Source: Hyphomonas atlantica corrig.
GTDB lineage: Bacteria; Pseudomonadota; Alphaproteobacteria; Caulobacterales; Hyphomonadaceae
Reading direction: 5' to 3'
Length of the DNA stretch: 64,000 nucleotides
Assembly (NCBI RefSeq): GCF_000682715.1
Contig: NZ_AWFH01000004.1
Coordinates: 1-64,000, forward strand
How positions within the stretch are numbered: the first letter of the stretch is position 1; each line of letters begins with the position of its first letter. A program made the position numbers and the translations under genes. The notes below the pieces were generated by a model. It ran no database searches and had not been told where the DNA came from. It worked only from the letters and a program-made list of their open reading frames with translations. Shown here piece after piece: positions 1 through 64,000 of the stretch.

Positions 1-31
1 ATTATGGAGCAGACTCACCATAAATGGTGAC
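1..31 (+). repeat. Left terminal inverted repeat of the transposon
   Basis: Thirty-one bases, identical to the reverse complement of 4018-4048. It begins ATTATGGAGCAGACTCACC and contains one copy of the TCACC-N6-GGTGA dyad at 15-30. Confidence 0.88.
15..30. promoter_or_regulatory. Dyad operator-like site 1 (in left end)
   Basis: TCACC-ATAAAT-GGTGA, one of five copies of the same 16-bp dyad in the transposon. It lies inside the terminal inverted repeat, 27 bp (centre to centre) from site 2. Confidence 0.6.
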
Positions 32-41
32 TTGATTTCCC

Positions 42-57
42 TCACCTTTTATGGTGA
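42..57. promoter_or_regulatory. Dyad operator-like site 2 (before first passenger gene)
   Basis: TCACC-TTTTAT-GGTGA. The right half-site GGTGA ends nine bases before the ATG at 67 and is the only Shine-Dalgarno-like sequence there. A protein bound to the DNA would block transcription start-up, and the same bases may serve in ribosome binding. Confidence 0.6.
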
Positions 58-66
58 TAGTCCGTC

Positions 67-540
67 ATGGAACAAGAAATCAGATACGACCGTCCGAACA
101 CCGTGTCTGGCCTCATCGCCAAACACAAAGAGCTTACCCAACTTCGCGACTGGCACAAAGCTGAGATCAAGCGGCTAAATGCTGGAATAGATCAGATTGC
201 GGCGGTCATCACGTTGTTTGACCCGTCCGCTGAAACGGAGGCCGCTAAGGAATTTGCGGAAAAAAGGAAACCAGCACGCCGAACCGGTATAAAGCGCTTT
301 CTTCTAGCTACATTGCGCGAAGCTTCCGAGCCGATGACCTCTCGCCAGCTTGCCGAACTATGGGCGCGGGAGCGTGACATGGGCGACGATCGCCAAACCA
401 TCAACAAAGCTCGAAGTAGCGTCACCTACGCGATAAAGGACTCTATAAAGCAGGGGCTCGTTGAGTGCGCGGGCCAGACTACTGACCACGGGGCATACGG
501 GCCTTACAAATTGTGGAAAGTAAAAGAAGGCGACGACTAG
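67..540 (+). CDS. Passenger protein: coiled coil plus winged-helix-like domain, unknown function
   Basis: 157 residues. Roughly residues 12-55 are a charged heptad-like segment ending in a VITLFDP motif, typical of a recurring alphaproteobacterial hypothetical family. Residues 70-155 contain a basic stretch (KRKPARRTGIKRF) followed by a helix-turn-helix/winged-helix-like pattern (MTSRQLAELWARER... INKARSSVTYAIKDSIKQGLVE), so DNA binding is plausible but inferred. The gene starts right inside the left end of the transposon, and the only ribosome-binding-like sequence is the GGTGA half of dyad site 2. I do not recognise a named function. It could be a transposition accessory protein or a regulator. 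Confidence 0.75.
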   Translation: MEQEIRYDRPNTVSGLIAKHKELTQLRDWHKAEIKRLNAGIDQIAAVITLFDPSAETEAAKEFAEKRKPARRTGIKRFLLATLREASEPMTSRQLAELWARERDMGDDRQTINKARSSVTYAIKDSIKQGLVECAGQTTDHGAYGPYKLWKVKEGDD

Positions 541-558
541 CGTCGCCCTCCTCTGTTG

Positions 559-750
559 CTACGCCATCGGGAAGTCCGGTGGCAGACTCATTGCTGGCGG
601 AATGTCGGGACAGATGCGCCCCTTCATAACGTCCGCAATGCGGCCCTGGTTGATCTGAAAGTACGACGCGATCCGCGCATAGTTGTACTTTTTCAACCTA
701 GCCAACTTGATCACCGGAACCATGTCCGGAGTTACCTTACGGTCTTTCAT
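559..750 (-). CDS. Small HTH-like passenger protein
   Basis: 63 residues from the ATG at 750, chosen because an AAAGGAAGG ribosome-binding sequence lies just upstream; a longer reading to 828 has no such site. The core (VPVIKLARLKKYNYARIASY followed by FQINQGRIADVMKGR) looks like a compact helix-turn-helix in which the second helix begins INQGRI. Small proteins of this pattern occur as uncharacterised genes in many proteobacteria. The end is proline-rich. It converges on the gene at 67-540. DNA binding is inferred from the pattern only. Confidence 0.6.
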   Translation of the reverse strand: MKDRKVTPDMVPVIKLARLKKYNYARIASYFQINQGRIADVMKGRICPDIPPAMSLPPDFPMA

Positions 751-828
751 AACCTTCCTTTCTGAAGGCTGCGACCGATCAGCGGGTTGACGGATTCGAA
801 AGAATGAATCACATACAACGTACTGCAC

Positions 829-991
829 TGTGATGTCCGCTGAGCGGTCATCTGTTGCGCTTCGAGACCATTCTCGGAGCGGGTGGAGCCGGGGCGCAAG
901 GCCCCGACCCCTGCCGCCCTAGTGGCGACTGCTGACGCAAACGGGTGGCTAGACCCGAGAGCACCAGGAAGCGGTCGTCATATGGGTTCCA
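829..991. other. Gene-free spacer inside the transposon
   Basis: No convincing gene. It contains a short GC-rich hairpin, GGGGC-GCAA-GGCCCC (about 893-907), with no following T-run. It may end transcription of the P63C gene that stops at 992, but this is weak. Confidence 0.35.
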
Positions 992-2011
992 TCAGTCGTC
1001 GTCCTCCAAATCATCGAACAGGTCGAGGTTCATAGCGCCGTGGGGATCCGCAGCACTAGGGAACGCTTTGTAGAAGTTCCTTTCGAATTGCCTCTTGTTG
1101 CTGGACAACCTGCCAATTGCAACGACTTGCCAAATATGCGCTCGTAACGCTGGCATGCCCACTTCATCACTTAGGAACTGGAACAGCTTATAGCGCCGTC
1201 CACCATTGGCGTAGATGACTGGATTTTTCTGCTCTAACTCCTCAAGGATTGCGCCGTTAGATGAGGCGAGCGGCTTATAGATGTATTTCCGGATCAGTTT
1301 GCCGAAGAATTTCGGATGCTTTGTAGATTTTGGGTTCAGGCGTTTCAGGCCGTAGATCTGATAGAAGGCTTCAAAAAGCTCGTTCGGGAACTCTTGTTCC
1401 CAACGGGCATACTCGTGCCGAATGAACTGTAGCCATAGTTCCCGGTACTCGTCCTTACGCTTATCCTCGATGAAGCCCGTTGCTTCATCGACTAGTGCGA
1501 TGATACCAATTTTAGCCGCAGCTCGGAGGATAATCTCAGCCTGATAGGCCAAAAACTGTTGAGAGGGGTGGAGCTGCGTTCGTCCAACCATCAACGCATC
1601 GCATAGATCAATCAGCACAGTGGCCTCATAGCCATGCGCCGGATCCCCGTTTAGTGGCTTGAAAACAATCGGGTTATCAATCTTTTCGCGAAGTTCTAGT
1701 GGGATAATGGATCCCAAGGATTTCCGGGAAAGCGTCTTCATCAGGGCGTTTCCGCCATCTGACTTCAAGCCAATCGCGCGTGCCATAGCTCGTTTGTGGA
1801 TCAGTCGCCTCCTGTCCTTGAGGACATAACAGTCGATCTCAATTTCACCGATGCGTAGGGAGCCTGCCGAGTTAGCCTCTGGCATCTTCCCCACGTCTTC
1901 AGGCTTTGCCCAACGGGCTTTAGCAGCAGCGCGCGCGATCTCAGAACGTCGGCTAACCGAAAGCGCAGCGGTACGAGCAAGGCCGCCCTTCTGTTGAGGA
2001 GTTTCAGTCAT
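992..2011 (-). CDS. P63C-domain protein (passenger)
   Basis: 339 residues from the ATG at 2011 (GGAAG upstream). The N-terminal ~40 residues are Ala/Arg-rich (GGLARTAALSVSRRSEIARAAAKARWAKP), an arrangement often seen in front of P63C domains. The C-terminal half (FIRHEYARWEQEFPNELFEAFYQIYGL, KHPKFFGKLIRKYIY, then NGGRRYKLFQFL and HIWQVV) matches the P63C domain, a module of phage and mobile-element proteins whose biochemical role is unknown. The acidic tail DLFDDLEDDD is notable. It lies downstream of the transposase on the same strand, but a tandem repeat at 2050-2080 suggests its own control. Confidence 0.75.
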   Translation of the reverse strand: MTETPQQKGGLARTAALSVSRRSEIARAAAKARWAKPEDVGKMPEANSAGSLRIGEIEIDCYVLKDRRRLIHKRAMARAIGLKSDGGNALMKTLSRKSLGSIIPLELREKIDNPIVFKPLNGDPAHGYEATVLIDLCDALMVGRTQLHPSQQFLAYQAEIILRAAAKIGIIALVDEATGFIEDKRKDEYRELWLQFIRHEYARWEQEFPNELFEAFYQIYGLKRLNPKSTKHPKFFGKLIRKYIYKPLASSNGAILEELEQKNPVIYANGGRRYKLFQFLSDEVGMPALRAHIWQVVAIGRLSSNKRQFERNFYKAFPSAADPHGAMNLDLFDDLEDDD

Positions 2012-2049
2012 ATCAGCTTCCAGCAAGCACCCGAATAAGAACAACCCCC

Positions 2050-2080
2050 GCATGCATGCAGGAGTCGCAGCATGCATGCA
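2050..2080. promoter_or_regulatory. Tandem 11-bp palindromic repeat before P63C gene
   Basis: GCATGCATGCA occurs twice (2050-2060 and 2070-2080), separated by nine bases, so the copies repeat every 20 bp, about two helical turns. It lies 39 bp upstream of the P63C start, in the gap after the transposase stop. This is what a double operator for a cooperative DNA-binding protein would look like. Confidence 0.5.
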
Positions 2081-2096
2081 AGCATTTTTTTCCGCT

Positions 2097-3059
2097 CTAT
2101 GCTTGCTGGCGCTGCCAGTATCCACACCACACGTCAGACTTTGGTGCGATAGCCGCTGCACTCACTATCATGGCAAACTGCGAGCCATTGGCGACGCGGC
2201 GGGCATCCTCGCGCCATGCCATCTCGCCAGCATAGGCGGCGAGGTACTTGCCAGCGATATGGTGGTGAGTGCCGATCTCGGCGCGGCGAACGCGGCTAAA
2301 GAAGCTCTCAGCTTGGTTGGTGCATGCGCCATCCAGTGAGTAAGCCTTCTGGTGATTGATCCGCTTTATCGGGAAGTGAGCCGCCAGCTTGTCCCAATGC
2401 GAAGCCTCGTCAGCGTGGACAGTCGCGCCAGTGGCAACGTTCGCTTTGGCGGCAGCGACGCCTTCCGCTTCAGATACGCCCACATGCGTCAGGGTACGGC
2501 CGCCACGTTCACGCATGACAACAACGACTTGGCGCTTGCCAGACTGGTGGATTTTCTTGCGGCGGTCCTTGCGATCTTCGCGCTTGTTGGCAGGCTTTAC
2601 GTAGCCACCGAAATAAGCGCCATCGACCTCAACGTCTCCACTGAGCGCGCCAGCGTCACGGGCAAGCCCTATCGCTTCACGGCATTTGTGTAGCAGCACG
2701 AAGGCGGTCTTGTAATCAATATCCAAATCGCGGGACAGTTGGAGTGCGGAATATCCTTTTGCGCCATTGGTGAAGATGGCAATCGCGCCGAGAATGTCGC
2801 GGATGCTCAGCTTGCGGCTGTGAAAGATCGTGCCGCTGGTCCGGCTGAACTGCTTTGAACAGCCCTTGCACTTCCAGACTGGACGGCTCTTAAGGTTGTA
2901 GTGCTCAAGGCAGCCGCACTCAGGGCAGACCGGCTCACCATCTGTGTCCGCCCAGCGGATCATGCGGAAGGCCTTCTCGGCATCCTGGTCCGACATGCGG
3001 AGGATTTTCGCCAGTGAAAGCGTCTTTGCTGCGGGAGAGAGAAGGAAGTGCTGAGCCAT
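2097..3059 (-). CDS. IS1595-family (ISXO2-like) transposase
   Basis: 320 residues, full length for the family. Residues 45-67 are a zinc ribbon (CPEC ... CKGC). An ISXO2-like catalytic domain follows: Asp146 in VEVDGAYFGG, Asp217 in VHADEASHWD, and Asn248/Glu251 in TNQAESFFSR, consistent with the DDN-type active site known for this family. A basic linker (KPANKREDRKDRRKK) follows the first Asp. The ATG at 3059 was chosen because the family begins just before the zinc ribbon; longer in-frame readings run through the dyad operators. The GGTGA half of dyad site 3 lies seven bases upstream of the ATG and may serve as ribosome-binding site. It is divergent from the DUF6471 gene. Confidence 0.92.
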   Translation of the reverse strand: MAQHFLLSPAAKTLSLAKILRMSDQDAEKAFRMIRWADTDGEPVCPECGCLEHYNLKSRPVWKCKGCSKQFSRTSGTIFHSRKLSIRDILGAIAIFTNGAKGYSALQLSRDLDIDYKTAFVLLHKCREAIGLARDAGALSGDVEVDGAYFGGYVKPANKREDRKDRRKKIHQSGKRQVVVVMRERGGRTLTHVGVSEAEGVAAAKANVATGATVHADEASHWDKLAAHFPIKRINHQKAYSLDGACTNQAESFFSRVRRAEIGTHHHIAGKYLAAYAGEMAWREDARRVANGSQFAMIVSAAAIAPKSDVWCGYWQRQQA

Positions 3060-3066
3060 TTCGTAA

Positions 3067-3082
3067 TCACCATTTTTGGTGA
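3067..3082. promoter_or_regulatory. Dyad operator-like site 3 (transposase start)
   Basis: TCACC-ATTTTT-GGTGA in the 97-bp gap between the transposase and DUF6471 starts. One half-site overlaps the probable ribosome-binding position of the transposase. Confidence 0.6.
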
Positions 3083-3124
3083 TTTGAATATGGCCATTTA
3101 CGGAATCGCCGTCAAGTGGTATTT

Positions 3125-3140
3125 TCACCGAAAATGGTGA
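3125..3140. promoter_or_regulatory. Dyad operator-like site 4 (DUF6471 side)
   Basis: TCACC-GAAAAT-GGTGA, 58 bp centre to centre from site 3 and just upstream of the GGAGG (3148-3152) of the DUF6471 gene. The pair could control both divergent genes. Confidence 0.6.
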
Positions 3141-3156
3141 TTTGTTTGGAGGTCCC

Positions 3157-3417
3157 ATGACACTGGTAAAGTCGAGCCCGCCACCCAAGGCGCAACCGCG
3201 CAAGGATGCCCCCATTAATGCAGAGTACCAGGAGAAGGCAAAGGCCCTGCTTCGCGACATGATCGAAGGGGATTACGCCATGCTCGCTGAAAAGCTGAAT
3301 GCTATGGGTATAGAGATAACCGCTCGCGGGCTGGAGAACAAAATTAGTCGCGGCGGGTTTTCGGCCGCATTTCTTCTCCAGTGCCGAGATGCTCTTGGCC
3401 TGCAGGTCATAAGGTGA
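3157..3417 (+). CDS. DUF6471 HTH-like protein, candidate repressor of the transposon
   Basis: 86 residues from the ATG at 3157; GGAGG lies at 3148-3152. The body (residues about 22-84) reads as a compact five-helix HTH: YQEKAKALLRDM, then YAMLAEKLNAMG, ITARGLENKISRGGF and LLQCRDALGL. The motif LENKISRG-F is the hallmark of DUF6471. The family has no established function, but its resemblance to XRE-type helix-turn-helix proteins is clear by eye. Because it is divergent from the transposase and flanked by dyads 3 and 4, I infer that it is an autoregulatory repressor that may also bind the copies in the transposon ends. Confidence 0.8.
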   Translation: MTLVKSSPPPKAQPRKDAPINAEYQEKAKALLRDMIEGDYAMLAEKLNAMGIEITARGLENKISRGGFSAAFLLQCRDALGLQVIR

Positions 3418-3458
3418 AGGTCTGGACTCTGCGGTTGAATTAAGCGTCACTTGCAGTT

Positions 3459-3491
3459 GAGCCCGCGCTGATTCGTGGTCAGGGCGGGCTC
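3459..3491 (+). terminator. Hairpin after DUF6471 gene
   Basis: GAGCCCGC (3459-3466) pairs with GCGGGCTC (3484-3491) across a 17-base loop. No good T-run follows, so terminator activity is uncertain. Confidence 0.35.
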
Positions 3492-3504
3492 TGTCTGTAA
3501 CCCC

Positions 3505-3568
3505 GGAAGGGGCTTGGTGTGCACAGGTTATTCGTGGATTGTAACGCCTGACTCGTCAAGCCCCCTCC
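3505..3568 (+). promoter_or_regulatory. Leader with two mutually exclusive hairpins before the Cas2-like gene
   Basis: Bases 3501-3512 can fold as CCCC-GGAA-GGGG. Alternatively 3505-3516 (GGAAGGGGCTTG) can pair with 3557-3568 (CAAGCCCCCTCC), 11 of 12 positions. The two folds share the GGGG and exclude each other, as in attenuators. The downstream stem ends 20 bases before the ATG at 3589 and leaves the AGGAAAGG ribosome-binding site free. Confidence 0.35.
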
Positions 3569-3588
3569 AAGCAGGAAAGGGCCAACAC

Positions 3589-3870
3589 ATGGCCATATAT
3601 CTGATTGCTTACGATCTTCGCAACGAAACGGGATCACACGATTACCAGCCTCTCTGGGATCGATTGGAAGAGCTCGATTGTCACAAGACCCAATATTCAG
3701 TCTGGTTGGGAAACTTCAGCAATTCGGCAAAGGAAGTGCATGATCACCTCAAAACCTATATGGACGATGACGACCGCCTGATGGTGAGCGAGTTCACCAA
3801 GTATCATTGGTATTCCAACGCCATCGGCGGAACTAATGAATGGCTGAAGAAAAATCCCCCTCAGCGGTAG
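3589..3870 (+). CDS. Solitary Cas2-like / VapD-like small protein (passenger)
   Basis: 93 residues; ATG at 3589 with AGGAAAGG upstream. It opens with the Cas2-type first strand and acidic residue (MAIYLIAYDLRNE), followed by a helix (YQPLWDRLEELDC), a second strand with the TQYSVWLG pattern and a later strand MVSEFTKYHWYS. This fits the small ferredoxin-like fold shared by Cas2 and VapD-type mRNA interferases and their relatives. No Cas1, repeats or spacers are nearby, so it is not part of a CRISPR adaptation module. Asp9 is kept where Cas2 nucleases have their metal-binding Asp, but activity cannot be judged from sequence. It may be a toxin-like nuclease or a structural accessory of the transposon. 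Confidence 0.7.
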   Translation: MAIYLIAYDLRNETGSHDYQPLWDRLEELDCHKTQYSVWLGNFSNSAKEVHDHLKTYMDDDDRLMVSEFTKYHWYSNAIGGTNEWLKKNPPQR

Positions 3871-3955
3871 GTCTGCGAGCACCCCTTGATACCTCTCCGA
3901 TCTTGATCGATATGCCGAGCGCCTTGGCCATGATGTGCAGAATATAGTTTCTCAT
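3833..3955 (-). CDS. Possible 40-residue protein, unknown
   Basis: An ATG at 3955 is preceded by GGAGAG four bases upstream, and the frame stays open to 3833, overlapping the 3' end of the Cas2-like gene on the other strand. The product begins MRNYILHIMAKALGISIKIG and ends in a basic/acidic tail. It would be a very small accessory gene at the transposon's right end. It could be chance, and the support is the ribosome-binding site alone. Confidence 0.28.
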   Translation of the reverse strand: MRNYILHIMAKALGISIKIGEVSRGARRPTAEGDFSSAIH

Positions 3956-3971
3956 TTCACTCTCCATACTG

Positions 3972-3994
3972 AGGCCCGGCACCATGCTGGGCCT
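3972..3994 (+). terminator. Hairpin near the right transposon end
   Basis: AGGCCCGGC (3972-3980) pairs with GCTGGGCCT (3986-3994), eight of nine positions plus a G-T pair, with a five-base loop. There is no T-run. It could stop read-through from the Cas2-like gene into the flank, or from host DNA into the element. Confidence 0.35.
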
Positions 3995-4017
3995 TGAAGT
4001 TCCATAAATTACAAGTG

Positions 4018-4048
4018 GTCACCATTTATGGTGAGTCTGCTCCATAAT
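4018..4048 (-). repeat. Right terminal inverted repeat of the transposon
   Basis: Perfect inverted copy of bases 1-31, ending in GTCTGCTCCATAAT. It carries a dyad copy at 4019-4034. The host sequence resumes at 4049 with GCCGCAGG. Confidence 0.88.
4019..4034. promoter_or_regulatory. Dyad operator-like site 5 (in right end)
   Basis: TCACC-ATTTAT-GGTGA, inside the right terminal inverted repeat and the mirror image of site 1. Confidence 0.6.
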
Positions 4049-4192
4049 GCCGCAGGACCGTACACCTCCCGCAAAGCCCATCCTGTCCCTGACCCCACAA
4101 CCAGAACGGCACCTGATCCGGCTCCTGTGAGGGCAGAGGGAGAGTATGGGACGCGCGGGTATCAGACGGATTGGGGGCGGTAACTTGCCGTC

Positions 4193-4349
4193 GTCACCCC
4201 CGATGGCACAGCCATCAGGGGGCCCATCTCCGGACGGCGCGGCAGGAAATCCGGGGCATGGAAGAGACTGAATCCCCTGAACCGTGCAGGACGCACTCGT
4301 CGCATCTTTCAGAGATGGGCCCCCAGACCGCTGGCGCGGTCGGGGTGAC
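4193..4349. repeat. Paired palindromic repeat (BIME-like), copy 1
   Basis: Two inward-facing copies of a ~43-base imperfect palindrome: 4193-4236 (GTCACCCCCGATGG ... GGGCCCATCTCCGGACG) and, inverted, 4307-4349 (TTTCAGAGATGGGCCC ... GGGGTGAC). Each copy can form a hairpin. The same pair, with a similar ~70-base middle, recurs at 4722-4881 on the other side of the GIY-YIG gene. The rest of 4049-4373 shows no gene that I can support. Confidence 0.75.
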
Positions 4350-4373
4350 GCCAAAGAGGGTAAACCGTGTTCC

Positions 4374-4676
4374 CTACCCCGTAATCTCGAACCACAAATC
4401 CTTCCAATCGGGATTGCGTTCCGTGATCAGATTGATCTTGTTTTTCCGGCGATAGGATTTCAGGGATTTTTCGCGAGCAATCGCTGTGCTGATCTCATCA
4501 TGCAACTCATACCAGACGAGCGTCTTGCACCCATACTTCTGCGTGAACCCGCCGAAAATGCCTTCACGGTGTTGCCAGACACGCTGGACAAGGTGGGACG
4601 TAACCCCGGTGTAGAGCGCGCCCTGCTTGCGATTGGCCATCATGTAGACGGCAATTATGCGGTCCTCATTGGCCAT
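4374..4676 (-). CDS. Small GIY-YIG nuclease family protein
   Basis: 100 residues, the normal length of the YhbQ/UPF0213-type GIY-YIG proteins. Visible core: VYMMAN (residues 10-15, Tyr11), LYTGVT (21-26), Arg32 in LVQRVWQH, His36, and the metal-binding Glu69 in AREKSLK. All expected catalytic positions are present. These stand-alone domains cut or nick DNA, but their cellular role is poorly known. The gene sits between two copies of a paired palindromic repeat, suggesting that gene and repeats travel together or that the nuclease acts on such structures. Both are inferences. Confidence 0.88.
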   Translation of the reverse strand: MANEDRIIAVYMMANRKQGALYTGVTSHLVQRVWQHREGIFGGFTQKYGCKTLVWYELHDEISTAIAREKSLKSYRRKNKINLITERNPDWKDLWFEITG

Positions 4677-4721
4677 GCCCAGCCCCCTTCCCCAACCTCC
4701 CTACACAATAACAAAGGTCGC

Positions 4722-4881
4722 GTCATTCCCGATGGCCGCAGGCCATCTGGGAACCCATCTCTGAACGAAATGACAGAGTACGCCATGTAATGTGTGGGGA
4801 AACCCGCACGCCCCCCGCACCGGACGCACCCGGTCGCCGCGTTCAGAGATGGGCCCCCAGACGCTGCGCGTCGGGGGTGAC
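4722..4881. repeat. Paired palindromic repeat (BIME-like), copy 2
   Basis: Same architecture as 4193-4349: 4722-4767 (GTCATTCCCGATGG ... GGGAACCCATCTCTGAACG) faces 4841-4881 (GTTCAGAGATGGGCCC ... GGGGGTGAC). The unit continues a little outside the pair (GTGACGCC followed by a GA-rich stretch in both copies). The rest of 4677-4995 shows no gene. Confidence 0.75.
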
Positions 4882-4995
4882 GCCAGGAGGGGAGGAAATG
4901 CGTAGGGCGGGTCATGACCCGCCATGCCGCGAGAACGGACGGAGGGTTACACTTAGCTAACCGGCCCTTCTGCGAAGGCTGAGCATTGCATTGCT

Positions 4996-6036
4996 TCATT
5001 TTGCAAAGCCTTTAACTTTCGTTCTGAAATTCAGAGAATTCGTCTGCAGCCTCAATCCACCACATTCAAAGTCCTTCAGTATACCGAAGAACGGTCGAGC
5101 GCTTGGGTTTGAATAAAGCAAGTGAATGTTTTCTTGCTGGACCTGTTTCATTTTTTCCCTTTGGTTCCGAGAAAGAGAATTGATCCACTTGGGCTCAAAG
5201 AAAATGTTCTCAGAGTGCTCAAGACCAAGCTGAAACACAAACTCCTGCAATGCTGACCGAGCAAATTTGAAACGCTTCACAACTGGAGCAACAATTCGCT
5301 CGGCCCCTTTCTTCCAAGCAAAAATGAATTGGCTCCCTCCTTCCACAGGTATTACTCCAATCACACATCCATCCTCAGAAGCATCAGCCTGATGGTCAAC
5401 CTCATGGTACTGAGGGAAAAATTTGAAGTTTGTTGCAGCCAAATATGCGAAAGGAAGACGCTTTGGAAAGGTTATGCTTGCATACTTTATTCTGGAGAAA
5501 TCCTGTGAGTTGATCAATTTCCGCTGGGCCATGAATGCTGCGTGGTTATCCCTTAATCCAAGAAGGGTACCATACTCCATTGCGCGTTTTTCAATACTGG
5601 GTAAACCAGCATCATCTAAAATCTCGTATGAGTCGAAGATCGCCAAGTTTCGTGACTTCTTGAAAAGTTCTTGAGCGGTAGCCCTAAACATATAGAGCGC
5701 TATGTTCTCTGGCGTCACGTCGAGTCGATTGCTGTCTATTGGCTTAAATATGTCACGATCATGGTCTTTGCAGAACCCTTTGAAACAAGAGGCTAACCTT
5801 ACCGTCATGGGGCGCTCTTCAAGGAAGTCTTGCTCAGTACTTGAGACCATATTCATCCCAAAACGGATCACTTCGGAATCATTGGCTATCAGCTTCAAAT
5901 TTGCTGCAGAAATAGAGTGTGAATTTACTGCAGCACCATTGCATTCATCAAAAAGTGACAGCACGCAAAGCGAGTTGTTGTCGAACCTCCTAATCACTCT
6001 CTTATAGTGATTGGACAGCTCGAATAAGCGCTGCAT
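4996..6036 (-). CDS. Uncharacterised protein with Cys/His motifs, AT-richer than its neighbours
   Basis: 346 residues; ATG at 6036 with GAGGTGA upstream. Two motif blocks stand out: Cys24, Cys32 and His40 in CNGAAVNSHSISAANL, and Cys84, Cys89 and His92 in SCFKGFCKDHDRDIFKPI. Spaced Cys/His pairs of this type often build a treble-clef or HNH-like zinc site, and the pattern GFC-x2-HD-x2-IF-x-PI recurs in uncharacterised bacterial proteins. The remaining ~240 residues show no domain I know. No signal peptide or membrane segment is seen. The gene has visibly lower GC than the genes after 6.1 kb and lies beside the transposon and the GIY-YIG repeats, pointing to horizontal transfer. A defence or toxin role is possible but unproven. 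Confidence 0.75.
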   Translation of the reverse strand: MQRLFELSNHYKRVIRRFDNNSLCVLSLFDECNGAAVNSHSISAANLKLIANDSEVIRFGMNMVSSTEQDFLEERPMTVRLASCFKGFCKDHDRDIFKPIDSNRLDVTPENIALYMFRATAQELFKKSRNLAIFDSYEILDDAGLPSIEKRAMEYGTLLGLRDNHAAFMAQRKLINSQDFSRIKYASITFPKRLPFAYLAATNFKFFPQYHEVDHQADASEDGCVIGVIPVEGGSQFIFAWKKGAERIVAPVVKRFKFARSALQEFVFQLGLEHSENIFFEPKWINSLSRNQREKMKQVQQENIHLLYSNPSARPFFGILKDFECGGLRLQTNSLNFRTKVKGFAK

Positions 6037-6138
6037 GTTTCACCTCAGGCACGACTCATTGAAATCATAGATCAATATTTGTGTTCACCAAAGATATTCG
6101 ATCGATTCGCTATAAAGGCATGTGGTTTGGATTCACCC

Positions 6139-7236
6139 CTAACTCATCCACCTCAGCACCCGCGCCTCAATCGGGTTCGCGAAATCCCGCCCCTCGGTCC
6201 GGCATTCCGTCCACTCACGTTTTAGCCGCTGGTACCATTTGGCCTGGATGTCGATGTCGTCGATCCACATCATCGCCTTCTGGTGGGCCATGCCCTGGTT
6301 TTGCAGGTCCACCATGTCGCCATCCTGGCGCAGGAATTTGCGGGCCATCGGCTTGGCGATCGGCACGGCGAGGTGGAGCAGCGGCGCGCCGGTCCACCAG
6401 GTGAACTGGGTGATCCGTGTACGTTTCGGGGCCTCTGGCGTCAGGCAGGTAAGCGTCAGGAGGCGCGCCTTGTCGTTCGAGATGATTTCCCAGCGATAGC
6501 CGGGCAGCTGAAACCGGATTTCGGTTTCCACATCATCGCCAAACACCCAGCGATAGAGTTTCGAGTTCGAGCTGGGCGGGTGACGGTCAATCGCCCAGCC
6601 GCGCGTCGTGGGCACAAAGGGCTTTTCCTTCAGCTTCAGGCCCACCGAGGGCGGGCGCCACCACCATTGATTGTGCACGAACGGAACATGGGCCGGATCC
6701 ATCAGGCCGACCACGGCATCATCCATATGCGCGTTGAACACATCATGGATGACGAAACCGGGCTTGTCCGGCAGCGGGCCGAATTCCGGCGGGGGCACGA
6801 CCGGCGGCTCCGCGCTGCGGGGGTTGTGCGCGACATAGAGATAGACCGCGCCATTGGCCTCATGCACCGGATAGCGACGCACCTTGACCTTTGACGGGTC
6901 ATAGGGGCTGTCGTCTGTAAGGGATGGCATCAGCTTGCAGCCGCCATCCGTGCCGAAGCGCCAGCCATGATAAGGGCATTGCAGCGTCCACTCGCCATCG
7001 GTTTCCAGCTGCTGGCCCGCCGATAGCGGCACAAGCCGGTGCGGGCAGATATCGCGCAGGGCGAACGCCTCCCCTGCCGGAGTGCGGCCGACCACGACGG
7101 GTTCGCCCAGCACCATGATGCGCTGCTGCTTGCCGGGCTTCAGCTCATCCGAGGGCGCGGCCAGATACCAGCTATCCGTCAGGAAGCCATTATCGGTGAT
7201 GCCCTGCTTGGGCGCATTGTGCTGTGTGTCGGGCAT
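6139..7236 (-). CDS. Rieske-type aromatic ring-hydroxylating oxygenase, alpha subunit
   Basis: 365 residues. An N-terminal Rieske [2Fe-2S] domain is clear: Cys64-x-His66 (CPHRLVPLS) and Cys87-x2-His90 (CPYHGWRF). The C-terminal catalytic domain carries a DAVVGLMDPAHVPFVH segment that supplies the mononuclear iron ligands. Such enzymes hydroxylate or demethylate aromatic or polycyclic substrates with O2, using electrons from a separate reductase that is not in the window. The substrate cannot be told. It is divergent from an AbgT transporter across a region with a 28-bp inverted repeat, so uptake and oxidation of one compound may be co-regulated. Confidence 0.88.
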   Translation of the reverse strand: MPDTQHNAPKQGITDNGFLTDSWYLAAPSDELKPGKQQRIMVLGEPVVVGRTPAGEAFALRDICPHRLVPLSAGQQLETDGEWTLQCPYHGWRFGTDGGCKLMPSLTDDSPYDPSKVKVRRYPVHEANGAVYLYVAHNPRSAEPPVVPPPEFGPLPDKPGFVIHDVFNAHMDDAVVGLMDPAHVPFVHNQWWWRPPSVGLKLKEKPFVPTTRGWAIDRHPPSSNSKLYRWVFGDDVETEIRFQLPGYRWEIISNDKARLLTLTCLTPEAPKRTRITQFTWWTGAPLLHLAVPIAKPMARKFLRQDGDMVDLQNQGMAHQKAMMWIDDIDIQAKWYQRLKREWTECRTEGRDFANPIEARVLRWMS

Positions 7237-7325
7237 GGGCGGGGCCGTTTGTTCAAGTGAGACGCCTGATTACCGCATTTGACAGGGGCGAACCAGTGTT
7301 CGGGCTGTCGCGCATATGGCGCCGA

Positions 7326-7353
7326 ATATTGCCAGCGCGGCAATTGGCAATAT
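7326..7353. promoter_or_regulatory. Perfect inverted repeat between divergent oxygenase and transporter genes
   Basis: ATATTGCCA (7326-7334), ten bases, then TGGCAATAT (7345-7353). The half-sites are 19 bp apart centre to centre, a good fit for a dimeric regulator. It lies in the 155-bp gap between the Rieske and AbgT genes; no regulator gene is adjacent. Confidence 0.5.
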
Positions 7354-7391
7354 GGTGTCGCCTTTGGCGAGGAAACAATGGGGTATCGGGC

Positions 7392-8981
7392 ATGGCCGAG
7401 ACAGTGACCAATAAGGGATTCCTGGGATGGGTGGAGAAGACGGGCAACCGCCTGCCCGATCCGGTCTTCCTGTTCTTCTACCTGATCATCGCCCTGATGG
7501 CGATTTCGCAGATCGCGGCCTGGACCAGTTTCAGCGCGCCGCACCCGACGCAGGTAACAGACGGCGGCACGCCGTTGATCATCGAGTCGGCCAGCCTGTT
7601 CTCGGCGGAAAACATCCAGCGGCTCTGGGTGGAGATGCCGAAAACGTTCACACACTTCCATCCACTTGGCTATGTGCTGGTCGTGATGCTGGGCGCGGGC
7701 GTGGCAGAGCGCTCGGGCCTGTTCTCAAGCGCAATTCGCGCGGCCGTGCGCAATGCGCCGAAATTCCTGCTGACGCCGCTGGTCGCGCTGGTGGCCATGC
7801 TGTCGAACCATGCCGCCGATGCGGGCTATGTGGTGATGATCCCGCTGGCAGGCATCCTGTTTGCCTCGGCCGGGCGCCACCCTCTGGCAGGGATCGCCGC
7901 GGCCTTTGCGGGCGTCTCGGGCGGGTTTTCGGCCAATATCTCGCCCGGCCAACTCGACGCGCTGTTGTTCGGCATCACTGAAGCAGCCTATGGCGCGAGC
8001 AATATCGATGCGGGCTGGACGATGAACATTGCCGGCAACACCTACTTCATCATCGCGCTGCTTCTGATCTACCTGCCGGTCATCTGGTTCGTGACGGACA
8101 AGGTGATCGAACCGCGCCTTGGCAAATGGACCCCTGCCCCGGACGCAGCTGTTCAGGCGGGCGATGAAGACAAGCCGCTGACCGCTGAGCAGCAAAAGGG
8201 CCTGCGCATGGCCGGGCTCGCCGTGCTGGGCGTGTGCGCCCTGTGGGCCCTGATGACGTTCGGGCCGGGTACGCCGCTTCTGGCGGATGGACCGGGCACA
8301 GATGGCGACCCGTGGTACCAGAAGGCCGGGCCATTCTTCCGGTCGCTGGTGGCAGGTTTCCTCATCCTGTTCCTGGCGGCAGGCTGGGCCTATGGCGCGG
8401 CGGCCAATACGATCAACAATCACCGTGACCTCGTGAACATGATGACCGAGGCGATGAAGGATCTGGGCTATTACCTCGTCCTCGCCTTCGCGGCGGCGCA
8501 TTTCGTGGCAATGTTCGGCTGGTCGAATCTAGGCCTGATCTCGGCAGTGCATGGCGCAGATGCGATCCAGTCCAGCGGCCTGCCGCTGCCGATCGTTCTG
8601 GGCCTCATCGTGCTGTTCTCGGCGCTTTTGAACCTGTTCGTCGGCTCGGCCAGCGCGAAGTGGGCGCTATTGGCGCCTGTGCTGGTGCCGATGCTGATGC
8701 TGCTGGGTGTCAGCCCGGAAGGTGCGACGGCAGCGTATCGCGTGGGCGATGGCGCAACCAACATCATCACGCCGCTGATGGTCTACTTCCCGCTGATCCT
8801 GGTGTTTGCGCGTCGCTGGCAAAGTGATTTCGGCCTCGGCAGCCTGACGGCAATGATGATCCCGTATTCGGTCTGGATGCTGATCACGGGCGTGGTGCTG
8901 ATGATGGGCTGGATCTTCCTGGGGCTCGATTTCGGCCCCGGCGCGCCGGCGCACATCACCGTTCCTGGTACCGGCGGATAG
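7392..8981 (+). CDS. AbgT-family transporter
   Basis: 529 residues with about a dozen hydrophobic segments. Typical AbgT features: the N-terminal NRLPDPVFLFFYLI, then MLSNHAADAGYVVMIPLAG, GVSGGFSANISPGQLDALLFG and, near the end, GSASAKWALLAPVLVPM and YRVGDGATNIITPLM. The family imports p-aminobenzoyl-glutamate or exports sulfonamides; the actual substrate here is unknown. ATG 7392 was taken because the protein then begins like its relatives (MAETVTNKGFLGWVEKTGN); an earlier in-frame reading adds an unrelated basic leader. A strong terminator follows at 9006. Confidence 0.88.
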   Translation: MAETVTNKGFLGWVEKTGNRLPDPVFLFFYLIIALMAISQIAAWTSFSAPHPTQVTDGGTPLIIESASLFSAENIQRLWVEMPKTFTHFHPLGYVLVVMLGAGVAERSGLFSSAIRAAVRNAPKFLLTPLVALVAMLSNHAADAGYVVMIPLAGILFASAGRHPLAGIAAAFAGVSGGFSANISPGQLDALLFGITEAAYGASNIDAGWTMNIAGNTYFIIALLLIYLPVIWFVTDKVIEPRLGKWTPAPDAAVQAGDEDKPLTAEQQKGLRMAGLAVLGVCALWALMTFGPGTPLLADGPGTDGDPWYQKAGPFFRSLVAGFLILFLAAGWAYGAAANTINNHRDLVNMMTEAMKDLGYYLVLAFAAAHFVAMFGWSNLGLISAVHGADAIQSSGLPLPIVLGLIVLFSALLNLFVGSASAKWALLAPVLVPMLMLLGVSPEGATAAYRVGDGATNIITPLMVYFPLILVFARRWQSDFGLGSLTAMMIPYSVWMLITGVVLMMGWIFLGLDFGPGAPAHITVPGTGG

Positions 8982-9005
8982 GCAAGAGACAGCGAGAGAC
9001 ATGGC

Positions 9006-9038
9006 AAGCCCGGCCTGACAGAAGTCAGAGCCGGGCTT
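9006..9038 (+). terminator. Terminator after the AbgT transporter gene
   Basis: AAGCCCGGC (9006-9014) pairs with GCCGGGCTT (9030-9038), and the inner CTGAC/GTCAG extends the stem, leaving an AGAA loop and one bulged A. It is followed by TT-CCTCCCC. It lies between convergent genes and could serve both. Confidence 0.7.
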
Positions 9039-9069
9039 CCTCCCCTATTGGCAGGGTATGCGAGGCGCC

Positions 9070-9564
9070 TTAGGCGGCTTCGCGGTTCACTTCGCCTTCG
9101 GCCAGCTGAGACATTTCCCGGTCGCCGGAATAAGTGCTGTCGAGGCAGGCTTGCAGCGTGCGTACATCATCGCTCAAGCGCAGGCGGCGGGCAAAGGCAA
9201 CAACGGTGCCATAGCCGGCCAGGGCATAGTGGGTCATGCGCTGGTATTGGGAGATGATCGACGCATCGAGCACATCCTTGTCGTCAATATCGGCCTCAAT
9301 GGCGTGCGCCTTGGCTTCCTTCACCAGGCCTTCCATGCCCTGGCAGAATTCGCCGCGCGGATCGGCCTCGTGCTTGCGGATCAGGCCCTCAACGGCGTCA
9401 ATACCGTCTTCGATACCCTTCACGCCGCGCTGGAGCGCGTCTTTCAGCTTTGCATTGCTGGCCTTGTCGGCAAGCTTCTGCGTGACTTTCAGGGACTGGC
9501 GGTTGGCGCTGTAAAGGTCTTGCAGCTGGTCAATGTAGAGATCATTCAGAGTGGTGATACTCAT
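9070..9564 (-). CDS. DUF892 (YciE/YciF-type) ferritin-like protein
   Basis: 164 residues from ATG 9564 (AGGA upstream); a longer reading to 9609 lacks a ribosome-binding site. The pattern LNDLYIDQLQDLYSANRQ at the start, GMEGLVKEAKAH, and ASIISQYQRMTHYALAGYGT match the DUF892 family, a four-helix ferritin-like fold with metal-binding Glu/Asp/His residues. Members are induced by stress in enterobacteria. A role in oxidative or osmotic stress is inferred from the family only. Confidence 0.88.
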   Translation of the reverse strand: MSITTLNDLYIDQLQDLYSANRQSLKVTQKLADKASNAKLKDALQRGVKGIEDGIDAVEGLIRKHEADPRGEFCQGMEGLVKEAKAHAIEADIDDKDVLDASIISQYQRMTHYALAGYGTVVAFARRLRLSDDVRTLQACLDSTYSGDREMSQLAEGEVNREAA

Positions 9565-9748
9565 GGGGGAATCCTTCCGTGCGTTGGTATTCTTGTGACG
9601 TCGAATCAATGGAAGGCCGGGCCAATCGTTCCGGAATTGCCCGAATTTAATGGAAAACAGCGATATTCTGCCCGTCTGCGGCCCTGTGGCATGCTCTGCC
9701 TGAACGAGACCGCTTCCCGACAGGGCAAAGCGCGGCTATATCCCGCCC

Positions 9749-11554
9749 ATGATATCACGTGACAAAATCCGCAATTTCTCGATCATCGCCCATATCGACC
9801 ATGGCAAGTCGACGCTGGCCGACCGCCTCATCCAGCATTGCGGCGGCCTGACCGACCGTGAGATGAAGGAACAGGTGCTCGACTCGATGGACATCGAGAA
9901 AGAGCGCGGCATCACCATCAAGGCCCAGACCGTGCGCCTGACCTATACGGCGCAGGACGGCGAAACCTATGTGCTGAACCTGATGGACACGCCGGGGCAT
10001 GTGGACTTCGCCTATGAGGTCAGCCGCTGTCTCGCCGCATGCGAAGGCTCACTTCTGGTGGTTGATGCCAGCCAAGGCGTCGAAGCGCAGACACTGGCCA
10101 ATGTCTATCAGGCGATCGACCAGGATCATGAAATTGTGCCCGTGCTCAACAAGGTGGATTTGCCCGCCGCAGACGTTGACCGCGTGAAAGCGCAGATCGA
10201 GGACGTGATCGGGCTCGACGCGTCTGACGCACTGGAAATCTCGGCCAAGACGGGTCTTGGCGTCCCCGATGTGCTGGAGGCCATCGTCCAGCGCCTGCCC
10301 GCCCCGCAAACGGGCGAGGCGGATGCCCCGCTGAAGGCCGCGCTGGTTGACGCGTATTACGACCCATATCTGGGCGTTGTCGTCATCGTGCGCGTGCATG
10401 ATGGCGTGCTGAAGAAGAAGCAGAAGATCAAGATGATGCGCACCGGCGCGACCTATGAGGTCGACAAGGTGGGCACGTTCAATCCGAAGATTACCGAAAC
10501 CGATGCGCTGGGGCCGGGCGAAGTCGGCTTCCTCGTCGCCTCCATCAAGGAAGTCAGCGACACGGCCATCGGTGATACGATCACGGAAGAAAAGCGCCCA
10601 ACGGACAAGGCCCTGCCCGGCTATAAGGACGTGCAACCAGTCGTATTCTGTGGCCTGTTCCCGATGGACGCAAATGATTTTGATGAACTGCGCGCCGCGA
10701 TGGGCAAGCTGCGCCTGAATGATGCGAGCTTCACGTGGGAGATGGAAACCTCTGCCGCGCTGGGCATGGGCTTCCGCTGCGGCTTCCTCGGCCTGTTGCA
10801 CCTGGAAATCATCCAGGAACGCCTCAGCCGCGAGTTCGACCTGGACCTGATCGCGACCGCGCCGAGCGTTGTCTATGAAATGACGATGACGGACGATACG
10901 GAGATCGAGCTGCACAATCCGGCCGACATGCCGGAAGTGACCAAGATCAAGGAAATCCGCGAGCCGTGGATCAATGCCACGATCTACACGCCGGACGAAT
11001 ATCTCGGCGGCATTCTGAAGCTCTGCCAGGACCGGCGCGGCATCCAGACCGAGCTATCCTATGTCGGCGGGCGCGCAATGGTGAAGTATGAGCTGCCGCT
11101 CAACGAAGTCGTGTTCGATTTCTATGACCGCCTCAAATCCATCAGCCGCGGCTATGCCAGCTTTGACTATGAGATTGTCGGCCACCGCGCAGAGAATCTC
11201 GTCAAGCTGCAGATCCTGGTGAATGACGAGCCGGTCGATGCGCTCGCCATGCTGGTGCACCGCGACCGCGCCGAAAGCCGGGGCCGGCAGATGTGTGAGC
11301 GGCTGAAGGATCTGATCCCCCGCCAGATGTTCAAGATCCCGATCCAGGCAGCCATTGGCGGCAAGGTGATCGCACGCGAAACGCTCAGTGCCCTGCGCAA
11401 GGATGTGACGGCGAAATGCTATGGCGGCGACGCCAGCCGGAAGCGGAAACTGCTCGACAAGCAGGCCGCCGGTAAAAAACGCATGCGCCAGTTCGGCAAG
11501 GTAGAGATTCCGCAGGAAGCCTTTGTGGCGGCACTCCGGATGGATGGGGACTAA
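9749..11554 (+). CDS. lepA: Elongation factor 4 (LepA)
   Basis: 601 residues, the usual length. The G1 motif AHIDHGKST is at residues 14-22, the switch region [13 protein letters not shown] follows, then DTPGHVDF (G3) and NKVDLP (G4). The LepA-specific C-terminal domain ends [30 protein letters not shown]. This ribosomal GTPase resembles EF-G but lacks domain IV. It acts on stalled or assembling ribosomes. It converges with the MerR gene, overlapping by four bases. Confidence 0.97.
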
Positions 11555-11985
11555 TCGTTCCGTCCGTTAAGGCCCGTTGATCTACCAGAGCCCACCGAAA
11601 TCCGCCCCGTCATGGCGGCGCGGAGGATGCGGCGGAAGTGCGGACATTCCATATGGCTCGGCGCGCGGCAATTGGCGGCGTGGCGCAGGCCATCGCGCAT
11701 GATCGTCAACTGACGGATTTTTTCGTCCAATTCTTCCGCCTTTGAGACGAGCGCGGTGCGTTCGATGCGGGGCCCCTCTTCCGACATCATGGCGGCAATC
11801 TCTTCCAGCGTGAAACCGGCGGCACGGCCGAGGGAAATGAGGCCGAGCCGTTCCAGCACGTCCGGCTCGAATAGGCGGCGCAGGCCCCGCCGCCCGGCCG
11901 AGCGGATCAAGCCACGCTCTTCATAATAGCGCAGGGTGGAGGCCGGGATGCCGGATTGCTTTGCGACGTCGGAAATTTCCAACAT
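11551..11985 (-). CDS. MerR-family transcriptional regulator
   Basis: 144 residues from ATG 11985. The N-terminal winged HTH is typical ([26 protein letters not shown]), then a dimerisation coiled coil around residues 75-105 and a short C-terminal segment with Cys residues ([12 protein letters not shown]) that might bind a metal or sense redox, although it does not match the SoxR iron-sulphur cluster spacing. It is divergent from a methyltransferase gene, with an inverted repeat in the gap that resembles MerR-family operators (11994-12013). It probably controls that gene and itself. Confidence 0.85.
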
Positions 11986-11990
11986 AGGTC

Positions 11991-12013
11991 TTGACCTCAA
12001 GCTGACTTGAAGT
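11991..12013 (+). promoter_or_regulatory. MerR-type operator/promoter candidate
   Basis: TTGACC (11991-11996) looks like a -35 box and overlaps the inverted repeat ACCTCAAG-CTG-ACTTGAAGT. The dyad closely resembles SoxR/MerR-class operators lying between -35 and -10. No clear -10 element is seen in the expected place. Confidence 0.45.
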
Positions 12014-12061
12014 GGCAGGATGCCGTCATCAACGCAAGTAGGCAAGGAAAAGGCAGGCAGG

Positions 12062-12901
12062 ATGAGCATCGCAAACAAGGATCAGGAAGAGTTGTGGAAC
12101 GGCCCGGGCGGCAAGGCTTGGGTGCGGGCGCAGGCGCTGCTGGATGCGGCCTTCACGCCATTCGAGCGCATACTGGTTGAGACCGCGACGGCAGCGGGGG
12201 CGGCCCGCGTGCTGGACATTGGCTGCGGCACCGGCGCGACGACCCTGGCGATGAGCAGCGCCCTTGGCGCGGATGCAGAATGCCTTGGCCTCGACATATC
12301 CGGGACGATGATCACGCATGCCCGCAAACGGGCTGCTGAAGCCGGGTCAAACGCCGAATTCATTGTGGCTGATGCCCAGACGCATGAATTTGCCGCCAAT
12401 CATCATGATCTGATCACCTCCCGCTTCGGCGTGATGTTCTTTGAAGATCCCGTCGCGGCCTTTCGCAATCTGAACCGCGCCGCTGCACCGGAAGCCAGTA
12501 TGGTGCTGCTCAGTTGGCGTGACCCGGCGGAGAACCCGTTCATGACGGCCGCTGAAGCCGCCGCCCGTCCCTTGCTGCCAGACCTTCCAGTGCGCGAGCC
12601 GAACGCGCGGGGCCAGTTTGGCTTTGCCGATTCTGCACGCGTGGAGCGCATTCTGTCCGAGGCCGGATGGCAGGATGTCACGACTGGCAAGCTGGACGTG
12701 GAATGCCGGTTTCCGCTCTCTGCGCTGGACCTCTATGTCTCACTGATGGGCCCGGTCGGGTATGCGATGGCGCAAGGCGTGGATGAGGCGATCAAAGAAA
12801 AGGTAATCGAAGTGGTCCGAGCTGCCTTTATGGAATTTGCCGTGGGCGACGAAATCGTCTTCACGGCAGCCTGCTGGAAGACTGCCGCGAGGGCAGCCTA
12901 G
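12062..12901 (+). CDS. Class I SAM-dependent methyltransferase
   Basis: 279 residues from ATG 12062 (AAGGAAAAGGCAGGCAGG upstream). Motif I VLDIGCGTGATTLAM binds SAM, followed by GLDISGTMITHARKRA and FIVADAQTHEF, then ITSRFGVMFFEDP. The rest is a typical Rossmann-like methyltransferase with a variable C-terminal substrate cap. The substrate is unknown. It is divergent from the MerR regulator, so it is probably its target gene. Confidence 0.85.
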   Translation: MSIANKDQEELWNGPGGKAWVRAQALLDAAFTPFERILVETATAAGAARVLDIGCGTGATTLAMSSALGADAECLGLDISGTMITHARKRAAEAGSNAEFIVADAQTHEFAANHHDLITSRFGVMFFEDPVAAFRNLNRAAAPEASMVLLSWRDPAENPFMTAAEAAARPLLPDLPVREPNARGQFGFADSARVERILSEAGWQDVTTGKLDVECRFPLSALDLYVSLMGPVGYAMAQGVDEAIKEKVIEVVRAAFMEFAVGDEIVFTAACWKTAARAA

Positions 12902-12955
12902 GCCCACTCGCCTGACCGCGTTACCTTCCCTTCCAAAACAAGAGGGAGATACGCC

Positions 12956-13762
12956 GTGGCGGACACAGACACAAAACCAGCCGAAATTCTTTATGAGGTG
13001 GCCGACCATGTGGCGACCATCACGCTGAATGCGCCGGAGCGGATGAACACGATTTCCGGCCCCATGCTGGATGAATTGTGCGAGGCGCTGCTGAAAGCGG
13101 ACGCCGACAAAGGTGTGCGCTGCGTGATCCTGACCGGTGCGGGCAGGGCCTTTTGTGCGGGGCTCAATCTGGAAAGCGCGACCAAGGGCGAAGGCATCGG
13201 GTCTGGCGCAGTTGCGAGCGCGACGCTGGACCTGCGCAATACACCGCCAACTGTATTGTTCAACATGGACACGCCCACCATCTGCGCCATCAATGGCGGC
13301 GCGGCTGGCTATGGCATGGACACCGCGCTCGGCTGTGACATCCGCATCATGTCGGACAAGGCCAAGATGGCGGCGGCCTTCACCAAGCGCGGCATCCTGC
13401 CGGAATCGGGCGGCACCTGGTTCCTGCCCCGCATGTTGGGTTGGGAGAAAGCATGCGAGCTGATCTTCACCGGCCGAACCCTGAGCGCTGAGGACTGCCT
13501 GGCCGAACGCCTGTGCGCAAAAGTCGTGCCGCACGACACGCTGATGGATGAAGCCCGCGCAATGGCAAAGGAAATCGCCGCCAATGCGCCGCTCGCCGTG
13601 CAGGCGTCCAAGCGGTTGATGCGGATGGGACTGTCTGAGCCGTTTACGGAACATGTGCATCATGTCTTCCTGCAATTGCTGCCCCTGTTGAAAACAGAAG
13701 ACGCCCGCGAAGGCATGATGGCGTTCCTCGAAAAGCGACCGGCTGCCTTCAAGGGTCAATAG
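12956..13762 (+). CDS. Enoyl-CoA hydratase/isomerase family protein
   Basis: 268 residues. GTG 12956 is the start, preceded by AGAGGGAGAT. Crotonase fold motifs: VILTGAGRAFCAGLNL and the oxyanion-hole region INGGAAGYGMDTALGCDIRI, and FTKRGILPESGGTWFLPRMLG, where the catalytic Glu of hydratases is expected (PESG). The final LEKRPAAFKGQ is normal for the family. The likely reaction is hydration of an enoyl-CoA in beta-oxidation, but the chain length is unknown. A perfect hairpin follows the gene. Confidence 0.9.
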   Translation: MADTDTKPAEILYEVADHVATITLNAPERMNTISGPMLDELCEALLKADADKGVRCVILTGAGRAFCAGLNLESATKGEGIGSGAVASATLDLRNTPPTVLFNMDTPTICAINGGAAGYGMDTALGCDIRIMSDKAKMAAAFTKRGILPESGGTWFLPRMLGWEKACELIFTGRTLSAEDCLAERLCAKVVPHDTLMDEARAMAKEIAANAPLAVQASKRLMRMGLSEPFTEHVHHVFLQLLPLLKTEDAREGMMAFLEKRPAAFKGQ

Positions 13763-13769
13763 AGCCAAG

Positions 13770-13800
13770 CGCTCCGGCCTGCCTGGCTCAGGCCGGAGCG
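13770..13800. terminator. Bidirectional hairpin between convergent genes
   Basis: CGCTCCGGCCTG (13770-13781) and CAGGCCGGAGCG (13789-13800) pair perfectly over 12 bp with a seven-base loop. The right arm includes the stop codon and last codons of the globin gene. There is no T-run, so it may act as a rho-independent terminator only weakly, or protect the 3' end. Confidence 0.55.
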
Positions 13801-14189
13801 TGGTTCATACTGGCGATCTCTGACAGAATCTCCGCCCACGCAGTGTCCATGGCAGGGGTCCACTCCCCTGCCAGCGTGTCCCGGCAGGTATCACGGATAA
13901 TGGTGAACATGTCGTCCAGCCTGGCCTCCGGCACACCATAGCCCTGATGTGAGAGGCGGGCGGACTGAAGCTCAAAGCGCGGCAACTGGCTGCCTTCGGC
14001 AAGGCCAATGATGCATTCGAAACAGGTGGTCAGCATGGAGCCACGTACGCCGCCATCACTGTCCATCGCGAAAAGGTCTTCAAACTCCGGATGCTGCGCG
14101 AACAGGCGCTGGTAAATCAGCGGTGCGGGATCGGCGCACAACGCGCCGAAGCGTTCAAGGGAATGCATGATCTGGTCAGACGAGGTCAT
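13788..14189 (-). CDS. Globin-like haem protein
   Basis: 133 residues, single globin domain. Matching positions: PLIYQRLFAQHPEFEDLF near the start, GSMLTTCFECI, and His81 in RLSHQGYGVP as the probable proximal haem ligand, then MFTIIRDTCRDTLAGEWTPAMDTAWAEIL. The family binds O2 or NO. It lies 19 bp downstream of, and on the same strand as, a gene with a phosphoribosyltransferase-like motif (14209-15081), so the two may be an operon. Confidence 0.85.
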   Translation of the reverse strand: MTSSDQIMHSLERFGALCADPAPLIYQRLFAQHPEFEDLFAMDSDGGVRGSMLTTCFECIIGLAEGSQLPRFELQSARLSHQGYGVPEARLDDMFTIIRDTCRDTLAGEWTPAMDTAWAEILSEIASMNHAPA

Positions 14190-14208
14190 GAGTCACCCTA
14201 CCGGCCCC

Positions 14209-15081
14209 TCACCCGCCACGCAATCGCAAGACGAGACGACGCGTGGCGCGTTGGTTCATCTTTCGGTGACGGGCGATGCGTTTGGCAAGATTCTGGCGCT
14301 CTTCGCGTGTCCGGCCAAGATCATAGAGCTGCGTCGCAAAGCCGAGCGCGGCCTGCTGGTCACGGCTGGGACGCCGCGCCGCGCCTTCCTCCTCGGCCCA
14401 TCGCCCCGGATGAAAGCTGGCAGTCACCTTGGGTTGGTCATTGCCCAGATAGTAGAGAAAGGCGGCAGGCGCGGAGACATTGCGGATGATCGTGTCCGGA
14501 ATGAAGTGCAGCCAGTCCTGATGCTGTTGCCAGCGCCAGGTATTGGGGGAGTTCTTCGTGCGCACACGCAGGCCAATGATGCGCAGTCTTCGCTGAACGG
14601 CGGTCCAGTCCTGCCCTTCTTGTTCTGCCTGCATCTTCATCAGGCGGATCAGCCCTTCCATCGTGCCGCCGGACGCGACGAAGTCGACCAGGGCAATCGG
14701 GCGTGGCCCCGTCGCAATGGCCTTTGGTCCGAGGCCCAAGGCAGTAAGATAGTCAAACAAGCCCTGTCGCGTAGACTCCGGCAATTGCTCAACCGAGCCC
14801 GCATTGCGGAGCGAGTATTGGACAAGATGAAGCTGAGGCGTATCGCGCAAGCCCTCGAAACATCCGGACAGGTAATCATAGAGGTTTTCCGGCGTGCGCC
14901 CGATGAAGGCGAGGTCAGACCGGTTGGCATGGGCCAGGATGCGCGCAGCGGTCGCGCGAAGGGATTCAAGGAACATGTCGTTCAGCCGCTGCGGCGGCGA
15001 AACCCCGGAAATCAGGCTACCCAACTGCTCCCGACGGGCGATGTTCCACCGAAACGGTGTCGCCACAATGCTTCCTCCCAT
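14209..15081 (-). CDS. Uncharacterised protein with a PRPP-loop-like motif
   Basis: 290 residues from ATG 15081 (CAGGAAAAAC upstream). The segment PIALVDFVASGGTMEGLIRLM (about residues 137-157) resembles the PRPP-binding loop of type I phosphoribosyltransferases, where acidic residues precede a (T/S)GGT turn, but here only one acidic residue is present. The rest (DLAFIGRTPENLYDYLSGCFEGL near the start, WRWQQHQDWLHFIPDTIIRNVSAP later) shows no domain I can name. A nucleotide-related function is possible; it could also be unrelated. No signal peptide. Confidence 0.7.
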   Translation of the reverse strand: MGGSIVATPFRWNIARREQLGSLISGVSPPQRLNDMFLESLRATAARILAHANRSDLAFIGRTPENLYDYLSGCFEGLRDTPQLHLVQYSLRNAGSVEQLPESTRQGLFDYLTALGLGPKAIATGPRPIALVDFVASGGTMEGLIRLMKMQAEQEGQDWTAVQRRLRIIGLRVRTKNSPNTWRWQQHQDWLHFIPDTIIRNVSAPAAFLYYLGNDQPKVTASFHPGRWAEEEGAARRPSRDQQAALGFATQLYDLGRTREERQNLAKRIARHRKMNQRATRRLVLRLRGG

Positions 15082-15141
15082 TGTTTTTCCTGAATATAGC
15101 GCCTGCGGGCCGCGCTTTCCAAATGGGAATGAGGCGCTTAC

Positions 15142-16251
15142 ATGCCCTGCATGAGCAAGACGCTGACAGTTCTGGGCATTGAAACCAGCTGCGACGAGAC
15201 CGCCGCCGCCGTTCTGCGCCTGACGGATGGGCGGGCCGAGCTGTTGTCGGACGTGATCCGCACTCAGCTGGAAGAACACGCACCTTATCTCGGCGTGGTG
15301 CCGGAAATCGCTGCGCGAGCGCATGCCGAACTCGCGGACCTCACCGTGAAGGCCGCGATGCATGAATCAGGCGTTTCCTATTCAGAGCTGGATGGCGTGG
15401 CGGCCACATCGGGGCCCGGCCTGATCGGCGGGGTGCTCGTCGGCATGATGACCGGCAAGGCGATCGCGCAGGCAGCCAGCAAGCCCTTTGTGGCGGTGAA
15501 CCATCTGGAAGGTCATGCGCTGAGCCCGCGGCTCGGGAATGACTGCCCGTTCCCCTACCTGTTATTGCTCGTCTCAGGCGGGCATTGCCAATTCCTGGAA
15601 GTCAGGGGTCTTGGCCAGTATCGCAGGCTCGGCTCGACGATTGATGACGCCGTCGGAGAAGCGTTCGACAAGACGGCCAAGACACTTGGCCTTGGCTTTC
15701 CGGGCGGCCCTGCAGTTGAGCGGCTGGCGGAAGGCGGGAATGCGGAGGCCTTTGACCTGCCCCGCCCCCTGCTTAACCGGCCGGGACTGGACATGAGCTT
15801 TGCAGGCTTGAAAACGGCTGTTGCACGCGCAGCCGCAGACACGGACATGTCAGAAGCTGAGCTGAAGGATCTCTGCGCCAGTTTCCAAGGCGCCGTGACC
15901 GACATTCTCTCAACCAAGGCCGCATTGGCTCTGGCTGATTTTGATCCGGGTGAAGACGGACATAAACGCTTTGTCGTCGCTGGGGGTGTTGCGGCCAACA
16001 AAGCGATCCGGGCCGCATTGACCCGCGTGGCCGAGGAGGCTGGCGCGACACTGATTGCGCCGCCGCTACGGCACTGTACGGACAATGCGGCAATGATCGC
16101 GCTGGCGGGTGCGGAGCGACTGGCTGCCGGACTGGTGGAAGGTGACGCCGGCGACCTTGCCACCGGGGCGAGACCGCGCTGGCCGCTGGACGAGGCCGCC
16201 GCGAAGGCCGCCCCTGTTTACGATACGGGCCGCCGAGGCGCTAAGGCCTAG
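15142..16251 (+). CDS. tsaD: tRNA threonylcarbamoyladenosine synthase subunit TsaD
   Basis: 369 residues. Start ATG 15142 (GAGG eight bases upstream); ATG 15151 is an alternative. The ASKHA-fold motif [13 protein letters not shown] is at the N-terminus, the metal-binding NHLEGHALS follows near residue 115, then LLVSGGHCQ and [10 protein letters not shown]. TsaD with TsaB/TsaE makes the universal t6A modification of tRNAs that read ANN codons. Partner genes are not here. It is divergent from the PRPP-loop-like gene across 60 bp. Confidence 0.95.
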
Positions 16252-16268
16252 AACGGCCCCATCAAAGT

Positions 16269-16382
16269 CTAAACGACGTACTCAGCCAGCGAATATGTTG
16301 CGGCGAGGATGGCAACCGCCACCGGAAGTGCCGCAAGAAGAGCGACCAGGGACTGGCGGGCTTCGGTCTTGGACAGGGTCAT
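16269..16382 (-). CDS. Possible 37-residue single-pass membrane protein
   Basis: ATG 16382 opens a frame with a short charged N-terminus (MTLSKTEARQS) followed by a hydrophobic helix (LVALLAALPVAVAILAATYS). That is the typical architecture of tiny single-pass membrane proteins. The ribosome-binding site is weak (AAAGA). It lies just after tsaD on the opposite strand. Unknown function. Confidence 0.5.
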   Translation of the reverse strand: MTLSKTEARQSLVALLAALPVAVAILAATYSLAEYVV

Positions 16383-16482
16383 TGTTCTGATCTTTCAGCA
16401 TGAAACGACAGCGCCAATCGCTGCCGATGCCTGCCATATAGCAACGACCTGAATAATAATCAATGAATGAAAACGAAAATGT

Positions 16483-17103
16483 TCAGAGTTTATCTATTTT
16501 GCGATCCGGAATTGTCGCACCAGGGGACAATCCAGCGAGAACAAGGTTCATCACACCGGCCTGCTCACGCTTCAGTTTCGGCAGCGTCAGGTGCGAGAAC
16601 ATTTGCGGGAACCGGAACTTCATCATCGCCGCCTGGATCATCTCGGCCGTCTCGTCCTTGTGCTCGATCTGCCGGAATTCTCCGGCATCCATACCGGCTT
16701 CGAGAATCTGGACGAGGTAGACGCGCTCCTGCGCCAGCTGCTCGTTGAAGAAGAGCGGACGCTCGTCGCTCAGCGTCTCAGCCAGCTCGATCAACTTGTC
16801 CTTTTCCTCAAAGGCTTCAAAGGTGCGCACCATGCTGAATTCGAAAAACCGGCGCAGGCGATCTGCGGCAGAATCAGACTGGCGACAGATTCCCGCATAG
16901 GTTTGGTACAGCTCGGAATTGAACTTGCGCGCGATCGCCTCGGCAATGTCCAGCTTGGACGCGAAGAAGCGATAGATGTTGCCCGCGGACATGTTGCAGT
17001 CCTTGGCAATCTCGGACATCGTCGTCTTCGAGTAACCATAATGGACGATGCGCTCCATCGCGGCATCCAGAATGAGCTGGCGGGTATCGGTTGTGTCGTT
17101 CAT
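16483..17103 (-). CDS. TetR-family transcriptional regulator
   Basis: 206 residues. The N-terminal TetR HTH is clear (ILDAAMERIVHYGYSKTTMSEIA ... MSAGNIYRFFASKLDIAEAI). The C-terminal ligand-binding domain (FFEFSMVRTFEAF ... FPQMFSHLTLPKL) does not match a ligand class I recognise. It is divergent from a YciI-GST gene pair, and a dyad at 17134-17148 is a candidate operator for both directions. Confidence 0.9.
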   Translation of the reverse strand: MNDTTDTRQLILDAAMERIVHYGYSKTTMSEIAKDCNMSAGNIYRFFASKLDIAEAIARKFNSELYQTYAGICRQSDSAADRLRRFFEFSMVRTFEAFEEKDKLIELAETLSDERPLFFNEQLAQERVYLVQILEAGMDAGEFRQIEHKDETAEMIQAAMMKFRFPQMFSHLTLPKLKREQAGVMNLVLAGLSPGATIPDRKIDKL

Positions 17104-17133
17104 GCGGGCACCATACTCCGAGTTACTGAAGGA

Positions 17134-17148
17134 TCAATGATTCATTCA
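17134..17148. promoter_or_regulatory. TetR operator candidate
   Basis: TCAATGA-T-TCATTCA, a near-perfect 15-bp dyad (one mismatch) 31 bp upstream of the TetR start. A related sequence, TCAATGAATGA, lies just past the end of the TetR gene near 16460. Confidence 0.4.
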
Positions 17149-17239
17149 GCCGATTTGTTCCTCAATTCCCCCCTATGGGCAGGACAAGGGCAATATGCCA
17201 TACGCCTGAACACACATACTGCTGCCGGAGCCCAGATAG

Positions 17240-17536
17240 ATGCCGCTTTTTGCCTTCCACAATCTCGACAATGAAATCAATGGCGCAGAGCTGCGCGCTG
17301 CCAACCGCCCGGCCCACCTTGCCTGGGTGCAAACACTGGGCGACTCCGTGCGCATGGCCGGGCCCTTGATGTCGGAAGATGGTCAGATGATCGGCTCACT
17401 CTGCCTGATAAAGGTCGAGAGCCTGGCCGCCGCGAAGGCGCTCGGCGCCGAAGACCCCTATGCGAAGGCTGGCGTGTTCGGCCACACGCACGTGCATGAA
17501 GTCAAATGGCTGGTCGGAGAAGGAAAGCCTGCATGA
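17240..17536 (+). CDS. YciI-family protein
   Basis: 98 residues, the family's usual size. Conserved parts include RPAHLAWVQTLGD, VRMAGPLMSEDGQMIGSLCLIK and AEDPYAKAGVF followed by a beta strand. YciI domains have a ferredoxin-like fold with a conserved His/Asp pair, and some are dehalogenase- or isomerase-like, but the reaction is unknown. The stop overlaps the start of the GST gene by four bases (ATGA), so translation is coupled. Confidence 0.88.
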   Translation: MPLFAFHNLDNEINGAELRAANRPAHLAWVQTLGDSVRMAGPLMSEDGQMIGSLCLIKVESLAAAKALGAEDPYAKAGVFGHTHVHEVKWLVGEGKPA

Positions 17537-18213
17537 GACAGCTCATCCTCGGAAACCTGAACTATTCCAGCTGGTCGATCCGGCCGCTGCTGGTTGCGCG
17601 CCGTATTGGCCTGCCCGTGGAAGAAGTGATCGTGCCGCTCGATTTCCCGGACACATCCGCAAAGCTGAAAGAGATCAGCCCGACGGCGAAGGTGCCGCTG
17701 CTGATCTGGGATGATGTGACGGTGTGGGAAAGCCTGGCCATCACCGAATGGATTGCAGACTGGGCCCCTGTCGGAGCGGTCTGGCCAGAGGACGCTGGCA
17801 AGCGCGCGATCGCCCGCGCGGTGACAAGCGAAATGCATGCAGGCTTCCCGGCACTGCGCAAGGCATGCCCGATGGACATTCGCAGCCGCTCTGAAACGCC
17901 GGACATGACTGAAGCGCTTGAGGCCGACATTGCCCGCATCCAGACGATGTGGGACGAGATGCGCGCGCAACATGGCGCGGGCGGGGATTTCCTGTTTGGC
18001 AAATGGAGCGCGGCTGACGCTTTCTACGCGCCGGTCGTGACACGTTTCCGCACCTATGGCCTGCCCCTGACGGGCGCCGCTGCGGAATACTCGGCAGCCG
18101 TGCTGGAAGACCCGCTTTTCCTGGAACTGGAAAAGCAGGCTGAAGCCGAACCCTGGTGGATCAAGTACACGCCCGACGGACGCTCAAGCGGTTATCTCAA
18201 GCCGGAAGGCTGA
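17533..18213 (+). CDS. Glutathione S-transferase family protein
   Basis: 226 residues from ATG 17533. The N-terminal thioredoxin-like domain begins LILGNLNYSSWSIRPLLVARRIGLP; the Ser in NYSSWS is the expected catalytic residue and PTAKVPLLI contains the cis-Pro. Then WESLAITEWIAD binds glutathione. The C-terminal helical domain (KWSAADAFYAPVVTRFRTYG) is typical. It probably conjugates glutathione to a stress or foreign compound; gshB is elsewhere in this window. Co-translated with YciI. Its end overlaps the sulfotransferase gene on the other strand by 17 bases. Confidence 0.9.
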   Translation: MRQLILGNLNYSSWSIRPLLVARRIGLPVEEVIVPLDFPDTSAKLKEISPTAKVPLLIWDDVTVWESLAITEWIADWAPVGAVWPEDAGKRAIARAVTSEMHAGFPALRKACPMDIRSRSETPDMTEALEADIARIQTMWDEMRAQHGAGGDFLFGKWSAADAFYAPVVTRFRTYGLPLTGAAAEYSAAVLEDPLFLELEKQAEAEPWWIKYTPDGRSSGYLKPEG

Positions 18214-19021
18214 GCAGGTCATAGTCCAGATCGTGCCGGAACAGGGTTCGGACATGATCGGCATAAATGTCCATCGCCTCTCCGGTGAACAGTTCTGACA
18301 GCGGAGTCTTGCGATTCTGCAGCACGTTGGGTTCAGCGTCCGGGTCGACCTTTTCGGCCATCGCTTCCTTTGTGCCTGCTGCGAGCGCCGTATCCAGCGC
18401 CATCGCCGTCAGGCCCAGCCCCCAATGGTCCGATACGGCTTGAAGGATGGCGCGCGGGTCTTTCTGGGTCTGCTCGTACTGGACCAGGAAGATGCTGTCG
18501 CCATGCTTGGCCCGGATATCGCCCCAACGGTTCCAGAAGCGGGCAAGCCAGTAGAGATCGCAGCGATACTTCGACCCGCCGGGATCGCCTTTCAGATAGG
18601 TCAGCCAGTCAACCTTGATGTCATATTCCCATTTGGCGTGATGGCTGGCGAGAATGGACATGGGATGGCGCACCGCCAGCACGTAAGGCGGCAGGCTGGC
18701 CATGCTGCGCGCCCATCCCCATTCGGCCAGATGGTGCGGGATCGTGTGGCTGAAGGCCAGTCGTGGAAGCTGTGGGAACGTCACATCATCCTTGGGCCAG
18801 CCAATATAAGGCCGCACGGCGTTCTCCGAGAAATAGGGCGGATGGGCGATGCCATACGTTTCCGCCAACGCCACCGCCAACATGTATTTCAGCCAATGGG
18901 TCCCGGAATTCTTTGACGTGACCAGCATGCCATCGAACCGGCCATGCCGCAGGACGGAGAAATTCGTCCAGGATTCGTTGAACACCTTGGCGCGATATTC
19001 ACTGGGAAGAGACTCTGACAT
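18197..19021 (-). CDS. Sulfotransferase family protein
   Basis: 274 residues. The PAPS phosphosulphate loop TSKNSGTHW is at residues 35-43 (usual form PKSGTTW), and LAVRHPMSILAS is the 3'-phosphate-binding segment. His in SHTIPHH may be the catalytic base. The enzyme transfers sulphate to a hydroxyl group of an unknown acceptor, perhaps a lipid or polysaccharide. No membrane segment is seen. PAPS-making genes are not in the window. Confidence 0.8.
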   Translation of the reverse strand: MSESLPSEYRAKVFNESWTNFSVLRHGRFDGMLVTSKNSGTHWLKYMLAVALAETYGIAHPPYFSENAVRPYIGWPKDDVTFPQLPRLAFSHTIPHHLAEWGWARSMASLPPYVLAVRHPMSILASHHAKWEYDIKVDWLTYLKGDPGGSKYRCDLYWLARFWNRWGDIRAKHGDSIFLVQYEQTQKDPRAILQAVSDHWGLGLTAMALDTALAAGTKEAMAEKVDPDAEPNVLQNRKTPLSELFTGEAMDIYADHVRTLFRHDLDYDLLSLPA

Positions 19022-19081
19022 GGACTGAATCCCTATTGCGCCGGGGCGAGGCGCGCAACCACTGTTAAGCGGCTGAGCGGG

Positions 19082-19621
19082 TCAGGTCTTCAGGCCTGCC
19101 TTGTCTCTGAACACTTGCAACAGGGTAAGTTGTTCCCGCGTCGGCACGCCTTCGGCCTCGGAGACGGCGACCAGCATGGCGTCGAGATCGACAATTTCCT
19201 TTGGGCCGAGCTGAGGCGCACTCACGATGAGTTGGCTGAGCTTACGCATGGCCGCTTGCGGGTCCGGCAGGGAATTCATCACCCAGGCGGCATGGGCAGA
19301 CAACTCGTCCGCCTCGGCCTGCGTGAAATTGAAGTGGGCGATCATTTCCTGATCGATCACTCTTGCCTGCGCCTCCGTCAGCGGGCCTTCGCGGGCACGG
19401 GCCACCTCCATCATCATGATGGCAGCGGCCTCTCTCGGGTCTTCGATCAGGCTGATGCCACCCTTCCCCGCCTTGTAGCGAAAGGCGAACCGGCGCGGTG
19501 CATTCGCGATGGCGCCAGCTGCATCCAGCGCCGCCTTCGCGCCACGGCGTGCCATCTGGAGACGCCATGACCAAACGCCAATCGTCATCAGGATGCCGAA
19601 TATCAGGACCAGAATGTGCAT
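19082..19621 (-). CDS. Membrane-anchored TerB-like protein, unknown function
   Basis: 179 residues from ATG 19621 (an in-frame reading to 19657 is less likely). The first ~20 residues are one membrane helix (ILVLIFGILMTIGVWSW). The soluble part (DPREAAAIMMMEVARAREGPLTEAQARVIDQ ... FNFTQAEADELSAHAAWV) resembles the all-helical TerB fold in which paired acidic residues may bind metal. Such single-helix TerB-like proteins are common and uncharacterised in alphaproteobacteria. It lies 47 bp downstream of the PQQ dehydrogenase, same strand. Confidence 0.7.
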   Translation of the reverse strand: MHILVLIFGILMTIGVWSWRLQMARRGAKAALDAAGAIANAPRRFAFRYKAGKGGISLIEDPREAAAIMMMEVARAREGPLTEAQARVIDQEMIAHFNFTQAEADELSAHAAWVMNSLPDPQAAMRKLSQLIVSAPQLGPKEIVDLDAMLVAVSEAEGVPTREQLTLLQVFRDKAGLKT

Positions 19622-19668
19622 GGGCACAATGTAGCGCGCCCCCGCAGGCCGCGCCACTCACAAAACGG

Positions 19669-21825
19669 TCAGTTCTCGCCAGCCTCGGCCGTCGCAGCTG
19701 CATGGGCCTGAGCGAGCACATAGGCGCGGATGGATTCCGACTGCTCCGGGGTCAGATAATCCGCAAAGGACACCATGCCGTTCACCGCCAAATTGCCATC
19801 GATCACGACGCCTTTCCATGCGGTTTCGTTCCCGGTGATGGCGGACCAGCGCAAGTCTGGCAGGACACCCGAGCTGACCGCCAGCGGCCCATGGCAAACC
19901 GTGCAATTGCGCGCATAGTGGACCGCGCCTTCCGCGATCATTGTCTCGTCGCCAAAGGAATCCGCTTTGGGCGTCTTGTCGATCATCGGGAAATCGGGAT
20001 CTGCAATCTCACCCTCACCGCCCAACTTGAACGTCACGACCTTGCCGACCGTGGAAGGCACCGTCTCGTCATAGGCAAAGCCTGCTGACAGACCAAAGGC
20101 GCTGCCCCAGCCCGTTGTGATCGTAACGTACTGCTCGCCGTCAATCATGAATGTGCCCGGGCCAGACGCGCCGCCAGACTTCAAGTCATGGCTCCAGAGC
20201 TTGTCGCCAGTTGCCGCGTCATAAGCGGCAAACTCACCATTCAGCTTTCCTTGAAATACCAAACCGCCCGCCGTGGACAGTACCCCCCCATTCCAGGCAT
20301 TGTCGTGCTCGACCGTCCAGCGCGGCTCTCCGGCAATCGGATCCCACGCAATCAGGCGGCCCTTCAAGCTTGAGCGAAGGAATTTGGCGACCTCCGGCGG
20401 GGCAATCGGGGGCACACCTGCGGAAAAGTCCGCACCGGTATTCCAGGCGATCGCGTCACTCTCGAACCGCGGATCGCGTGCATAGGCCTGCGGGATCTCC
20501 TGCGCCGGAATGTAGGCGAGGTTCAGCTCCGGATTGAAGGCCATCGGGTGCCAGTTGTGCGCCCCGAGAGGACCGGGTGTCTGCTGGTAAGGCACTTCTC
20601 CATACCGCGCATCCGCGATCTCGATGGGGCGGCCATTCTCATCCAGGCCGGTTGTCCAATTCTGCGGGACGAAAGCATCCCCGGACAGGAACTCCCCGGT
20701 CTCGGCATCCAGTACGTAGAAGAAGCCGTTCTTGGGGGCCTGCATCGCGATGCGGCGGCTTGCACCATCTTCGCCGAGCGGCAGGTCGGCCAGAATAATG
20801 GTCTGCGTTGCCGTGTAGTCCCAATTGTCGCCCGGCGTCGTCTGGAAGTGCCATTTATAGGTGCCGGTTTCGGGATCCACCGCGACAATCGACGACAGGA
20901 AGAGATTGTCACCGCCAGACGGATCACGGAAATCACGGTTCCAGGGAGAGCCATTCCCTACGCCGAAGATGATTTGGTCGTTGACCTCGTCATACACGAT
21001 GGAATCCCAGACGGTGCCGCCACCGCCATCGGTGACCCATGCGCCGTCATCGCCCCATGTGACATTGCCGATGTCCTCAAATGCGGCATCGGACACTTCG
21101 CCATCCGGCTGTTTTTCAGGATTGGGCACCGTGTAGAACCGCCAGACCTTGTCGCCGGTATTCGCATCATAAGCAGAGATGTAGCCGCGCACACCCAACT
21201 CCGCGCCGCCATTGCCGATCAACACTTTGCCGTTCACCACGCGCGGCGCGCCGGTGATCGTGTAGGGCTTGGACTGGTCGACGGTTACCTTGCTCCAGAC
21301 GACTTCGCCGGTTTCGGCGTCCAACGCCTCCAGCCGGCCATCAATGATACCGACATAAACCTTGCCATCATAGACAGCGACCCCGCGGTTCACGACATCA
21401 CAACAGGCCTTAACACCCACAGCGCGATCCACGTCCGGATCATAGACCCACAGCTCTTCGCCTGTCTTTGCGTCCAGCGCGTAGACCAGCGACCAGGCCG
21501 AAGTGACATACATTACACCGTCAACCACGATGGGGGTCGATTCCACGCCGCGATTTGTCGCCAGATCATAGGTCCATGCCACGCCGAGATCGGAGACCGT
21601 GTCCGTGTTGACGTTCGTCAGGCTGGAATGGCGCTGCTCATCATAGGTGCCGCCATATGTCAGCCATTCCTCGCCTGCGCTGCCCGTGCTGATGCGCTGG
21701 GTGTCGACCGCCGCGAAGGCTTCCGGTTCCGCCGATGGGGCCTGATCGGCGGTTTTCGCCTGCCCGCAAGCGACGAGAATTGCAAAGGATGCCCCTGCAA
21801 TCAGTGTGGACTGCCAGTGTGTCAT
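19669..21825 (-). CDS. PQQ-dependent quinohemoprotein dehydrogenase (lipoprotein)
   Basis: 718 residues. A signal peptide ends in a lipobox (LVAC, Cys20), so the enzyme is likely tethered to a membrane. Eight-bladed PQQ propeller signatures follow, with the adjacent Cys141-Cys142 ring (KACCDVVNRG) characteristic of methanol/ethanol-type quinoproteins. The C-terminal c-type cytochrome binds haem at C641-x2-C644-H645 (CTVCH), with Met684 as probable axial ligand. It oxidises primary or secondary alcohols in the periplasm and passes electrons to the respiratory chain. PQQ synthesis genes are not in the window. Confidence 0.92.
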   Translation of the reverse strand: MTHWQSTLIAGASFAILVACGQAKTADQAPSAEPEAFAAVDTQRISTGSAGEEWLTYGGTYDEQRHSSLTNVNTDTVSDLGVAWTYDLATNRGVESTPIVVDGVMYVTSAWSLVYALDAKTGEELWVYDPDVDRAVGVKACCDVVNRGVAVYDGKVYVGIIDGRLEALDAETGEVVWSKVTVDQSKPYTITGAPRVVNGKVLIGNGGAELGVRGYISAYDANTGDKVWRFYTVPNPEKQPDGEVSDAAFEDIGNVTWGDDGAWVTDGGGGTVWDSIVYDEVNDQIIFGVGNGSPWNRDFRDPSGGDNLFLSSIVAVDPETGTYKWHFQTTPGDNWDYTATQTIILADLPLGEDGASRRIAMQAPKNGFFYVLDAETGEFLSGDAFVPQNWTTGLDENGRPIEIADARYGEVPYQQTPGPLGAHNWHPMAFNPELNLAYIPAQEIPQAYARDPRFESDAIAWNTGADFSAGVPPIAPPEVAKFLRSSLKGRLIAWDPIAGEPRWTVEHDNAWNGGVLSTAGGLVFQGKLNGEFAAYDAATGDKLWSHDLKSGGASGPGTFMIDGEQYVTITTGWGSAFGLSAGFAYDETVPSTVGKVVTFKLGGEGEIADPDFPMIDKTPKADSFGDETMIAEGAVHYARNCTVCHGPLAVSSGVLPDLRWSAITGNETAWKGVVIDGNLAVNGMVSFADYLTPEQSESIRAYVLAQAHAAATAEAGEN

Positions 21826-21924
21826 GGCGGTTCCTCTCCCTGTTCGTTTCCTTGAAACGGTCTGATGCCGCTTTGGAGTGCGAGAGTAGTGGAGGCAGGC
21901 CGATTGTCGAGACCTGTCTTTAGG

Positions 21925-22824
21925 TCAGGCGAGCGTTGCCGCGCCAAGCCGCGCATGCGTGGAGAGATCGGCCTGCGCCGCATCAATCGCAGCCTCGACA
22001 AGGGACGTCCACGCCGTCTTGTCGGCGGCAGATTCCGAACCGTCAGGGAAAGTTACCGACCGCGAGGCGTTCACCACACCACCTTCAAGACGCCCGTCCA
22101 CTTCCGCAAAACCGGCAAGCGCATCCGCCGCGCCACCGCCCTGCGCGCCATATCCGGGCACGAGAAACAAGGCGTCCGGCGCGAGTGTCCTGAGTTTGCG
22201 AGCCTCATCTGGCCCTGTCGCCCCGGCCACCAGCATCAAGCTGGACCAGCCATCCGCGCCTTTGAGGCGCTCTATCGCGGGGGCGAGTGCCTCAACCACG
22301 CGGGCGTAAAGCGGCGCGCCTTCAAGATCCTTTGCCTGGAAATCGGCAGACCCAGGATTGGACGTTCGCGCCAATACGACGACGCCCTTCCCATTCGCTT
22401 CGGCCTGTTGAAGGAACGGCTCCAGCGTGTCCATGCCCATGTACGGGTTCACCGTGACAGCATCAGAATAGAATGGCGCGTCCTGTGACAGATAGGCAGC
22501 AGCATACCCTTTGGCAGTCGTGCCTATGTCGCCACGTTTCGCATCTGTGATGACCATGAGACCCGCCGCTTTCGACGCATCACACACGCGCTGAAGGGCG
22601 CGCATGCCGTCCGGTCCATGGCGCTCGAACAGGCCGACTTGAGGTTTCACCACACAGGCGCGGCCAGCTGCTGCGGCGACCACGGCTTCGCCCCAGGCCG
22701 CCAGCCCGTCTGGTGTGTCGCCGCCAAACAGGGCAGGGATGCGCCCGGGATGCGGGTCAATGCCCACGCAAAGCGGGCCCAGCTGGCGCGCGCCAGCGAT
22801 GAGATGAGAAGCAAAATGTGTCAT
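21925..22824 (-). CDS. pyrF: Orotidine 5'-phosphate decarboxylase (type 2)
   Basis: 299 residues, the size of group 2 PyrF. The active-site motif DAKRGDIGTTAKGYA contains the catalytic Asp-Lys pair. CVGIDPHPGRIP near the start, SDAVTVNPYMGMDTLEPF and LVPGYGAQGGG match the phosphate-binding loops. It makes UMP from OMP, the last step of de novo pyrimidine synthesis. Its start overlaps the stop of the upstream protease gene by four bases, so it is translationally coupled and probably part of a DUF350-protease-pyrF operon. Confidence 0.93.
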   Translation of the reverse strand: MTHFASHLIAGARQLGPLCVGIDPHPGRIPALFGGDTPDGLAAWGEAVVAAAAGRACVVKPQVGLFERHGPDGMRALQRVCDASKAAGLMVITDAKRGDIGTTAKGYAAAYLSQDAPFYSDAVTVNPYMGMDTLEPFLQQAEANGKGVVVLARTSNPGSADFQAKDLEGAPLYARVVEALAPAIERLKGADGWSSLMLVAGATGPDEARKLRTLAPDALFLVPGYGAQGGGAADALAGFAEVDGRLEGGVVNASRSVTFPDGSESAADKTAWTSLVEAAIDAAQADLSTHARLGAATLA

Positions 22825-23642
22825 GGGGTCACCCGGCAGGCCACTTTCACCACCTGCAAACGGCGGCGGGCATTATCAGATACAGGACCATAGGTCTCTT
22901 CAGCGAAGACTTCGGTTGGACCGTCTTCGCGGTTGATGCTCAGACTGGTCAGGAAGGCATCGACAGAGGTCGGCGCGGCGGTATAGATGCGGCCACGACG
23001 CGGGCTTTCCGCGACAATCACGCCCCGTACCGCACCATTCGCGTCAAACACCGGCCCACCGGAGATGCCCCCGAGCGGCCCGGTCAGGCCGCGTGTGCGT
23101 CCGATCTCGGCCCAGGCGAGAATGGGCTCTGCCCCTTCCCTGCGGCCCCGTGTGATCAGTTTCGAGCGGGACATCAGCTTGGTCGCCACTTCCCCCGGGC
23201 GCCCCTGTGGATAGCCAACATGATAGCCATAGGTGCCGATCCGGAGCGGAGATTCCAGATCCAGTTTCACCGGGTTCGGGCTACGACCTGTCGTCAGCAA
23301 GGCCAGGTCGTGATCAGGGTCCACGACAATACTGTCGACCGGAACATATTGGCCGGGGGCGACGAGCAGGCCGACAGAATTACATCCATCGACGACATGC
23401 CGCGCCGTGATCCACTGGCCCGACGTGTTTACGGCGAAAGCTGTTCCGATCCCGTCTTTCGGTTCGCTGACCTGCACCAGCACCTGTTCATCCAGCGGAG
23501 AGGGCGGCGGCAGCGTCGGGCCTTCTGATTCGATCTGGGCAATCGGAGGCTCCGGCGCGTCCGCTTTCGGATCTCGCGAGAACAGGGTCCAGACGACAAC
23601 GCCCAGAACCAACGCATAGATCACCCAGTCGAACGAACGCAT
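22821..23642 (-). CDS. Membrane-anchored trypsin-like serine protease
   Basis: 273 residues. A membrane helix spans residues 6-20 (WVIYALVLGVVVWTL), followed by a Pro-rich linker. The catalytic triad is visible: His82 in TARHVVDGC, Asp112 in DPDHDLALL and Ser194 in GGISGGPVFD. No PDZ domain follows, so it is not DegP-like. It would cleave proteins in the periplasm. It lies between DUF350 and pyrF genes on the same strand. Confidence 0.85.
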   Translation of the reverse strand: MRSFDWVIYALVLGVVVWTLFSRDPKADAPEPPIAQIESEGPTLPPPSPLDEQVLVQVSEPKDGIGTAFAVNTSGQWITARHVVDGCNSVGLLVAPGQYVPVDSIVVDPDHDLALLTTGRSPNPVKLDLESPLRIGTYGYHVGYPQGRPGEVATKLMSRSKLITRGRREGAEPILAWAEIGRTRGLTGPLGGISGGPVFDANGAVRGVIVAESPRRGRIYTAAPTSVDAFLTSLSINREDGPTEVFAEETYGPVSDNARRRLQVVKVACRVTP

Positions 23643-23660
23643 GAAGTCTCCAGCCCTCCC

Positions 23661-24092
23661 CTAGAACCTTTGCAGCACCGGGTCCCAAAGACCCGCTGCA
23701 ATGATCAGGGCCGAAGCCAGCTTGGCAGACACCAGCACGACGGCGGCGCCCGCTTCTTCCTCCTCGATCCGACGTGGAATATCGGTCAGCAGCACGTCCA
23801 CGAGCCGGTAGACGAGCAATTGGATCAACAATGACACGATGCCCCAGATGGCGAGGTCAACCAATGTAACGCTTGATGCCAAACAGGAGGCGATGGGAAT
23901 GGCCAGCCCGACAATCGCGCCCGCCAGCGCGAACCCGGCGGCGGCGTTTCCGGACTTTACAAGCGCCAGTTCCTTCCAGGGCGTCAGCAGCACATAAATC
24001 GTGCTGGCAGCGACCAACATGATGCCGGCCGCCCCCGTCCAGACCAGGAAGCGCGGGAAGGCCTCGACAAAAGCTAAAGTCTCACCGCCCAT
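23661..24092 (-). CDS. DUF350 membrane protein
   Basis: 143 residues from ATG 24092; the ribosome-binding site is not close, so the exact start is uncertain. Four hydrophobic segments are visible (WTGAAGIMLVAASTIYVLL, GFALAGAIVGLAIPIAS, LVDLAIWGIVSLLIQLLVYRLVDVLL and VLVSAKLASALIIAAGLW). The family has no settled function. It precedes the protease gene by 18 bases and pyrF after it. Confidence 0.8.
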   Translation of the reverse strand: MGGETLAFVEAFPRFLVWTGAAGIMLVAASTIYVLLTPWKELALVKSGNAAAGFALAGAIVGLAIPIASCLASSVTLVDLAIWGIVSLLIQLLVYRLVDVLLTDIPRRIEEEEAGAAVVLVSAKLASALIIAAGLWDPVLQRF

Positions 24093-24185
24093 AAACGCTC
24101 GCCATTTCCTCTGATTTCCATTGACCCGAACTGAGCCATACTTATCCCTACCCATAGCATGCCATTGCCTCAAGGAGACAGATTC

Positions 24186-24968
24186 ATGATCAAGGGGAAA
24201 ACCGCCCTCGTTACCGGCTCGACCAGCGGCATTGGAAAGGCGATCGCCGAGCGGCTCGCGCAGGCCGGGGCCGATATTGTGCTCAACGGCTTCGGCGACG
24301 CCGATGAAATTGCGTCTCTTCAGAAAGAGATGCATTCGGAACACGGCGTACAGGTTGGCTATTCAGGCGCTGACCTGACCAAACCGGACGCCATCGAAGG
24401 CATGTTCGACTATGTGAAGAAGGAATTCGGCGGGGTGGACATCCTCGTCAACAATGCCGGGACGCAATTTGTCTCTCCGCTGGAAGATTTCCCCGTTGCC
24501 AAATGGGATCTGATCATGGCGCTGAACCTGTCAGCGGCTTTTCACACTACGCGCCTTGCGCTCGGGCCGATGAAGGAAAAGGGCTGGGGCCGCATCATCA
24601 ATACAGGCAGCGCACATGCCAAGGTCGCCTCTCCGTTCAAGGCCGCTTACGTCGCCGCCAAGCATGGCCTCGCCGGCCTGACCAAGGTGACTGCACTCGA
24701 AGGGGCGGAACACGGCGTACGGTGCAATCTTGTCTGTCCCGGCTATGTGCATACGCCGCTGGTTGATGGCCAGATTGACGACACTGCGAAGGCGCGCGGC
24801 ATGACCCGCGACGAAGTGGTGAAAAATGTGCTGCTTGCTGCCCAGCCAACCAAGGAGTTCGTGACAGCAGAGCAGATTGGCGGCTTCGTCGCCTTCCTTT
24901 GCTCGCCTGACGCCGACCAGATCAATGGCGCAGACCTGTCGATCGATGGAGGCTGGGTGGCGCAATAG
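24186..24968 (+). CDS. bdhA: 3-hydroxybutyrate dehydrogenase (SDR family)
   Basis: 260 residues, ATG 24186 with AAGGAG upstream. The nucleotide-binding Gly motif is TGSTSGIGKAIAERLA, NNAGTQF follows, and the catalytic Ser-Tyr-Lys set is in NTGSAHAKVASPFKAAYVAAKHG. Residues such as GTQFVSPLEDFP and CPGYVHTPLVDGQI are typical of D-3-hydroxybutyrate dehydrogenases. It interconverts 3-hydroxybutyrate and acetoacetate with NAD, in polyhydroxybutyrate use. Carbon flow then joins the ethylmalonyl-CoA genes further right. Confidence 0.92.
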   Translation: MIKGKTALVTGSTSGIGKAIAERLAQAGADIVLNGFGDADEIASLQKEMHSEHGVQVGYSGADLTKPDAIEGMFDYVKKEFGGVDILVNNAGTQFVSPLEDFPVAKWDLIMALNLSAAFHTTRLALGPMKEKGWGRIINTGSAHAKVASPFKAAYVAAKHGLAGLTKVTALEGAEHGVRCNLVCPGYVHTPLVDGQIDDTAKARGMTRDEVVKNVLLAAQPTKEFVTAEQIGGFVAFLCSPDADQINGADLSIDGGWVAQ

Positions 24969-25022
24969 GTCACTGCCTTGTAATTTGACGGGCGCGGCCA
25001 GTTTCATGATAGGAGTTGGTCA

Positions 25023-25340
25023 ATGCTCCAAAGGATTGCTCTTCTCTGCTTCAGCCTGCTGCTGATTGCGTCTGCCAAGGCGAGCCAGATGGTTCACGCA
25101 ATGGCGGCCGATTGCGACATGGGCATGATGGAGCACGCCCCAGCCGACGCGCCTGATGAACCGATGGATGGCATGATGGACAGTACAGCGTGTTGCTGTC
25201 CTGCCATAGTTGCGGCGCTTCCATCAGCTACCGCAGGGGATAAGGTAAGCCAGACCTATCCACCGCTGTTCGATGCGCCGCTGGACGCAAGTCCTGTCTC
25301 GATCACCTTTGTACCGGAGCCGCCCCCTCCCCGGGTGTGA
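25023..25340 (+). CDS. Secreted Met/His/Cys-rich small protein, CopL-like leader of metal cassette
   Basis: 105 residues, ATG 25023 with ATAGGAG upstream. A signal peptide (ALLCFSLLLIASAKAS) is followed by Met-, His- and Cys-containing metal-ligand blocks (CDMGMMEH, DGMMDSTACCCP) and a Pro-rich end. Small proteins of this type precede copper-resistance genes in other bacteria (CopL in Xanthomonas) and may regulate them. It is the first gene of a four-gene same-strand run ending in MerP/MerT-like genes. The similarity is in composition; a direct homology is not certain. Confidence 0.7.
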   Translation: MLQRIALLCFSLLLIASAKASQMVHAMAADCDMGMMEHAPADAPDEPMDGMMDSTACCCPAIVAALPSATAGDKVSQTYPPLFDAPLDASPVSITFVPEPPPPRV

Positions 25341-25386
25341 TGTTTCCCGAGAAACATCCATTCAACCCGGAACAAAGGAGAAGGCC

Positions 25387-26034
25387 TTGTCCTTCCTATC
25401 CCGCGCCGCACCTGTTGCGGCATGCCTGACTTGGGCGGCCCTGGCCCCCATAGCCGAGGCACGTCCCGTTTCCTATCCCGGAGGCTGGACGGCAATGCAG
25501 ATGAACAATGGCGATGCGTCGTCGCTGCATATTCATTATTCGCCAACGGCCTCGGATTCCATCGGCTTTTATGCCGAACGGAACTGGGCCGAAGACGTGC
25601 AATTCACCGGCCTGCAATACAATCGCCTGCTGAAGCGATGGAATGGCCCCAGCAGTCAGGCCAACACCTATCTGAAACTGGGCGTTGGTGAAGCTGACCC
25701 GTTCGGCGATGCGTCGGGAGAGCTTTCAGGTTTCGCGGCATTCGCTGCGGACTGGGAAACCCGGCGCTGGTTTACCTCCTATGAGGCACGGGCGACCGAC
25801 TATGCCGGAAACCAGAGCCTGCGCCACAGTGCGCGGGTCGGTGTTGCCCCCTATATCGGCGACTTCGGAGACCTCCATACCTGGCTGATGCTGCAGGTGG
25901 ACAACCACCCGGAAGCAGCCGAGCCCACAACCACAACCCCTCTCATCCGGTTCTTCAAGGACGTCCAGATGGTCGAAATCGGCTATACTCTGGAGACCGA
26001 GGAACTGCTTGCGAACTGGATCATCCGGTTCTGA
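25387..26034 (+). CDS. Secreted protein of a metal cassette, unknown
   Basis: 215 residues. The start is a TTG at 25387, chosen for the strong AAGGAG six bases upstream; no ATG fits. A signal peptide (AAPVAACLTWAALAPIAEA) is followed by a probable all-beta domain rich in Trp and Tyr (HIHYSPTASDSIGFYAERNW ... WETRRWFTSYEARATDY), with alternating strands that suggest a small outer-membrane beta-barrel or beta-sandwich. I do not recognise the family. Lying between a Met/His-rich protein and MerP/MerT-like genes, it probably works in metal handling. Confidence 0.7.
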   Translation: MSFLSRAAPVAACLTWAALAPIAEARPVSYPGGWTAMQMNNGDASSLHIHYSPTASDSIGFYAERNWAEDVQFTGLQYNRLLKRWNGPSSQANTYLKLGVGEADPFGDASGELSGFAAFAADWETRRWFTSYEARATDYAGNQSLRHSARVGVAPYIGDFGDLHTWLMLQVDNHPEAAEPTTTTPLIRFFKDVQMVEIGYTLETEELLANWIIRF

Positions 26035-26052
26035 TTTACAGGAAACACAGAC

Positions 26053-26442
26053 ATGAAACTGAACAAGATCGCCTTTGGCATCCTCGCCCTTTCCGTCCTG
26101 ACTACGCCAGCATTGGCTGACGAAATGATGGACCATTCAAAAATGGATCATTCTGCACATGAAGGTGCAGCGCCCGATCTGGTGGACACAAAAGACGTGG
26201 CCGACTCGGCCCAAATCGTCACCGCCAAGGTGAATGGCCTTGTCTGCGATTTTTGTGCGCAGGCCGTCCGCAAAGTGTTCAAGAAACAGGACGCCGTGGA
26301 AAGCGTGACTGTGGACCTGGACAACGGACAAATCGTCCTTGGCCTGAAGGCAGGCGCGAACATGGATGATGAAACAATCGGAAAGCTGATCCGCAAATCC
26401 GGCTATTCGCTCGTCAGCATAGACCGGGGCGACGACGCATGA
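26053..26442 (+). CDS. Periplasmic MerP-like heavy-metal-associated domain protein
   Basis: 129 residues. A signal peptide (LALSVLTTPALA) is followed by a Met/His-rich stretch (DEMMDHSKMDHSAHEG). A ferredoxin-like HMA domain then carries the metal-binding Cys65-x2-Cys68 (GLVCDFC). This is how a periplasmic copper, mercury or similar soft-metal chaperone looks. Its stop overlaps the start of the next, MerT-like, gene by four bases, so the two are co-translated. Confidence 0.85.
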   Translation: MKLNKIAFGILALSVLTTPALADEMMDHSKMDHSAHEGAAPDLVDTKDVADSAQIVTAKVNGLVCDFCAQAVRKVFKKQDAVESVTVDLDNGQIVLGLKAGANMDDETIGKLIRKSGYSLVSIDRGDDA

Positions 26443-26825
26443 GCGGCGAAGTAAAGGCGCCAAGTACGCTGCCGGCCTTCCTGTCTCTGTTCACTTCGAC
26501 GGGAACCCTGATCTGCTGCGCCCTGCCCGCACTGCTGGTCAGCATCGGTGCCGGGGCCGTCATGGCGGGCCTGATCGAAGCGGTTCCGCAGATCACCTGG
26601 CTCGGCAAGAACAAGGAGCTGGTCTTCTCTATCGCAGCAGGGATGATCGCGGTGGCCGGAGCCTGGCAATGGCATGCACGTTCGCTGCCCTGCCCAGTCG
26701 ACCCGGCCCAGGCACGCGCTTGCACACGGGCGCGCCGGATCAGCTGGATCGTCTGGTGGATCAGCGTTGGCGCATTCGTGATCGGCGCATTCTTTGCGTT
26801 TTTCGCAGCGGGCTTGCTGGCCTGA
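26439..26825 (+). CDS. MerT-like inner-membrane metal transporter
   Basis: 128 residues with about three hydrophobic segments. The first contains a vicinal Cys26-Cys27 pair (TGTLICCALPALLVSIG), and the loop after the second contains Cys85 and Cys95. Paired Cys in helix 1 and a second Cys pair in the loop are the known layout of the mercury transporter MerT, and the HMA protein encoded just before it corresponds to MerP. No merA or merR is present, so the metal might be mercury, copper or another thiophilic ion. Confidence 0.8.
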   Translation: MSGEVKAPSTLPAFLSLFTSTGTLICCALPALLVSIGAGAVMAGLIEAVPQITWLGKNKELVFSIAAGMIAVAGAWQWHARSLPCPVDPAQARACTRARRISWIVWWISVGAFVIGAFFAFFAAGLLA

Positions 26826-26832
26826 AACAGAC

Positions 26833-26855
26833 AGGCCCGCCAGCACGGCGGGCCT
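26833..26855. terminator. Bidirectional terminator between metal cassette and senC
   Basis: AGGCCCGCC (26833-26841) pairs perfectly with GGCGGGCCT (26847-26855), loop of five. It sits between convergent genes. Confidence 0.7.
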
Positions 26856-26858
26856 TAC

Positions 26859-27500
26859 CTATTCTGCCAGCAATTCGCCAAGGCAGGCCGAAATGGTCTC
26901 TGCCGTGTCTTCATGGGTGAAGAAGGTTTTCAGCTGCCAGTCCTCGTCCATCAGGTACAGCAAAGATGTGTGGTCCATCGTGTATTCAGACTGGCTGCCC
27001 GATTGTTCGATCCGGGAATAATCCGACAGGAACTCATCGGCTGCCGCGCGCACGTCTTCCGGTGAGCCTGTCAGCCCGACCAGGTTTTCCGGGAAACGGG
27101 GCGCTTTCACGTAAGCGGCAAGCGCTTCTGGCGTATCACGCTCGGGATCTACAGAGATCAACAGGGTCTGGGGCGGCTCAATATTTTCAGGCAACTGCGA
27201 GTAGGCGCGCTCCACATTCACCAGCGTCATCGGGCAGACATCCGGGCAATAGGTGAAGCCAAAATAGATCAGCGTCGGACGGCCCTTATAAGTCTCTTCC
27301 GTGACGCGCTCGCCCACATCATTGATCAGGGAAATCGGCCCGCCAATCTCGGGATAGGCCCGGCCAGTGCAGCTGGCCTGCACGCCGCTGGACTTGGCAC
27401 GCGGGGCAGTATCAGCTTCCGGCGCAGACGATGGAGAACACGCGGCCAGCAAGGCGGCGGCCAGCAAGGCGGATGGGGCAAGGAGCGATCTGATCATCAT
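26859..27500 (-). CDS. SCO/SenC-family copper chaperone (lipoprotein)
   Basis: 213 residues from ATG 27500. Lipobox LLAAC at about residue 21. The copper-binding motif is FTYCPDVCP, with its partner His in MDHTSLLY. SCO proteins deliver copper to cytochrome oxidase subunit II. It is divergent from a RegB/RegA pair, just as senC (prrC) lies with regBA in Rhodobacter, so it probably belongs to that redox circuit. The preceding metal cassette is convergent, not in the same operon. Confidence 0.92.
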   Translation of the reverse strand: MMIRSLLAPSALLAAALLAACSPSSAPEADTAPRAKSSGVQASCTGRAYPEIGGPISLINDVGERVTEETYKGRPTLIYFGFTYCPDVCPMTLVNVERAYSQLPENIEPPQTLLISVDPERDTPEALAAYVKAPRFPENLVGLTGSPEDVRAAADEFLSDYSRIEQSGSQSEYTMDHTSLLYLMDEDWQLKTFFTHEDTAETISACLGELLAE

Positions 27501-27562
27501 GAAGGCGATATGGGCCGCAAGCGGCGCTTGGCGCAAGCGTCACGCTGCCGCATAAGGCACAA

Positions 27563-28933
27563 ATGGATGATTTGACCCGCGACGGACACATAGATCTCGA
27601 CGATGCGATCTTCACCCTGCCCCCGGAAGGGCTGGGATCGGCGCAGTCGGCCCTCGGGCGGACGCGCCTTCGTACATTCATCACTTTGCGCTGGCTCGCC
27701 GTGGCTGGGCAGACAGTGGCCGTCCTGTTCGTTGCATTTGGCCTGAATTTCGACATGCCGCTGGCGCTTTGCCTGTCGATTATCGCCGCCTCGGCGTGGC
27801 TCAACGTCTTTCTGTCTTTCGCCTTCCAGAGCCAGCGCCTGACGCGCGGCTGGGAGGCCACGCTGCAATTGGCCTTCGATACCGTGCAACTGGCGGCCTT
27901 GATTGCTGCGACGGGCGGCCTGTCCAATCCCTTCCTGTTGCTGTTGGTGGCTCCGGTGACAGTAGCCGCGCTGAGCCTCAGCCCGTTCCGGGCGACGCTG
28001 ATTGCGCTGCTCGCTCTCCTGCTGGCCGCCCTCATGCCGATGATTCACCTGCCCCTGCCGTGGGGCGTTGCCGATAGCACTGTTGCCCTGCCGGCGTTGT
28101 TCCAGCTTGGGCAATTCGCGGCGCTTGCCGTCGGCGTTGTCTTTTTTGCCCTTTCGGCGGCGCGGGTCAGTCAGGATGAAGCGCGGCTCGTGCGGGCGCT
28201 GGACGCGGCCGGCGTGGTGATGGCGCGAGAACAGAGACTGTCAGCCTTGGGCGCGATGTCTGCCATGACAACCCACGAGCTCGGCACTCCGCTGGCGACA
28301 ATTCATCTGGTTGCAAAGGAACTTCAGGGCGACCTGGGGCCGGACGACCCACGCGCAGAGGACATTATCCTGATTGCCGAACAGGCTGACCGCTGCCGCG
28401 CCATTCTGGCCACCATTCGCGAAGCGCGGGAAGCCACAGACATTGTCCACGCCCAGATCCCGCTCGATTCACTGGTTGCCGAGGCGGCCGCCCCCTTCAA
28501 AGGGCTGGGCGTTGAGGTACGTGTCCGGGCAGAGGCCGGAGACGGCGGTGATGCTCGCGCCCCGGTCCTCAAGCGCAGCCCGGAAGTGCTGCACGCGCTC
28601 GGTGCCTTCATTGAGAATGCTGTCAGCTTTGCCGATACGCGCGTGAATGTCGTCGCGACTTGGACGGCGGACCAGATCATCATCACAATCAGCGATGACG
28701 GCCCCGGATTTGCTCCGGAAGTGCTGCCGAAACTGGGCGAACCCTATGTGTCGCAACGCGGGGAAGCGCATCTGGGCGGCGGCGACATGGGACTCGGCTT
28801 TTTCATCGCAAAGACGCTGATCGAACGCACAGGCGGCCGAATCGCGACGCGAAACCGGACCCCGCCAAAACGTGGCGCTGTGGTTCAGACCCTGTGGCCA
28901 CTGACTCTTTTGCAGGCGCCTGACTTGGATTAA
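27563..28933 (+). CDS. regB: Redox-sensing histidine kinase RegB/PrrB/ActS type
   Basis: 456 residues. Six hydrophobic segments occupy residues 40-200, with the quinone-binding loop GGLSNPF (118-124) known from RegB. His238 in the H-box THELGTPLAT is the phosphorylation site, and Cys278 (QADRCRAIL) matches the redox-active Cys of RegB. The ATPase domain has ENAVSF (N-box) and DDGPGF, GLGFFIAKT. The kinase signals low oxygen or a reduced quinone pool to RegA. It is divergent from senC and followed 47 bp later by regA. Confidence 0.95.
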   Translation: MDDLTRDGHIDLDDAIFTLPPEGLGSAQSALGRTRLRTFITLRWLAVAGQTVAVLFVAFGLNFDMPLALCLSIIAASAWLNVFLSFAFQSQRLTRGWEATLQLAFDTVQLAALIAATGGLSNPFLLLLVAPVTVAALSLSPFRATLIALLALLLAALMPMIHLPLPWGVADSTVALPALFQLGQFAALAVGVVFFALSAARVSQDEARLVRALDAAGVVMAREQRLSALGAMSAMTTHELGTPLATIHLVAKELQGDLGPDDPRAEDIILIAEQADRCRAILATIREAREATDIVHAQIPLDSLVAEAAAPFKGLGVEVRVRAEAGDGGDARAPVLKRSPEVLHALGAFIENAVSFADTRVNVVATWTADQIIITISDDGPGFAPEVLPKLGEPYVSQRGEAHLGGGDMGLGFFIAKTLIERTGGRIATRNRTPPKRGAVVQTLWPLTLLQAPDLD

Positions 28934-28980
28934 GTGACGGTTCAGACCTATATGGCCAATATTACACCAAGGATAAGATC

Positions 28981-29553
28981 ATGGATCGGCCAGTTAACGT
29001 AAATCTGCACGAGAGCCTCAAGGATGTTGAGGACCGCTCCTGTCTCGTCATGGATGATGATGGCCCCTTCGTGCAACGTATGGCCCGTGCCCTGGCTCAG
29101 CGCGGTTTTGTGGTCTCTGCGGTATCTTCGGTCTCTGAAGGCAAGGATATTGCCCGTCTTAACCCGCCCGCTTTCGCGGTTCTGGATCTGCGCCTGGAAG
29201 ATGGCAGCGGTCTTGATGTGGTGGAAGTCCTGCAAAAACACCGTCCTGACGCGCGCGCAGTGATCCTCACCGGATATGGCGCAATTGCGACAGCAGTCGC
29301 CGCTGTGAAGGCCGGAGCCGTCGATTACCTGTCGAAGCCAGCCGATGTTGACGATATCATCCGTGCGCTCACGGCTTCACCAGACGAAAAACCTGCCCCG
29401 CCGGAAAATCCGATGTCTGCGGACCGTGTACGTTGGGAACACATTCAGCGCGTGTACGAATTGTGTAATCACAATGTTTCCGAAACGGCACGTCGCCTAA
29501 ACATGCACCGGCGCACACTGCAGCGTATCCTCGCAAAACGGGCCCCCCGGTAA
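28981..29553 (+). CDS. regA: Response regulator RegA/PrrA/ActR type
   Basis: 190 residues. Receiver domain with acidic pocket MDDDGPF, phospho-accepting Asp69 in VLDLRLEDGSG and the Lys of LSKPADVDD. A linker (PAPPENPMSADRVRWEHI) leads to a Fis-type HTH (NHNVSETARRLNMHRRTLQRILAK), the RegA signature. RegA activates respiration, carbon and nitrogen genes when oxygen falls. Partner of the upstream kinase. Confidence 0.95.
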   Translation: MDRPVNVNLHESLKDVEDRSCLVMDDDGPFVQRMARALAQRGFVVSAVSSVSEGKDIARLNPPAFAVLDLRLEDGSGLDVVEVLQKHRPDARAVILTGYGAIATAVAAVKAGAVDYLSKPADVDDIIRALTASPDEKPAPPENPMSADRVRWEHIQRVYELCNHNVSETARRLNMHRRTLQRILAKRAPR

Positions 29554-29661
29554 ACCTGAACCTGCAGCAGTGTTGCCAGAATACGTCGGTTTCGCTCGTG
29601 CAGCTCAGCTATCAGCTAAATGAAGTTGCGTCGCATTCCAGCGGGTTGGTAACTGCCGCGC

Positions 29662-31899
29662 ATGAAACAGAATTCGCGCTGCGTCGCCCCGCTCATTCTT
29701 GCCTCGCTTGCCCTGCCCGCCGCCGCCCAAACCGGTGACACGGCGCAAAGGCTGGACACAATCGTCACGACTGCCACGCCGAGCGCAGCGCCGCTTTCAG
29801 ACATCCCCATGTCTGTCAGTGTAATCGATAGTGGCGACCTTTCACTGGCTGATGCCTATGTCAGCGCGGAAGACGTGACCGACCTGCTGACGGGTGTCGA
29901 AGCCGCCGTGGCCAATGGCACGCAAGTGGCCTTTCAGATACGTGGCGTTGGCGCGGTCGACCATCAGGCACTCACCCCAACAGCGGCGGCTGTTTACTCC
30001 GATGGCGTCTATCTTGCGACGAACGTGCAGACCGGATTGATGCTTTACGATCTGGACCGAATTGAAGTGCTGAAGGGCCCGCAAGGCACGCTGTACGGAC
30101 GCAACGCCTCCGGTGGAGCAATCAATTTCATCACGGCCCGGCCGGACAATGACCAGCGCAGATATGTCCGTCTTGGCTATGGCAATCTGAACCGCATGGA
30201 TCTGGATGGCGCATATGGCGACTCTTTCGATTCCGGGTTCAGCTATCGACTCGCCGGGCGCTACCTGTCCCGTGATGCAGCGTTGGACAATGTTGCAGGG
30301 CCAGAGGCAGCAGGCGGTGAGCGTGACGAGTTCGGTGTACGGCTCGGCCTCAATTGGGACAGCGTCGCGGATGGATCACTTTTGCTGCGCACGCATTATG
30401 AAGAGGGTAATGGCGTCAACGCCGCCCCGCGTAATGACACCCTTGATCTGGACGATCATGAAATCGCGGTTGGCAGCGACGGCATTCAGGATACGGACAA
30501 CGAATTCTACGGCATCTCAGCCGAATACGCGCGCGATATTGGGCGCTGGGCACTCACATCCCTGACGGCGTTTGAGGGCTACAATCAGGAATACGGATTT
30601 GATTTCGACGGCGCGGTCGCACTGTTTGGCAATCCGAACTTCAACGCCAACCTCGCCTACCTCCGAGACTTCCGCCAATATTCGCAGGAAATCCGACTGC
30701 ACACGGATTGGGATGGCGGCAGCACTATGATTGGTGTGTCGGGATCAGTTGAGAATTTCAGCCAGACCTACACAATCTGGTGCGGCGAACTCGACGCCGA
30801 CACCCTGTTGGGAACCTGCCCCTATGTTGGCGCAGCGAGCCGCGCTGGCCCCACCCCCGTGTCTGATACCGCTGCCATGACGCTCGTGACAGACATCCGT
30901 CAGGATCGCTCCACCTTCGCGGCATTCACGCACAATGAGTTCGACCTCTCCGACAGCCTGACCGCGACGCTGGGCGCACGCGTTACGCGTGAGGAAATCG
31001 AGGGACAAGGCAGTGGGCGGCATATCTTTGAAGATGGCACCATTGGCTACAACAATGTGGGCGGGCTCGGCCTAGCTGCAGGGTCGAATGAAATTGAAGA
31101 GACATATCTCTCAGGCCACGCCGCCCTATCCTATGCGATGGAACATGGAACGGCCTATGCGTCCGTTTCCAACAGCTACAAGTCGGGCGGCTTCAATGGC
31201 GAAGTCCAGAACAATGTGACCCATTTCGCGGATGAAGGCCTGTTCGATGCGGAAACCGTGACGGCCTATGAGATCGGATATAAGGGGAAGACAGACCGAC
31301 TGACCTATGCGGTCGCCGCCTTTGCACAGGACTATTCTGACCCGCAGGCCCGCATCTTCGTGAACTTTGTGTTGCCGGACGGCTCCAGCATCACCTCCAA
31401 CTCCCTCTCCAATCTGGACAAGGCGATTTCCTATGGGATGGAGGCTGATTTCAATTGGCAGTCTACAGAGCAATTTGCCCTGCAAGGCGCACTCACCCTG
31501 CTCGAAACCGAAATTGATCAGGAATCCGACATTGGCGGCAATGCAGACACGTTTGACGGCAACCCCCTTCCCTTTGCACCTGACGTGTCAGCCACGTTCG
31601 GTGGCCAGTATGAATTTGCGGCCACGGACACGATTGATGGACGCATTTCCATTCACGCCAAATATCGCGGTGACTATTATCTCGATCCGGAAGGCTTGAA
31701 GAGCCGCATGCAGGAAGGCTTCACAACCCTGCAAGCCGAAGCAAGCTTCACCCTCAGAGACACGGGCGTCACGCTCACAGCCTGGGGTCGGAACCTGACA
31801 GATGAAGACTATGCCGTGTCCGGGTATGGCTTCATCGGCTATGACACGTTCCGGTCTGACCCGCGCACCTATGGCCTGCGGATCGGATACGAATTCTAG
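29662..31899 (+). CDS. TonB-dependent outer-membrane receptor
   Basis: 745 residues. A signal peptide (PLILASLALPAAAQ) is followed by a TonB box (LDTIVTTA), the plug domain (IRGVGAVDHQAL ... DRIEVLKGPQGTLYGRNASGGAINFIT) and a barrel ending in FRSDPRTYGLRIGYEF, whose final Phe is standard. It imports an iron chelate, a vitamin or a carbohydrate; the substrate is not visible. Barrel residues resemble the family used for plant-polymer or terpene-like ligands in caulobacters, but this is weak. No regulator lies next to it. Confidence 0.92.
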   Translation: MKQNSRCVAPLILASLALPAAAQTGDTAQRLDTIVTTATPSAAPLSDIPMSVSVIDSGDLSLADAYVSAEDVTDLLTGVEAAVANGTQVAFQIRGVGAVDHQALTPTAAAVYSDGVYLATNVQTGLMLYDLDRIEVLKGPQGTLYGRNASGGAINFITARPDNDQRRYVRLGYGNLNRMDLDGAYGDSFDSGFSYRLAGRYLSRDAALDNVAGPEAAGGERDEFGVRLGLNWDSVADGSLLLRTHYEEGNGVNAAPRNDTLDLDDHEIAVGSDGIQDTDNEFYGISAEYARDIGRWALTSLTAFEGYNQEYGFDFDGAVALFGNPNFNANLAYLRDFRQYSQEIRLHTDWDGGSTMIGVSGSVENFSQTYTIWCGELDADTLLGTCPYVGAASRAGPTPVSDTAAMTLVTDIRQDRSTFAAFTHNEFDLSDSLTATLGARVTREEIEGQGSGRHIFEDGTIGYNNVGGLGLAAGSNEIEETYLSGHAALSYAMEHGTAYASVSNSYKSGGFNGEVQNNVTHFADEGLFDAETVTAYEIGYKGKTDRLTYAVAAFAQDYSDPQARIFVNFVLPDGSSITSNSLSNLDKAISYGMEADFNWQSTEQFALQGALTLLETEIDQESDIGGNADTFDGNPLPFAPDVSATFGGQYEFAATDTIDGRISIHAKYRGDYYLDPEGLKSRMQEGFTTLQAEASFTLRDTGVTLTAWGRNLTDEDYAVSGYGFIGYDTFRSDPRTYGLRIGYEF

Positions 31900-31902
31900 C
31901 CA

Positions 31903-33957
31903 TCAGTCCGGACAGCCGCCCGCATCAAACCTCAAGGCGCGGAAGTTGACTGGATCACCGTTGGAATAGTTCAGCGCGTAATAGGATTCGGTCTCGGTCA
32001 CGCAAAGCGACATCTGCTCTGCCTGTGACCGAAGGTGCGTGAGTTCATCCTGAATGGGCAGCTCGGCCTTGCGGTCTTCCAGATTGACCAGATAGACCAC
32101 CGGATAGGCTGAAAGATCCTCAGGCAGGTCGAGCGGCGTCTCTGGCGGATGCAGATTCTGTGTGCCCAGCGTGAGCACATAGGACGGCTCTGCATACCCA
32201 AGCGCCAGAATGCGCTCTGGCGCTTCCCAAGCACATGCCTCACCCGGCACACCGCACACATCCTCCAGGGCGAGGCGCGCGGTCTCTGTCGGCTGCACCC
32301 AAATCTGGGTCGGCAACATGAAAATGCGAACATGCCAGCCAATCGCCACGGCGGCATAGATGGCAAACATGGCCGCGTTGCATTCATGCCGGCGGCTGAA
32401 CTCGATAATGGCTACGCCGCACAGCGCAAAACCAATCCACCAGAACCAGAGCGGGAATTCCCGATAGTCCGTCCAAGTCTCCAACACATCCTTGGGCAGC
32501 GCCGTCGAAAAGTCGCCTGCCGTCTCTGCCATGAAATAGGTCGTGACCCCGGGAAAGGAGACCGCCAGCAACAGGATGGCACCGAGAGCGAACAGTGCAA
32601 TGGACACCCACCGCGTGACCGGCAGGAACTCACCTTCCATCATGCGTGTCGAGGCATAGCCCGCCATGAGCCCAAACGCCGGGTAAGCTGGCAGAATGTA
32701 ATGGCTGAGCAGCGTCGGCATCAGCTCAAAAAAGGCGTATGTCAGCAGAGCCCAGGCGACGAGCAAGCGCATGGCACGCGTCTCGTCAGGAATCACCTCC
32801 TCGCCCACAGGCCACCGCGCCATCCATGTGTCACGGCCCGACAGCCACCAGAACACGCCAATGAATAGCGCAGGCCAAGCCGGAAGCGGTTTCAATGATG
32901 CGACTGAGTTCAAGGCGCTTGCGATCATCCCATCGCCTTGCGGGCGCGGCATGAAGGGCAACACATAATTCAAGGCAAGCAGTCCGACGAAGATCGCACC
33001 GCTGACAAGCACAACATGCTTCAACCAGGCTTGCCCGCGCGGACGGCTGGGCTTTAGCCGTTTCCACGCCGCCACGAGCCCCGGAACGAAGAACAAGGTG
33101 GCCGGGAAGAACCAGGCCGGAATGTGCGTCAAATGATAAAAAGGCCAACCGCCGTGCCCTTCGGACGCGCCAGTGAACTTGTCTTTCAGATCCTTGCCAA
33201 CCGCGCCCTTGATGTATTGCCCATCGGTCGCCGCCTGAATCCACAGGAACCAGGGCAGCACCATCGCCACGAAGATCGCGGGCCCCGGCCACCATGTCAG
33301 AACGCGCCACCAGTCGCCGCCCTTCCCATCTGTCGCCTTGGCCCAGACCCAGGCGCCCATGCCGGCATAGGCCGCCACCATAGGCGTAACTGGCCCCTTG
33401 ATCAGGAAGCTTGTGCCCATGCAGGCCCAGAACAGTAGCGCCATCTTCTTGGACTGGTCTCGGCGCATGTAGAGGCGCGCCAATGCGCCAATGCTGAGCG
33501 TCGTCAGAAAAACCAGAACGCCATCGGTTTTCGAAATGTGTGCTTCCGAAGTCAGCAGCAGGGTCGCCCCAAACAGGGCCGAACCGACAAAGCTTGCCCT
33601 GCGGCCGACCAGGACCAGGCCGGTCCAGAAACAGGCAAGTGTGCCGAACGCTGCGCCGAGCCAACTGGGCACGCGATATGTCCAGATCTGTTTTGCCTCC
33701 GGGCCGGTGAAGACAGCCGTCGATGCCGCCTGCAGCCAGTGAATACCAGCCGGCTTCTTGTTGCGAAGCTCGTCCTGATACTGGATACGGATATAGTCCT
33801 TCTCTTCCAGCATCTCCTTGGAGGCCTGCGCAAACCGGCTTTCATCCCTGTCCAGCGCGGGCAGGTTGAACACGCCCGGCGCGGCTGCCCCGAAGGTCAG
33901 GATGAACAGGACAACCCACGGCTTCCAGCCGGTCGACAGTCGATCAAGCAAAGTCAT
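31903..33957 (-). CDS. GT39-type lipid-sugar glycosyltransferase (ArnT/PMT-like)
   Basis: 684 residues with about a dozen hydrophobic segments. The N-terminal catalytic loop after the first helix reads LPALDRDESRFAQASKEMLE, with the Asp-Glu pair expected for family 39, which uses polyprenyl-phosphate sugars as donors. KKPAGIHWLQAAS and ISKTDGVLVFLTTLS follow. The C-terminal 150 residues are soluble. It is divergent from a GT2 enzyme that would make the lipid-linked donor, so they form a pair that modifies lipid A, a polysaccharide or a protein. Confidence 0.88.
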   Translation of the reverse strand: MTLLDRLSTGWKPWVVLFILTFGAAAPGVFNLPALDRDESRFAQASKEMLEEKDYIRIQYQDELRNKKPAGIHWLQAASTAVFTGPEAKQIWTYRVPSWLGAAFGTLACFWTGLVLVGRRASFVGSALFGATLLLTSEAHISKTDGVLVFLTTLSIGALARLYMRRDQSKKMALLFWACMGTSFLIKGPVTPMVAAYAGMGAWVWAKATDGKGGDWWRVLTWWPGPAIFVAMVLPWFLWIQAATDGQYIKGAVGKDLKDKFTGASEGHGGWPFYHLTHIPAWFFPATLFFVPGLVAAWKRLKPSRPRGQAWLKHVVLVSGAIFVGLLALNYVLPFMPRPQGDGMIASALNSVASLKPLPAWPALFIGVFWWLSGRDTWMARWPVGEEVIPDETRAMRLLVAWALLTYAFFELMPTLLSHYILPAYPAFGLMAGYASTRMMEGEFLPVTRWVSIALFALGAILLLAVSFPGVTTYFMAETAGDFSTALPKDVLETWTDYREFPLWFWWIGFALCGVAIIEFSRRHECNAAMFAIYAAVAIGWHVRIFMLPTQIWVQPTETARLALEDVCGVPGEACAWEAPERILALGYAEPSYVLTLGTQNLHPPETPLDLPEDLSAYPVVYLVNLEDRKAELPIQDELTHLRSQAEQMSLCVTETESYYALNYSNGDPVNFRALRFDAGGCPD

Positions 33958-34123
33958 AAATGCCGTTTACCGTGTTCATCCCGGCGCGTCTTCATTGTTT
34001 TGCGCTGAGTTTCAGTAAGCGATAGATGCGCCATAGGGCTCGCCTTGCGTCAAATCGCTTTGTATGAGCGTGCGAAACCTGCCTCGCGCGCGTGCGCGAT
34101 TCCCTTGCTGAAAGGTGCCAGCC

Positions 34124-34855
34124 ATGGCCCAGTCACTCGAATTTTCCATTGTCGTTCCGGTTCACAATGAATCCGGCAATGTCGAACCCCTGGTCACCGA
34201 GATTCATCGCGCGCTGGATGGCCGCGCCTTCGAGATGGTGTTTGTGGATGATGCATCCAGCGACGATACACGTGCACGTCTCGTGGACCTGAAGGCGCGT
34301 TTTCCAATGCTGCGCGTCATCAGCCACCGCAAGAATGCTGGCCAGAGCCGCGCTATACGGTCCGGTATCCTCGCCGCGCGCGCACCAGTGGTCGGCACAC
34401 TTGATGGCGACGGTCAGAACGACCCGGCCGACCTGCCAGATCTCTACCGCCAGCTGACACGCGCTGACGCACCGGAATCCCTGAAAATGGTGATGGGGCG
34501 CCGCACCAAGCGCAAGGACACCGCGTGGAAACGCTTCGGCAGCACATTTGCCAACAGGATCCGCAAGCGTATGCTAAAAGATGATTGCGATGATGCGGGC
34601 TGCGGCGTGAAGGCGATTTATCGCGACGCGTTCCTGCAGCTTCCCTATTTCGATCACATCCATCGCTACGTCCCTGCCCTGATGCGGGCGGAGGGGTTCG
34701 ATGTAGAGTATCGCGATGTGAACCACCGCGAGCGTGGCTCCGGCAAGTCGAACTACACCAATTTTGGCCGACTGGCTGATGCCCTGTCTGATCTTCGCGG
34801 CGTCATGTGGCTGATCCGCCGCCGTCGCAATCCGGGCGGCATGGACGAGCTTTAG
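34124..34855 (+). CDS. GT2 polyprenyl-phosphate glycosyltransferase
   Basis: 243 residues from ATG 34124 (AAAGGTG upstream). GT-A motifs: SIVVPVHNESGNVEPL at the start, EMVFVDDASSDDT, GTLDGDGQNDPADLP (DXD-like) and MVMGRRTKRKDT. Length and motifs match dolichol- or undecaprenyl-phosphate sugar synthases such as ArnC/DPM1, but without C-terminal membrane helices. It would supply the donor for the divergent GT39 enzyme. Confidence 0.9.
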   Translation: MAQSLEFSIVVPVHNESGNVEPLVTEIHRALDGRAFEMVFVDDASSDDTRARLVDLKARFPMLRVISHRKNAGQSRAIRSGILAARAPVVGTLDGDGQNDPADLPDLYRQLTRADAPESLKMVMGRRTKRKDTAWKRFGSTFANRIRKRMLKDDCDDAGCGVKAIYRDAFLQLPYFDHIHRYVPALMRAEGFDVEYRDVNHRERGSGKSNYTNFGRLADALSDLRGVMWLIRRRRNPGGMDEL

Positions 34856-34877
34856 CCTGGCGTTTTCAGAGCAAGGA

Positions 34878-34911
34878 AAAACCCCCGCCAGCCATCGCCG
34901 ACGGGGGTTTT
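34878..34911. terminator. Bidirectional rho-independent terminator
   Basis: AAAACCCCCG (34878-34887) pairs perfectly with CGGGGGTTTT (34902-34911); loop of 14. A-run and T-run make it functional for both convergent genes, GT2 and ccr. Confidence 0.85.
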
Positions 34912-34929
34912 CCTATTGGGTCGGAAGAG

Positions 34930-36186
34930 TCAGGCCTGTCCGCTGACAGCGAGCACGTCTTCGACCGTGCGCAGGCCCGGCTTCGGCGAGGTGACCAGCA
35001 CGGCCATGTTGCCCGGAAGGTGCTTGTTATCCAGCATCTTCTCGTGCGCTGCCGGAATGTCTGCCCAGGGGAAGACCTCCGACATGCCGGGATCAATCCG
35101 GCGATCAATGACCAGCTTGTTGGCGGCCGAAGCCTGTTTCAGGTTTGCAAAGTGGCTGCCCTGCACCCGCTTCTGGCGCATCCAGAGGAAGCGCGCATCC
35201 ATAGTCAGGTTAAAGCCTGTCGTGCCGGCACAGATCACAACCATGCCGCCACGCTTGACGACAAAAACCGACACAGGGAACGTCGACTCGCCCGGATGTT
35301 CGAACACGATGTCGACATCCTGCTTGCCGGTGATTTCCCAGATCGCTTTGCCGAATTTGCGGCTTTCCTTCATGTAGTCGCTGAATTCCGGGCCGTTCAC
35401 CGTGGGCAATTGGCCCCAGCAATTGAAGTCTTTCCGATTCAACACGCCTTTCGCGCCAAGCGACATGACGTGGTCGAACTTGTCATCTGACGAAACGACG
35501 CCAATCGCGTGCGCACCGGTGACAGCACAAAGCTGAACCCCAAAACTGCCAAGTCCGCCGGATGCGCCCCAGATCAGGGCGTGCTCACCGGGCTTCAAAA
35601 TATGCGGGCGGTGTCCGAACAGCATCCGGTAGGCCGTTGCGAGTGTCAGCGTGTAGCAGGCGCTCTCCTCCCAGGTCAGATGTTTCGGACGCGGCATGCA
35701 CTGACGCGCCTGAACGCGGCAGAATTGCGCAAAAGAACCGTCCGGAGTCTCATAACCCCAGATGCGCTGGCTCGGCGAGAACATCGGGTCGCCGCCATTG
35801 CACTCCTCATCATCGCCATCGTCCTGGTTACAGTGGATGACAACTTCATCGCCCGGCTTCACGCGAGTCACCTTGCGGCCGACCGCCCAGACAATCCCCG
35901 CGGCGTCTGAGCCTGCGATGTGATAATCCTGCTTGTGAATATCGAATGGCGAAATCGGCTCGCCCAGCCCGGCCCAGATGCCGTTATAATTCACGCCAGC
36001 TGCCATGACGAGCACCAGCACCTCGTCGGAATCGATCTCCGGCACAGGCACTTGCTCAAGCTGCATCGCCGTTGACGGTCGACCGTGGCGCTCCCGGCGA
36101 ATTGCCCAGGCATGCATCATTTTCGGTACATGGAACTCCGGCGGGATCTCACCGAGTTCGTAAATGTCTTTTGTCTCCCTTGCCAT
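34930..36186 (-). CDS. ccrA: Crotonyl-CoA carboxylase/reductase
   Basis: 418 residues from ATG 36186 (GGAGGG upstream). Belongs to the MDR superfamily: GVNYNGIWAGLGEP, then AGSDAAGIVWAVGRKVTRVKPGDEVVIHC, and the NADPH-binding GASGGLGSFGVQL. FEHPGESTFPVSVFV is typical of Ccr. The enzyme reductively carboxylates crotonyl-CoA to ethylmalonyl-CoA, the defining step of the ethylmalonyl-CoA pathway for acetyl-CoA assimilation. The mutase of the same pathway (ecm) lies 2 kb away, in the same gene cluster. Confidence 0.93.
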   Translation of the reverse strand: MARETKDIYELGEIPPEFHVPKMMHAWAIRRERHGRPSTAMQLEQVPVPEIDSDEVLVLVMAAGVNYNGIWAGLGEPISPFDIHKQDYHIAGSDAAGIVWAVGRKVTRVKPGDEVVIHCNQDDGDDEECNGGDPMFSPSQRIWGYETPDGSFAQFCRVQARQCMPRPKHLTWEESACYTLTLATAYRMLFGHRPHILKPGEHALIWGASGGLGSFGVQLCAVTGAHAIGVVSSDDKFDHVMSLGAKGVLNRKDFNCWGQLPTVNGPEFSDYMKESRKFGKAIWEITGKQDVDIVFEHPGESTFPVSVFVVKRGGMVVICAGTTGFNLTMDARFLWMRQKRVQGSHFANLKQASAANKLVIDRRIDPGMSEVFPWADIPAAHEKMLDNKHLPGNMAVLVTSPKPGLRTVEDVLAVSGQA

Positions 36187-36347
36187 GGCAGGGGGGCCCT
36201 CCTCCTTGATTACACTTCCGGAACGCATTGGCGCACATTTTTCATGTCTTCACAAAACATCCGGTTCCCGCCACCTTGGCCGCTGAGTGTGACGCATGCA
36301 AGAATTTTGTTGCGCTGCACAAAAATCAGCAAGGGGGCGTTGCATTC

Positions 36348-37232
36348 ATGCCAATGGGCGACATTGTATATCTGAACGGCGCATTTACCCAGCGGCAGGA
36401 TGCGCGGATTTCCCCACTGGATCGAGGATTCCTTTTTGCTCATGCCGCCTATGAAGTAACTGCAGTCTATGGCGGAAGATTGGTCGATTTCGAGGGCCAC
36501 GTTTCACGGCTCCGTAACACGCTGGACGCCATCGCCATCCCGAACCCGCACAGCGCCGCTGACTGGGAAGACCTGCATGTACAGCTCCTTCACAGGAACG
36601 GTTTGCAGGAAGGTCTGATCTATTTGCAGGTCACAGCCGGCGCATATGACGGACGCGACTTTGCCGGGCCGGATGTCTTTACACCGACCGTACTTCTTTT
36701 CGCCGATCATCGCCCCTTGATCGGTCCGGTTGCGGAGCATGGAATTCGCGCGATCTTCCTGAACGATATTCGTTGGCGACGGCGCGACATCAAGACAACC
36801 CAGTTATTGTCTCAGGCCCTCGCCTATAGATCAGCGCGCGAAGCGGGCGCGCAAACCGCGTTCATGGTGGAAGATGGATACGTTACCGAAGCCGCCTCAG
36901 CCAATTCGTGGATCGTGACCGAGGACGACCAGATCATCACCCGCAACCTGTCCAGCGACATTCTGCCCGGCATCACGCGCGCACATGTTATTGCCCGCCT
37001 GAGAGATCGGGGCCTCACTGTGGAAGAACGCGCCTTCACTCCCGATGAAGCCTATGCTGCGCGGGAGATCTTCACCACCTCGGCCGGTGCGATGATTGCG
37101 CCTGTGGTCCAGTTGGAAGATCGCCCTGTCGGCGACGGCAAGCCCGGCCCAGTAACCCGTCTTGTACAGCGGCTATATTATGAAGCGCTGGGCGCAGACG
37201 TCTCCAAGGTGGCCGCCTGGGCCCTCGCCTGA
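36348..37232 (+). CDS. D-amino-acid transaminase (class IV aminotransferase)
   Basis: 294 residues. Start ATG 36348 or 36354; AGGGGG lies upstream. Class IV signatures: PLDRGFLFAHAAYEVTAVYGGRL, the PLP Lys in RRRDIKTTQLLSQALA, and VTEAASANSWIVTEDDQIITR followed by ILPGITRAHVIARL. Best fit is D-alanine/D-amino-acid transaminase rather than the branched-chain enzyme. It makes D-alanine or D-glutamate for peptidoglycan, or 4-amino-4-deoxychorismate-like chemistry. It is divergent from ccrA across 161 bp. Confidence 0.85.
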   Translation: MPMGDIVYLNGAFTQRQDARISPLDRGFLFAHAAYEVTAVYGGRLVDFEGHVSRLRNTLDAIAIPNPHSAADWEDLHVQLLHRNGLQEGLIYLQVTAGAYDGRDFAGPDVFTPTVLLFADHRPLIGPVAEHGIRAIFLNDIRWRRRDIKTTQLLSQALAYRSAREAGAQTAFMVEDGYVTEAASANSWIVTEDDQIITRNLSSDILPGITRAHVIARLRDRGLTVEERAFTPDEAYAAREIFTTSAGAMIAPVVQLEDRPVGDGKPGPVTRLVQRLYYEALGADVSKVAAWALA

Positions 37233-37480
37233 AGCGTGTGGCGCACTTTCAGGCCCAAAATCACACTCGCCAGAAGGATTGTAACCAAGTTGGCGATGAT
37301 AATCGGCATTGAGTTGAGCAGGAAGCCGTAGACCAACCAGCCCGTCACGCCCGCCGTGAACATCGTATACATGATCAGCGAAATGCCGTCCGTCCGGCCG
37401 GTCCGGATGACCATCAGGGCCTGTGGCAGGAATGAAAGCGTGGTGAGGGCAGCGGCCACAAGGCCGATCATGTCAGTCAT
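37178..37480 (-). CDS. SemiSWEET-type transporter
   Basis: 100 residues, three membrane helices. The PQ-loop motif is in LSFLPQALMVIRTGRTDGIS, and MYTMFTAGVTGWLVYGF and IIIANLVTILLASVILGLKV follow. SemiSWEETs dimerise to move sugars by facilitated diffusion. Its C-terminal coding end overlaps the end of the transaminase gene on the other strand by 55 bases. Confidence 0.9.
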   Translation of the reverse strand: MTDMIGLVAAALTTLSFLPQALMVIRTGRTDGISLIMYTMFTAGVTGWLVYGFLLNSMPIIIANLVTILLASVILGLKVRHTLQARAQAATLETSAPSAS

Positions 37481-37599
37481 CGCCGGAAACTCCGTGTACG
37501 CGGGGGCGCTATACCTGATTTCAGGCAGCCGCGAAATGTCCAGAAAGCCATAGCAAACATGGGGATGTTTGCGCTAACGGATTTCACACAGGAAAATGG

Positions 37600-38115
37600 C
37601 TATTCCTTGTCGATGATCTCGCCTTCGATGATTTCTCCGTCGCCGTCCCCTGCGCCGGAACTTGCGCTGTTGGAAAAGCCTGTATTCATGTGGCCCATCA
37701 CTGCCGACACTTCCTGTGTTGCGATGCGCGCACTGAAAGTATTTGCCAGCAGGGCGATGCCCGTTGTCGCGCAGAATAGCCCGACATCCACCGCGCCATA
37801 TCCGCGCGCCAGGGACGTCTCTCGAAACAACGCAAACACGCCGAGGCAGACAATGAACAATCCTGCCAGCAAACCCGCACGCACGGCGAACCCTGGCAGC
37901 AGTCCCGTCACTGCGGGATACCCTTCATGGCCAGTCAGTCGATGCAACCGGAAACGCTCAACCCAGCTGGCCAGAAGCATTCCGGCCGCCAACGCCGCCA
38001 CCATAAGCACGCTGCGCTCCAGAAGCGCCGCGACGACCACGCCAAGCGGAAAGGTGAGGATAGCGATTATCCGCAGAAGCAAGGCGGACTGGATCAGACT
38101 GGTCGGCTGGTTCAC
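37600..38115 (-). CDS. Uncharacterised inner-membrane protein
   Basis: 171 residues. GTG 38115 is chosen because GAGAGGAG lies seven bases upstream. Hydrophobic segments: LLLRIIAILTFPLGVVVAALL, VLMVAALAAGMLLASWV, AVTGLLPGFAVRAGLLAGLFIVCLGVFAL and VDVGLFCATTGIALLAN. It ends with a soluble Gly/Asp/Glu-rich tail (GAGDGDGEIIEGEIIDKE). I do not recognise a family. It is divergent from the ecm gene across 116 bp. Confidence 0.65.
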   Translation of the reverse strand: MNQPTSLIQSALLLRIIAILTFPLGVVVAALLERSVLMVAALAAGMLLASWVERFRLHRLTGHEGYPAVTGLLPGFAVRAGLLAGLFIVCLGVFALFRETSLARGYGAVDVGLFCATTGIALLANTFSARIATQEVSAVMGHMNTGFSNSASSGAGDGDGEIIEGEIIDKE

Positions 38116-38231
38116 GTATTTCTCCTCTCGCCTCCATCTGGTTGCTCTGACATCCTGACGCAAGCATGCACGCTTGCCTTGTGTCGTTTCACACGGCATG
38201 TTGCGGCGCAACATAATAAGGGGAGAATTCC

Positions 38232-40226
38232 GTGGCAGACATGGATAAAGCATACCAGCACGCGCCGGACCGCCCGTGGATCTTTCGGACCTATGCGGGC
38301 CATTCCACGGCGACGAAATCCAACGAGCTCTATCGCGGCAATCTCGCCAAGGGCCAGACAGGCCTGTCGATCGCCTTCGACCTGCCCACGCAGACCGCCT
38401 ATGACGCCGACCACATCCTCTCAAAGGGTGAAGTCGGCAAGGTCGGCGTGCCAGTGAAGCATCTTGGCGATATGCGCCTGCTCTTCGATCAGTTGCCGCT
38501 GGAAGAGATGAACACCTCCATGACGATCAATGCGCCGGCGGCCTGGATGCTGGCGCTTTACGTCGCACTGGCAGATGAACGCGGAGATGATCGCAAGAAG
38601 CTGCGCGGAACGACCCAGAACGACATTGTTAAGGAGTATCTCTCCCGCGGAACCTATGTATTCCCACCCGAGCCGAGCCTTCGCCTGATCTCGGACATGG
38701 TCAGTTGGTGCTATACTGAAGTGCCCAAATGGAATCCGATGAATGTCTGCTCCTATCACCTGCAGGAAGCGGGCGCGACACCGGAGCAGGAACTGGCCTA
38801 CGCGCTGGCGACGGCAATCTCTGTTCTGGATACGGTGAAAGCCGGCGGACAAGTTCCGGAATCAGACTTTGAGACTGTTTTCGGTCGTATTTCATTTTTT
38901 GTGAACGCCGGTGTCCGTTTCGTTACGGAACTTTGTAAGATGCGTGCCTTTGTGGAACTCTGGGAGGAGATTGGCCGCGAGCGCTATGGCGTCACCAGCC
39001 CAAAGGCGCTGCTGTTCCGCTACGGTGTTCAGGTCAACTCGCTCGGCCTGACCGAGCCGCAGCCTGAAAACAATGTCTATCGCATATTGATTGAAGCGAT
39101 GGCGGTCACGCTGTCCAAAAAAGCTCGGTGCCGCGCCCTGCAATTGCCGGCCTGGAACGAGGCGCTTGGCCTGCCACGCCCGTGGGACCAGCAATGGTCT
39201 TTGCGCCTGCAACAGATCCTCGCCTATGAGACGGACCTTCTGGAATATGAAGACATTTTCGATGGCAGCCACGTCATCGAATCCAAGACTGAGGAATTGA
39301 AAGCGCTGGCCCGCGATACACTTGCCGACATTGATCAGCGCGGCGGGGCGACCAAATCGATCGATTTCATGAAAGAAAGTCTGGTCGACGCTCATATCGA
39401 ACGCATCAAGGCCATCGAGAGCGGCGAGCTGACTGTGGTTGGCGTCAATCGTTATACAGAAAGCGAAGACAGCCCGCTCGGCGCGGGTGATGGCTCGATC
39501 CAGACTGTCGACCCCGCAGAAGAATCTGCCCAGGTGCGCGACTTGAAGGAATGGCGCAGCCAACGCGACCAGTCTGCCGTCGATGAGGCGCTCGCCAATC
39601 TGAAACAGGCCGCGCGCGATGGCACCAACATCATGGAGCCATCCATTGCCTGCGCGAAGGCCGGCGTTACGACCGGCGAATGGGGCACCGCGATGCGGGA
39701 GGTATTCGGTGAATTCCGTGCGCCGACGGGCGTTGCAATGGTTATCAAGACCGAAGGCGAGGAAGATGTCGCCGCGGTCCGCAAGGAAGTTGAACGCGTT
39801 TCCGAAGCGCTCGGTCGCCAGCTGACCTATGTGCTCGGCAAGCCAGGCCTTGATGGCCACTCCAATGGCGCCGAGCAGATCGCCGCGCGCGGCCGGGAAG
39901 TGGGCATGAATGTCGTCTATGAGGGCATTCGTTTCACACCATCCGAGATCGCCGCGCAGGCGAAGGAAAACAACGCCCATGTCGTGGGCCTGTCGATCCT
40001 GTCCGGAAGCCATTTGGATTTGGTGCGCGAAACGATTGCCGAGCTTCGCAAGGTCGGCCTCGACAACGTCCCGGTCGTTGTGGGAGGCATCATCCCACCG
40101 GAAGATTCCCGTGCCCTGCGCCAGATGGGCATCGCCCGCGTTTACACGCCGAAGGATTTCAAGATCACCGAGATCATGGGCGACGTGGTGGGCATCGTGG
40201 ACAAGGCATGGCTGGTCGAAGGCTGA
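38232..40226 (+). CDS. ecm: Ethylmalonyl-CoA mutase
   Basis: 664 residues, GTG start with GGGGAG upstream. The large N-terminal mutase domain begins DRPWIFRTYAGHSTATKSNELYRGNL, the usual form of methylmalonyl-CoA mutase-like enzymes, and includes GLSIAFDLPTQTAYDAD. The C-terminal cobalamin-binding domain has DGHSNGAEQIA, where His is the lower ligand of B12, and GLSILSGSHL. With Ccr next door, it converts ethylmalonyl-CoA to methylsuccinyl-CoA (MeaA in methylotrophs). Cobalamin must be imported or made elsewhere. Confidence 0.94.
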   Translation: MADMDKAYQHAPDRPWIFRTYAGHSTATKSNELYRGNLAKGQTGLSIAFDLPTQTAYDADHILSKGEVGKVGVPVKHLGDMRLLFDQLPLEEMNTSMTINAPAAWMLALYVALADERGDDRKKLRGTTQNDIVKEYLSRGTYVFPPEPSLRLISDMVSWCYTEVPKWNPMNVCSYHLQEAGATPEQELAYALATAISVLDTVKAGGQVPESDFETVFGRISFFVNAGVRFVTELCKMRAFVELWEEIGRERYGVTSPKALLFRYGVQVNSLGLTEPQPENNVYRILIEAMAVTLSKKARCRALQLPAWNEALGLPRPWDQQWSLRLQQILAYETDLLEYEDIFDGSHVIESKTEELKALARDTLADIDQRGGATKSIDFMKESLVDAHIERIKAIESGELTVVGVNRYTESEDSPLGAGDGSIQTVDPAEESAQVRDLKEWRSQRDQSAVDEALANLKQAARDGTNIMEPSIACAKAGVTTGEWGTAMREVFGEFRAPTGVAMVIKTEGEEDVAAVRKEVERVSEALGRQLTYVLGKPGLDGHSNGAEQIAARGREVGMNVVYEGIRFTPSEIAAQAKENNAHVVGLSILSGSHLDLVRETIAELRKVGLDNVPVVVGGIIPPEDSRALRQMGIARVYTPKDFKITEIMGDVVGIVDKAWLVEG

Positions 40227-40305
40227 GGCACACAATCTGCGCATTATAGATTGAATACCTGACCGTTCGCCTTTATCGGGCGCGCACAAGCAGGAAGGCT
40301 TCACC

Positions 40306-41709
40306 ATGCCCCATTCCAAACCTTTTGAACTCGGCTGGGAGGAATGGCTCGCGCTGCCTGATCTTGGCCTGCCAGCAATCAAGGCGAAGGTGGATACAGG
40401 CGCGCGCACGTCTGCGCTGCACGCCAGCGTGATCGAGCCATTTGGTCCGGCTGACGCGCCGCAAGTACGCTTCCTGATACAACCAGACCCGAACAATCCC
40501 GCGCTCGAGGTGACGTGTTCAGCACCGGTCGTGGACCGCCGCGACGTGACAAGCTCGAACGGGGAAACAGAGCTGCGCTATGTAATCCAGACCGATGTGG
40601 AAATGGGTGGCCGACGCTGGCCGATCCAACTGACGCTAACCAATCGCGAAAGCATGTCCTACCGAATGCTGTTCGGACGCGGCGCAATCCAGCCCGACAT
40701 GATTGTCGATGCCAACGCGTCGTTCCGTCAACCGAAGCTGGACTTCGCCGCCTATGCCGGCCTGCCGAAAAAGCGCCCTGTAAAACGCCCCCTCCGGATC
40801 GCCCTGCTAACGCGTGAGCCGAAGAATTACTCCAGTCAGCGCCTGATAGAAGCAGCGCAAGCGCGCGGCCACGTGATCGAAGCCATCGACACGGCCCGCT
40901 GCTACATGCAAATCGGCACAACGCACCCGCAAGTGCATTATGATGGCAAGGCGCTGCCGCGTTATGACGCCGTCATCCCGCGTATCGGTGCGGGGATAAC
41001 GGATTACGGGCTCGCCGTATTGCGCCAGTTCACCAACACTGGCGCCTTCTGCCTGAACAGCGCGAGTTCCATCGGGCATTCGCGCGACAAGCTGATGGCC
41101 CACCAATTACTTGCGCGCGCCAAGATAGACATGCCGGTCACCGCCTTTGCCCACAGCCCGAAAGACACCAAGGACCTTATCTCTCTGGCGGGTGGCGCGC
41201 CCGTGGTCGTGAAGCTGCTCTCATCGACACAGGGCAAAGGTGTTGTGTTGGCAGAAACACGCAAGGCTGCGGAAAGCCTGACGGATGCCTTCCGCGGGCT
41301 GGACGCCAACTTCCTGGTTCAGGAATTCGTGGAAGAGGCGGCCGGGACCGATGTGCGAGCCTTTGTGATTGGCAACAAGGTGGTCGGCGCAATGAAGCGC
41401 CAGGCACAGAAGGGCGAGTTCCGGTCCAATTTGCACCGTGGCGGCACCGCATCCACGATCAAACTGACGCGGCAGGAGAGAGATACGGCGCGGGAGGCAG
41501 CAAAGGTACTTGGCTTGCGCGTCGCTGGCGTAGACCTTCTGCAAACGGAGAAAGGCCCGAAAGTTCTGGAAGTGAATTCCTCCCCCGGCCTTGAAGGTAT
41601 AGAGTCCGCCACGAGCAAGGATATTGCCGGCCTGATCATCGAACATCTTGAAAGCCAGGTCCGGCCGCTTGCGCGTGTTCGTGAACCTGCATCACGCAAA
41701 CGCCGCTGA
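40306..41709 (+). CDS. Fusion of retropepsin-like zinc protease domain and RimK-type ATP-grasp ligase
   Basis: 467 residues. N-terminal ~140 residues are the DUF785 'ATP-dependent zinc protease' domain: [13 protein letters not shown] holds the aspartyl Asp-Thr-Gly, and [12 protein letters not shown] follows. The rest is a RimK-like ATP-grasp ligase: [54 protein letters not shown] and [22 protein letters not shown] (metal-binding ENSSPG loop). RimK adds glutamates to the C-terminus of ribosomal protein S6. The two activities are separate genes in other species (rimB-rimK), so this is a natural fusion. It is 80 bp downstream of ecm. Confidence 0.9.
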
Positions 41710-41716
41710 GAGGCAA

Positions 41717-42985
41717 TCAGCGAGAACTGAACAGTTTTCCTTTTTCCGTGATCAGAACAACGATGAGCGATCCAACGCCGAGCGCCACAAAGCCGAGCAT
41801 CAAGGGCAGGGTGGTTCCATTGTAATAGCTGCCGATCACCATGCCGAGCAGGCTGGAGACAGTCGTCGTCGCAAACCCGTAGGCTGCGGACGCCGTACCC
41901 GCGATCTTGCCAAGCGGCTCCATCGCCAGCGCTGAAAAGTTCGCACCCATCATGCCAAAACAGGCAAAGGTCAGCGTGAACATCGGGAAGAACCAGTAAA
42001 GGCTTTCACCAAACAGCCAGGTCCTCAACGCGAGCGCCGACGACATCAGGATGAACACAACCATCGCCCCGTGACTGAGCCGGCGCATACCTACACGCTC
42101 CACGAAACGGGAGTTGAAGAAGTTCGCGCCCGCCAGTGCGGCAGCGATGCCGGCGAACCAGAACGCAAACGTCTCTTCCTGTCCGAATACACCGCGGAAG
42201 ACCTGCTCGGAGGAACCGATGAAGGAAAAGAGCGCACCAAATATGATGCCGGACGCACACATATAGCCGAAGGTGACGCGGCTGCGTCCGACTTCCAAAT
42301 AGTTTCCAAAGGCCGACGCCAGATTGAGCGGCTTGCGCGAATCTTCGGGGAGGGTTTCTGGCAGGCGAAACCAGGTCCAGACCAGAAGCGCCAGACCAAA
42401 CAGGGCCAGCACACCGAAGATCCATTGCCAAGGCGCGATGAACAAGACGACCTGCCCCATCGCTGGCGCGATCATTGGAACGATCATGAAGATGGTCATG
42501 ACGAGAGACATGAATCCCGCCATACGACGGCCGGCATAAAGGTCCCGCACAACCGAGACCGCAACCAGGCGGGCGCCAGAGGCAAAAACGCCTTGAAGGA
42601 AACGCGCCGCCAACAGGGCGTGAAAATCTCGCAGTGCTGCGCACAGAACCGCCGTTAGCGCGTATCCGATCAGGCCAATGGACAATGGCATCCGCCGCCC
42701 AAACCGGTCAGAAATCGGTCCCCAGAAAAGCTGTGGGGCGCCAAAGCCGAGAATGTAGGCGAATATGATCAATTGCTGCCGGTTGGCATCTTCTGGCGAA
42801 GCGCCTGTCAGCCCGGTGGCACTGGCGATTTCCCCAAGTGCAGGCAGCATGATGTCGATGGCCAGAGCATTCAGTGCCATCAAGGCGGCAACCATGACCA
42901 CCATCTCGGTTCGGCTTGGCACCGAGCGACCGTGTGCGCCTTGTTTTATGAGAGGTTGTTGCGGGGGTTGTTCTGAATCTGGCAT
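41717..42985 (-). CDS. Bcr/CflA-type MFS multidrug efflux transporter
   Basis: 422 residues with twelve hydrophobic segments. Typical Bcr motifs: ALNALAIDIMLPALGEI in helix 1, LGFGAPQLFWGPISDRFGRR (motif A) and GASGARLVAVSVVRDL-like RFLQGVFASGARLVAVSVVRDLYAG. It would export drugs or metabolites by proton antiport. Convergent with the RimK fusion gene with an eight-base gap. Confidence 0.9.
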   Translation of the reverse strand: MPDSEQPPQQPLIKQGAHGRSVPSRTEMVVMVAALMALNALAIDIMLPALGEIASATGLTGASPEDANRQQLIIFAYILGFGAPQLFWGPISDRFGRRMPLSIGLIGYALTAVLCAALRDFHALLAARFLQGVFASGARLVAVSVVRDLYAGRRMAGFMSLVMTIFMIVPMIAPAMGQVVLFIAPWQWIFGVLALFGLALLVWTWFRLPETLPEDSRKPLNLASAFGNYLEVGRSRVTFGYMCASGIIFGALFSFIGSSEQVFRGVFGQEETFAFWFAGIAAALAGANFFNSRFVERVGMRRLSHGAMVVFILMSSALALRTWLFGESLYWFFPMFTLTFACFGMMGANFSALAMEPLGKIAGTASAAYGFATTTVSSLLGMVIGSYYNGTTLPLMLGFVALGVGSLIVVLITEKGKLFSSR

Positions 42986-43066
42986 GTCCGGAAAGTCCCC
43001 GCGTTTCGTCTAGCCGGTCCATTTGGGGCGCGTTGGGACCAAAGGCCAGTGGCGAAGACATAAAAA

Positions 43067-43088
43067 AGCCCCGCCAGAAGGCGGGGCT
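43067..43088 (-). terminator. Rho-independent terminator of lipoprotein gene
   Basis: On the minus strand, AGCCCCGCC and GGCGGGGCT (43080-43088 and 43067-43075) pair perfectly with a four-base loop, followed by TTTTTTA (43061-43066). It is just past the stop at 43113 and also before the MFS gene. Confidence 0.85.
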
Positions 43089-43112
43089 GCAATGCGGTTT
43101 CGCAATCAAGGG

Positions 43113-43688
43113 TCAGTTTGGTTGAGGCCGAACTATGTTCATGCCCAGATTGTAGGTTACCTGCTCAGCATCGAAATACGCCGCATCGTCAGGCTTCTTG
43201 CCCTTACCCATCAGGATTTCGGCAGATGCCACGTACTTGGTACGCTCACGATATTCAGATGGGCCGCCCCAATAAGGGTCGAGCGGTCCAAAACGCGCGT
43301 GCCGCGACCGCAGGAACGGATCGTGATAATAGCGGGCATAGGGGCCGAAATAGGCGTAATTCAGGTGAAAATGACTGTAATAAGGAGAATATGCTCCCCC
43401 AACAGGAACCAGTCGGCTGTTCGAGTCTGTTTCACGGCGCACAACCCGGAAATGATCATACCCATTCAGACGAGTCAGCTCTGCAGCGCGATAGAGCAGA
43501 TAGGTCTCTACCGTCTTTCGGTCAGTCAGCGAATTACCGGAGAACTCGACCTGAAAGCGATTGTCTTCAATCTTCACTTCTGAGTAGCCGCTATTGCCGT
43601 CAATGGCAGCCTGATAGGGCGTAGCGGTGGCGCAGGCACCTAGTAAGGCCAGCGCGGCCAATGCGCCTGAAAGCTTTAATGTAGGCAT
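43113..43688 (-). CDS. CC0125/CC1285-family lipoprotein
   Basis: 191 residues from ATG 43688 (GGAGGG upstream). Lipobox LLGAC at Cys19. Middle region YQAAIDGNSGYSEVKIEDNRFQVEFSGNS, then AELTRLNGYDHFRVVRRETDS, matches a lipoprotein family described from Caulobacter crescentus; function unknown. Residues 95-135 are rich in Tyr, His and Pro (GGAYSPYYSHFHLNYAYFG). Confidence 0.85.
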   Translation of the reverse strand: MPTLKLSGALAALALLGACATATPYQAAIDGNSGYSEVKIEDNRFQVEFSGNSLTDRKTVETYLLYRAAELTRLNGYDHFRVVRRETDSNSRLVPVGGAYSPYYSHFHLNYAYFGPYARYYHDPFLRSRHARFGPLDPYWGGPSEYRERTKYVASAEILMGKGKKPDDAAYFDAEQVTYNLGMNIVRPQPN

Positions 43689-43797
43689 GGGGCGAACCCT
43701 CCTCAGTGTTGATCCCGCCATTTTATGGAGGAAGCTGGCTGAACACTAGTTGAATTGGCTTCACGTTTCAGCGAGCAGATTGTTCCTGAAACAGAAA

Positions 43798-43819
43798 AGG
43801 GCGACCCGGAGGCCGCCCT
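43798..43819 (-). terminator. Terminator of the aldehyde dehydrogenase gene
   Basis: AGGGCGACC (43798-43806) pairs with GGCCGCCCT (43811-43819), one mismatch, with a CGGA loop; on the minus strand it is followed by TTTTC. Confidence 0.7.
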
Positions 43820-43844
43820 GTACTCATTTGTCTGAAACGCCAGA

Positions 43845-45275
43845 TTACGCGGCCTTGTAGCCCATCACGGCTTTCACTTCGAGGAACTCCTCGAAACCGT
43901 ACTCGCCCCATTCGCGGCCATTGCCAGACTGGCCATAGCCACCAAATGGCGCCGTGAAGTCCGGGCGGGCTCCATTGACCTGGATCTGGCCAGCGCGGAT
44001 GCGGTTGGCCACCTTGCGGGCCTCTTCTTCTGCGCCCTGCACATAGCCAGCAAGACCATAAACCGTATCGTTCGCCATCTGGACCGCATCGTCGACGTCC
44101 TCATACGGGATCATGACCAGCACCGGCCCGAAAATTTCTTCCCGAGCAATTGTCATGTCATTCGTGACGTTTGCAAACACGGTCGGACGCGCAAAATAGC
44201 CCTTGTTGAAGCCTTCCGGACGTCCCGGACCACCAGCAACCAGGGTTGCGCCCTCTTCAATACCCTTCTGGATCAGGTCCTGAACCTTCTGGTACTGATT
44301 TCCGTTGGAAATTGGTCCGATCGCGCCCGGCGTCGCCTCTGCAGGCATCATCACCTTCACAGATTCAGCAGCGGCTTTTGCAATAGCGATCGCCTGCTCC
44401 TGCTGGTCCTTCTGGACGAACATGCGCGACGGAGCGTTACAGGACTGACCAGAGTTGGTCATCATCTGCATCACGCCACCGCCGACGGCCTTTTCGAGAT
44501 CCGCTGAAGGCAGGATGATATTCGGGCTTTTGCCACCCAGCTCCTGGGCGACGCGTTTCACCGTCGGTGCAGCGGCCTGGGCGACCAGAACACCAGCACG
44601 GGTCGAGCCGGTGAAGCTCATCATGTCAACATCCGGGTGTGCCGAGAGAGAGGAACCAACGCCCGGACCATCACCGTTCACGAGGTTGAACACGCCCTTC
44701 GGCACACCGGCCTCATGCATGATCTCAGTGAGGATCATGGCATCCAGGGGAGCAATCTCGGATGGCTTCAGAACCATCGTGCAGCCTGCTGCAATGGCAG
44801 GCGCCACTTTGCAGGCAATCTGATTGAGCGGCCAGTTCCATGGCGTGATGAACCCGCAGACGCCAATCGGCTCCTTGCGGAGCAATGTCGTGCCTTTCAA
44901 TTCTTCGAATTGATATTCGCGAAGGATCGCAGCGGTGGTGCCGAAATGGCCCATACCAGCTGGCACTTGCGCAGCGTTGGCCAGCCACATCGGCGCGCCC
45001 ATCTCATTTGAGATCGCCTCAGCCATTTCAGGCATACGCGCCTTGATGCCTGCAGCAATCTTTTCCAGCAACTCAGCGCGATACTCCACGCTCGTTTGCG
45101 AAAATGATGGAAAGGCAGCCTTCGCAGCAGCAACGGCCTTGTCGACATCTGCTTTCGAGCCGATCGAGATGACGGCAAAACTCTCTTCAGTTGCCGGATT
45201 TTCGATTTCCATTGTCCGTGGCTCTACGGGATCTACCCATGCGCCGTCGATATAGAACTGCTTGTATTCTTTCAT
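43845..45275 (-). CDS. Aldehyde dehydrogenase family protein
   Basis: 476 residues from ATG 45275 (GGGAGG upstream). Landmarks: WNWPLNQIACKVAPAIAAGCTMVLKPSE, SFTGSTRAGVLVAQ, the general base Glu in QELGGKSPN, the catalytic Cys in NSGQSCNAPSRM, and EEIFGPVLVMIPYEDVDDA. It oxidises an aldehyde to the acid with NAD(P). It could serve the PQQ-alcohol dehydrogenase products, but substrate choice cannot be read here. Confidence 0.92.
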   Translation of the reverse strand: MKEYKQFYIDGAWVDPVEPRTMEIENPATEESFAVISIGSKADVDKAVAAAKAAFPSFSQTSVEYRAELLEKIAAGIKARMPEMAEAISNEMGAPMWLANAAQVPAGMGHFGTTAAILREYQFEELKGTTLLRKEPIGVCGFITPWNWPLNQIACKVAPAIAAGCTMVLKPSEIAPLDAMILTEIMHEAGVPKGVFNLVNGDGPGVGSSLSAHPDVDMMSFTGSTRAGVLVAQAAAPTVKRVAQELGGKSPNIILPSADLEKAVGGGVMQMMTNSGQSCNAPSRMFVQKDQQEQAIAIAKAAAESVKVMMPAEATPGAIGPISNGNQYQKVQDLIQKGIEEGATLVAGGPGRPEGFNKGYFARPTVFANVTNDMTIAREEIFGPVLVMIPYEDVDDAVQMANDTVYGLAGYVQGAEEEARKVANRIRAGQIQVNGARPDFTAPFGGYGQSGNGREWGEYGFEEFLEVKAVMGYKAA

Positions 45276-45375
45276 GCTGTTCGGGCCTCCCTGTGGTCCA
45301 TTTGCTGACACGACTATAGGTGCGCCACCCGCCACGGGCGAGTCCTGACGCAGCGTAATTTCAATGGCCGCGAAA

Positions 45376-47652
45376 TCAGCTGCCGTGTACGTGATCTACG
45401 TCGAAAGCTGCAATCGTGGCGAGGTTCACAATGTCGCCCACGGTCGCACCGAGGGAGGCGATCTGAACCGGCTTTTCCAAACCAAGCAGCATCGGGCCGA
45501 TCACCGTTGCACGACTCATGGACTCCAGAAGCTTGGTCGAGATTGAAGCTGCATGAATCGCAGGCATCACCAGCACGTTCGCCGGGCCAGTCAGGCGGGA
45601 GAACGGATAGAGCAGCTTGTGGCTCGGATTGAGTGCAACGTCGGCGCTCATATCGCCCTCGTACTCAAAATCGATGCCGCCCATACTGTCGAGAATTGCC
45701 ACCGCTTCGCGCACTTTTTCCCCACGCTCACCCATCGGATTTCCGAACGTAGAGTAGGAGAGGAAGGCAACGCGCGGAGAGAATCCGAGCGAACGAACCG
45801 CGCGCGCAGATTCCATTGCGATGTTGGCGAGGTCTTCGCCCTGCGGCAGTTCGGTAACGCTCGTGTCCGCAATAAAGACGGTGCGTCCCCGGTTAATCAC
45901 CATGGACATGCCGATTACAGCTTGGCCCGGGATCGGGTCCAGGACGAGCAGCGAGTCATTCAACGCGACGTCGTAGTTCCGGGTCACCCCGGTCACCATG
46001 CCGTCAGCATCGCCATTCTTCAGCATGCAGCAACCGAACACGTTCCGGTCCTGATTGACGAGACGCTGGGCGTCGCGCTTCAGGTAGCCGTCACGCTGGA
46101 GGCGCGCATACAGCATGTCCGTATAGAGCGGATTGTTGTCGGATACGCGCGCATTGATGATTTCCAGCGACCCCTTGGCGACACCCATCTGTTCCATGGC
46201 GCGCTCGACCTGAGCTTCGCGGCCGATGAGGATCGGATGGCCAAGCCCCTGGTTCTTGAAGCTGAAAGCGGCACGTACAACGGCAGGCTCTTCGCCCTCT
46301 GCGAACACGATCCGTCGCTGCAGCTCCTTGCAGCGCGCCTGAACGCCTTGAATGAACGAAGCCGATGGGTCAGCCCGGCGAGCCAACGAGTGGCGGTAGG
46401 CTTCCATGTCTTCAATAGGTTTACGCGCAACGCCGGTATCCATTGCGGCCTGGGCCACGAATGGCGGGATAAAGCTGATCAGACGCGGGTCAAACGGGGT
46501 TGGAATAATATATTCACGCCCGAAGCTTGGGCGGGCACCGTGGTACGCAGCTGCCACTTCATCCGGCACGTCTTCACGCGCCAGCTCGGCCAGCGCCTGC
46601 GCAGCCGCGACTTTCATTTCCTCATTGATACCACGAGCCCGCACATCAAGCGCGCCGCGGAAAATATATGGGAAGCCGAGAACGTTGTTGACCTGGTTTG
46701 GATAGTCTGACCGTCCGGTCGCAATAATCGCATCATCACGAACCGACTTGATGTCTTCCGGCGTAATCTCCGGATCCGGATTAGCCATTGCAAAAATGAT
46801 CGGGTCCTCTGCCATGGACTTCACCATCTCTGTTGAGACAGCGCCCTTCACCGACAGCCCTAGAAAGACATCGGCGCCATCCATGGCTTCCGCAAGCGTG
46901 CGCTTGGTTGTCTTCACCGCGAAGGCAGACTTGAACTGATCCATCTTCTCGGAGCGCCCCTCATAGACCACACCAGTGGAGTCGCACATCAGGATATTCT
47001 CGGCTTTCACGCCGAGGTGCCGGATAAGTCCTGCACAGGAAAGGCCGGCAGCCCCTGCCCCGGACACAGCAACTTTCAGGTCTTCCAGTTTGCGGCCCGT
47101 AATGTGGCACGCATTGATCAGGCCAGCCGCCGCGATGATCGCGGTGCCGTGCTGGTCATCATGGAAGACTGGAATGTCCAATTCTTCACGCAGACGACTC
47201 TCAATGATGAAGCAATCCGGCGAGGAAATGTCTTCCAGATTGATCCCGCCCCAAGTCGCGCCGATATTGCGAACTGTTGTGATGAACTCCTCGACGTCCG
47301 TCGTGCTGACTTCCACATCGAAGCTGTCAATGTCAGCGAACCGTTTGAACAGGACGGATTTGCCTTCCATCACCGGTTTGGATGCCATTGGCCCCAGATT
47401 CCCGAGACCAAGAATAGCGGTACCGTTGGAGATAACAGCCACCATGTTGCCCTTGGCCGTGTAATCGTAGGCGCGATCCTCATCCTCAGCGATGGCGAGA
47501 ACAGGAACGGCAACGCCGGGACTGTAGGCCAGCGACAGATCGCGCTGAGTGCCCATTGGCTTGGTCGGCACCATCGAAATCTTGCCAGCATGTGGCTGCG
47601 AGTGGAAATCGAGGGCTTCCTGATCTGTGAAGCTCGGCCGTTTTGTGGTCAT
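45376..47652 (-). CDS. maeB: NADP-dependent malic enzyme with phosphotransacetylase-like domain
   Basis: 758 residues from ATG 47652. The N-terminal ~420 residues are the malic domain (LSLAYSPGVAVPVLAIAED, DIDSFDVEVST, HDDQHGTAIIAAAGLINA) with NAD(P) site VSGAGAAGLSCAGL. The C-terminal ~330 residues are a phosphotransacetylase-like domain (FAEGEEPAVVRAA ... RLTGPANVLVMPAIHAAS) that is normally catalytically inactive and regulatory. It makes pyruvate from malate and NADPH, complementing the ethylmalonyl-CoA pathway. Confidence 0.95.
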   Translation of the reverse strand: MTTKRPSFTDQEALDFHSQPHAGKISMVPTKPMGTQRDLSLAYSPGVAVPVLAIAEDEDRAYDYTAKGNMVAVISNGTAILGLGNLGPMASKPVMEGKSVLFKRFADIDSFDVEVSTTDVEEFITTVRNIGATWGGINLEDISSPDCFIIESRLREELDIPVFHDDQHGTAIIAAAGLINACHITGRKLEDLKVAVSGAGAAGLSCAGLIRHLGVKAENILMCDSTGVVYEGRSEKMDQFKSAFAVKTTKRTLAEAMDGADVFLGLSVKGAVSTEMVKSMAEDPIIFAMANPDPEITPEDIKSVRDDAIIATGRSDYPNQVNNVLGFPYIFRGALDVRARGINEEMKVAAAQALAELAREDVPDEVAAAYHGARPSFGREYIIPTPFDPRLISFIPPFVAQAAMDTGVARKPIEDMEAYRHSLARRADPSASFIQGVQARCKELQRRIVFAEGEEPAVVRAAFSFKNQGLGHPILIGREAQVERAMEQMGVAKGSLEIINARVSDNNPLYTDMLYARLQRDGYLKRDAQRLVNQDRNVFGCCMLKNGDADGMVTGVTRNYDVALNDSLLVLDPIPGQAVIGMSMVINRGRTVFIADTSVTELPQGEDLANIAMESARAVRSLGFSPRVAFLSYSTFGNPMGERGEKVREAVAILDSMGGIDFEYEGDMSADVALNPSHKLLYPFSRLTGPANVLVMPAIHAASISTKLLESMSRATVIGPMLLGLEKPVQIASLGATVGDIVNLATIAAFDVDHVHGS

Positions 47653-47824
47653 CGCGCGGAAAATCCGTTGTTGCAAAAAGTTTCAGATGAGGCCGCAAAC
47701 TAGGCCGGTGCGATTGGCATGCCAACAGCAAAACCGGCCAATCAGTGCGATATGATCACTTTGTCGCGCGCAAGCTGGTGCGAGGCTTTGCGAATCTCTG
47801 GCACTGGCGCTAGCGTCCCGCTCC

Positions 47825-50524
47825 ATGGCTGATACCGCTACACCCTCGAAACCTGCGTCCGCGCCGAGCCCGTTCATGGCGCAATACCTGTCGATCAAGG
47901 CACGGCACGCCGATGCCCTGCTCTTCTTTCGTATGGGTGATTTCTACGAGCTCTTCTTCGAGGACGCTATTGAAGCCGCGAAGGTGCTAGACATCACGCT
48001 AACCTCTCGGGGGGAGTATGATGGCAAGCCCATTCCGATGGCGGGCGTACCCTACCATGCCGCCGAGGGATATCTCGCACGACTGATCAAGGCCGGATGC
48101 CGGGTTGCGGTATGTGAGCAGACAGAAACTCCGGCGGAAGCCAAGAAACGCGGTTCGAAGGCGATCGTTAATCGCGACATCGTCCGCATCGTAACGCCAG
48201 GAACGCTGACCGAAGACGCGCTGCTGCCGGCACGACAGGATCAGGCGCTTGCCGCCATCGCGCTCGGGACCGGTGGCACCGAAGCTGCGATTGCGGTGTG
48301 CGATGTTTCAACCGGACGATTTGATGTCACGGCGCTTGCTGCCGATGCGTTGGCCGACTCCCTCATGGCCTACCCCCTCTCGGAATTGTTGGTGTCCGAC
48401 GGCGATCTCGACAAGACTGCCGTCGCCAACACGGTCGCGCTCTCAAGCGCTCCGGTCACATTCCGCCCGGCCCGTAGCGCCAATCACAAAGCTGGCGAAA
48501 ACCTGCTGAAGGAGACCTTCAACATTGCCGCGCTGGAGGCGCTCGGTGATTTCAATCGCGCAGAGCTCGCAGCGATTGGATTGTTGCTGGATTATGTGAA
48601 GCTGACCCAGGCAGGCAGCGAGATCCGCCTGGACCCACCGGTTCGAGCTCGATCGGAAGGCCATCTCGCCATTGATCCGGCAACACGAACAAGCCTCGAG
48701 ATCGACCGGTCCATGCGCGGAGATCGCAATGGCTCTCTGCTCGGCACGATTGATCGGACTGTCACAGCGCCCGGCGCGCGCCTTCTGGCCGCCAGGCTGG
48801 CGCGTCCGTCCGTCGACCGGGAAGAGATTGAGGCACGCCTTGATGCCGTGTCCTGGTTTGCCGACGACCGCGATACGGTTGAGACGGTCAGATCGAGCCT
48901 CAAAGCAGCGCCAGACCTTGAACGGGCACGAACCCGCCTCCGCCTCGGGCGAGGTGGACCGCGGGATCTTGTCGCCATTGGTCGCGCATTGGTTGCCGCC
49001 CACGAAGCTGCAAGCCGCCTCACGGCTCTGGGAACCGTTTTGCCGTCCAGGATTTCTGACGCAACCCAAGCGCTGAACCTCAACAAGGATGCCTCGCTTG
49101 CCGAGCTCTCCCGCGATCTCGAAACAGCGTTGTCCGAAAACCCACCTACCTTGGCCCGTGACGGCGGATTCATCGCCCAAGGTTGGGACGCTGCGCTGGA
49201 CGAGGCGCGCGGCCTTCGTGATGACAGCCGCCAGATCATTGCTGCGCTCCAGGCCCGATATGCGGACGACACCGGCATTTCCGCGTTGAAGATCAAATTC
49301 AACAATGTGCTCGGCTATTTTGTTGATGTGCCTGCCCGGCATGGGGACGCTCTCATGAAGCCCCCCTTGTCAGAGACCTTCATCCATCGCCAGACACTGG
49401 CTAGCAATGTTCGCTTTTCAACGCAGGAATTGTCTGAACTCGCCGGGAAAATATCGCGCGCAGAAGACGAAGCCAAAGGACGCGAACTTGCAATCTTTGA
49501 CCAGTTCTGCAGCCGCATTGATGAGCTGAACCCTTCTCTGTCCCGGTCGGCCTCTGCCATTGCTGAACTGGATGTCGCCGCCGCTTCCGCGGAATGGGCA
49601 TTCGAAGCGGATGCGGTTCGCCCGGCCCTGACCGATGACACCACATTCAAGGCGACCGGCTTGCGCCATCCGGTCGTCGAAGCCGCGCTGAAGAAAGATG
49701 GGCAAGGCTTCACTGCAAATGATCTGAACCTGAGCGGCGACGATACGGGTACGCACCTACTTCTCGTCACCGGTCCAAACATGGCAGGTAAGTCGACCTA
49801 TTTGCGGCAGGGTGCACTGGCGGTGATATTGGCCCAGTCCGGTTTATTCGTGCCCGCACGATCCATCACCCTCGGCCTCTGTGACCGCATCTTCTCTCGC
49901 GTCGGCGCGTCGGACGACCTGGCCCGAGGCAGATCAACCTTCATGGTTGAAATGGTGGAAACTGCCGCAATCCTCAACCAGGCAACCGAGCGCAGCTTCG
50001 TCATCATGGACGAAGTCGGTCGCGGCACTTCAACATGGGATGGCCTTGCCATCGCCTGGGCAGCGGTCGAACATTTGCACTCAGTCAATAAATCGCGGGC
50101 CTTGTTTGCCACGCATTATCATGAACTGACAAAGCTCGTCGAAGATCTGCCCGGCGCAGCAAACGCGTCGCTGCGCGCGAAAGAGTGGAAAGATGACCTT
50201 GTCTTCCTGCACGAAGTACAATCTGGCCCGGCGGACAAATCCTATGGTGTTCAAGTTGCCAAACTGGCGGGACTTCCGAAGAAGGCCGTCAGACGCGCCG
50301 GGCAAATACTGAAACAGCTGGAAGCGGAACCCAGTGCACCCGAAAGCCTGCCCCTGTTCGCAGCTGCGTCTTTTACACCGGACACGGAAGACAATGCTGT
50401 CCCCGAAGAGATCGTCCCCCCATCAGAGGCAGATAAAGCTTTGCAACAAATAGATCCGGACTCGCTCACACCCCGCGAAGCGCTTGATCTAATATATCGA
50501 CTGAAGGCGTTGGCCTCAGACTAA
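47825..50524 (+). CDS. mutS: DNA mismatch repair protein MutS
   Basis: 899 residues, the standard size. The mismatch-sensing Phe-x-Glu is in [16 protein letters not shown], and the Walker A motif is [45 protein letters not shown] is Walker B with the signature segment. It recognises mispairs after replication and recruits MutL. The last four bases overlap the end of the opposite-strand monooxygenase gene. Confidence 0.98.
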
Positions 50525-51723
50525 GCTCCCGGCCGAAGCCCCAGCCGTTTGAGCGGAGACCCGAGACCGCCACTTACCATGGCCGCCAGAATTTTCGGAG
50601 CGGGAGATATACGACTGACTGGAGCCGCCAGCCAATCCCTGAGCCAGGCGAGACTTCCGGAATCGGATTGATAGGCCGGCGTGAACAACCAACTCATGGC
50701 CTGAAACAATCGAACATGCATTTTTCGCATGCGGGCATAGTACATCAATTGTCGGTCGAGCTCGTCTGACTCTCCCAACGCGCGCGCCAACGCATACGCA
50801 TCCAGCAACGCCATATTGGCTCCCTGCCCCAATTGCGGACTGGCAGCATGCCAACTATCGCCAATGTGAACGACACGCTGGTCAACAACCGGCCTGTGCG
50901 TGCGATGTTCATATCGGGCAAATGTCAACTGATCGTGGTTTTCCAGCGGCTCCAGCAACGCGGAGGTCTCCGGCCAGAGATCAATGGCCTCACCCTTCCA
51001 GTCTGATAATGGCGCCTGTTTCCACTGCATGTATGCATCATTGCGGATAGACCAGAAATAGGTAAGGCATTCCTGCGCAGAGTCGCTTGAACGGCCAGAT
51101 GGCATGACGCCTGACATTTGGCGCGCCTGTCTGTACCGCTGGACCAGCGCGTCCAACTCGAAGCCAGCATTCTCTTGCCACGGAAGAGTTGCCCACAATG
51201 CTCCATATGGAAGTGCATGGCGAGCCCGCAGGGATAACGGCGACCGAACGCCAAGTGCATCCACCACAATGTCAAAAGGGCCAAGTGTGGTCCCCGCCCC
51301 TGTCGTCAACAGGCCTTGTCCGGCGCTTGCGGAAATGATCCGCGTCGAAGGCACAATTTCTGCGCCTGCGTACACAGCGGCTTGGTATACGAGATCAAAC
51401 AGTGCGCCCCGCTGTATCGCAACCCCGCAAAGTCCCGGTCGCAAAGCCCCATACTGAACATCCAGCACCGTCCGTCCATTGTCCACGGATTGTCCATGCA
51501 GGCGACGAATGGTTGAACCAAGCTCCGACGCAGCTTCGCGCAGTCCCAGCTCGCCCAATATGGTGAGACCGGTTTCCTGCAGGATCAGTCCAGCCCCGAC
51601 AGGTCTCGGTGCGTCGAACTGGTCGAATACGGAAACCTTGTGGCCGTCGCTGGCAAGAAACGCCGCTGCTGCAAGTCCGCCAATGCCCGCACCGGCAATC
51701 GCAATCTTGCAGGCCTCAGACAT
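50521..51723 (-). CDS. FAD-dependent monooxygenase
   Basis: 400 residues from ATG 51723, one base after the stop of the TAXI gene. Dinucleotide-binding fold [28 protein letters not shown], the mid-chain [13 protein letters not shown] (DG-like motif) and [30 protein letters not shown] (GD motif) identify a p-hydroxybenzoate-hydroxylase-type enzyme. It hydroxylates an unknown, probably aromatic, compound using O2 and NAD(P)H. Confidence 0.88.
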
Positions 51724-51724
51724 G

Positions 51725-53023
51725 TCAGCCGGCAACCCTTACCGGGTTATGATTGCAAACGAGCTGCTTCACGAACTCAACATGGCTTCGCAAGCGATAA
51801 AGGTCATCCGTGTAGGACAAGGGAACCTCCACCGCGCCGATCTCGGCTTGTAATGCCTCCAGTTCTTCAAGCACCTGATCTCGCTGATCATCGCGATCTG
51901 CAGCCCGGCCCCGCTCTTCAAGCGTGCGTAAGTCTTCATACCAGACATAGATCTTCCGGCGCACGCGCCAGCGATAGATAGGTGGCGCCACCCGAACGAG
52001 CGGAAACAGAAGCGTCAGAAGCGGAATTGCCAGAACCCAGGCGCGCTCCAGAAAGTTGGCCACATCAAAAGAGAAATAGCGCCGAAGAAAGGAGGGACCA
52101 TTCTGGTAGTATCGGCGCGCCTGATCCGTTATCGGCAAATCAATCAGATCAGGGTCCGGGTAGTGTCCAGCAGGCGCGAGAAGCGTGCCTTCGGAATGGA
52201 TTGATGTAGCCGCGTCGATGAGCAGTGCCTCAATCGCCGGGTGCAAATCCTTGCGGACGACCAGTTGAGCCACCGGAGCGACAAGGGGCACATCTGCTGC
52301 CGGAATGTCCTCTCCAATGTCCACCACACCGCGCAACAGGATGATATCGGACAAAGCCTCGTGACGCCGAGCCAGCGCAGGCGCGCGCTCGAATGGTAGT
52401 AGGCGCACATCCTCATTGACCAGAAGCCGATCAATATAGGAGGACTCCACAGAAGCCGCGAACGCAGCGGCATCGACCTCACCTGCCAGAAGCGCGTCCG
52501 CCGCTGTCGTGCCGGATAGCGTCAATCGCGTCGTGTCGATCCATTCCCCGCCATAATCTGCCTGCAGGTCCAGCGCCAGAATACGCGTGCCTGAGCCATC
52601 TCCCCCAATAGCGATGCGGGCTGCGCGCAAGTCTCCCAGGCTTTCCGCGGGAAAATCACTGCGAACGAAAACCCAGAACGGCTCCGGAAACAGCCCACCA
52701 ATCGACCGCAATTCTTCGCGGTCGCGATCCGTCGCAAGACCGCCTTGCACCAGTCCGACATCGGCTTCGGAATCGTCGAGCAGACGCAGATTGTCGATCG
52801 AACCTTGAGTCTCAACAAGTTCGACCTCGACCCCCTCTTCCGCAAGCAAGCGCTGATACCGCTCTGCAAATGCATGATAGGCGCCGCCCGGGCTACCGGC
52901 AGCGAATCGAATATTCTTTGGAGGGGCCGGGTCCATAAGCACAAGGGCCAGCAACACCCCGGCAAGGGCGACGACCACCAATGGCCAATAGACTTTCAGG
53001 AAATCCCGCAATCCCGACATCAA
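51725..53023 (-). CDS. TAXI-family TRAP-type substrate-binding protein with membrane anchors
   Basis: 432 residues. N-terminal membrane helix (WPLVVVALAGVLLALVLM), then the TAXI domain (IRFAAGSPGGAYHAFAERY, GLVQGGLATD, FPAESLGDLRAARIAIGGDGSGTR), a second helix (VLAIPLLTLLFPLV) and a cytoplasmic coiled coil (LEELEALQAEIGAV). TAXI proteins bind small carboxylates for TRAP transporters, but no TRAP permease is nearby and this anchored form may be a sensor. It is the first gene of a two-gene operon with the monooxygenase. Confidence 0.88.
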   Translation of the reverse strand: MMSGLRDFLKVYWPLVVVALAGVLLALVLMDPAPPKNIRFAAGSPGGAYHAFAERYQRLLAEEGVEVELVETQGSIDNLRLLDDSEADVGLVQGGLATDRDREELRSIGGLFPEPFWVFVRSDFPAESLGDLRAARIAIGGDGSGTRILALDLQADYGGEWIDTTRLTLSGTTAADALLAGEVDAAAFAASVESSYIDRLLVNEDVRLLPFERAPALARRHEALSDIILLRGVVDIGEDIPAADVPLVAPVAQLVVRKDLHPAIEALLIDAATSIHSEGTLLAPAGHYPDPDLIDLPITDQARRYYQNGPSFLRRYFSFDVANFLERAWVLAIPLLTLLFPLVRVAPPIYRWRVRRKIYVWYEDLRTLEERGRAADRDDQRDQVLEELEALQAEIGAVEVPLSYTDDLYRLRSHVEFVKQLVCNHNPVRVAG

Positions 53024-53215
53024 CCAGGCCTCCCACCTCGCACTTCCATGACGGTTAAAGCTCTAGGCCGGGAACTTGCAAGGATCAACAAAGCGTAACG
53101 CGCTGCCTTCAAATGGCCGCATGCACGCCGCGCATGGAACCTATTCCGTTAGGAGAGTGTTCATATAGGCAACGCGGCACCAAATAGGCCCGAGCAGCAA
53201 GAAAGGACCGAACCG

Positions 53216-53329
53216 GTGAGCAATCCAATTTCCCTGACAAGACTTCTGTCAGTTACGGTGATGGGCCTGATTGCCGCTCTGGCGTTCATCATGATCCTGA
53301 TGCCTGCGCCATCGCTCTACGCTGGTTAG
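53216..53329 (+). CDS. Possible 37-residue single-pass membrane protein
   Basis: A GTG at 53216 with AAGAAAGGA upstream opens a 38-codon frame: a short start (SNPISLTRLLS), one hydrophobic helix (VTVMGLIAALAFIMILM) and PAPSLYAG. The stop overlaps the rlmH stop on the other strand by four bases. Unknown function. Good ribosome-binding site and membrane pattern support it. Confidence 0.55.
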   Translation: MSNPISLTRLLSVTVMGLIAALAFIMILMPAPSLYAG

Positions 53330-53790
53330 TCTTTGTGATAGGGCGTTCCCGCCAGAATCGACACAGCACGATAGACCTGTTCTGAAATCATGACGCGAAC
53401 GAATCTGTGTGGCCAGGTCTGAGGCCCGAATGCGATTGTGTCCGGCACCGCTGTTTTCACTGCGTCGCCATAGCCTTCCGCTCCACCAATAAGGAACACC
53501 AGGTCAGGGACACCCTGGTCGCGCCATTTTGCAAGATTGGTGGCGAAATCACGGGATCGATGTGCTCGTCCGAACTCGTCCAGTCGAATACATTTGGCGC
53601 CAGCGGGCAGTTTCGCCAGGATCCGCTCGGCCTCTGCGTCGAGCCCGCCCCCGCTCGCCACCTCGACCTCTTCAATTCTTCTAAATCCAAGAGACCGCGC
53701 AATGGGGCCGGCCCGCTTGATGTATTCATCGACAAGTTCGCGCTCCGGCCCGGACTTCATCCGGCCGACGACGAGAAAAATGATCCGCAT
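53326..53790 (-). CDS. rlmH: 23S rRNA (pseudouridine-1915-N3)-methyltransferase RlmH
   Basis: 154 residues, full size. SPOUT-fold features: LVVGRMKSGPERELVDEYIKR at the start, FLIGGAEGYGDAV (SAM knot), and the C-terminal HRFVRVMISEQVYRAVSILAGTPYHKD. It methylates the pseudouridine at the ribosomal A-site region of helix 69. It follows rsfS by ten bases, an operon kept in many bacteria. Confidence 0.95.
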   Translation of the reverse strand: MRIIFLVVGRMKSGPERELVDEYIKRAGPIARSLGFRRIEEVEVASGGGLDAEAERILAKLPAGAKCIRLDEFGRAHRSRDFATNLAKWRDQGVPDLVFLIGGAEGYGDAVKTAVPDTIAFGPQTWPHRFVRVMISEQVYRAVSILAGTPYHKD

Positions 53791-53799
53791 CCGTGCGCG

Positions 53800-54132
53800 C
53801 TAATTCGCGGGTGTGCGGTGGGCGTTGTCAGAGGCCCAGATCTTTTCGAGATTGTAGAACTCACGGACCTCGGGACGGAACAGATGCACGATAACATCCC
53901 CGGTATCGATCAACACCCAGTCAGCATTGGGCATACCTTCGATGCTGGCCGGGCGTCCGGTCAGCTTCTTGATGTCCTGTGCGAGATGATCTGCCAGAGC
54001 CGCGACGTGACGACCGGAACGGCCTGATGCGATGATCATGAAGTCAGCGAGCGAAGATTTGCCTTCAAGGTCTATGAAGAGAACATCTTCCGCCTTGTCA
54101 TCCTCAAGGGCCTTGGCGAGAGTTTCGGCCAC
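53800..54132 (-). CDS. rsfS: Ribosomal silencing factor RsfS
   Basis: 110 residues as given from GTG 54132. Core: KAEDVLFIDLEGKSSLADFMIIASGRSGRHVAALADHL and WVLIDTGDVIVHLFRPEVREFYNLEKIW. RsfS binds uL14 on the large subunit and stops subunit joining in slow growth. The GTG has no ribosome-binding site. An in-frame CTG at 54195 has AAGGA nine bases upstream and would add 21 residues (starting TPSAPRLQPAQQ), so the true start may be that CTG. Confidence 0.92.
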   Translation of the reverse strand: MAETLAKALEDDKAEDVLFIDLEGKSSLADFMIIASGRSGRHVAALADHLAQDIKKLTGRPASIEGMPNADWVLIDTGDVIVHLFRPEVREFYNLEKIWASDNAHRTPAN

Positions 54133-54394
54133 GTTACGGATGTCGTCGAGAGTGGCCTGCTGGGCGGGCTGTAGCCGCGGGGCGCTAGGGGTCAGGGGTC
54201 CGGTTCCTTCTGGTTACGATCTGCTCAAGATAATAGCATCCGCAGGCCGGAACAACCAGTGAATTACGGGTGATTCGGATCGATTTCAGCGGGAAACCAT
54301 GCCAATTTGCAGTTGGTGTCAGTCTCGCCAGATTTTCGCCGCAACCTGATGGCAGGTACGCACATTGATAAGATCGCTGATGGAGTAGACTCAT

Positions 54395-55078
54395 ATGCGC
54401 ACGCAACTTGCCGCCGCCGCCCTTGTGTTGGCCATGCCCCTTTGCGGTTGTGCCGCAGCGGCCCTTGGTACAGCTGGCGCTGTCGGTGTCGCCGCTGTTC
54501 AGGACAAATCACTTGGCGAAGCCGTCGACGATGCGACCGCTTCAAATCAGATCAAAAGCAAGCTTCTTTCCGAAAGCGCAAATCGGTTCGGCGAAGTTGA
54601 TGTTGAAGTAACGAGCGGTCTCGTTCTGTTGTCAGGGCGCGTTGATACGCCGGAAGACCGGGTCAAAGCCGAAGGCATAGCCTGGACGTCGCCGCTGACA
54701 CGTGACGTCGCAAACGAGATTCGGATCGAACCAGCAGGCGGCTTCCTGGCCAATGTATCGGACGAGTTGATCACGGCACGGGTTCGCTCTCGCCTTGTTG
54801 GATCGAGCTCCGTCAAGAGTGTGAACTTCAATATCGAAACCTATAATGGCGTCGTTTACCTGATGGGCATCGCCCGCTCAGCAGAAGAACTGAAGCGCGC
54901 CGCTGAGGAAGCGAGCGTCGTTGGCGGCGTGAAGCAGGTTGTATCTTATGTTCGCGTGCGGGATGGCCGCTCTCAACAGGCTGCGCCAACACTCCAGGGC
55001 GGAGCCTCTTATCAAAGCGCGCCTGATGCCTCATATGACACAAGTGCCGACGGCGAGCTGATCGGCGCAAGTTACTAA
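54395..55078 (+). CDS. BON-domain lipoprotein
   Basis: 227 residues. The signal peptide ends with a lipobox (LCGC, Cys19). Two BON domains follow: IKSKLLSESANRFGEVDVEVTSGLVLLSGRVDTPEDR (about residues 52-85) and ARVRSRLVGSSSVKSVNFNIETYNGVVYLMGIARSAEEL (128-165), as in OsmY/YraP proteins that bind phospholipids in the periplasm. The C-terminal 45 residues are Ser/Tyr/Asp-rich and disordered. A likely envelope-integrity factor. Confidence 0.9.
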   Translation: MRTQLAAAALVLAMPLCGCAAAALGTAGAVGVAAVQDKSLGEAVDDATASNQIKSKLLSESANRFGEVDVEVTSGLVLLSGRVDTPEDRVKAEGIAWTSPLTRDVANEIRIEPAGGFLANVSDELITARVRSRLVGSSSVKSVNFNIETYNGVVYLMGIARSAEELKRAAEEASVVGGVKQVVSYVRVRDGRSQQAAPTLQGGASYQSAPDASYDTSADGELIGASY

Positions 55079-55124
55079 GCAGGGCCTCACCGCACGGGCG
55101 GTGGCCCATGAAGGAGCCGCCCCC

Positions 55125-56075
55125 ATGAGTTTGCGCGTTGCGATCCAGATGGATCCGCTCGAATCCGTCAATATTGACGGTGACACCACATTCGCCCTGG
55201 CTGAGACCGCGCAGGCGCGCGGCATGGAGCTGTTCGTCTACGGCCCCGAAAAACTCAGCACGGAGGCAGGCCGGCTTACGGCAGAAGTGCGCCCGGCGCG
55301 CGTACAGCGCGTCAGGGAAACGCCGGGCTTGTTCGGCGACACGACACGACTGGACCTTGCAACCGATGTCGATGTCATCCTGATGCGTCAGGATCCGCCC
55401 TTCGACATGAGCTATATTACGGCCTGTCACCAGCTGGAGCAGATTTCGGACAAGACACTGGTCGTGAATGATCCGGAAGGCGTGCGCTCAAGCCCGGAAA
55501 AAATCTTTCCGCTGATGTTCCCGGAGCTAATGCCCCCTACCCTTGTGTCGCGCGATCTAGAAGCAATTCAGGAGTTTCGTGACAGGCACAAGGACATCAT
55601 CATCAAGCCCCTTTATGGGCATGGCGGTGCAGGTGTATTCCGCCTGAAGAACGGCGACTCCAATTTTGACTCCCTCACCGAACTCTTTTTTAGCCGCTCC
55701 CGCGAACCAGTGATGGTTCAGGCATTCCTTCCAGCCGTCAGCGAAGGTGACAAGCGGATCATCCTGATCGATGGCAAGGCCATAGGCGCAGTGAACCGCC
55801 GCCCCAAGGATGGGCAGGTCCGTTCCAACCTCGTTGTTGGCGGCACTGCCGAAGCCAGCGACCTGAGCGATGCCGACAAACGAATTTGTGATGCCATCGG
55901 TCCGGAGCTGAAGCGTCGGGGACTTGTTCTCACAGGCATAGACGTCATTGGCGGTCGCCTGACCGAGGTGAATGTCACATCTCCAACCGGAGTTCAGGCG
56001 ATCAAGAAGCTGAGCGGCATTGATATCGCCTCCATTTTCTGGGACTCTGTGCTGGACAAACTTGCGAGCCGCTAG
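55125..56075 (+). CDS. gshB: Glutathione synthetase
   Basis: 316 residues from ATG 55125 (AAGGAG upstream). ATP-grasp features: SLRVAIQMDPLESVNIDGDTTFAL near the start, the ATP-binding Lys in DIIIKPLYGHGGAGVFRL, and GRLTEVNVTSPTGVQ near the end. It joins gamma-glutamylcysteine and glycine. The product feeds the GST found at 17.5 kb. Confidence 0.95.
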   Translation: MSLRVAIQMDPLESVNIDGDTTFALAETAQARGMELFVYGPEKLSTEAGRLTAEVRPARVQRVRETPGLFGDTTRLDLATDVDVILMRQDPPFDMSYITACHQLEQISDKTLVVNDPEGVRSSPEKIFPLMFPELMPPTLVSRDLEAIQEFRDRHKDIIIKPLYGHGGAGVFRLKNGDSNFDSLTELFFSRSREPVMVQAFLPAVSEGDKRIILIDGKAIGAVNRRPKDGQVRSNLVVGGTAEASDLSDADKRICDAIGPELKRRGLVLTGIDVIGGRLTEVNVTSPTGVQAIKKLSGIDIASIFWDSVLDKLASR

Positions 56076-56103
56076 GGCACGCGCCAAGAATGGGGACATG
56101 TTC

Positions 56104-56457
56104 ATGAAACTGACGACAACCTTTGCGCTCGCTTCACTTTGCCTTGTGGGCACCGCCTGTTCGCAGGCGGCTGACAGCGAAGAGGCGCAAGCCGTCATTG
56201 CAACAGAGACCGCTCAGATCGAAGATGAGTACACAGGGTCGCTGAACCTGAATCTTCCATCAACCACCCTGTCGGACGACTCGACCTCTGGCGCATTGAA
56301 CCTGCGCATTGGACAGGGTGATGAAGATGATAGCCTGTTGATCCGGTCCGGTGAGTTTGGAACGGGAAACTTTGACGATGAGCCGTCCACTATCCTGTCC
56401 ATGCCAGAACAATCGGCAGAATCCGGAGAGGAAGTTATCCGGCTCGACCCAAAATAG
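56104..56457 (+). CDS. Small lipoprotein, unknown function
   Basis: 117 residues from ATG 56104 (GGGGA upstream; ATG 56098 is two codons earlier). The signal peptide ends with a lipobox (VGTAC, Cys17). The rest is acidic, with Ser/Thr/Gly runs (SGALNLRIGQGDEDDSLLIRS) and probably disordered. It follows gshB by 28 bases. I do not recognise a family. Confidence 0.7.
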   Translation: MKLTTTFALASLCLVGTACSQAADSEEAQAVIATETAQIEDEYTGSLNLNLPSTTLSDDSTSGALNLRIGQGDEDDSLLIRSGEFGTGNFDDEPSTILSMPEQSAESGEEVIRLDPK

Positions 56458-56560
56458 CGCCGCCGCACAACCGTTGCTGGTACAAATTGATCGATCGGAG
56501 TTGATTTCAACTTTTGATTGCATACACTTCTTGGGTTAGCGCTGTGTCCAGGACATCAAG

Positions 56561-56956
56561 ATGCCGCAAGACAGGTCAAACACCACATCCCGACGGCCCA
56601 CTGGCGCGGATCGCTTCACAGGCGTTCAGATTCGTCAGGCTCGGCGCGAACTGGGCTTCACGCAGGAAGACCTGGCCAGCACACTGGGACTGACGTTTCA
56701 GCAGATCCAGAAATATGAGGCTGGGCACAGTCGGTTGTCGGTTGGGCGACTGCGGGAAGTGGCAATCGCGCTCGGCAAGCCTGTAGGGTTTTTCTTCCTG
56801 CCCGTTCCCGCACTTCCGTCCAGCCAGCAGTCGGAAGCCCGCAAACTGAGAATGCTTCAACAGGAAGCAAAAAAACACATCGACGATCTGGCCGAACAAG
56901 CTGACCTGATGGCCGCCATTCGAATTCTCAGCGCGCTTTCAGCTCGGCAATCCTAG
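56561..56956 (+). CDS. XRE-family transcriptional regulator
   Basis: 131 residues. The HTH domain is at residues 22-75 (QIRQARRELGFTQEDLASTLGLTFQQIQKYEAGHSRLSVGRLREVAIALG). A C-terminal helix (KKHIDDLAEQADLMAAIRILSAL) probably dimerises. The pattern matches the short HTH proteins common in alphaproteobacteria (SinR/CI-like). Target unknown. Its stop overlaps the mutM stop on the other strand by four bases. Confidence 0.9.
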   Translation: MPQDRSNTTSRRPTGADRFTGVQIRQARRELGFTQEDLASTLGLTFQQIQKYEAGHSRLSVGRLREVAIALGKPVGFFFLPVPALPSSQQSEARKLRMLQQEAKKHIDDLAEQADLMAAIRILSALSARQS

Positions 56957-57798
56957 CGCTGGCATTTGCTACAGAAGAAGCTCGACCGGCCAGACTGGAC
57001 GATACGCTGAATGGGCTGATCGCAGTTCCGACACGCCTGCCCCTCCCGGTCATAGACGGCGAAAGCATGCTGGAAGTACCCCAGTTCGCCACTGGCGCTC
57101 GCAAAGTCTGAAATGGAGGACCCACCCGCCGCAATCGCCTCGGCAATCACATCATTGATGGCTGGCACCAGCCGTGCCGCCCGTTGACCCGGGATTGTCG
57201 CCGCGTGTCGCCGGGGCGACACACCTGCTCGCCAGAGCGCTTCGCATACATAAATATTGCCAAGGCCGGCAATGACAGCCTGGTCCAGAAGGGCAGATTT
57301 GACAGGTGTTTTCCGTCCCTTGAGGGCGCTGTTCAAATACGCTTCCGAAAATCCGTTCGACAGCGGCTCCGGCCCCATCGCCATTAACCGTGGATAGGCC
57401 TCGAATTGCGCGGCTGGCCAGAGTTCCATGAACCCAAACCGCCGGGGGTCATTGTAGATCACCTGCGCCCCGCTCGCGAGTTCAAACACGACGTGATCGT
57501 GGCGCGGATCGGTTCCGGTTTCATGGTGGAACTCGCCAATTTTCGAGTCAGAAACGGTAAAGCGCCCCGTCATGCCAAGATGCATGATGAGAACCTCATC
57601 CGTGGACAGGGCGAGCGTGAGAAACTTCGCCTTTCGTCCCAGATGTGTGATGCGCGCGCCCGTGAGGCGCTCAGCAAACCGCTCAGGAAAAGGAAACCGC
57701 AAATCAGCGCGATTCTGGCTGAGGTGCAGAATCTGCTGCCCTTCCATGACTGGGGCAAGTCCGCGGCGAACTGTCTCGACTTCGGGTAATTCAGGCAT
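56953..57798 (-). CDS. mutM: Formamidopyrimidine-DNA glycosylase
   Basis: 281 residues from ATG 57798. The N-terminal Pro-Glu of MPELPEVETVRRGL is the catalytic lyase end. LIMHLGMTGRF, YNDPRRFGFM, GLGNIYVCEALW and the C-terminal zinc finger (CRNCDQPIQRIVQSGRSSFFCSKCQ) are all present. It removes 8-oxoguanine and other oxidised bases. It is divergent from ubiE. Confidence 0.97.
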   Translation of the reverse strand: MPELPEVETVRRGLAPVMEGQQILHLSQNRADLRFPFPERFAERLTGARITHLGRKAKFLTLALSTDEVLIMHLGMTGRFTVSDSKIGEFHHETGTDPRHDHVVFELASGAQVIYNDPRRFGFMELWPAAQFEAYPRLMAMGPEPLSNGFSEAYLNSALKGRKTPVKSALLDQAVIAGLGNIYVCEALWRAGVSPRRHAATIPGQRAARLVPAINDVIAEAIAAGGSSISDFASASGELGYFQHAFAVYDREGQACRNCDQPIQRIVQSGRSSFFCSKCQR

Positions 57799-57834
57799 GG
57801 CAATGGCATATAGCTTACCATGCACGAGGCAACT

Positions 57835-58635
57835 ATGGTGACGCGCATGACGGCAGACAGTGAAACCGAACGCAAAGTCTCATTCGGATTTGAGGATGTA
57901 ACCGAGTCAGAAAAAGTCGCCCGCGTGAAGGGTGTCTTTCGCTCAGTGGCGTCTCGCTACGATCTGATGAACGACCTCATGTCTGCAGGCGTGCATCGCC
58001 TCTGGAAGCATGACGCGATGAACCAGGTAAATCCCCAGCCGGGAGAACGGCATCTGGATGTCGCTGGTGGTACGGGTGAGCTCGCCCGTGCGTTCCTGAC
58101 GCTGGCCGACAAGGCAGGCAAACGACGCGGCCTCGATTCGCAAGCGACGGCGATTGTGTGCGACATCAATGATGCCATGCTGGAAGCAGGCAAGGCGCGC
58201 CCGGACAATCAAAAATGGGAGGGTCGTCTCGATTGGGTCTGCGCTGATGGTCAAAGCCTGCCCTATCCGAACCGATCATTTGATGCGGTGACGGTTTCCT
58301 TTGGCATTCGCAATTTTGCGGACCGCGTCGCGGGCTTGCGAGAATTCCGCCGCGTCTTGAAACCGGGTGGTCGTCTCGCTGTTCTGGAATTCAGTCATAT
58401 GACCGTGCCGGCGCTGCAAGCCGCCTACGACACGTACAGCTTCAATGTCATCCCGAAATTGGGCAGCCTCGTCGCCGGCGATGAAGCCAGCTACCAGTAT
58501 CTCGTGGAATCCATCCGCAAGTTCCCCGCACAGGATGAGTTCCGTCAGGAGATTGAAGCTTCGGGGTTCTCCCGCGTCAGTGTAACGAATTACTCCGGTG
58601 GCATCGCCGCCCTGCACTTTGGCTGGGCAGTTTGA
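57835..58635 (+). CDS. ubiE: Demethylmenaquinone/2-polyprenyl benzoquinol methyltransferase UbiE
   Basis: 266 residues from ATG 57835 (GAGG five bases upstream). Family signatures: FGFEDVTESEKVARVKGVF, SVASRYDLMNDLMSAGVHRLWK, SAM motif HLDVAGGTGELARAF, and the late YQYLVESIRKFP. It carries out a C-methylation step in ubiquinone synthesis. Start of the ubiE-ubiB-coaBC series. Confidence 0.96.
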   Translation: MVTRMTADSETERKVSFGFEDVTESEKVARVKGVFRSVASRYDLMNDLMSAGVHRLWKHDAMNQVNPQPGERHLDVAGGTGELARAFLTLADKAGKRRGLDSQATAIVCDINDAMLEAGKARPDNQKWEGRLDWVCADGQSLPYPNRSFDAVTVSFGIRNFADRVAGLREFRRVLKPGGRLAVLEFSHMTVPALQAAYDTYSFNVIPKLGSLVAGDEASYQYLVESIRKFPAQDEFRQEIEASGFSRVSVTNYSGGIAALHFGWAV

Positions 58636-58641
58636 TGCGCG

Positions 58642-58821
58642 TCAGCTCGGGTTCATTTCCGGTGTCAAACTGGAGCGCTGGGTCGGGTCCAACAACAGCT
58701 CATTGGGCGGCGGACTCTTGTCTGCATAATACACAGCTGCGGCGATCATCGCCGACACAAGCAAACCACTCATCACAAAGTATAGAATTCCTTTGTTTTT
58801 CGGTGCTTTTTTAGTGGCCAT
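58642..58821 (-). CDS. 59-residue single-pass membrane protein
   Basis: ATG 58821 with GGAGGAGG eight bases upstream. A Lys-rich start (ATKKAPKNKG) is followed by one membrane helix (ILYFVMSGLLVSAMIAAAVYY) and a Pro/Asn-rich outside tail (DKSPPPNELLLDPTQRSSLTPEMNPS). Unknown function. It lies between ubiE and ubiB on the opposite strand. Confidence 0.75.
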   Translation of the reverse strand: MATKKAPKNKGILYFVMSGLLVSAMIAAAVYYADKSPPPNELLLDPTQRSSLTPEMNPS

Positions 58822-58902
58822 GATAGCCTCCTCCATAAATAGATTATCCCTGAACAAACGCTGCACGGAACGACCGGTTCCCACGGCGCAATGGAGCCGC
58901 AC

Positions 58903-60417
58903 ATGGGAATGATCGGAGATTATCGCCGCCTGATGCGTGCAGGGATCGCTCTGGCCCGCCATGACGTCATCTTGCCGGGCGCATATCAGACCCGCCTGCC
59001 CCTACCCGCCCGAATCGCCGGACGGATCCTGCGGCTCGTCGGTGGTGGCGCGAAAGGTCGGCCTGGCCAGAGACTTGCCCGCGCTCTCGAAAAGCTCGGC
59101 CCGGCTTACATCAAGCTGGGGCAATTCCTGGCGACGCGGCCCGATGTATTCGGCGCCGAAGTAACCGAAGACCTGGGACGGCTGAAGGACAAGCTGCCCC
59201 CCTTCTCCATGAAAGCAGCGCGCGCGGCCCTCGCTGAAGAATTCGGCGCGGCCGACGCAGAACACCTGTTCGGAGATCTGTCAGACCCGGTTGCAGCCGC
59301 CTCTCTGGCGCAGGTCCACAAGATGGAGCTGGCAGGTGGCACTCGCGCCGTGAAGATCCTGCGTCCCGGAATTGAGCGACAGCTGACGGTGGAACTCTCC
59401 GCCATGAAGCGCGCGGCACGTACAATTGAGGGCATATCCGCGGAAAGCCAGCGCCTCAAACCGGTTGCATTCACAGAGACCATCGCCGCTGCCATGATGC
59501 GCGAGACTGATCTGCGTCTGGAAGCAGGCGGCGCAGACGAAATGCATGAGATCAGTCAGAAATCCGGCCATTTCGTTGTGCCGGGCGTCGATTGGGATCG
59601 CACGGGTCGCCGTGTTCTGACTATCGACTGGATTGATGGAACACCCCTGACTGACCCAAAGGCGTTGGACCGTCCGGGTATCGACCGCAAGAAACTGGCG
59701 AACGACATCACGCAAGGCTTTCTCACGCATGCCATCGAATACGGCGTGTTTCATGCGGACATGCATGAAGGGAATTTGATTATCACGCCAGAGGGAAAAG
59801 TAGCCCTGATCGATTTCGGCATTATCGGCCGGATCGGCATGACAGAGCGCCGGTTCCTGGCGGAAATTCTGTGGGGCTTCCTGAAACGCGACTATCTGCG
59901 CGTTGCCGAGGTGCATTTCGAAGCTGGATACGTTCCGGCCACCCAATCCGTCGGAGAGTTTGCACAAGCACTGCGTTCCATAGGGGAACCCGTTCACGGC
60001 AAGCCCGCCGAAGAAGTTTCGATGGGCCGCGTTCTGCTGCAACTCTTCGACTACACGCACACATTTGGCATGTCTCTGCGCCCGGAACTGGTTCTGCTCC
60101 AGAAAACAATGGTTCAGGTCGAGGGCGTTGCACGTGCGATTGATCCCTCACACAATATCTGGTTCGCGTCTGAACCGGTTGTTGGAGGCTGGATACGCCG
60201 CAGTTTCGGCCCGGAGGGCGCAGCAAAGCTGGTGGCGGGAAATGTGAAAGAGATTACCAACCGGCTGAAGCGATTGCCGGAAGTGATGGACCGGTTTGAG
60301 GCCTCACTTGAGCCGCCCGCACCGCTCCCGCCGCCAACCAGACGGTTTGCGCCCTGGTGGGGCTGGTTCGGCTTTATCACGGCTCTGGTAGCCCTCGCCA
60401 TATGGGCGGCGAAATAG
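58903..60417 (+). CDS. ubiB: UbiB kinase-like ubiquinone-synthesis protein
   Basis: 504 residues from ATG 58903 (GGAG six bases before). Motifs: KLGPAYIKLGQFLATRPD (KxGQ-type, with the Ala-rich loop that blocks ordinary kinase activity), PVAAASLAQVHKMELAGGTRAVKILRPG, and HADMHEGNLIITPEGKVALIDFGIIG. Two C-terminal helices anchor it (WWGWFGFITALVALAIWA). UbiB belongs to the ADCK/COQ8 family and supports the first hydroxylation steps of ubiquinone synthesis. Confidence 0.96.
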   Translation: MGMIGDYRRLMRAGIALARHDVILPGAYQTRLPLPARIAGRILRLVGGGAKGRPGQRLARALEKLGPAYIKLGQFLATRPDVFGAEVTEDLGRLKDKLPPFSMKAARAALAEEFGAADAEHLFGDLSDPVAAASLAQVHKMELAGGTRAVKILRPGIERQLTVELSAMKRAARTIEGISAESQRLKPVAFTETIAAAMMRETDLRLEAGGADEMHEISQKSGHFVVPGVDWDRTGRRVLTIDWIDGTPLTDPKALDRPGIDRKKLANDITQGFLTHAIEYGVFHADMHEGNLIITPEGKVALIDFGIIGRIGMTERRFLAEILWGFLKRDYLRVAEVHFEAGYVPATQSVGEFAQALRSIGEPVHGKPAEEVSMGRVLLQLFDYTHTFGMSLRPELVLLQKTMVQVEGVARAIDPSHNIWFASEPVVGGWIRRSFGPEGAAKLVAGNVKEITNRLKRLPEVMDRFEASLEPPAPLPPPTRRFAPWWGWFGFITALVALAIWAAK

Positions 60418-60546
60418 CCCGATGACAGCAAAATCCTGCAAAACCTGGCGAAATCCTTAACTGACACGGCAGGTTCACGGGGATTTCATGGGGCATCGGC
60501 AAGGAATTTGCGGTAAGAGTGCCATCAAGACTGAAGGCCCCGATTA

Positions 60547-61779
60547 ATGACGCAGAAACGCATCCTCCTGATCATTTCCGGCGGAATTGCCGCCTATAAA
60601 AGCCTGGAGCTTATCCGGGAGTTGCGCCGGCGCGACATTGCCTGTCGTTGCATCGTCACCAAGGGGGGCCAGGAATTCGTGACGCCCCTGTCTGTTTCAG
60701 CCCTGTCAGGCGACAAGGTGTACACCGAACTCTTCAACCTCAGCGACGAAGCCGAAATGGGCCATATCGAGCTGTCTCGTTCGGCTGACCTCGTCGTCGC
60801 CTGCCCGGCGACCGCAGACCTGATGGCCAAAGCCGCTGGCGGCCTTGCCAATGATCTTGCATCCACAACTCTGCTGGCAACCGACAAGCCGGTTCTGATG
60901 GTGCCTGCCATGAATGTCCGGATGTGGCAGCATCCTGCCACCATGCGCAACATCGAGACATTGCGCGCCGATGGCGTAACGGTGATGGAGCCGGACGAAG
61001 GCGCGATGGCCTGTGGTGAATTTGGACCTGGGAGGCTTCCAGAGATCCCGGCGATTGTAGCCGAGATTGAGCGCATGCTGGCGGGTGAAAACGCCGGCGC
61101 GCTTTCCGGCACTCACGCCCTTGTCACAGCCGGCCCGACACGGGAACCGCTGGACCCGGTCCGCTTCCTCTCAAATCATTCGTCCGGCAAACAGGGCTAC
61201 GCCATAGCCGAAGCGCTCGCGCGTCTGGGCGCGCAGGTCACGCTCGTATCTGGGCCGGTTTCTCTGCCTGCCCCGCGCGGTGTGAATTTGGTGCCAGTTG
61301 AGACGGCGCGGCAAATGTTGAAAGCTTGCGAAGATGCTCTGCCCACTGATGTCTTCGTATCAGTGGCCGCCGTTGCGGACTGGCGCCCTGCCCGCGCAGC
61401 GACCAAGAAGCTGAAGATCAAAGGTGCGGGCAGCGAGCATCCGTCCATGGAACTGACGGAAAACCCGGACATCCTCAAAACGCTGGCCAACAAGCGAAAG
61501 AATCGCCCCTCCCTCGTCATCGGCTTTGCGGCAGAAACCCATGATGTCGAGGAGCATGCCGTAGCGAAGCTGAAGCGCAAGAACTGTGACTGGATTGTCG
61601 CCAATGATGTGTCTGGCGATGTGATGGGGGGAACAGAGAACGAGATTGCTCTGATCTCGCGAGACGGATCCGAACGCTGGCCACGCATGGGCAAGGACGA
61701 AGTTGCCCGCCGCCTTGCCCTGAAAATTGCCGAAACCGTGGGTGATGAAGGCGACGGTTTGAAACTCGCTGCTGAATAG
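60547..61779 (+). CDS. coaBC: Bifunctional phosphopantothenoylcysteine decarboxylase/synthase
   Basis: 410 residues. N-terminal flavoprotein CoaC half: ISGGIAAYKSLELIREL, ATADLMAKAAGGLANDL and MVPAMNVRMWQHPAT. C-terminal CoaB half: VTAGPTREPLDPVRFLSNHSSGKQGYAIAEAL, IVANDV and the KKxK segment ATKKLKIK. It joins cysteine to phosphopantothenate and decarboxylates the product for coenzyme A. It follows ubiB, as in many alphaproteobacteria. Confidence 0.96.
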   Translation: MTQKRILLIISGGIAAYKSLELIRELRRRDIACRCIVTKGGQEFVTPLSVSALSGDKVYTELFNLSDEAEMGHIELSRSADLVVACPATADLMAKAAGGLANDLASTTLLATDKPVLMVPAMNVRMWQHPATMRNIETLRADGVTVMEPDEGAMACGEFGPGRLPEIPAIVAEIERMLAGENAGALSGTHALVTAGPTREPLDPVRFLSNHSSGKQGYAIAEALARLGAQVTLVSGPVSLPAPRGVNLVPVETARQMLKACEDALPTDVFVSVAAVADWRPARAATKKLKIKGAGSEHPSMELTENPDILKTLANKRKNRPSLVIGFAAETHDVEEHAVAKLKRKNCDWIVANDVSGDVMGGTENEIALISRDGSERWPRMGKDEVARRLALKIAETVGDEGDGLKLAAE

Positions 61780-61782
61780 GCG

Positions 61783-63036
61783 CTAGGTCGGCAGTTCTTC
61801 ATTGCGGGCAAGTACGTCCCCCGCCAGATACAAAGACCCACAGATCAGGATACGGTCGACACCTGTTGCGGCCGCAGCTTTCATCGCGTCCTCCAGACTT
61901 CCGCATGCGGTTGCCTTCAAACCTGCATTGGTTGCCGCTTCAGCGAGCGCTTGCGGGTCTGCGCCCTGATGACCCGGAGCGTTCGGGAGCGTGAAAACGT
62001 CAGGTCTCACCTCGCGAAACGGCATGAAATACCCTATTGAGTCCTTTGAGGCGAGCATGGCGGTAACAAGCGCCGTTTTCCCCGGAAGTCCTTGAAGCTG
62101 CTTCGCGATCGCCCGTGCAGCGTGGGGATTGTGCCCACCATCCAGCCACACTTCCAGACTCGGCACAATATCCGTAACCGGCCCTTTTTTCAGGCGCTGC
62201 ATGCGCGCAGGCCAGATCACATTTCGCGCGCCTTCAAAGATCGCATCCTGATCAATGACTGTCGAATTGCCGAACAATTGCACCGCCATTGCAGCGAGCG
62301 CAGCATTGGCGCGCTGATGCTCTCCCAACAAGCCGAGATCCTCCGGCATCGCATCAATGAAATGTGCCTTGAGTCGGTATAGCGGCGCTCCGACCTCATC
62401 TGCCCGTTTCGCAATAACGTCATCACAGACCTTGCGCTGGATCGCCGTCAAAGCCGGGCAGCCGGGCTTGATGATCCCGGCCTTCTCTCCAGCAATCTTG
62501 CGAAGGTCTGAGCCGAGAAAGGCCTTATGATCGAAATCAACTGGCGTAATAACACTCAACGCTGGCTGGTTGATAACGTTCGTCGCATCATAACTACCGC
62601 CCAGTCCAACTTCCAGAATGAGCACATCGGCCGGCACTTCGGAGAATGCCAGCAATGCCGTGGCAGTCGTTGCCTCGAAATGCGTAATCTCGTGCCCTTC
62701 GATCGCTGTATAGGTGCGTTCCAGCCAGTCGATCAGCCGAGCGTCATCAACGATCTGCCCAGCAAGCCGGATGCGTTCATTGAAGCGGACAAGGTGGGGG
62801 CTTGTAAAAACATGCACCCGCAAACCTGCAGCTTCCATCATCGCGCGCATGAAGGCACAGGTGGACCCTTTGCCATTCGTTCCAGCGACATGGATAACCG
62901 GAGGAAGTTTGTCCTGCGGACGGCCGAGCAGGTCGAGCGCAGTCAGTACACGCCCGAGCGATAATTCGATCGTCTCTGGATATAGCCCTTCGAACCGCCC
63001 CAGCGCTTCGGCCAGGGCCGGACTGTTACCAATCAA
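61783..63036 (-). CDS. folC: Folylpolyglutamate synthase / dihydrofolate synthase
   Basis: 417 residues, TTG start overlapping the accD stop (TTGA). Mur-ligase-like features: ATP loop HVAGTNGKGSTCAFM, then LILEVGLGGSYDATNV and the P-loop-like LDGGHNPHAARAI. It adds glutamate to dihydropteroate and folates. The start overlap shows translational coupling to accD, which is the usual neighbour. Confidence 0.95.
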   Translation of the reverse strand: MIGNSPALAEALGRFEGLYPETIELSLGRVLTALDLLGRPQDKLPPVIHVAGTNGKGSTCAFMRAMMEAAGLRVHVFTSPHLVRFNERIRLAGQIVDDARLIDWLERTYTAIEGHEITHFEATTATALLAFSEVPADVLILEVGLGGSYDATNVINQPALSVITPVDFDHKAFLGSDLRKIAGEKAGIIKPGCPALTAIQRKVCDDVIAKRADEVGAPLYRLKAHFIDAMPEDLGLLGEHQRANAALAAMAVQLFGNSTVIDQDAIFEGARNVIWPARMQRLKKGPVTDIVPSLEVWLDGGHNPHAARAIAKQLQGLPGKTALVTAMLASKDSIGYFMPFREVRPDVFTLPNAPGHQGADPQALAEAATNAGLKATACGSLEDAMKAAAATGVDRILICGSLYLAGDVLARNEELPT

Positions 63037-64000
63037 GCAGAGCTGCCCTTACTCTTCTGGGATTTCGGTGCGTGTGTCTTGGGAGGCGTCAGAGAGGCCG
63101 GCAAACGATCCTCTACCCGTCGGGCATTCGGCATCAACATGGACATCACATTAGACAGCGTGTCTTTCAGCTTCCGACGATCGCAAACAATGTCGACCTG
63201 CCCTTTTTCGCGCAGGAACTCCGCACGCTGGAATCCTTTCGGAAGGCTCTCACGAATGGTTTGCTCAATCACGCGCGGACCAGAGAAGGCGATCATGGCA
63301 CCCGGCTCTGCAATGTGGACGTCTCCCAACATCGCGTAAGAGGCAGAAACGCCGCCTGAGGTCGGGTCGGTCAGCACGACGATGTAAGGAAGTTTCGCCT
63401 CCGCAAGCTCGTTGATGGCAAGCGTTGTGCGCGGCATCTGCATCAGGCTGAGTGTGCCTTCCTGCATACGCGCGCCGCCAGACGCGGTGCAAACGACAAA
63501 GGCCGCCTTGCGGGCGAGCGCCATATGCGCTGCCGCGACAAATCCTTCACCGGCTGCCATGCCGAGTGAGCCGCCCATGAATGCAAAATCCTGGACGAGC
63601 ACGACGGTCGGCACGCCGCCAACTTTACCATAGGCCGCGACCATGCAGTCTTCCTGTATGATCGGCGCGCCGCCACCCTCGGATTCCTTTTTGTCCCTGG
63701 CGGCAATCTTTGCCTTCGCTGCCTTGAGGCGCGACGGATATGGTTTGTCGTCCCTGAATTTCAGAGGGTCATGCGGAACGGACGGCAGCTCCAGCGGCTC
63801 CCAGCGCTCATCATCGAACAGCAGACGCAGGCGCGTGCGCGGACTGATACGAAGATGCGCGCCAGCCGGTGTCACATGCCAGTTTTCTTCCAAATCTGTC
63901 CGATAGACGAGTTCGCCGGAAATCGGACACTTCACCCACAGATCGTCGGGCGTGTCTTTCTTCGCCAGCATGGTCTTCAGGCCCGGCGGGGTGACCTTTG
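63033..64000 (-). CDS. accD: Acetyl-CoA carboxylase carboxyltransferase subunit beta (partial, 5' end outside window)
   Basis: 322 codons seen; the start is beyond 64000. Carboxyltransferase motifs: GGVPTVVLVQDFAFMGGSLGMAAGEGFVAAAH, ASGGARMQEGTLSLMQM and SGGVSASYAMLGD. The usual four-Cys zinc ribbon is reduced: WVKCPISGELVYRTDLEENWHVTPAGAH keeps a single Cys, a degenerate form that I recall from other alphaproteobacteria. It carboxylates acetyl-CoA with AccA in the first step of fatty-acid synthesis. It is followed by folC. Confidence 0.95.
   Translation of the reverse strand, partial: KVTPPGLKTMLAKKDTPDDLWVKCPISGELVYRTDLEENWHVTPAGAHLRISPRTRLRLLFDDERWEPLELPSVPHDPLKFRDDKPYPSRLKAAKAKIAARDKKESEGGGAPIIQEDCMVAAYGKVGGVPTVVLVQDFAFMGGSLGMAAGEGFVAAAHMALARKAAFVVCTASGGARMQEGTLSLMQMPRTTLAINELAEAKLPYIVVLTDPTSGGVSASYAMLGDVHIAEPGAMIAFSGPRVIEQTIRESLPKGFQRAEFLREKGQVDIVCDRRKLKDTLSNVMSMLMPNARRVEDRLPASLTPPKTHAPKSQKSKGSSA

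Follow-up and report, generated by a model that had tools for sequence, protein, structure and literature searches.

Putative operators of a DUF6471 protein at the promoters and across both ends of an IS1595-family transposon in Hyphomonas atlantica

The window analyzed here, the first 64,000 nucleotides of contig NZ_AWFH01000004.1 of Hyphomonas atlantica, opens with an IS1595-family transposon. Profile searches identified a transposase gene at 2097-3059 on the reverse strand, whose product contains a DDE_Tnp_IS1595 domain (Pfam, 6.9e-43; NCBIfam, 1.8e-45) and an N-terminal zinc ribbon (Zn_ribbon_IS1595, 1.4e-12), and terminal inverted repeats were found in this element and in its relatives. 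Comparison with the relatives places the start of the element, CGGC, four bases before the window, which begins where the contig begins, and its other end at 4052. The g1-side terminal repeat, 24 bp long in relatives, occupies 1-20 on the forward strand with its outer CGGC beyond the contig start, while its inverted 24-bp copy, the DUF6471-side repeat, lies at 4029-4052. An 8-bp target duplication matches at 8 of 8 positions in 34 of the 36 relatives with detected ends, in a search that itself demanded 7 of 8; one flank of the window element falls beyond the contig. Between the repeats lie g1 (67-540, forward), a small HTH-like gene (559-750, reverse; a weak Sigma70_r4 match alone), a P63C-domain cargo gene (992-2011, reverse; Pfam P63C, 1.1e-18) also found in the related loci L025 and L027, the transposase gene, a divergent gene for an 86-residue DUF6471 protein (3157-3417, forward; Pfam DUF6471, 2.5e-18), and a Cas2-like cargo gene (3589-3870, forward; Pfam CRISPR_Cas2, 3.1e-7). 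Searches of plasmids by DNA and by protein returned distant transposases only (at most 57.2% protein identity), a search of viral contigs gave one distant locus, and PADLOC had no match for DUF6471 or the transposase. ISNha5 and other passenger-carrying members, which share an IS1595-family transposase with this element, usually generate 8-bp duplications and have a transcription regulator among their passengers, and the consulted parts of these reports describe no operators in the ends (PMC11891212, PMC8101967).

Five exact copies of the dyad TCACC-N6-GGTGA are present in the element, as a preliminary description of this DNA had reported, and a pattern scan revealed none besides these in the window. 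When up to one mismatch was allowed, the window contained 9 matches, versus a mean of 1.99 and a maximum of 6 in 100 shuffles. The same description had proposed a genome scan, reasoning that a dyad common elsewhere would speak against a role in the element. The genome holds 15 exact copies, 5 of them inside the 4-kb element, and none of a backward control pattern; the remaining 10 each fall within a stop-to-stop open frame of 340-797 codons, and the dyad is thus confined, outside the element, to long open frames. Dyad 1 (15-30) is a composite of the CACC of the repeat and a putative operator half, GGTGA, and dyad 5 (4019-4034) is a putative composite operator at the DUF6471-side end. Dyad 2 (42-57) is a putative operator before g1, dyad 3 (3067-3082) a putative operator covering the transposase gene's ribosome-binding site and predicted start, and dyad 4 (3125-3140) one placed upstream of the transposase -35, ahead of the DUF6471 gene. 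The predicted transposase promoter, TTGACG-17-CATATT (3087-3115, reverse), lies between dyads 3 and 4; it was found in a scan of positions 1-4060 that gave one promoter-like match, not above shuffles (mean 2.6). The earlier placement of the dyads in the terminal repeats, before g1, and in the transposase/DUF6471 promoter region therefore stands, but its label of first cargo gene for g1 does not, as g1 is a conserved core gene with profile matches in 54 of 71 distinct loci.

As the GGTGAT of dyad 2 lies 8 nt before the g1 ATG (67) and dyad 3 terminates 7 nt upstream of the transposase ATG (3059), both overlap ribosome-binding positions, in agreement with the preliminary description. With GGTGA at this position and a transposase leader that folds to -9.9 kcal/mol (z -2.8), the dyads might instead be RNA hairpins hiding the ribosome-binding site of transcripts that enter from outside. 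However, the folds of the other two leaders are no more stable than those of shuffled sequences (z -0.79 and -0.14), the site above the -35 and the DUF6471-side end site lie outside the transposase leader, and the half-site class described below changes at the ends too. We thus find this explanation very hard to credit, although a hairpin could be an added role of the dyads.

Relatives again carry dyads at the transposase promoter, ahead of g1, and spanning the inner boundary of the terminal repeats. Elements with an exact [CA]ACC-N6-GGT[GT] in the 140 nt preceding the transposase were designated class A and the rest, outgroups included, were lumped as class B. These classes were set after the sequences had been inspected, and the broken transposase frame of locus L033, in which promoter dyads are present, meant that this locus was assigned manually to class A. 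In class-A relatives, dyads 3 and 4 are positioned about -20 and about -80 from the transposase ATG, respectively, and TTGAC at the equivalent place supports the -35 location predicted in the window. Equivalents of dyad 2 before g1 occur in L018, L020, L139, and L140. An exact CATC-N6-GATG precedes the transposase in three of the six class-B elements of the window clade (L030, L035, and L091), while the finer GGTGA and GGTTA types are mixed within single elements (L022, L023, L025, L026, L028, L031, and L033). The DUF6471 gene and the promoter dyads adjoin one another, and joint travel without contact is conceivable.

At the ends, the whole family shares the outer CACC of the dyads, as a portion of its 24-bp repeat, and the inner half alone is class-specific. 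Some exceptions aside, this inner half (GGT or GAT) changes with DUF6471. Among 22 window-clade elements, an inner GGT was found at the DUF6471-side end in 15/16 elements with DUF6471-A versus 0/6 with DUF6471-B, and at the g1-side end in 14/16 versus 0/6, the latter including one label, that of L139, set to A by hand. Classes were entered by hand for this comparison, with L139 and L140 added later and L094 left out. The class-A misfits are L027, which has GATGA at one of its ends and no half-site of either class at the second, and L022, whose g1 end lacks the class half-site; in class B, L030 and L034 have g1 ends without GAT, L021 has CACC-N4-GGTGA at one end, and the ends are not symmetric dyads. 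End labels exclude the duplicates L117 and L128 as well as L093, L094, L096, L107, and L124, which have no convincing repeats; repeat detection found none for L036, L037, L102, L109, L118, L123, and L125, and the ends of the window element, L026, and L033, which automatic detection alone did not find, were located separately. Were the DUF6471 protein to bind all sites, the end copies could still serve only the g1 promoter and the symmetry of the repeats, with no effect on transposition, and a TTGATT hexamer between the g1-side end dyad and g1 fits such a limited role. We regard it as unlikely, since no gene start adjoins the DUF6471-side end in the window, yet the inner half-site is kept there in nearly all class-A elements and conservation drops right past it. 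The overlap of the end dyads with the conserved repeat would also suit a transposase that recognizes the dyads directly, as an extension of its end sites, and represses transcription of its own gene. Yet in 17 other family elements that retain the repeat, sequence conservation is slight past base 25, in a profile that used 17 of 19 such elements (L099 and L126 were left out for a one-base shift).

The gene that dyad class follows was examined on trees of 25 of the 71 distinct loci and on 66-row trees that omit L037, L107, L118, L123, and L124. On the DUF6471 tree, class A arises by one change (25 rows, support 100/100), and again by one change with 66 rows. Class A requires three changes on the transposase tree, on which L032 is a flagged long branch, and a single clade is rejected (AU p 1.8e-6); on the g1 tree, where long branches were flagged, it requires six (AU p 5.5e-5). 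The transposase tree offers two independent contrasts on supported branches and three on all; these are few, and the sign test (p 0.5) has no power. L091 and L139, which share a genus code, have transposases that are 90% identical and g1 proteins that are 85.5% identical but DUF6471 proteins that are only 44% identical. The two elements also differ in their promoter dyads and, at each end, in the inner half (GATGT versus GGTGA). That such similar transposases accompany different dyads, together with the changes needed on the transposase tree, makes binding by the transposase highly improbable. Binding of the dyads by g1 or the small HTH protein has in its favour that g1 is a core gene whose start adjoins an end dyad and whose model combines a long helix with a winged-helix-like part (pLDDT 81.2, pTM 0.51; weak fold matches, many winged-helix, best E 0.02). 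This reading has only a slim chance of being right, given the g1 tree, the differing dyads of L091 and L139, and the HTH gene going undetected in six window-clade elements (L018, L022, L027, L032, L035, and L091), five of them class A, and in L140. The comparison thus supports a dyad class that follows the DUF6471 gene and none of the other three genes considered. The preliminary description had suggested that one protein of the element reads all five sites, and the joint variation of promoter dyads and inner end halves with DUF6471 supports that suggestion.

The DUF6471 protein is modelled as four helices (pLDDT 85.6, pTM 0.66). Its fold matches in the PDB are weak, with HipB and other XRE proteins on top (best E 0.72) alongside unrelated folds, and PDB sequence searches gave none by single sequence and weak, unrelated-looking matches by profile. 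The Phage_CI_repr profile matches 7 of 19 DUF6471 members (best 5.1e-4), the window protein not among them. Lambdoid CI/434-type repressors are HTH dimers that bind short dyads, 4-N6-4 in the case of 434, and fall into immunity classes; the DUF6471 protein differs in its single small domain, and the sequence kinship is weak. The helix at 56-65 is presumed from the model to be the recognition helix, and in or just before it all 16 class-A proteins have G at residue 58 and I or M at residue 54, where all 57 others have N or S and E or D, respectively. A CA[CT]C-N6-G[AG]TG site lies within 230 nt upstream of 30 of all 80 DUF6471 matches, and of 4/9 matches to solo DUF6471 genes (eight genes, with L121 matched twice) versus 31/932 control windows; four of the nine lack even the loose site, and the strict site of L115 has a GC-richer centre. 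The linkage of DUF6471 to its neighbouring dyads is broken only at the ends, in the solo genes, and by the residue pattern, which itself also runs along clade lines.

Sequence comparison shows where the sites lie, in this element and in its relatives, and that they vary together with DUF6471. We propose that DUF6471 is probably a CI/XRE-like protein that represses its own gene along with those for the transposase and g1 and also occupies the ends of the element. A small dimeric protein encoded divergently from the transposase, it would bind dyads of 14-16 bp with a 4-N6-4 core: two flanking the transposase promoter, one above the -35 and before its own gene and the other covering the ribosome-binding site and gene start; one before g1; and one spanning the inner boundary of each terminal repeat, with the invariant CACC as the outer half-site. 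With sites at the promoters and both ends, one protein would repress all three genes and cover DNA overlapping the family-conserved repeat, where it would compete with the transposase, and occupancy of the ends would limit transposition. In phage Mu, too, repressor sites link the regulation of transposition genes to DNA involved in transposition, but the Mu operator is internal, whereas here the putative operators form composites with the ends. A literature search on repressors binding terminal repeats returned no match, and the name DUF6471 was not found in the literature searched. The transposon-encoded repressor InsA of IS1 is described, in the consulted part of the report, as acting on the transposase promoter and competing for both terminal repeats (PMC12428005), a likeness to the action proposed for DUF6471 from co-variation. 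InsA has the DNA-binding domain of its transposase, whereas DUF6471 is encoded by a separate gene, matches a different Pfam family from the transposase, and would use a half-site inside a family-wide repeat.

Under this reading, the DUF6471 family gains a function that can be put to the test as well as a candidate recognition code, and a small gene beside the transposase could, with putative targets at the promoters and the inner edge of both ends, switch off element genes and cover the ends through one protein. In L091 and L139, nature provides a swap pair in which the putative repressor and the inner edge of both ends differ between elements of closely similar transposase, and this pair and the candidate code make the proposed tie between transposon gene silencing and the ends directly testable. 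In L142 and L143, an HTH_3/HTH_31 (XRE) gene takes the place of DUF6471 and the dyad is CAACG-N5-CGTTG; in a third transposase relative lacking DUF6471, L144 (47%), neither an evident regulator nor this dyad was seen. It is a tentative possibility that transposons of this kind form immunity groups like those of temperate phages, with repressor, promoter operators, and both ends recoded together whenever one repressor gene (DUF6471 type A or type B, or XRE) gives way to another, so that an element of another group could establish itself in a cell whose resident silences its own kind at the ends and promoter.

Five exact TCACC-N6-GGTGA dyads had been proposed in the preliminary description to link gene control to the transposon ends, and all five were recovered at 15-30, 42-57, 3067-3082, 3125-3140 and 4019-4034. 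With one mismatch allowed, the window contained nine matches versus a mean of 1.99 and a maximum of 6 in 100 shuffles. A scan of the genome (3.6 Mb, 63 contigs) revealed 15 exact copies, of which the 10 outside the element each lay within an open frame of 340-797 codons. The window begins at the contig start, and relatives place the start of the element, CGGC, four bases earlier, its other end at 4052 and the length of its terminal repeat at 24 bp. The transposase is of the IS1595 family, zinc ribbon included. Genome scanning yielded 24 related loci, and the gene order end, DUF6471, divergent transposase, g1, end is common to loci L018-L035. Of the 71 distinct loci, 54 were found to carry g1 (67..540, forward strand), which makes it a core gene; its earlier label of first cargo gene was abandoned. 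The DUF6471 gene is usually a companion of this transposase, the two being adjacent in 27 of the 30 best DUF6471 loci from 299 genomes of the order; the transposase was absent from 8 of 40 fetched stretches. Elsewhere in the element, 3589-3870 is a Cas2-like cargo gene (Pfam 3.1e-7; PADLOC Cas2_II 4.7e-6) whose product could be a VapD/Cas2-type protein, and 992-2011 encodes a P63C-domain protein near phage family phrog_2384 (3.1e-96) and, among the 71 loci, restricted to the window and to L025 and L027.

Relatives with an exact [CA]ACC-N6-GGT[GT] dyad before the transposase (class A) usually have a dyad on each side of its promoter, around -80 and -20 relative to the ATG, with a TTGAC hexamer between them; L024 and L140 have a single exact copy there, and the five-copy layout recurs in L018 and L020 (16 bp) and L139 (14 bp). 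Class B is characterized by GATG/CATC half-sites, and an exact dyad precedes the transposase in three of the six class-B elements among the 22 closest to the window (the window clade). As GGTGA and GGTTA subtypes co-occur inside single elements, the comparison was limited to GGT versus GAT. On the DUF6471 tree, class A required one change (support 100/100 with 25 rows; also one change with 66 rows). The transposase tree required three, with a single class-A clade rejected by the AU test (p 1.8e-6) and, after adding L139 and L140 and omitting L094, a log-likelihood difference of 99 against it, and the g1 tree required six (p 5.5e-5). The small HTH gene (559..750, reverse strand) was not detected in L018, L022, L027, L032, L035, L091 or L140. 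Counting against the reading that the dyads follow DUF6471, the promoter dyads physically adjoin the DUF6471 gene; moreover, there are only two to three independent contrasts, a number at which a formal test is without power.

The best contrast pair is L091 and L139, which share one genus code and are 90% identical in transposase and 85.5% in g1 versus 44% in DUF6471. In L139 the promoter, the region preceding g1 and the two ends all have GGTG dyads, whereas in L091 the promoter sites are GATG and each end reads GATGT, with CCGC there replacing CACC. A host factor is unlikely to underlie this difference, as both elements are inserted at the identical place of one host gene.

At the ends of 17 other family elements, conservation drops at about base 24-25 (...CACCA), while in the window clade a further patch of conservation follows at around bases 30-34 of either end, more pronounced on the DUF6471 side, beyond which little is conserved save a g1-side T at base 36. 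This patch corresponds to the end dyad's inner half. It reads GGT at the DUF6471-side end in 15/16 elements with a class-A DUF6471 (DUF6471-A) versus 0/6 with class B (DUF6471-B; Fisher 9e-5, kinship ignored), and at the g1-side end in 14/16 versus 0/6 (Fisher 4e-4, kinship likewise ignored). In DUF6471-B elements it reads GAT in five of six at the DUF6471-side end and four of six at the g1-side end; among 19 other elements, L092, L100 and L127 each have GAT at one of their ends. Exceptions, with the half-site missing or mismatched at one or both ends, are L027, L022, L021, L030 and L034. As the repeat is conserved family-wide and the inner half tracks DUF6471 class, the end dyad is a composite of a family-wide outer half and an inner half tied to the putative regulator. 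L091 is the only one of the 22 elements in which the fixed CACC of the repeat is changed to CCGC at both ends.

The 86-residue DUF6471 protein (3157..3417, forward strand) was modelled as four helices (pLDDT 85.6). Its best PDB fold matches were HipB and other XRE proteins, although these were weak (best E 0.72) and included some unrelated folds, and Phage_CI_repr was matched by 7 of the 19 family members (best 5.1e-4); the matches listed do not include the window protein. All 16 class-A proteins have G at residue 58, where all 57 others have N or S, and residue 54 is I or M in the former versus E or D in the latter; both positions lie within the presumed recognition helix or immediately ahead of it. 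As the classes are also clades, this pattern is suggestive rather than conclusive.

Sites matching CA[CT]C-N6-G[AG]TG were present within 230 nt upstream of four of nine solo DUF6471 hits (8 genes), defined by no transposase of this kind in the fetched stretch, versus 31 of 932 control windows, and of 30 of 80 when all DUF6471 hits were taken. Paired CATC/CACC-type dyads lie upstream of the solo DUF6471 genes at L121 (about 6137-6240; gene in an open frame of 191 codons) and L122 (about 6269-6415; gene in an open frame of 177 codons), positions being given on the strand of the DUF6471 gene; an IS1595 transposase of this kind was not found within either 14-kb stretch. Three transposase relatives, L142, L143 and L144, are without DUF6471. 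In L142 and L143 (66% and 64% transposase identity) an HTH_3/HTH_31 gene occupies its position and CAACG-N5-CGTTG dyads lie at the transposase promoter, L143 having a further copy adjoining the repeat at the g1-side end and none at the other; terminal repeats were not found in the L142 stretch fetched, and neither an obvious regulator nor this dyad was seen in L144. Because L142 and L143 pair another gene with another dyad, the dyad appears to follow whichever regulator occupies the DUF6471 position.

IS1 InsA is described as repressing the transposase promoter and competing at both repeats (PMC12428005). InsA has the DNA-binding domain of its transposase, whereas the CI/XRE-like candidate here is a separate protein. 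Regulator passengers have been reported in IS1595-family elements such as ISNha5 (PMC11891212). The name DUF6471 occurs in no paper of the library searched. From these comparisons we propose a variant in which a separate CI/XRE-like candidate repressor would act through an operator acquired along the repeats' inner margin, both being exchanged as a module. RNA hairpins may play a part as well at the transposase leader.

IS1595-family insertions are reported usually to generate 8-bp duplications (PMC8101967). Of 38 elements whose ends were mapped, at least 16 (L019, L021, L022, L027, L029, L030, L035, L091, L092, L095, L104, L120, L127, L129, L139 and L140) occupy the same spot, the codons of FLDE[LF]PEF in a YifB/ComM-like Mg-chelatase ATPase gene; two of the flank peptides were compared with protein families. 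The transposon family seems to prefer this site, where insertions occur in both orientations.
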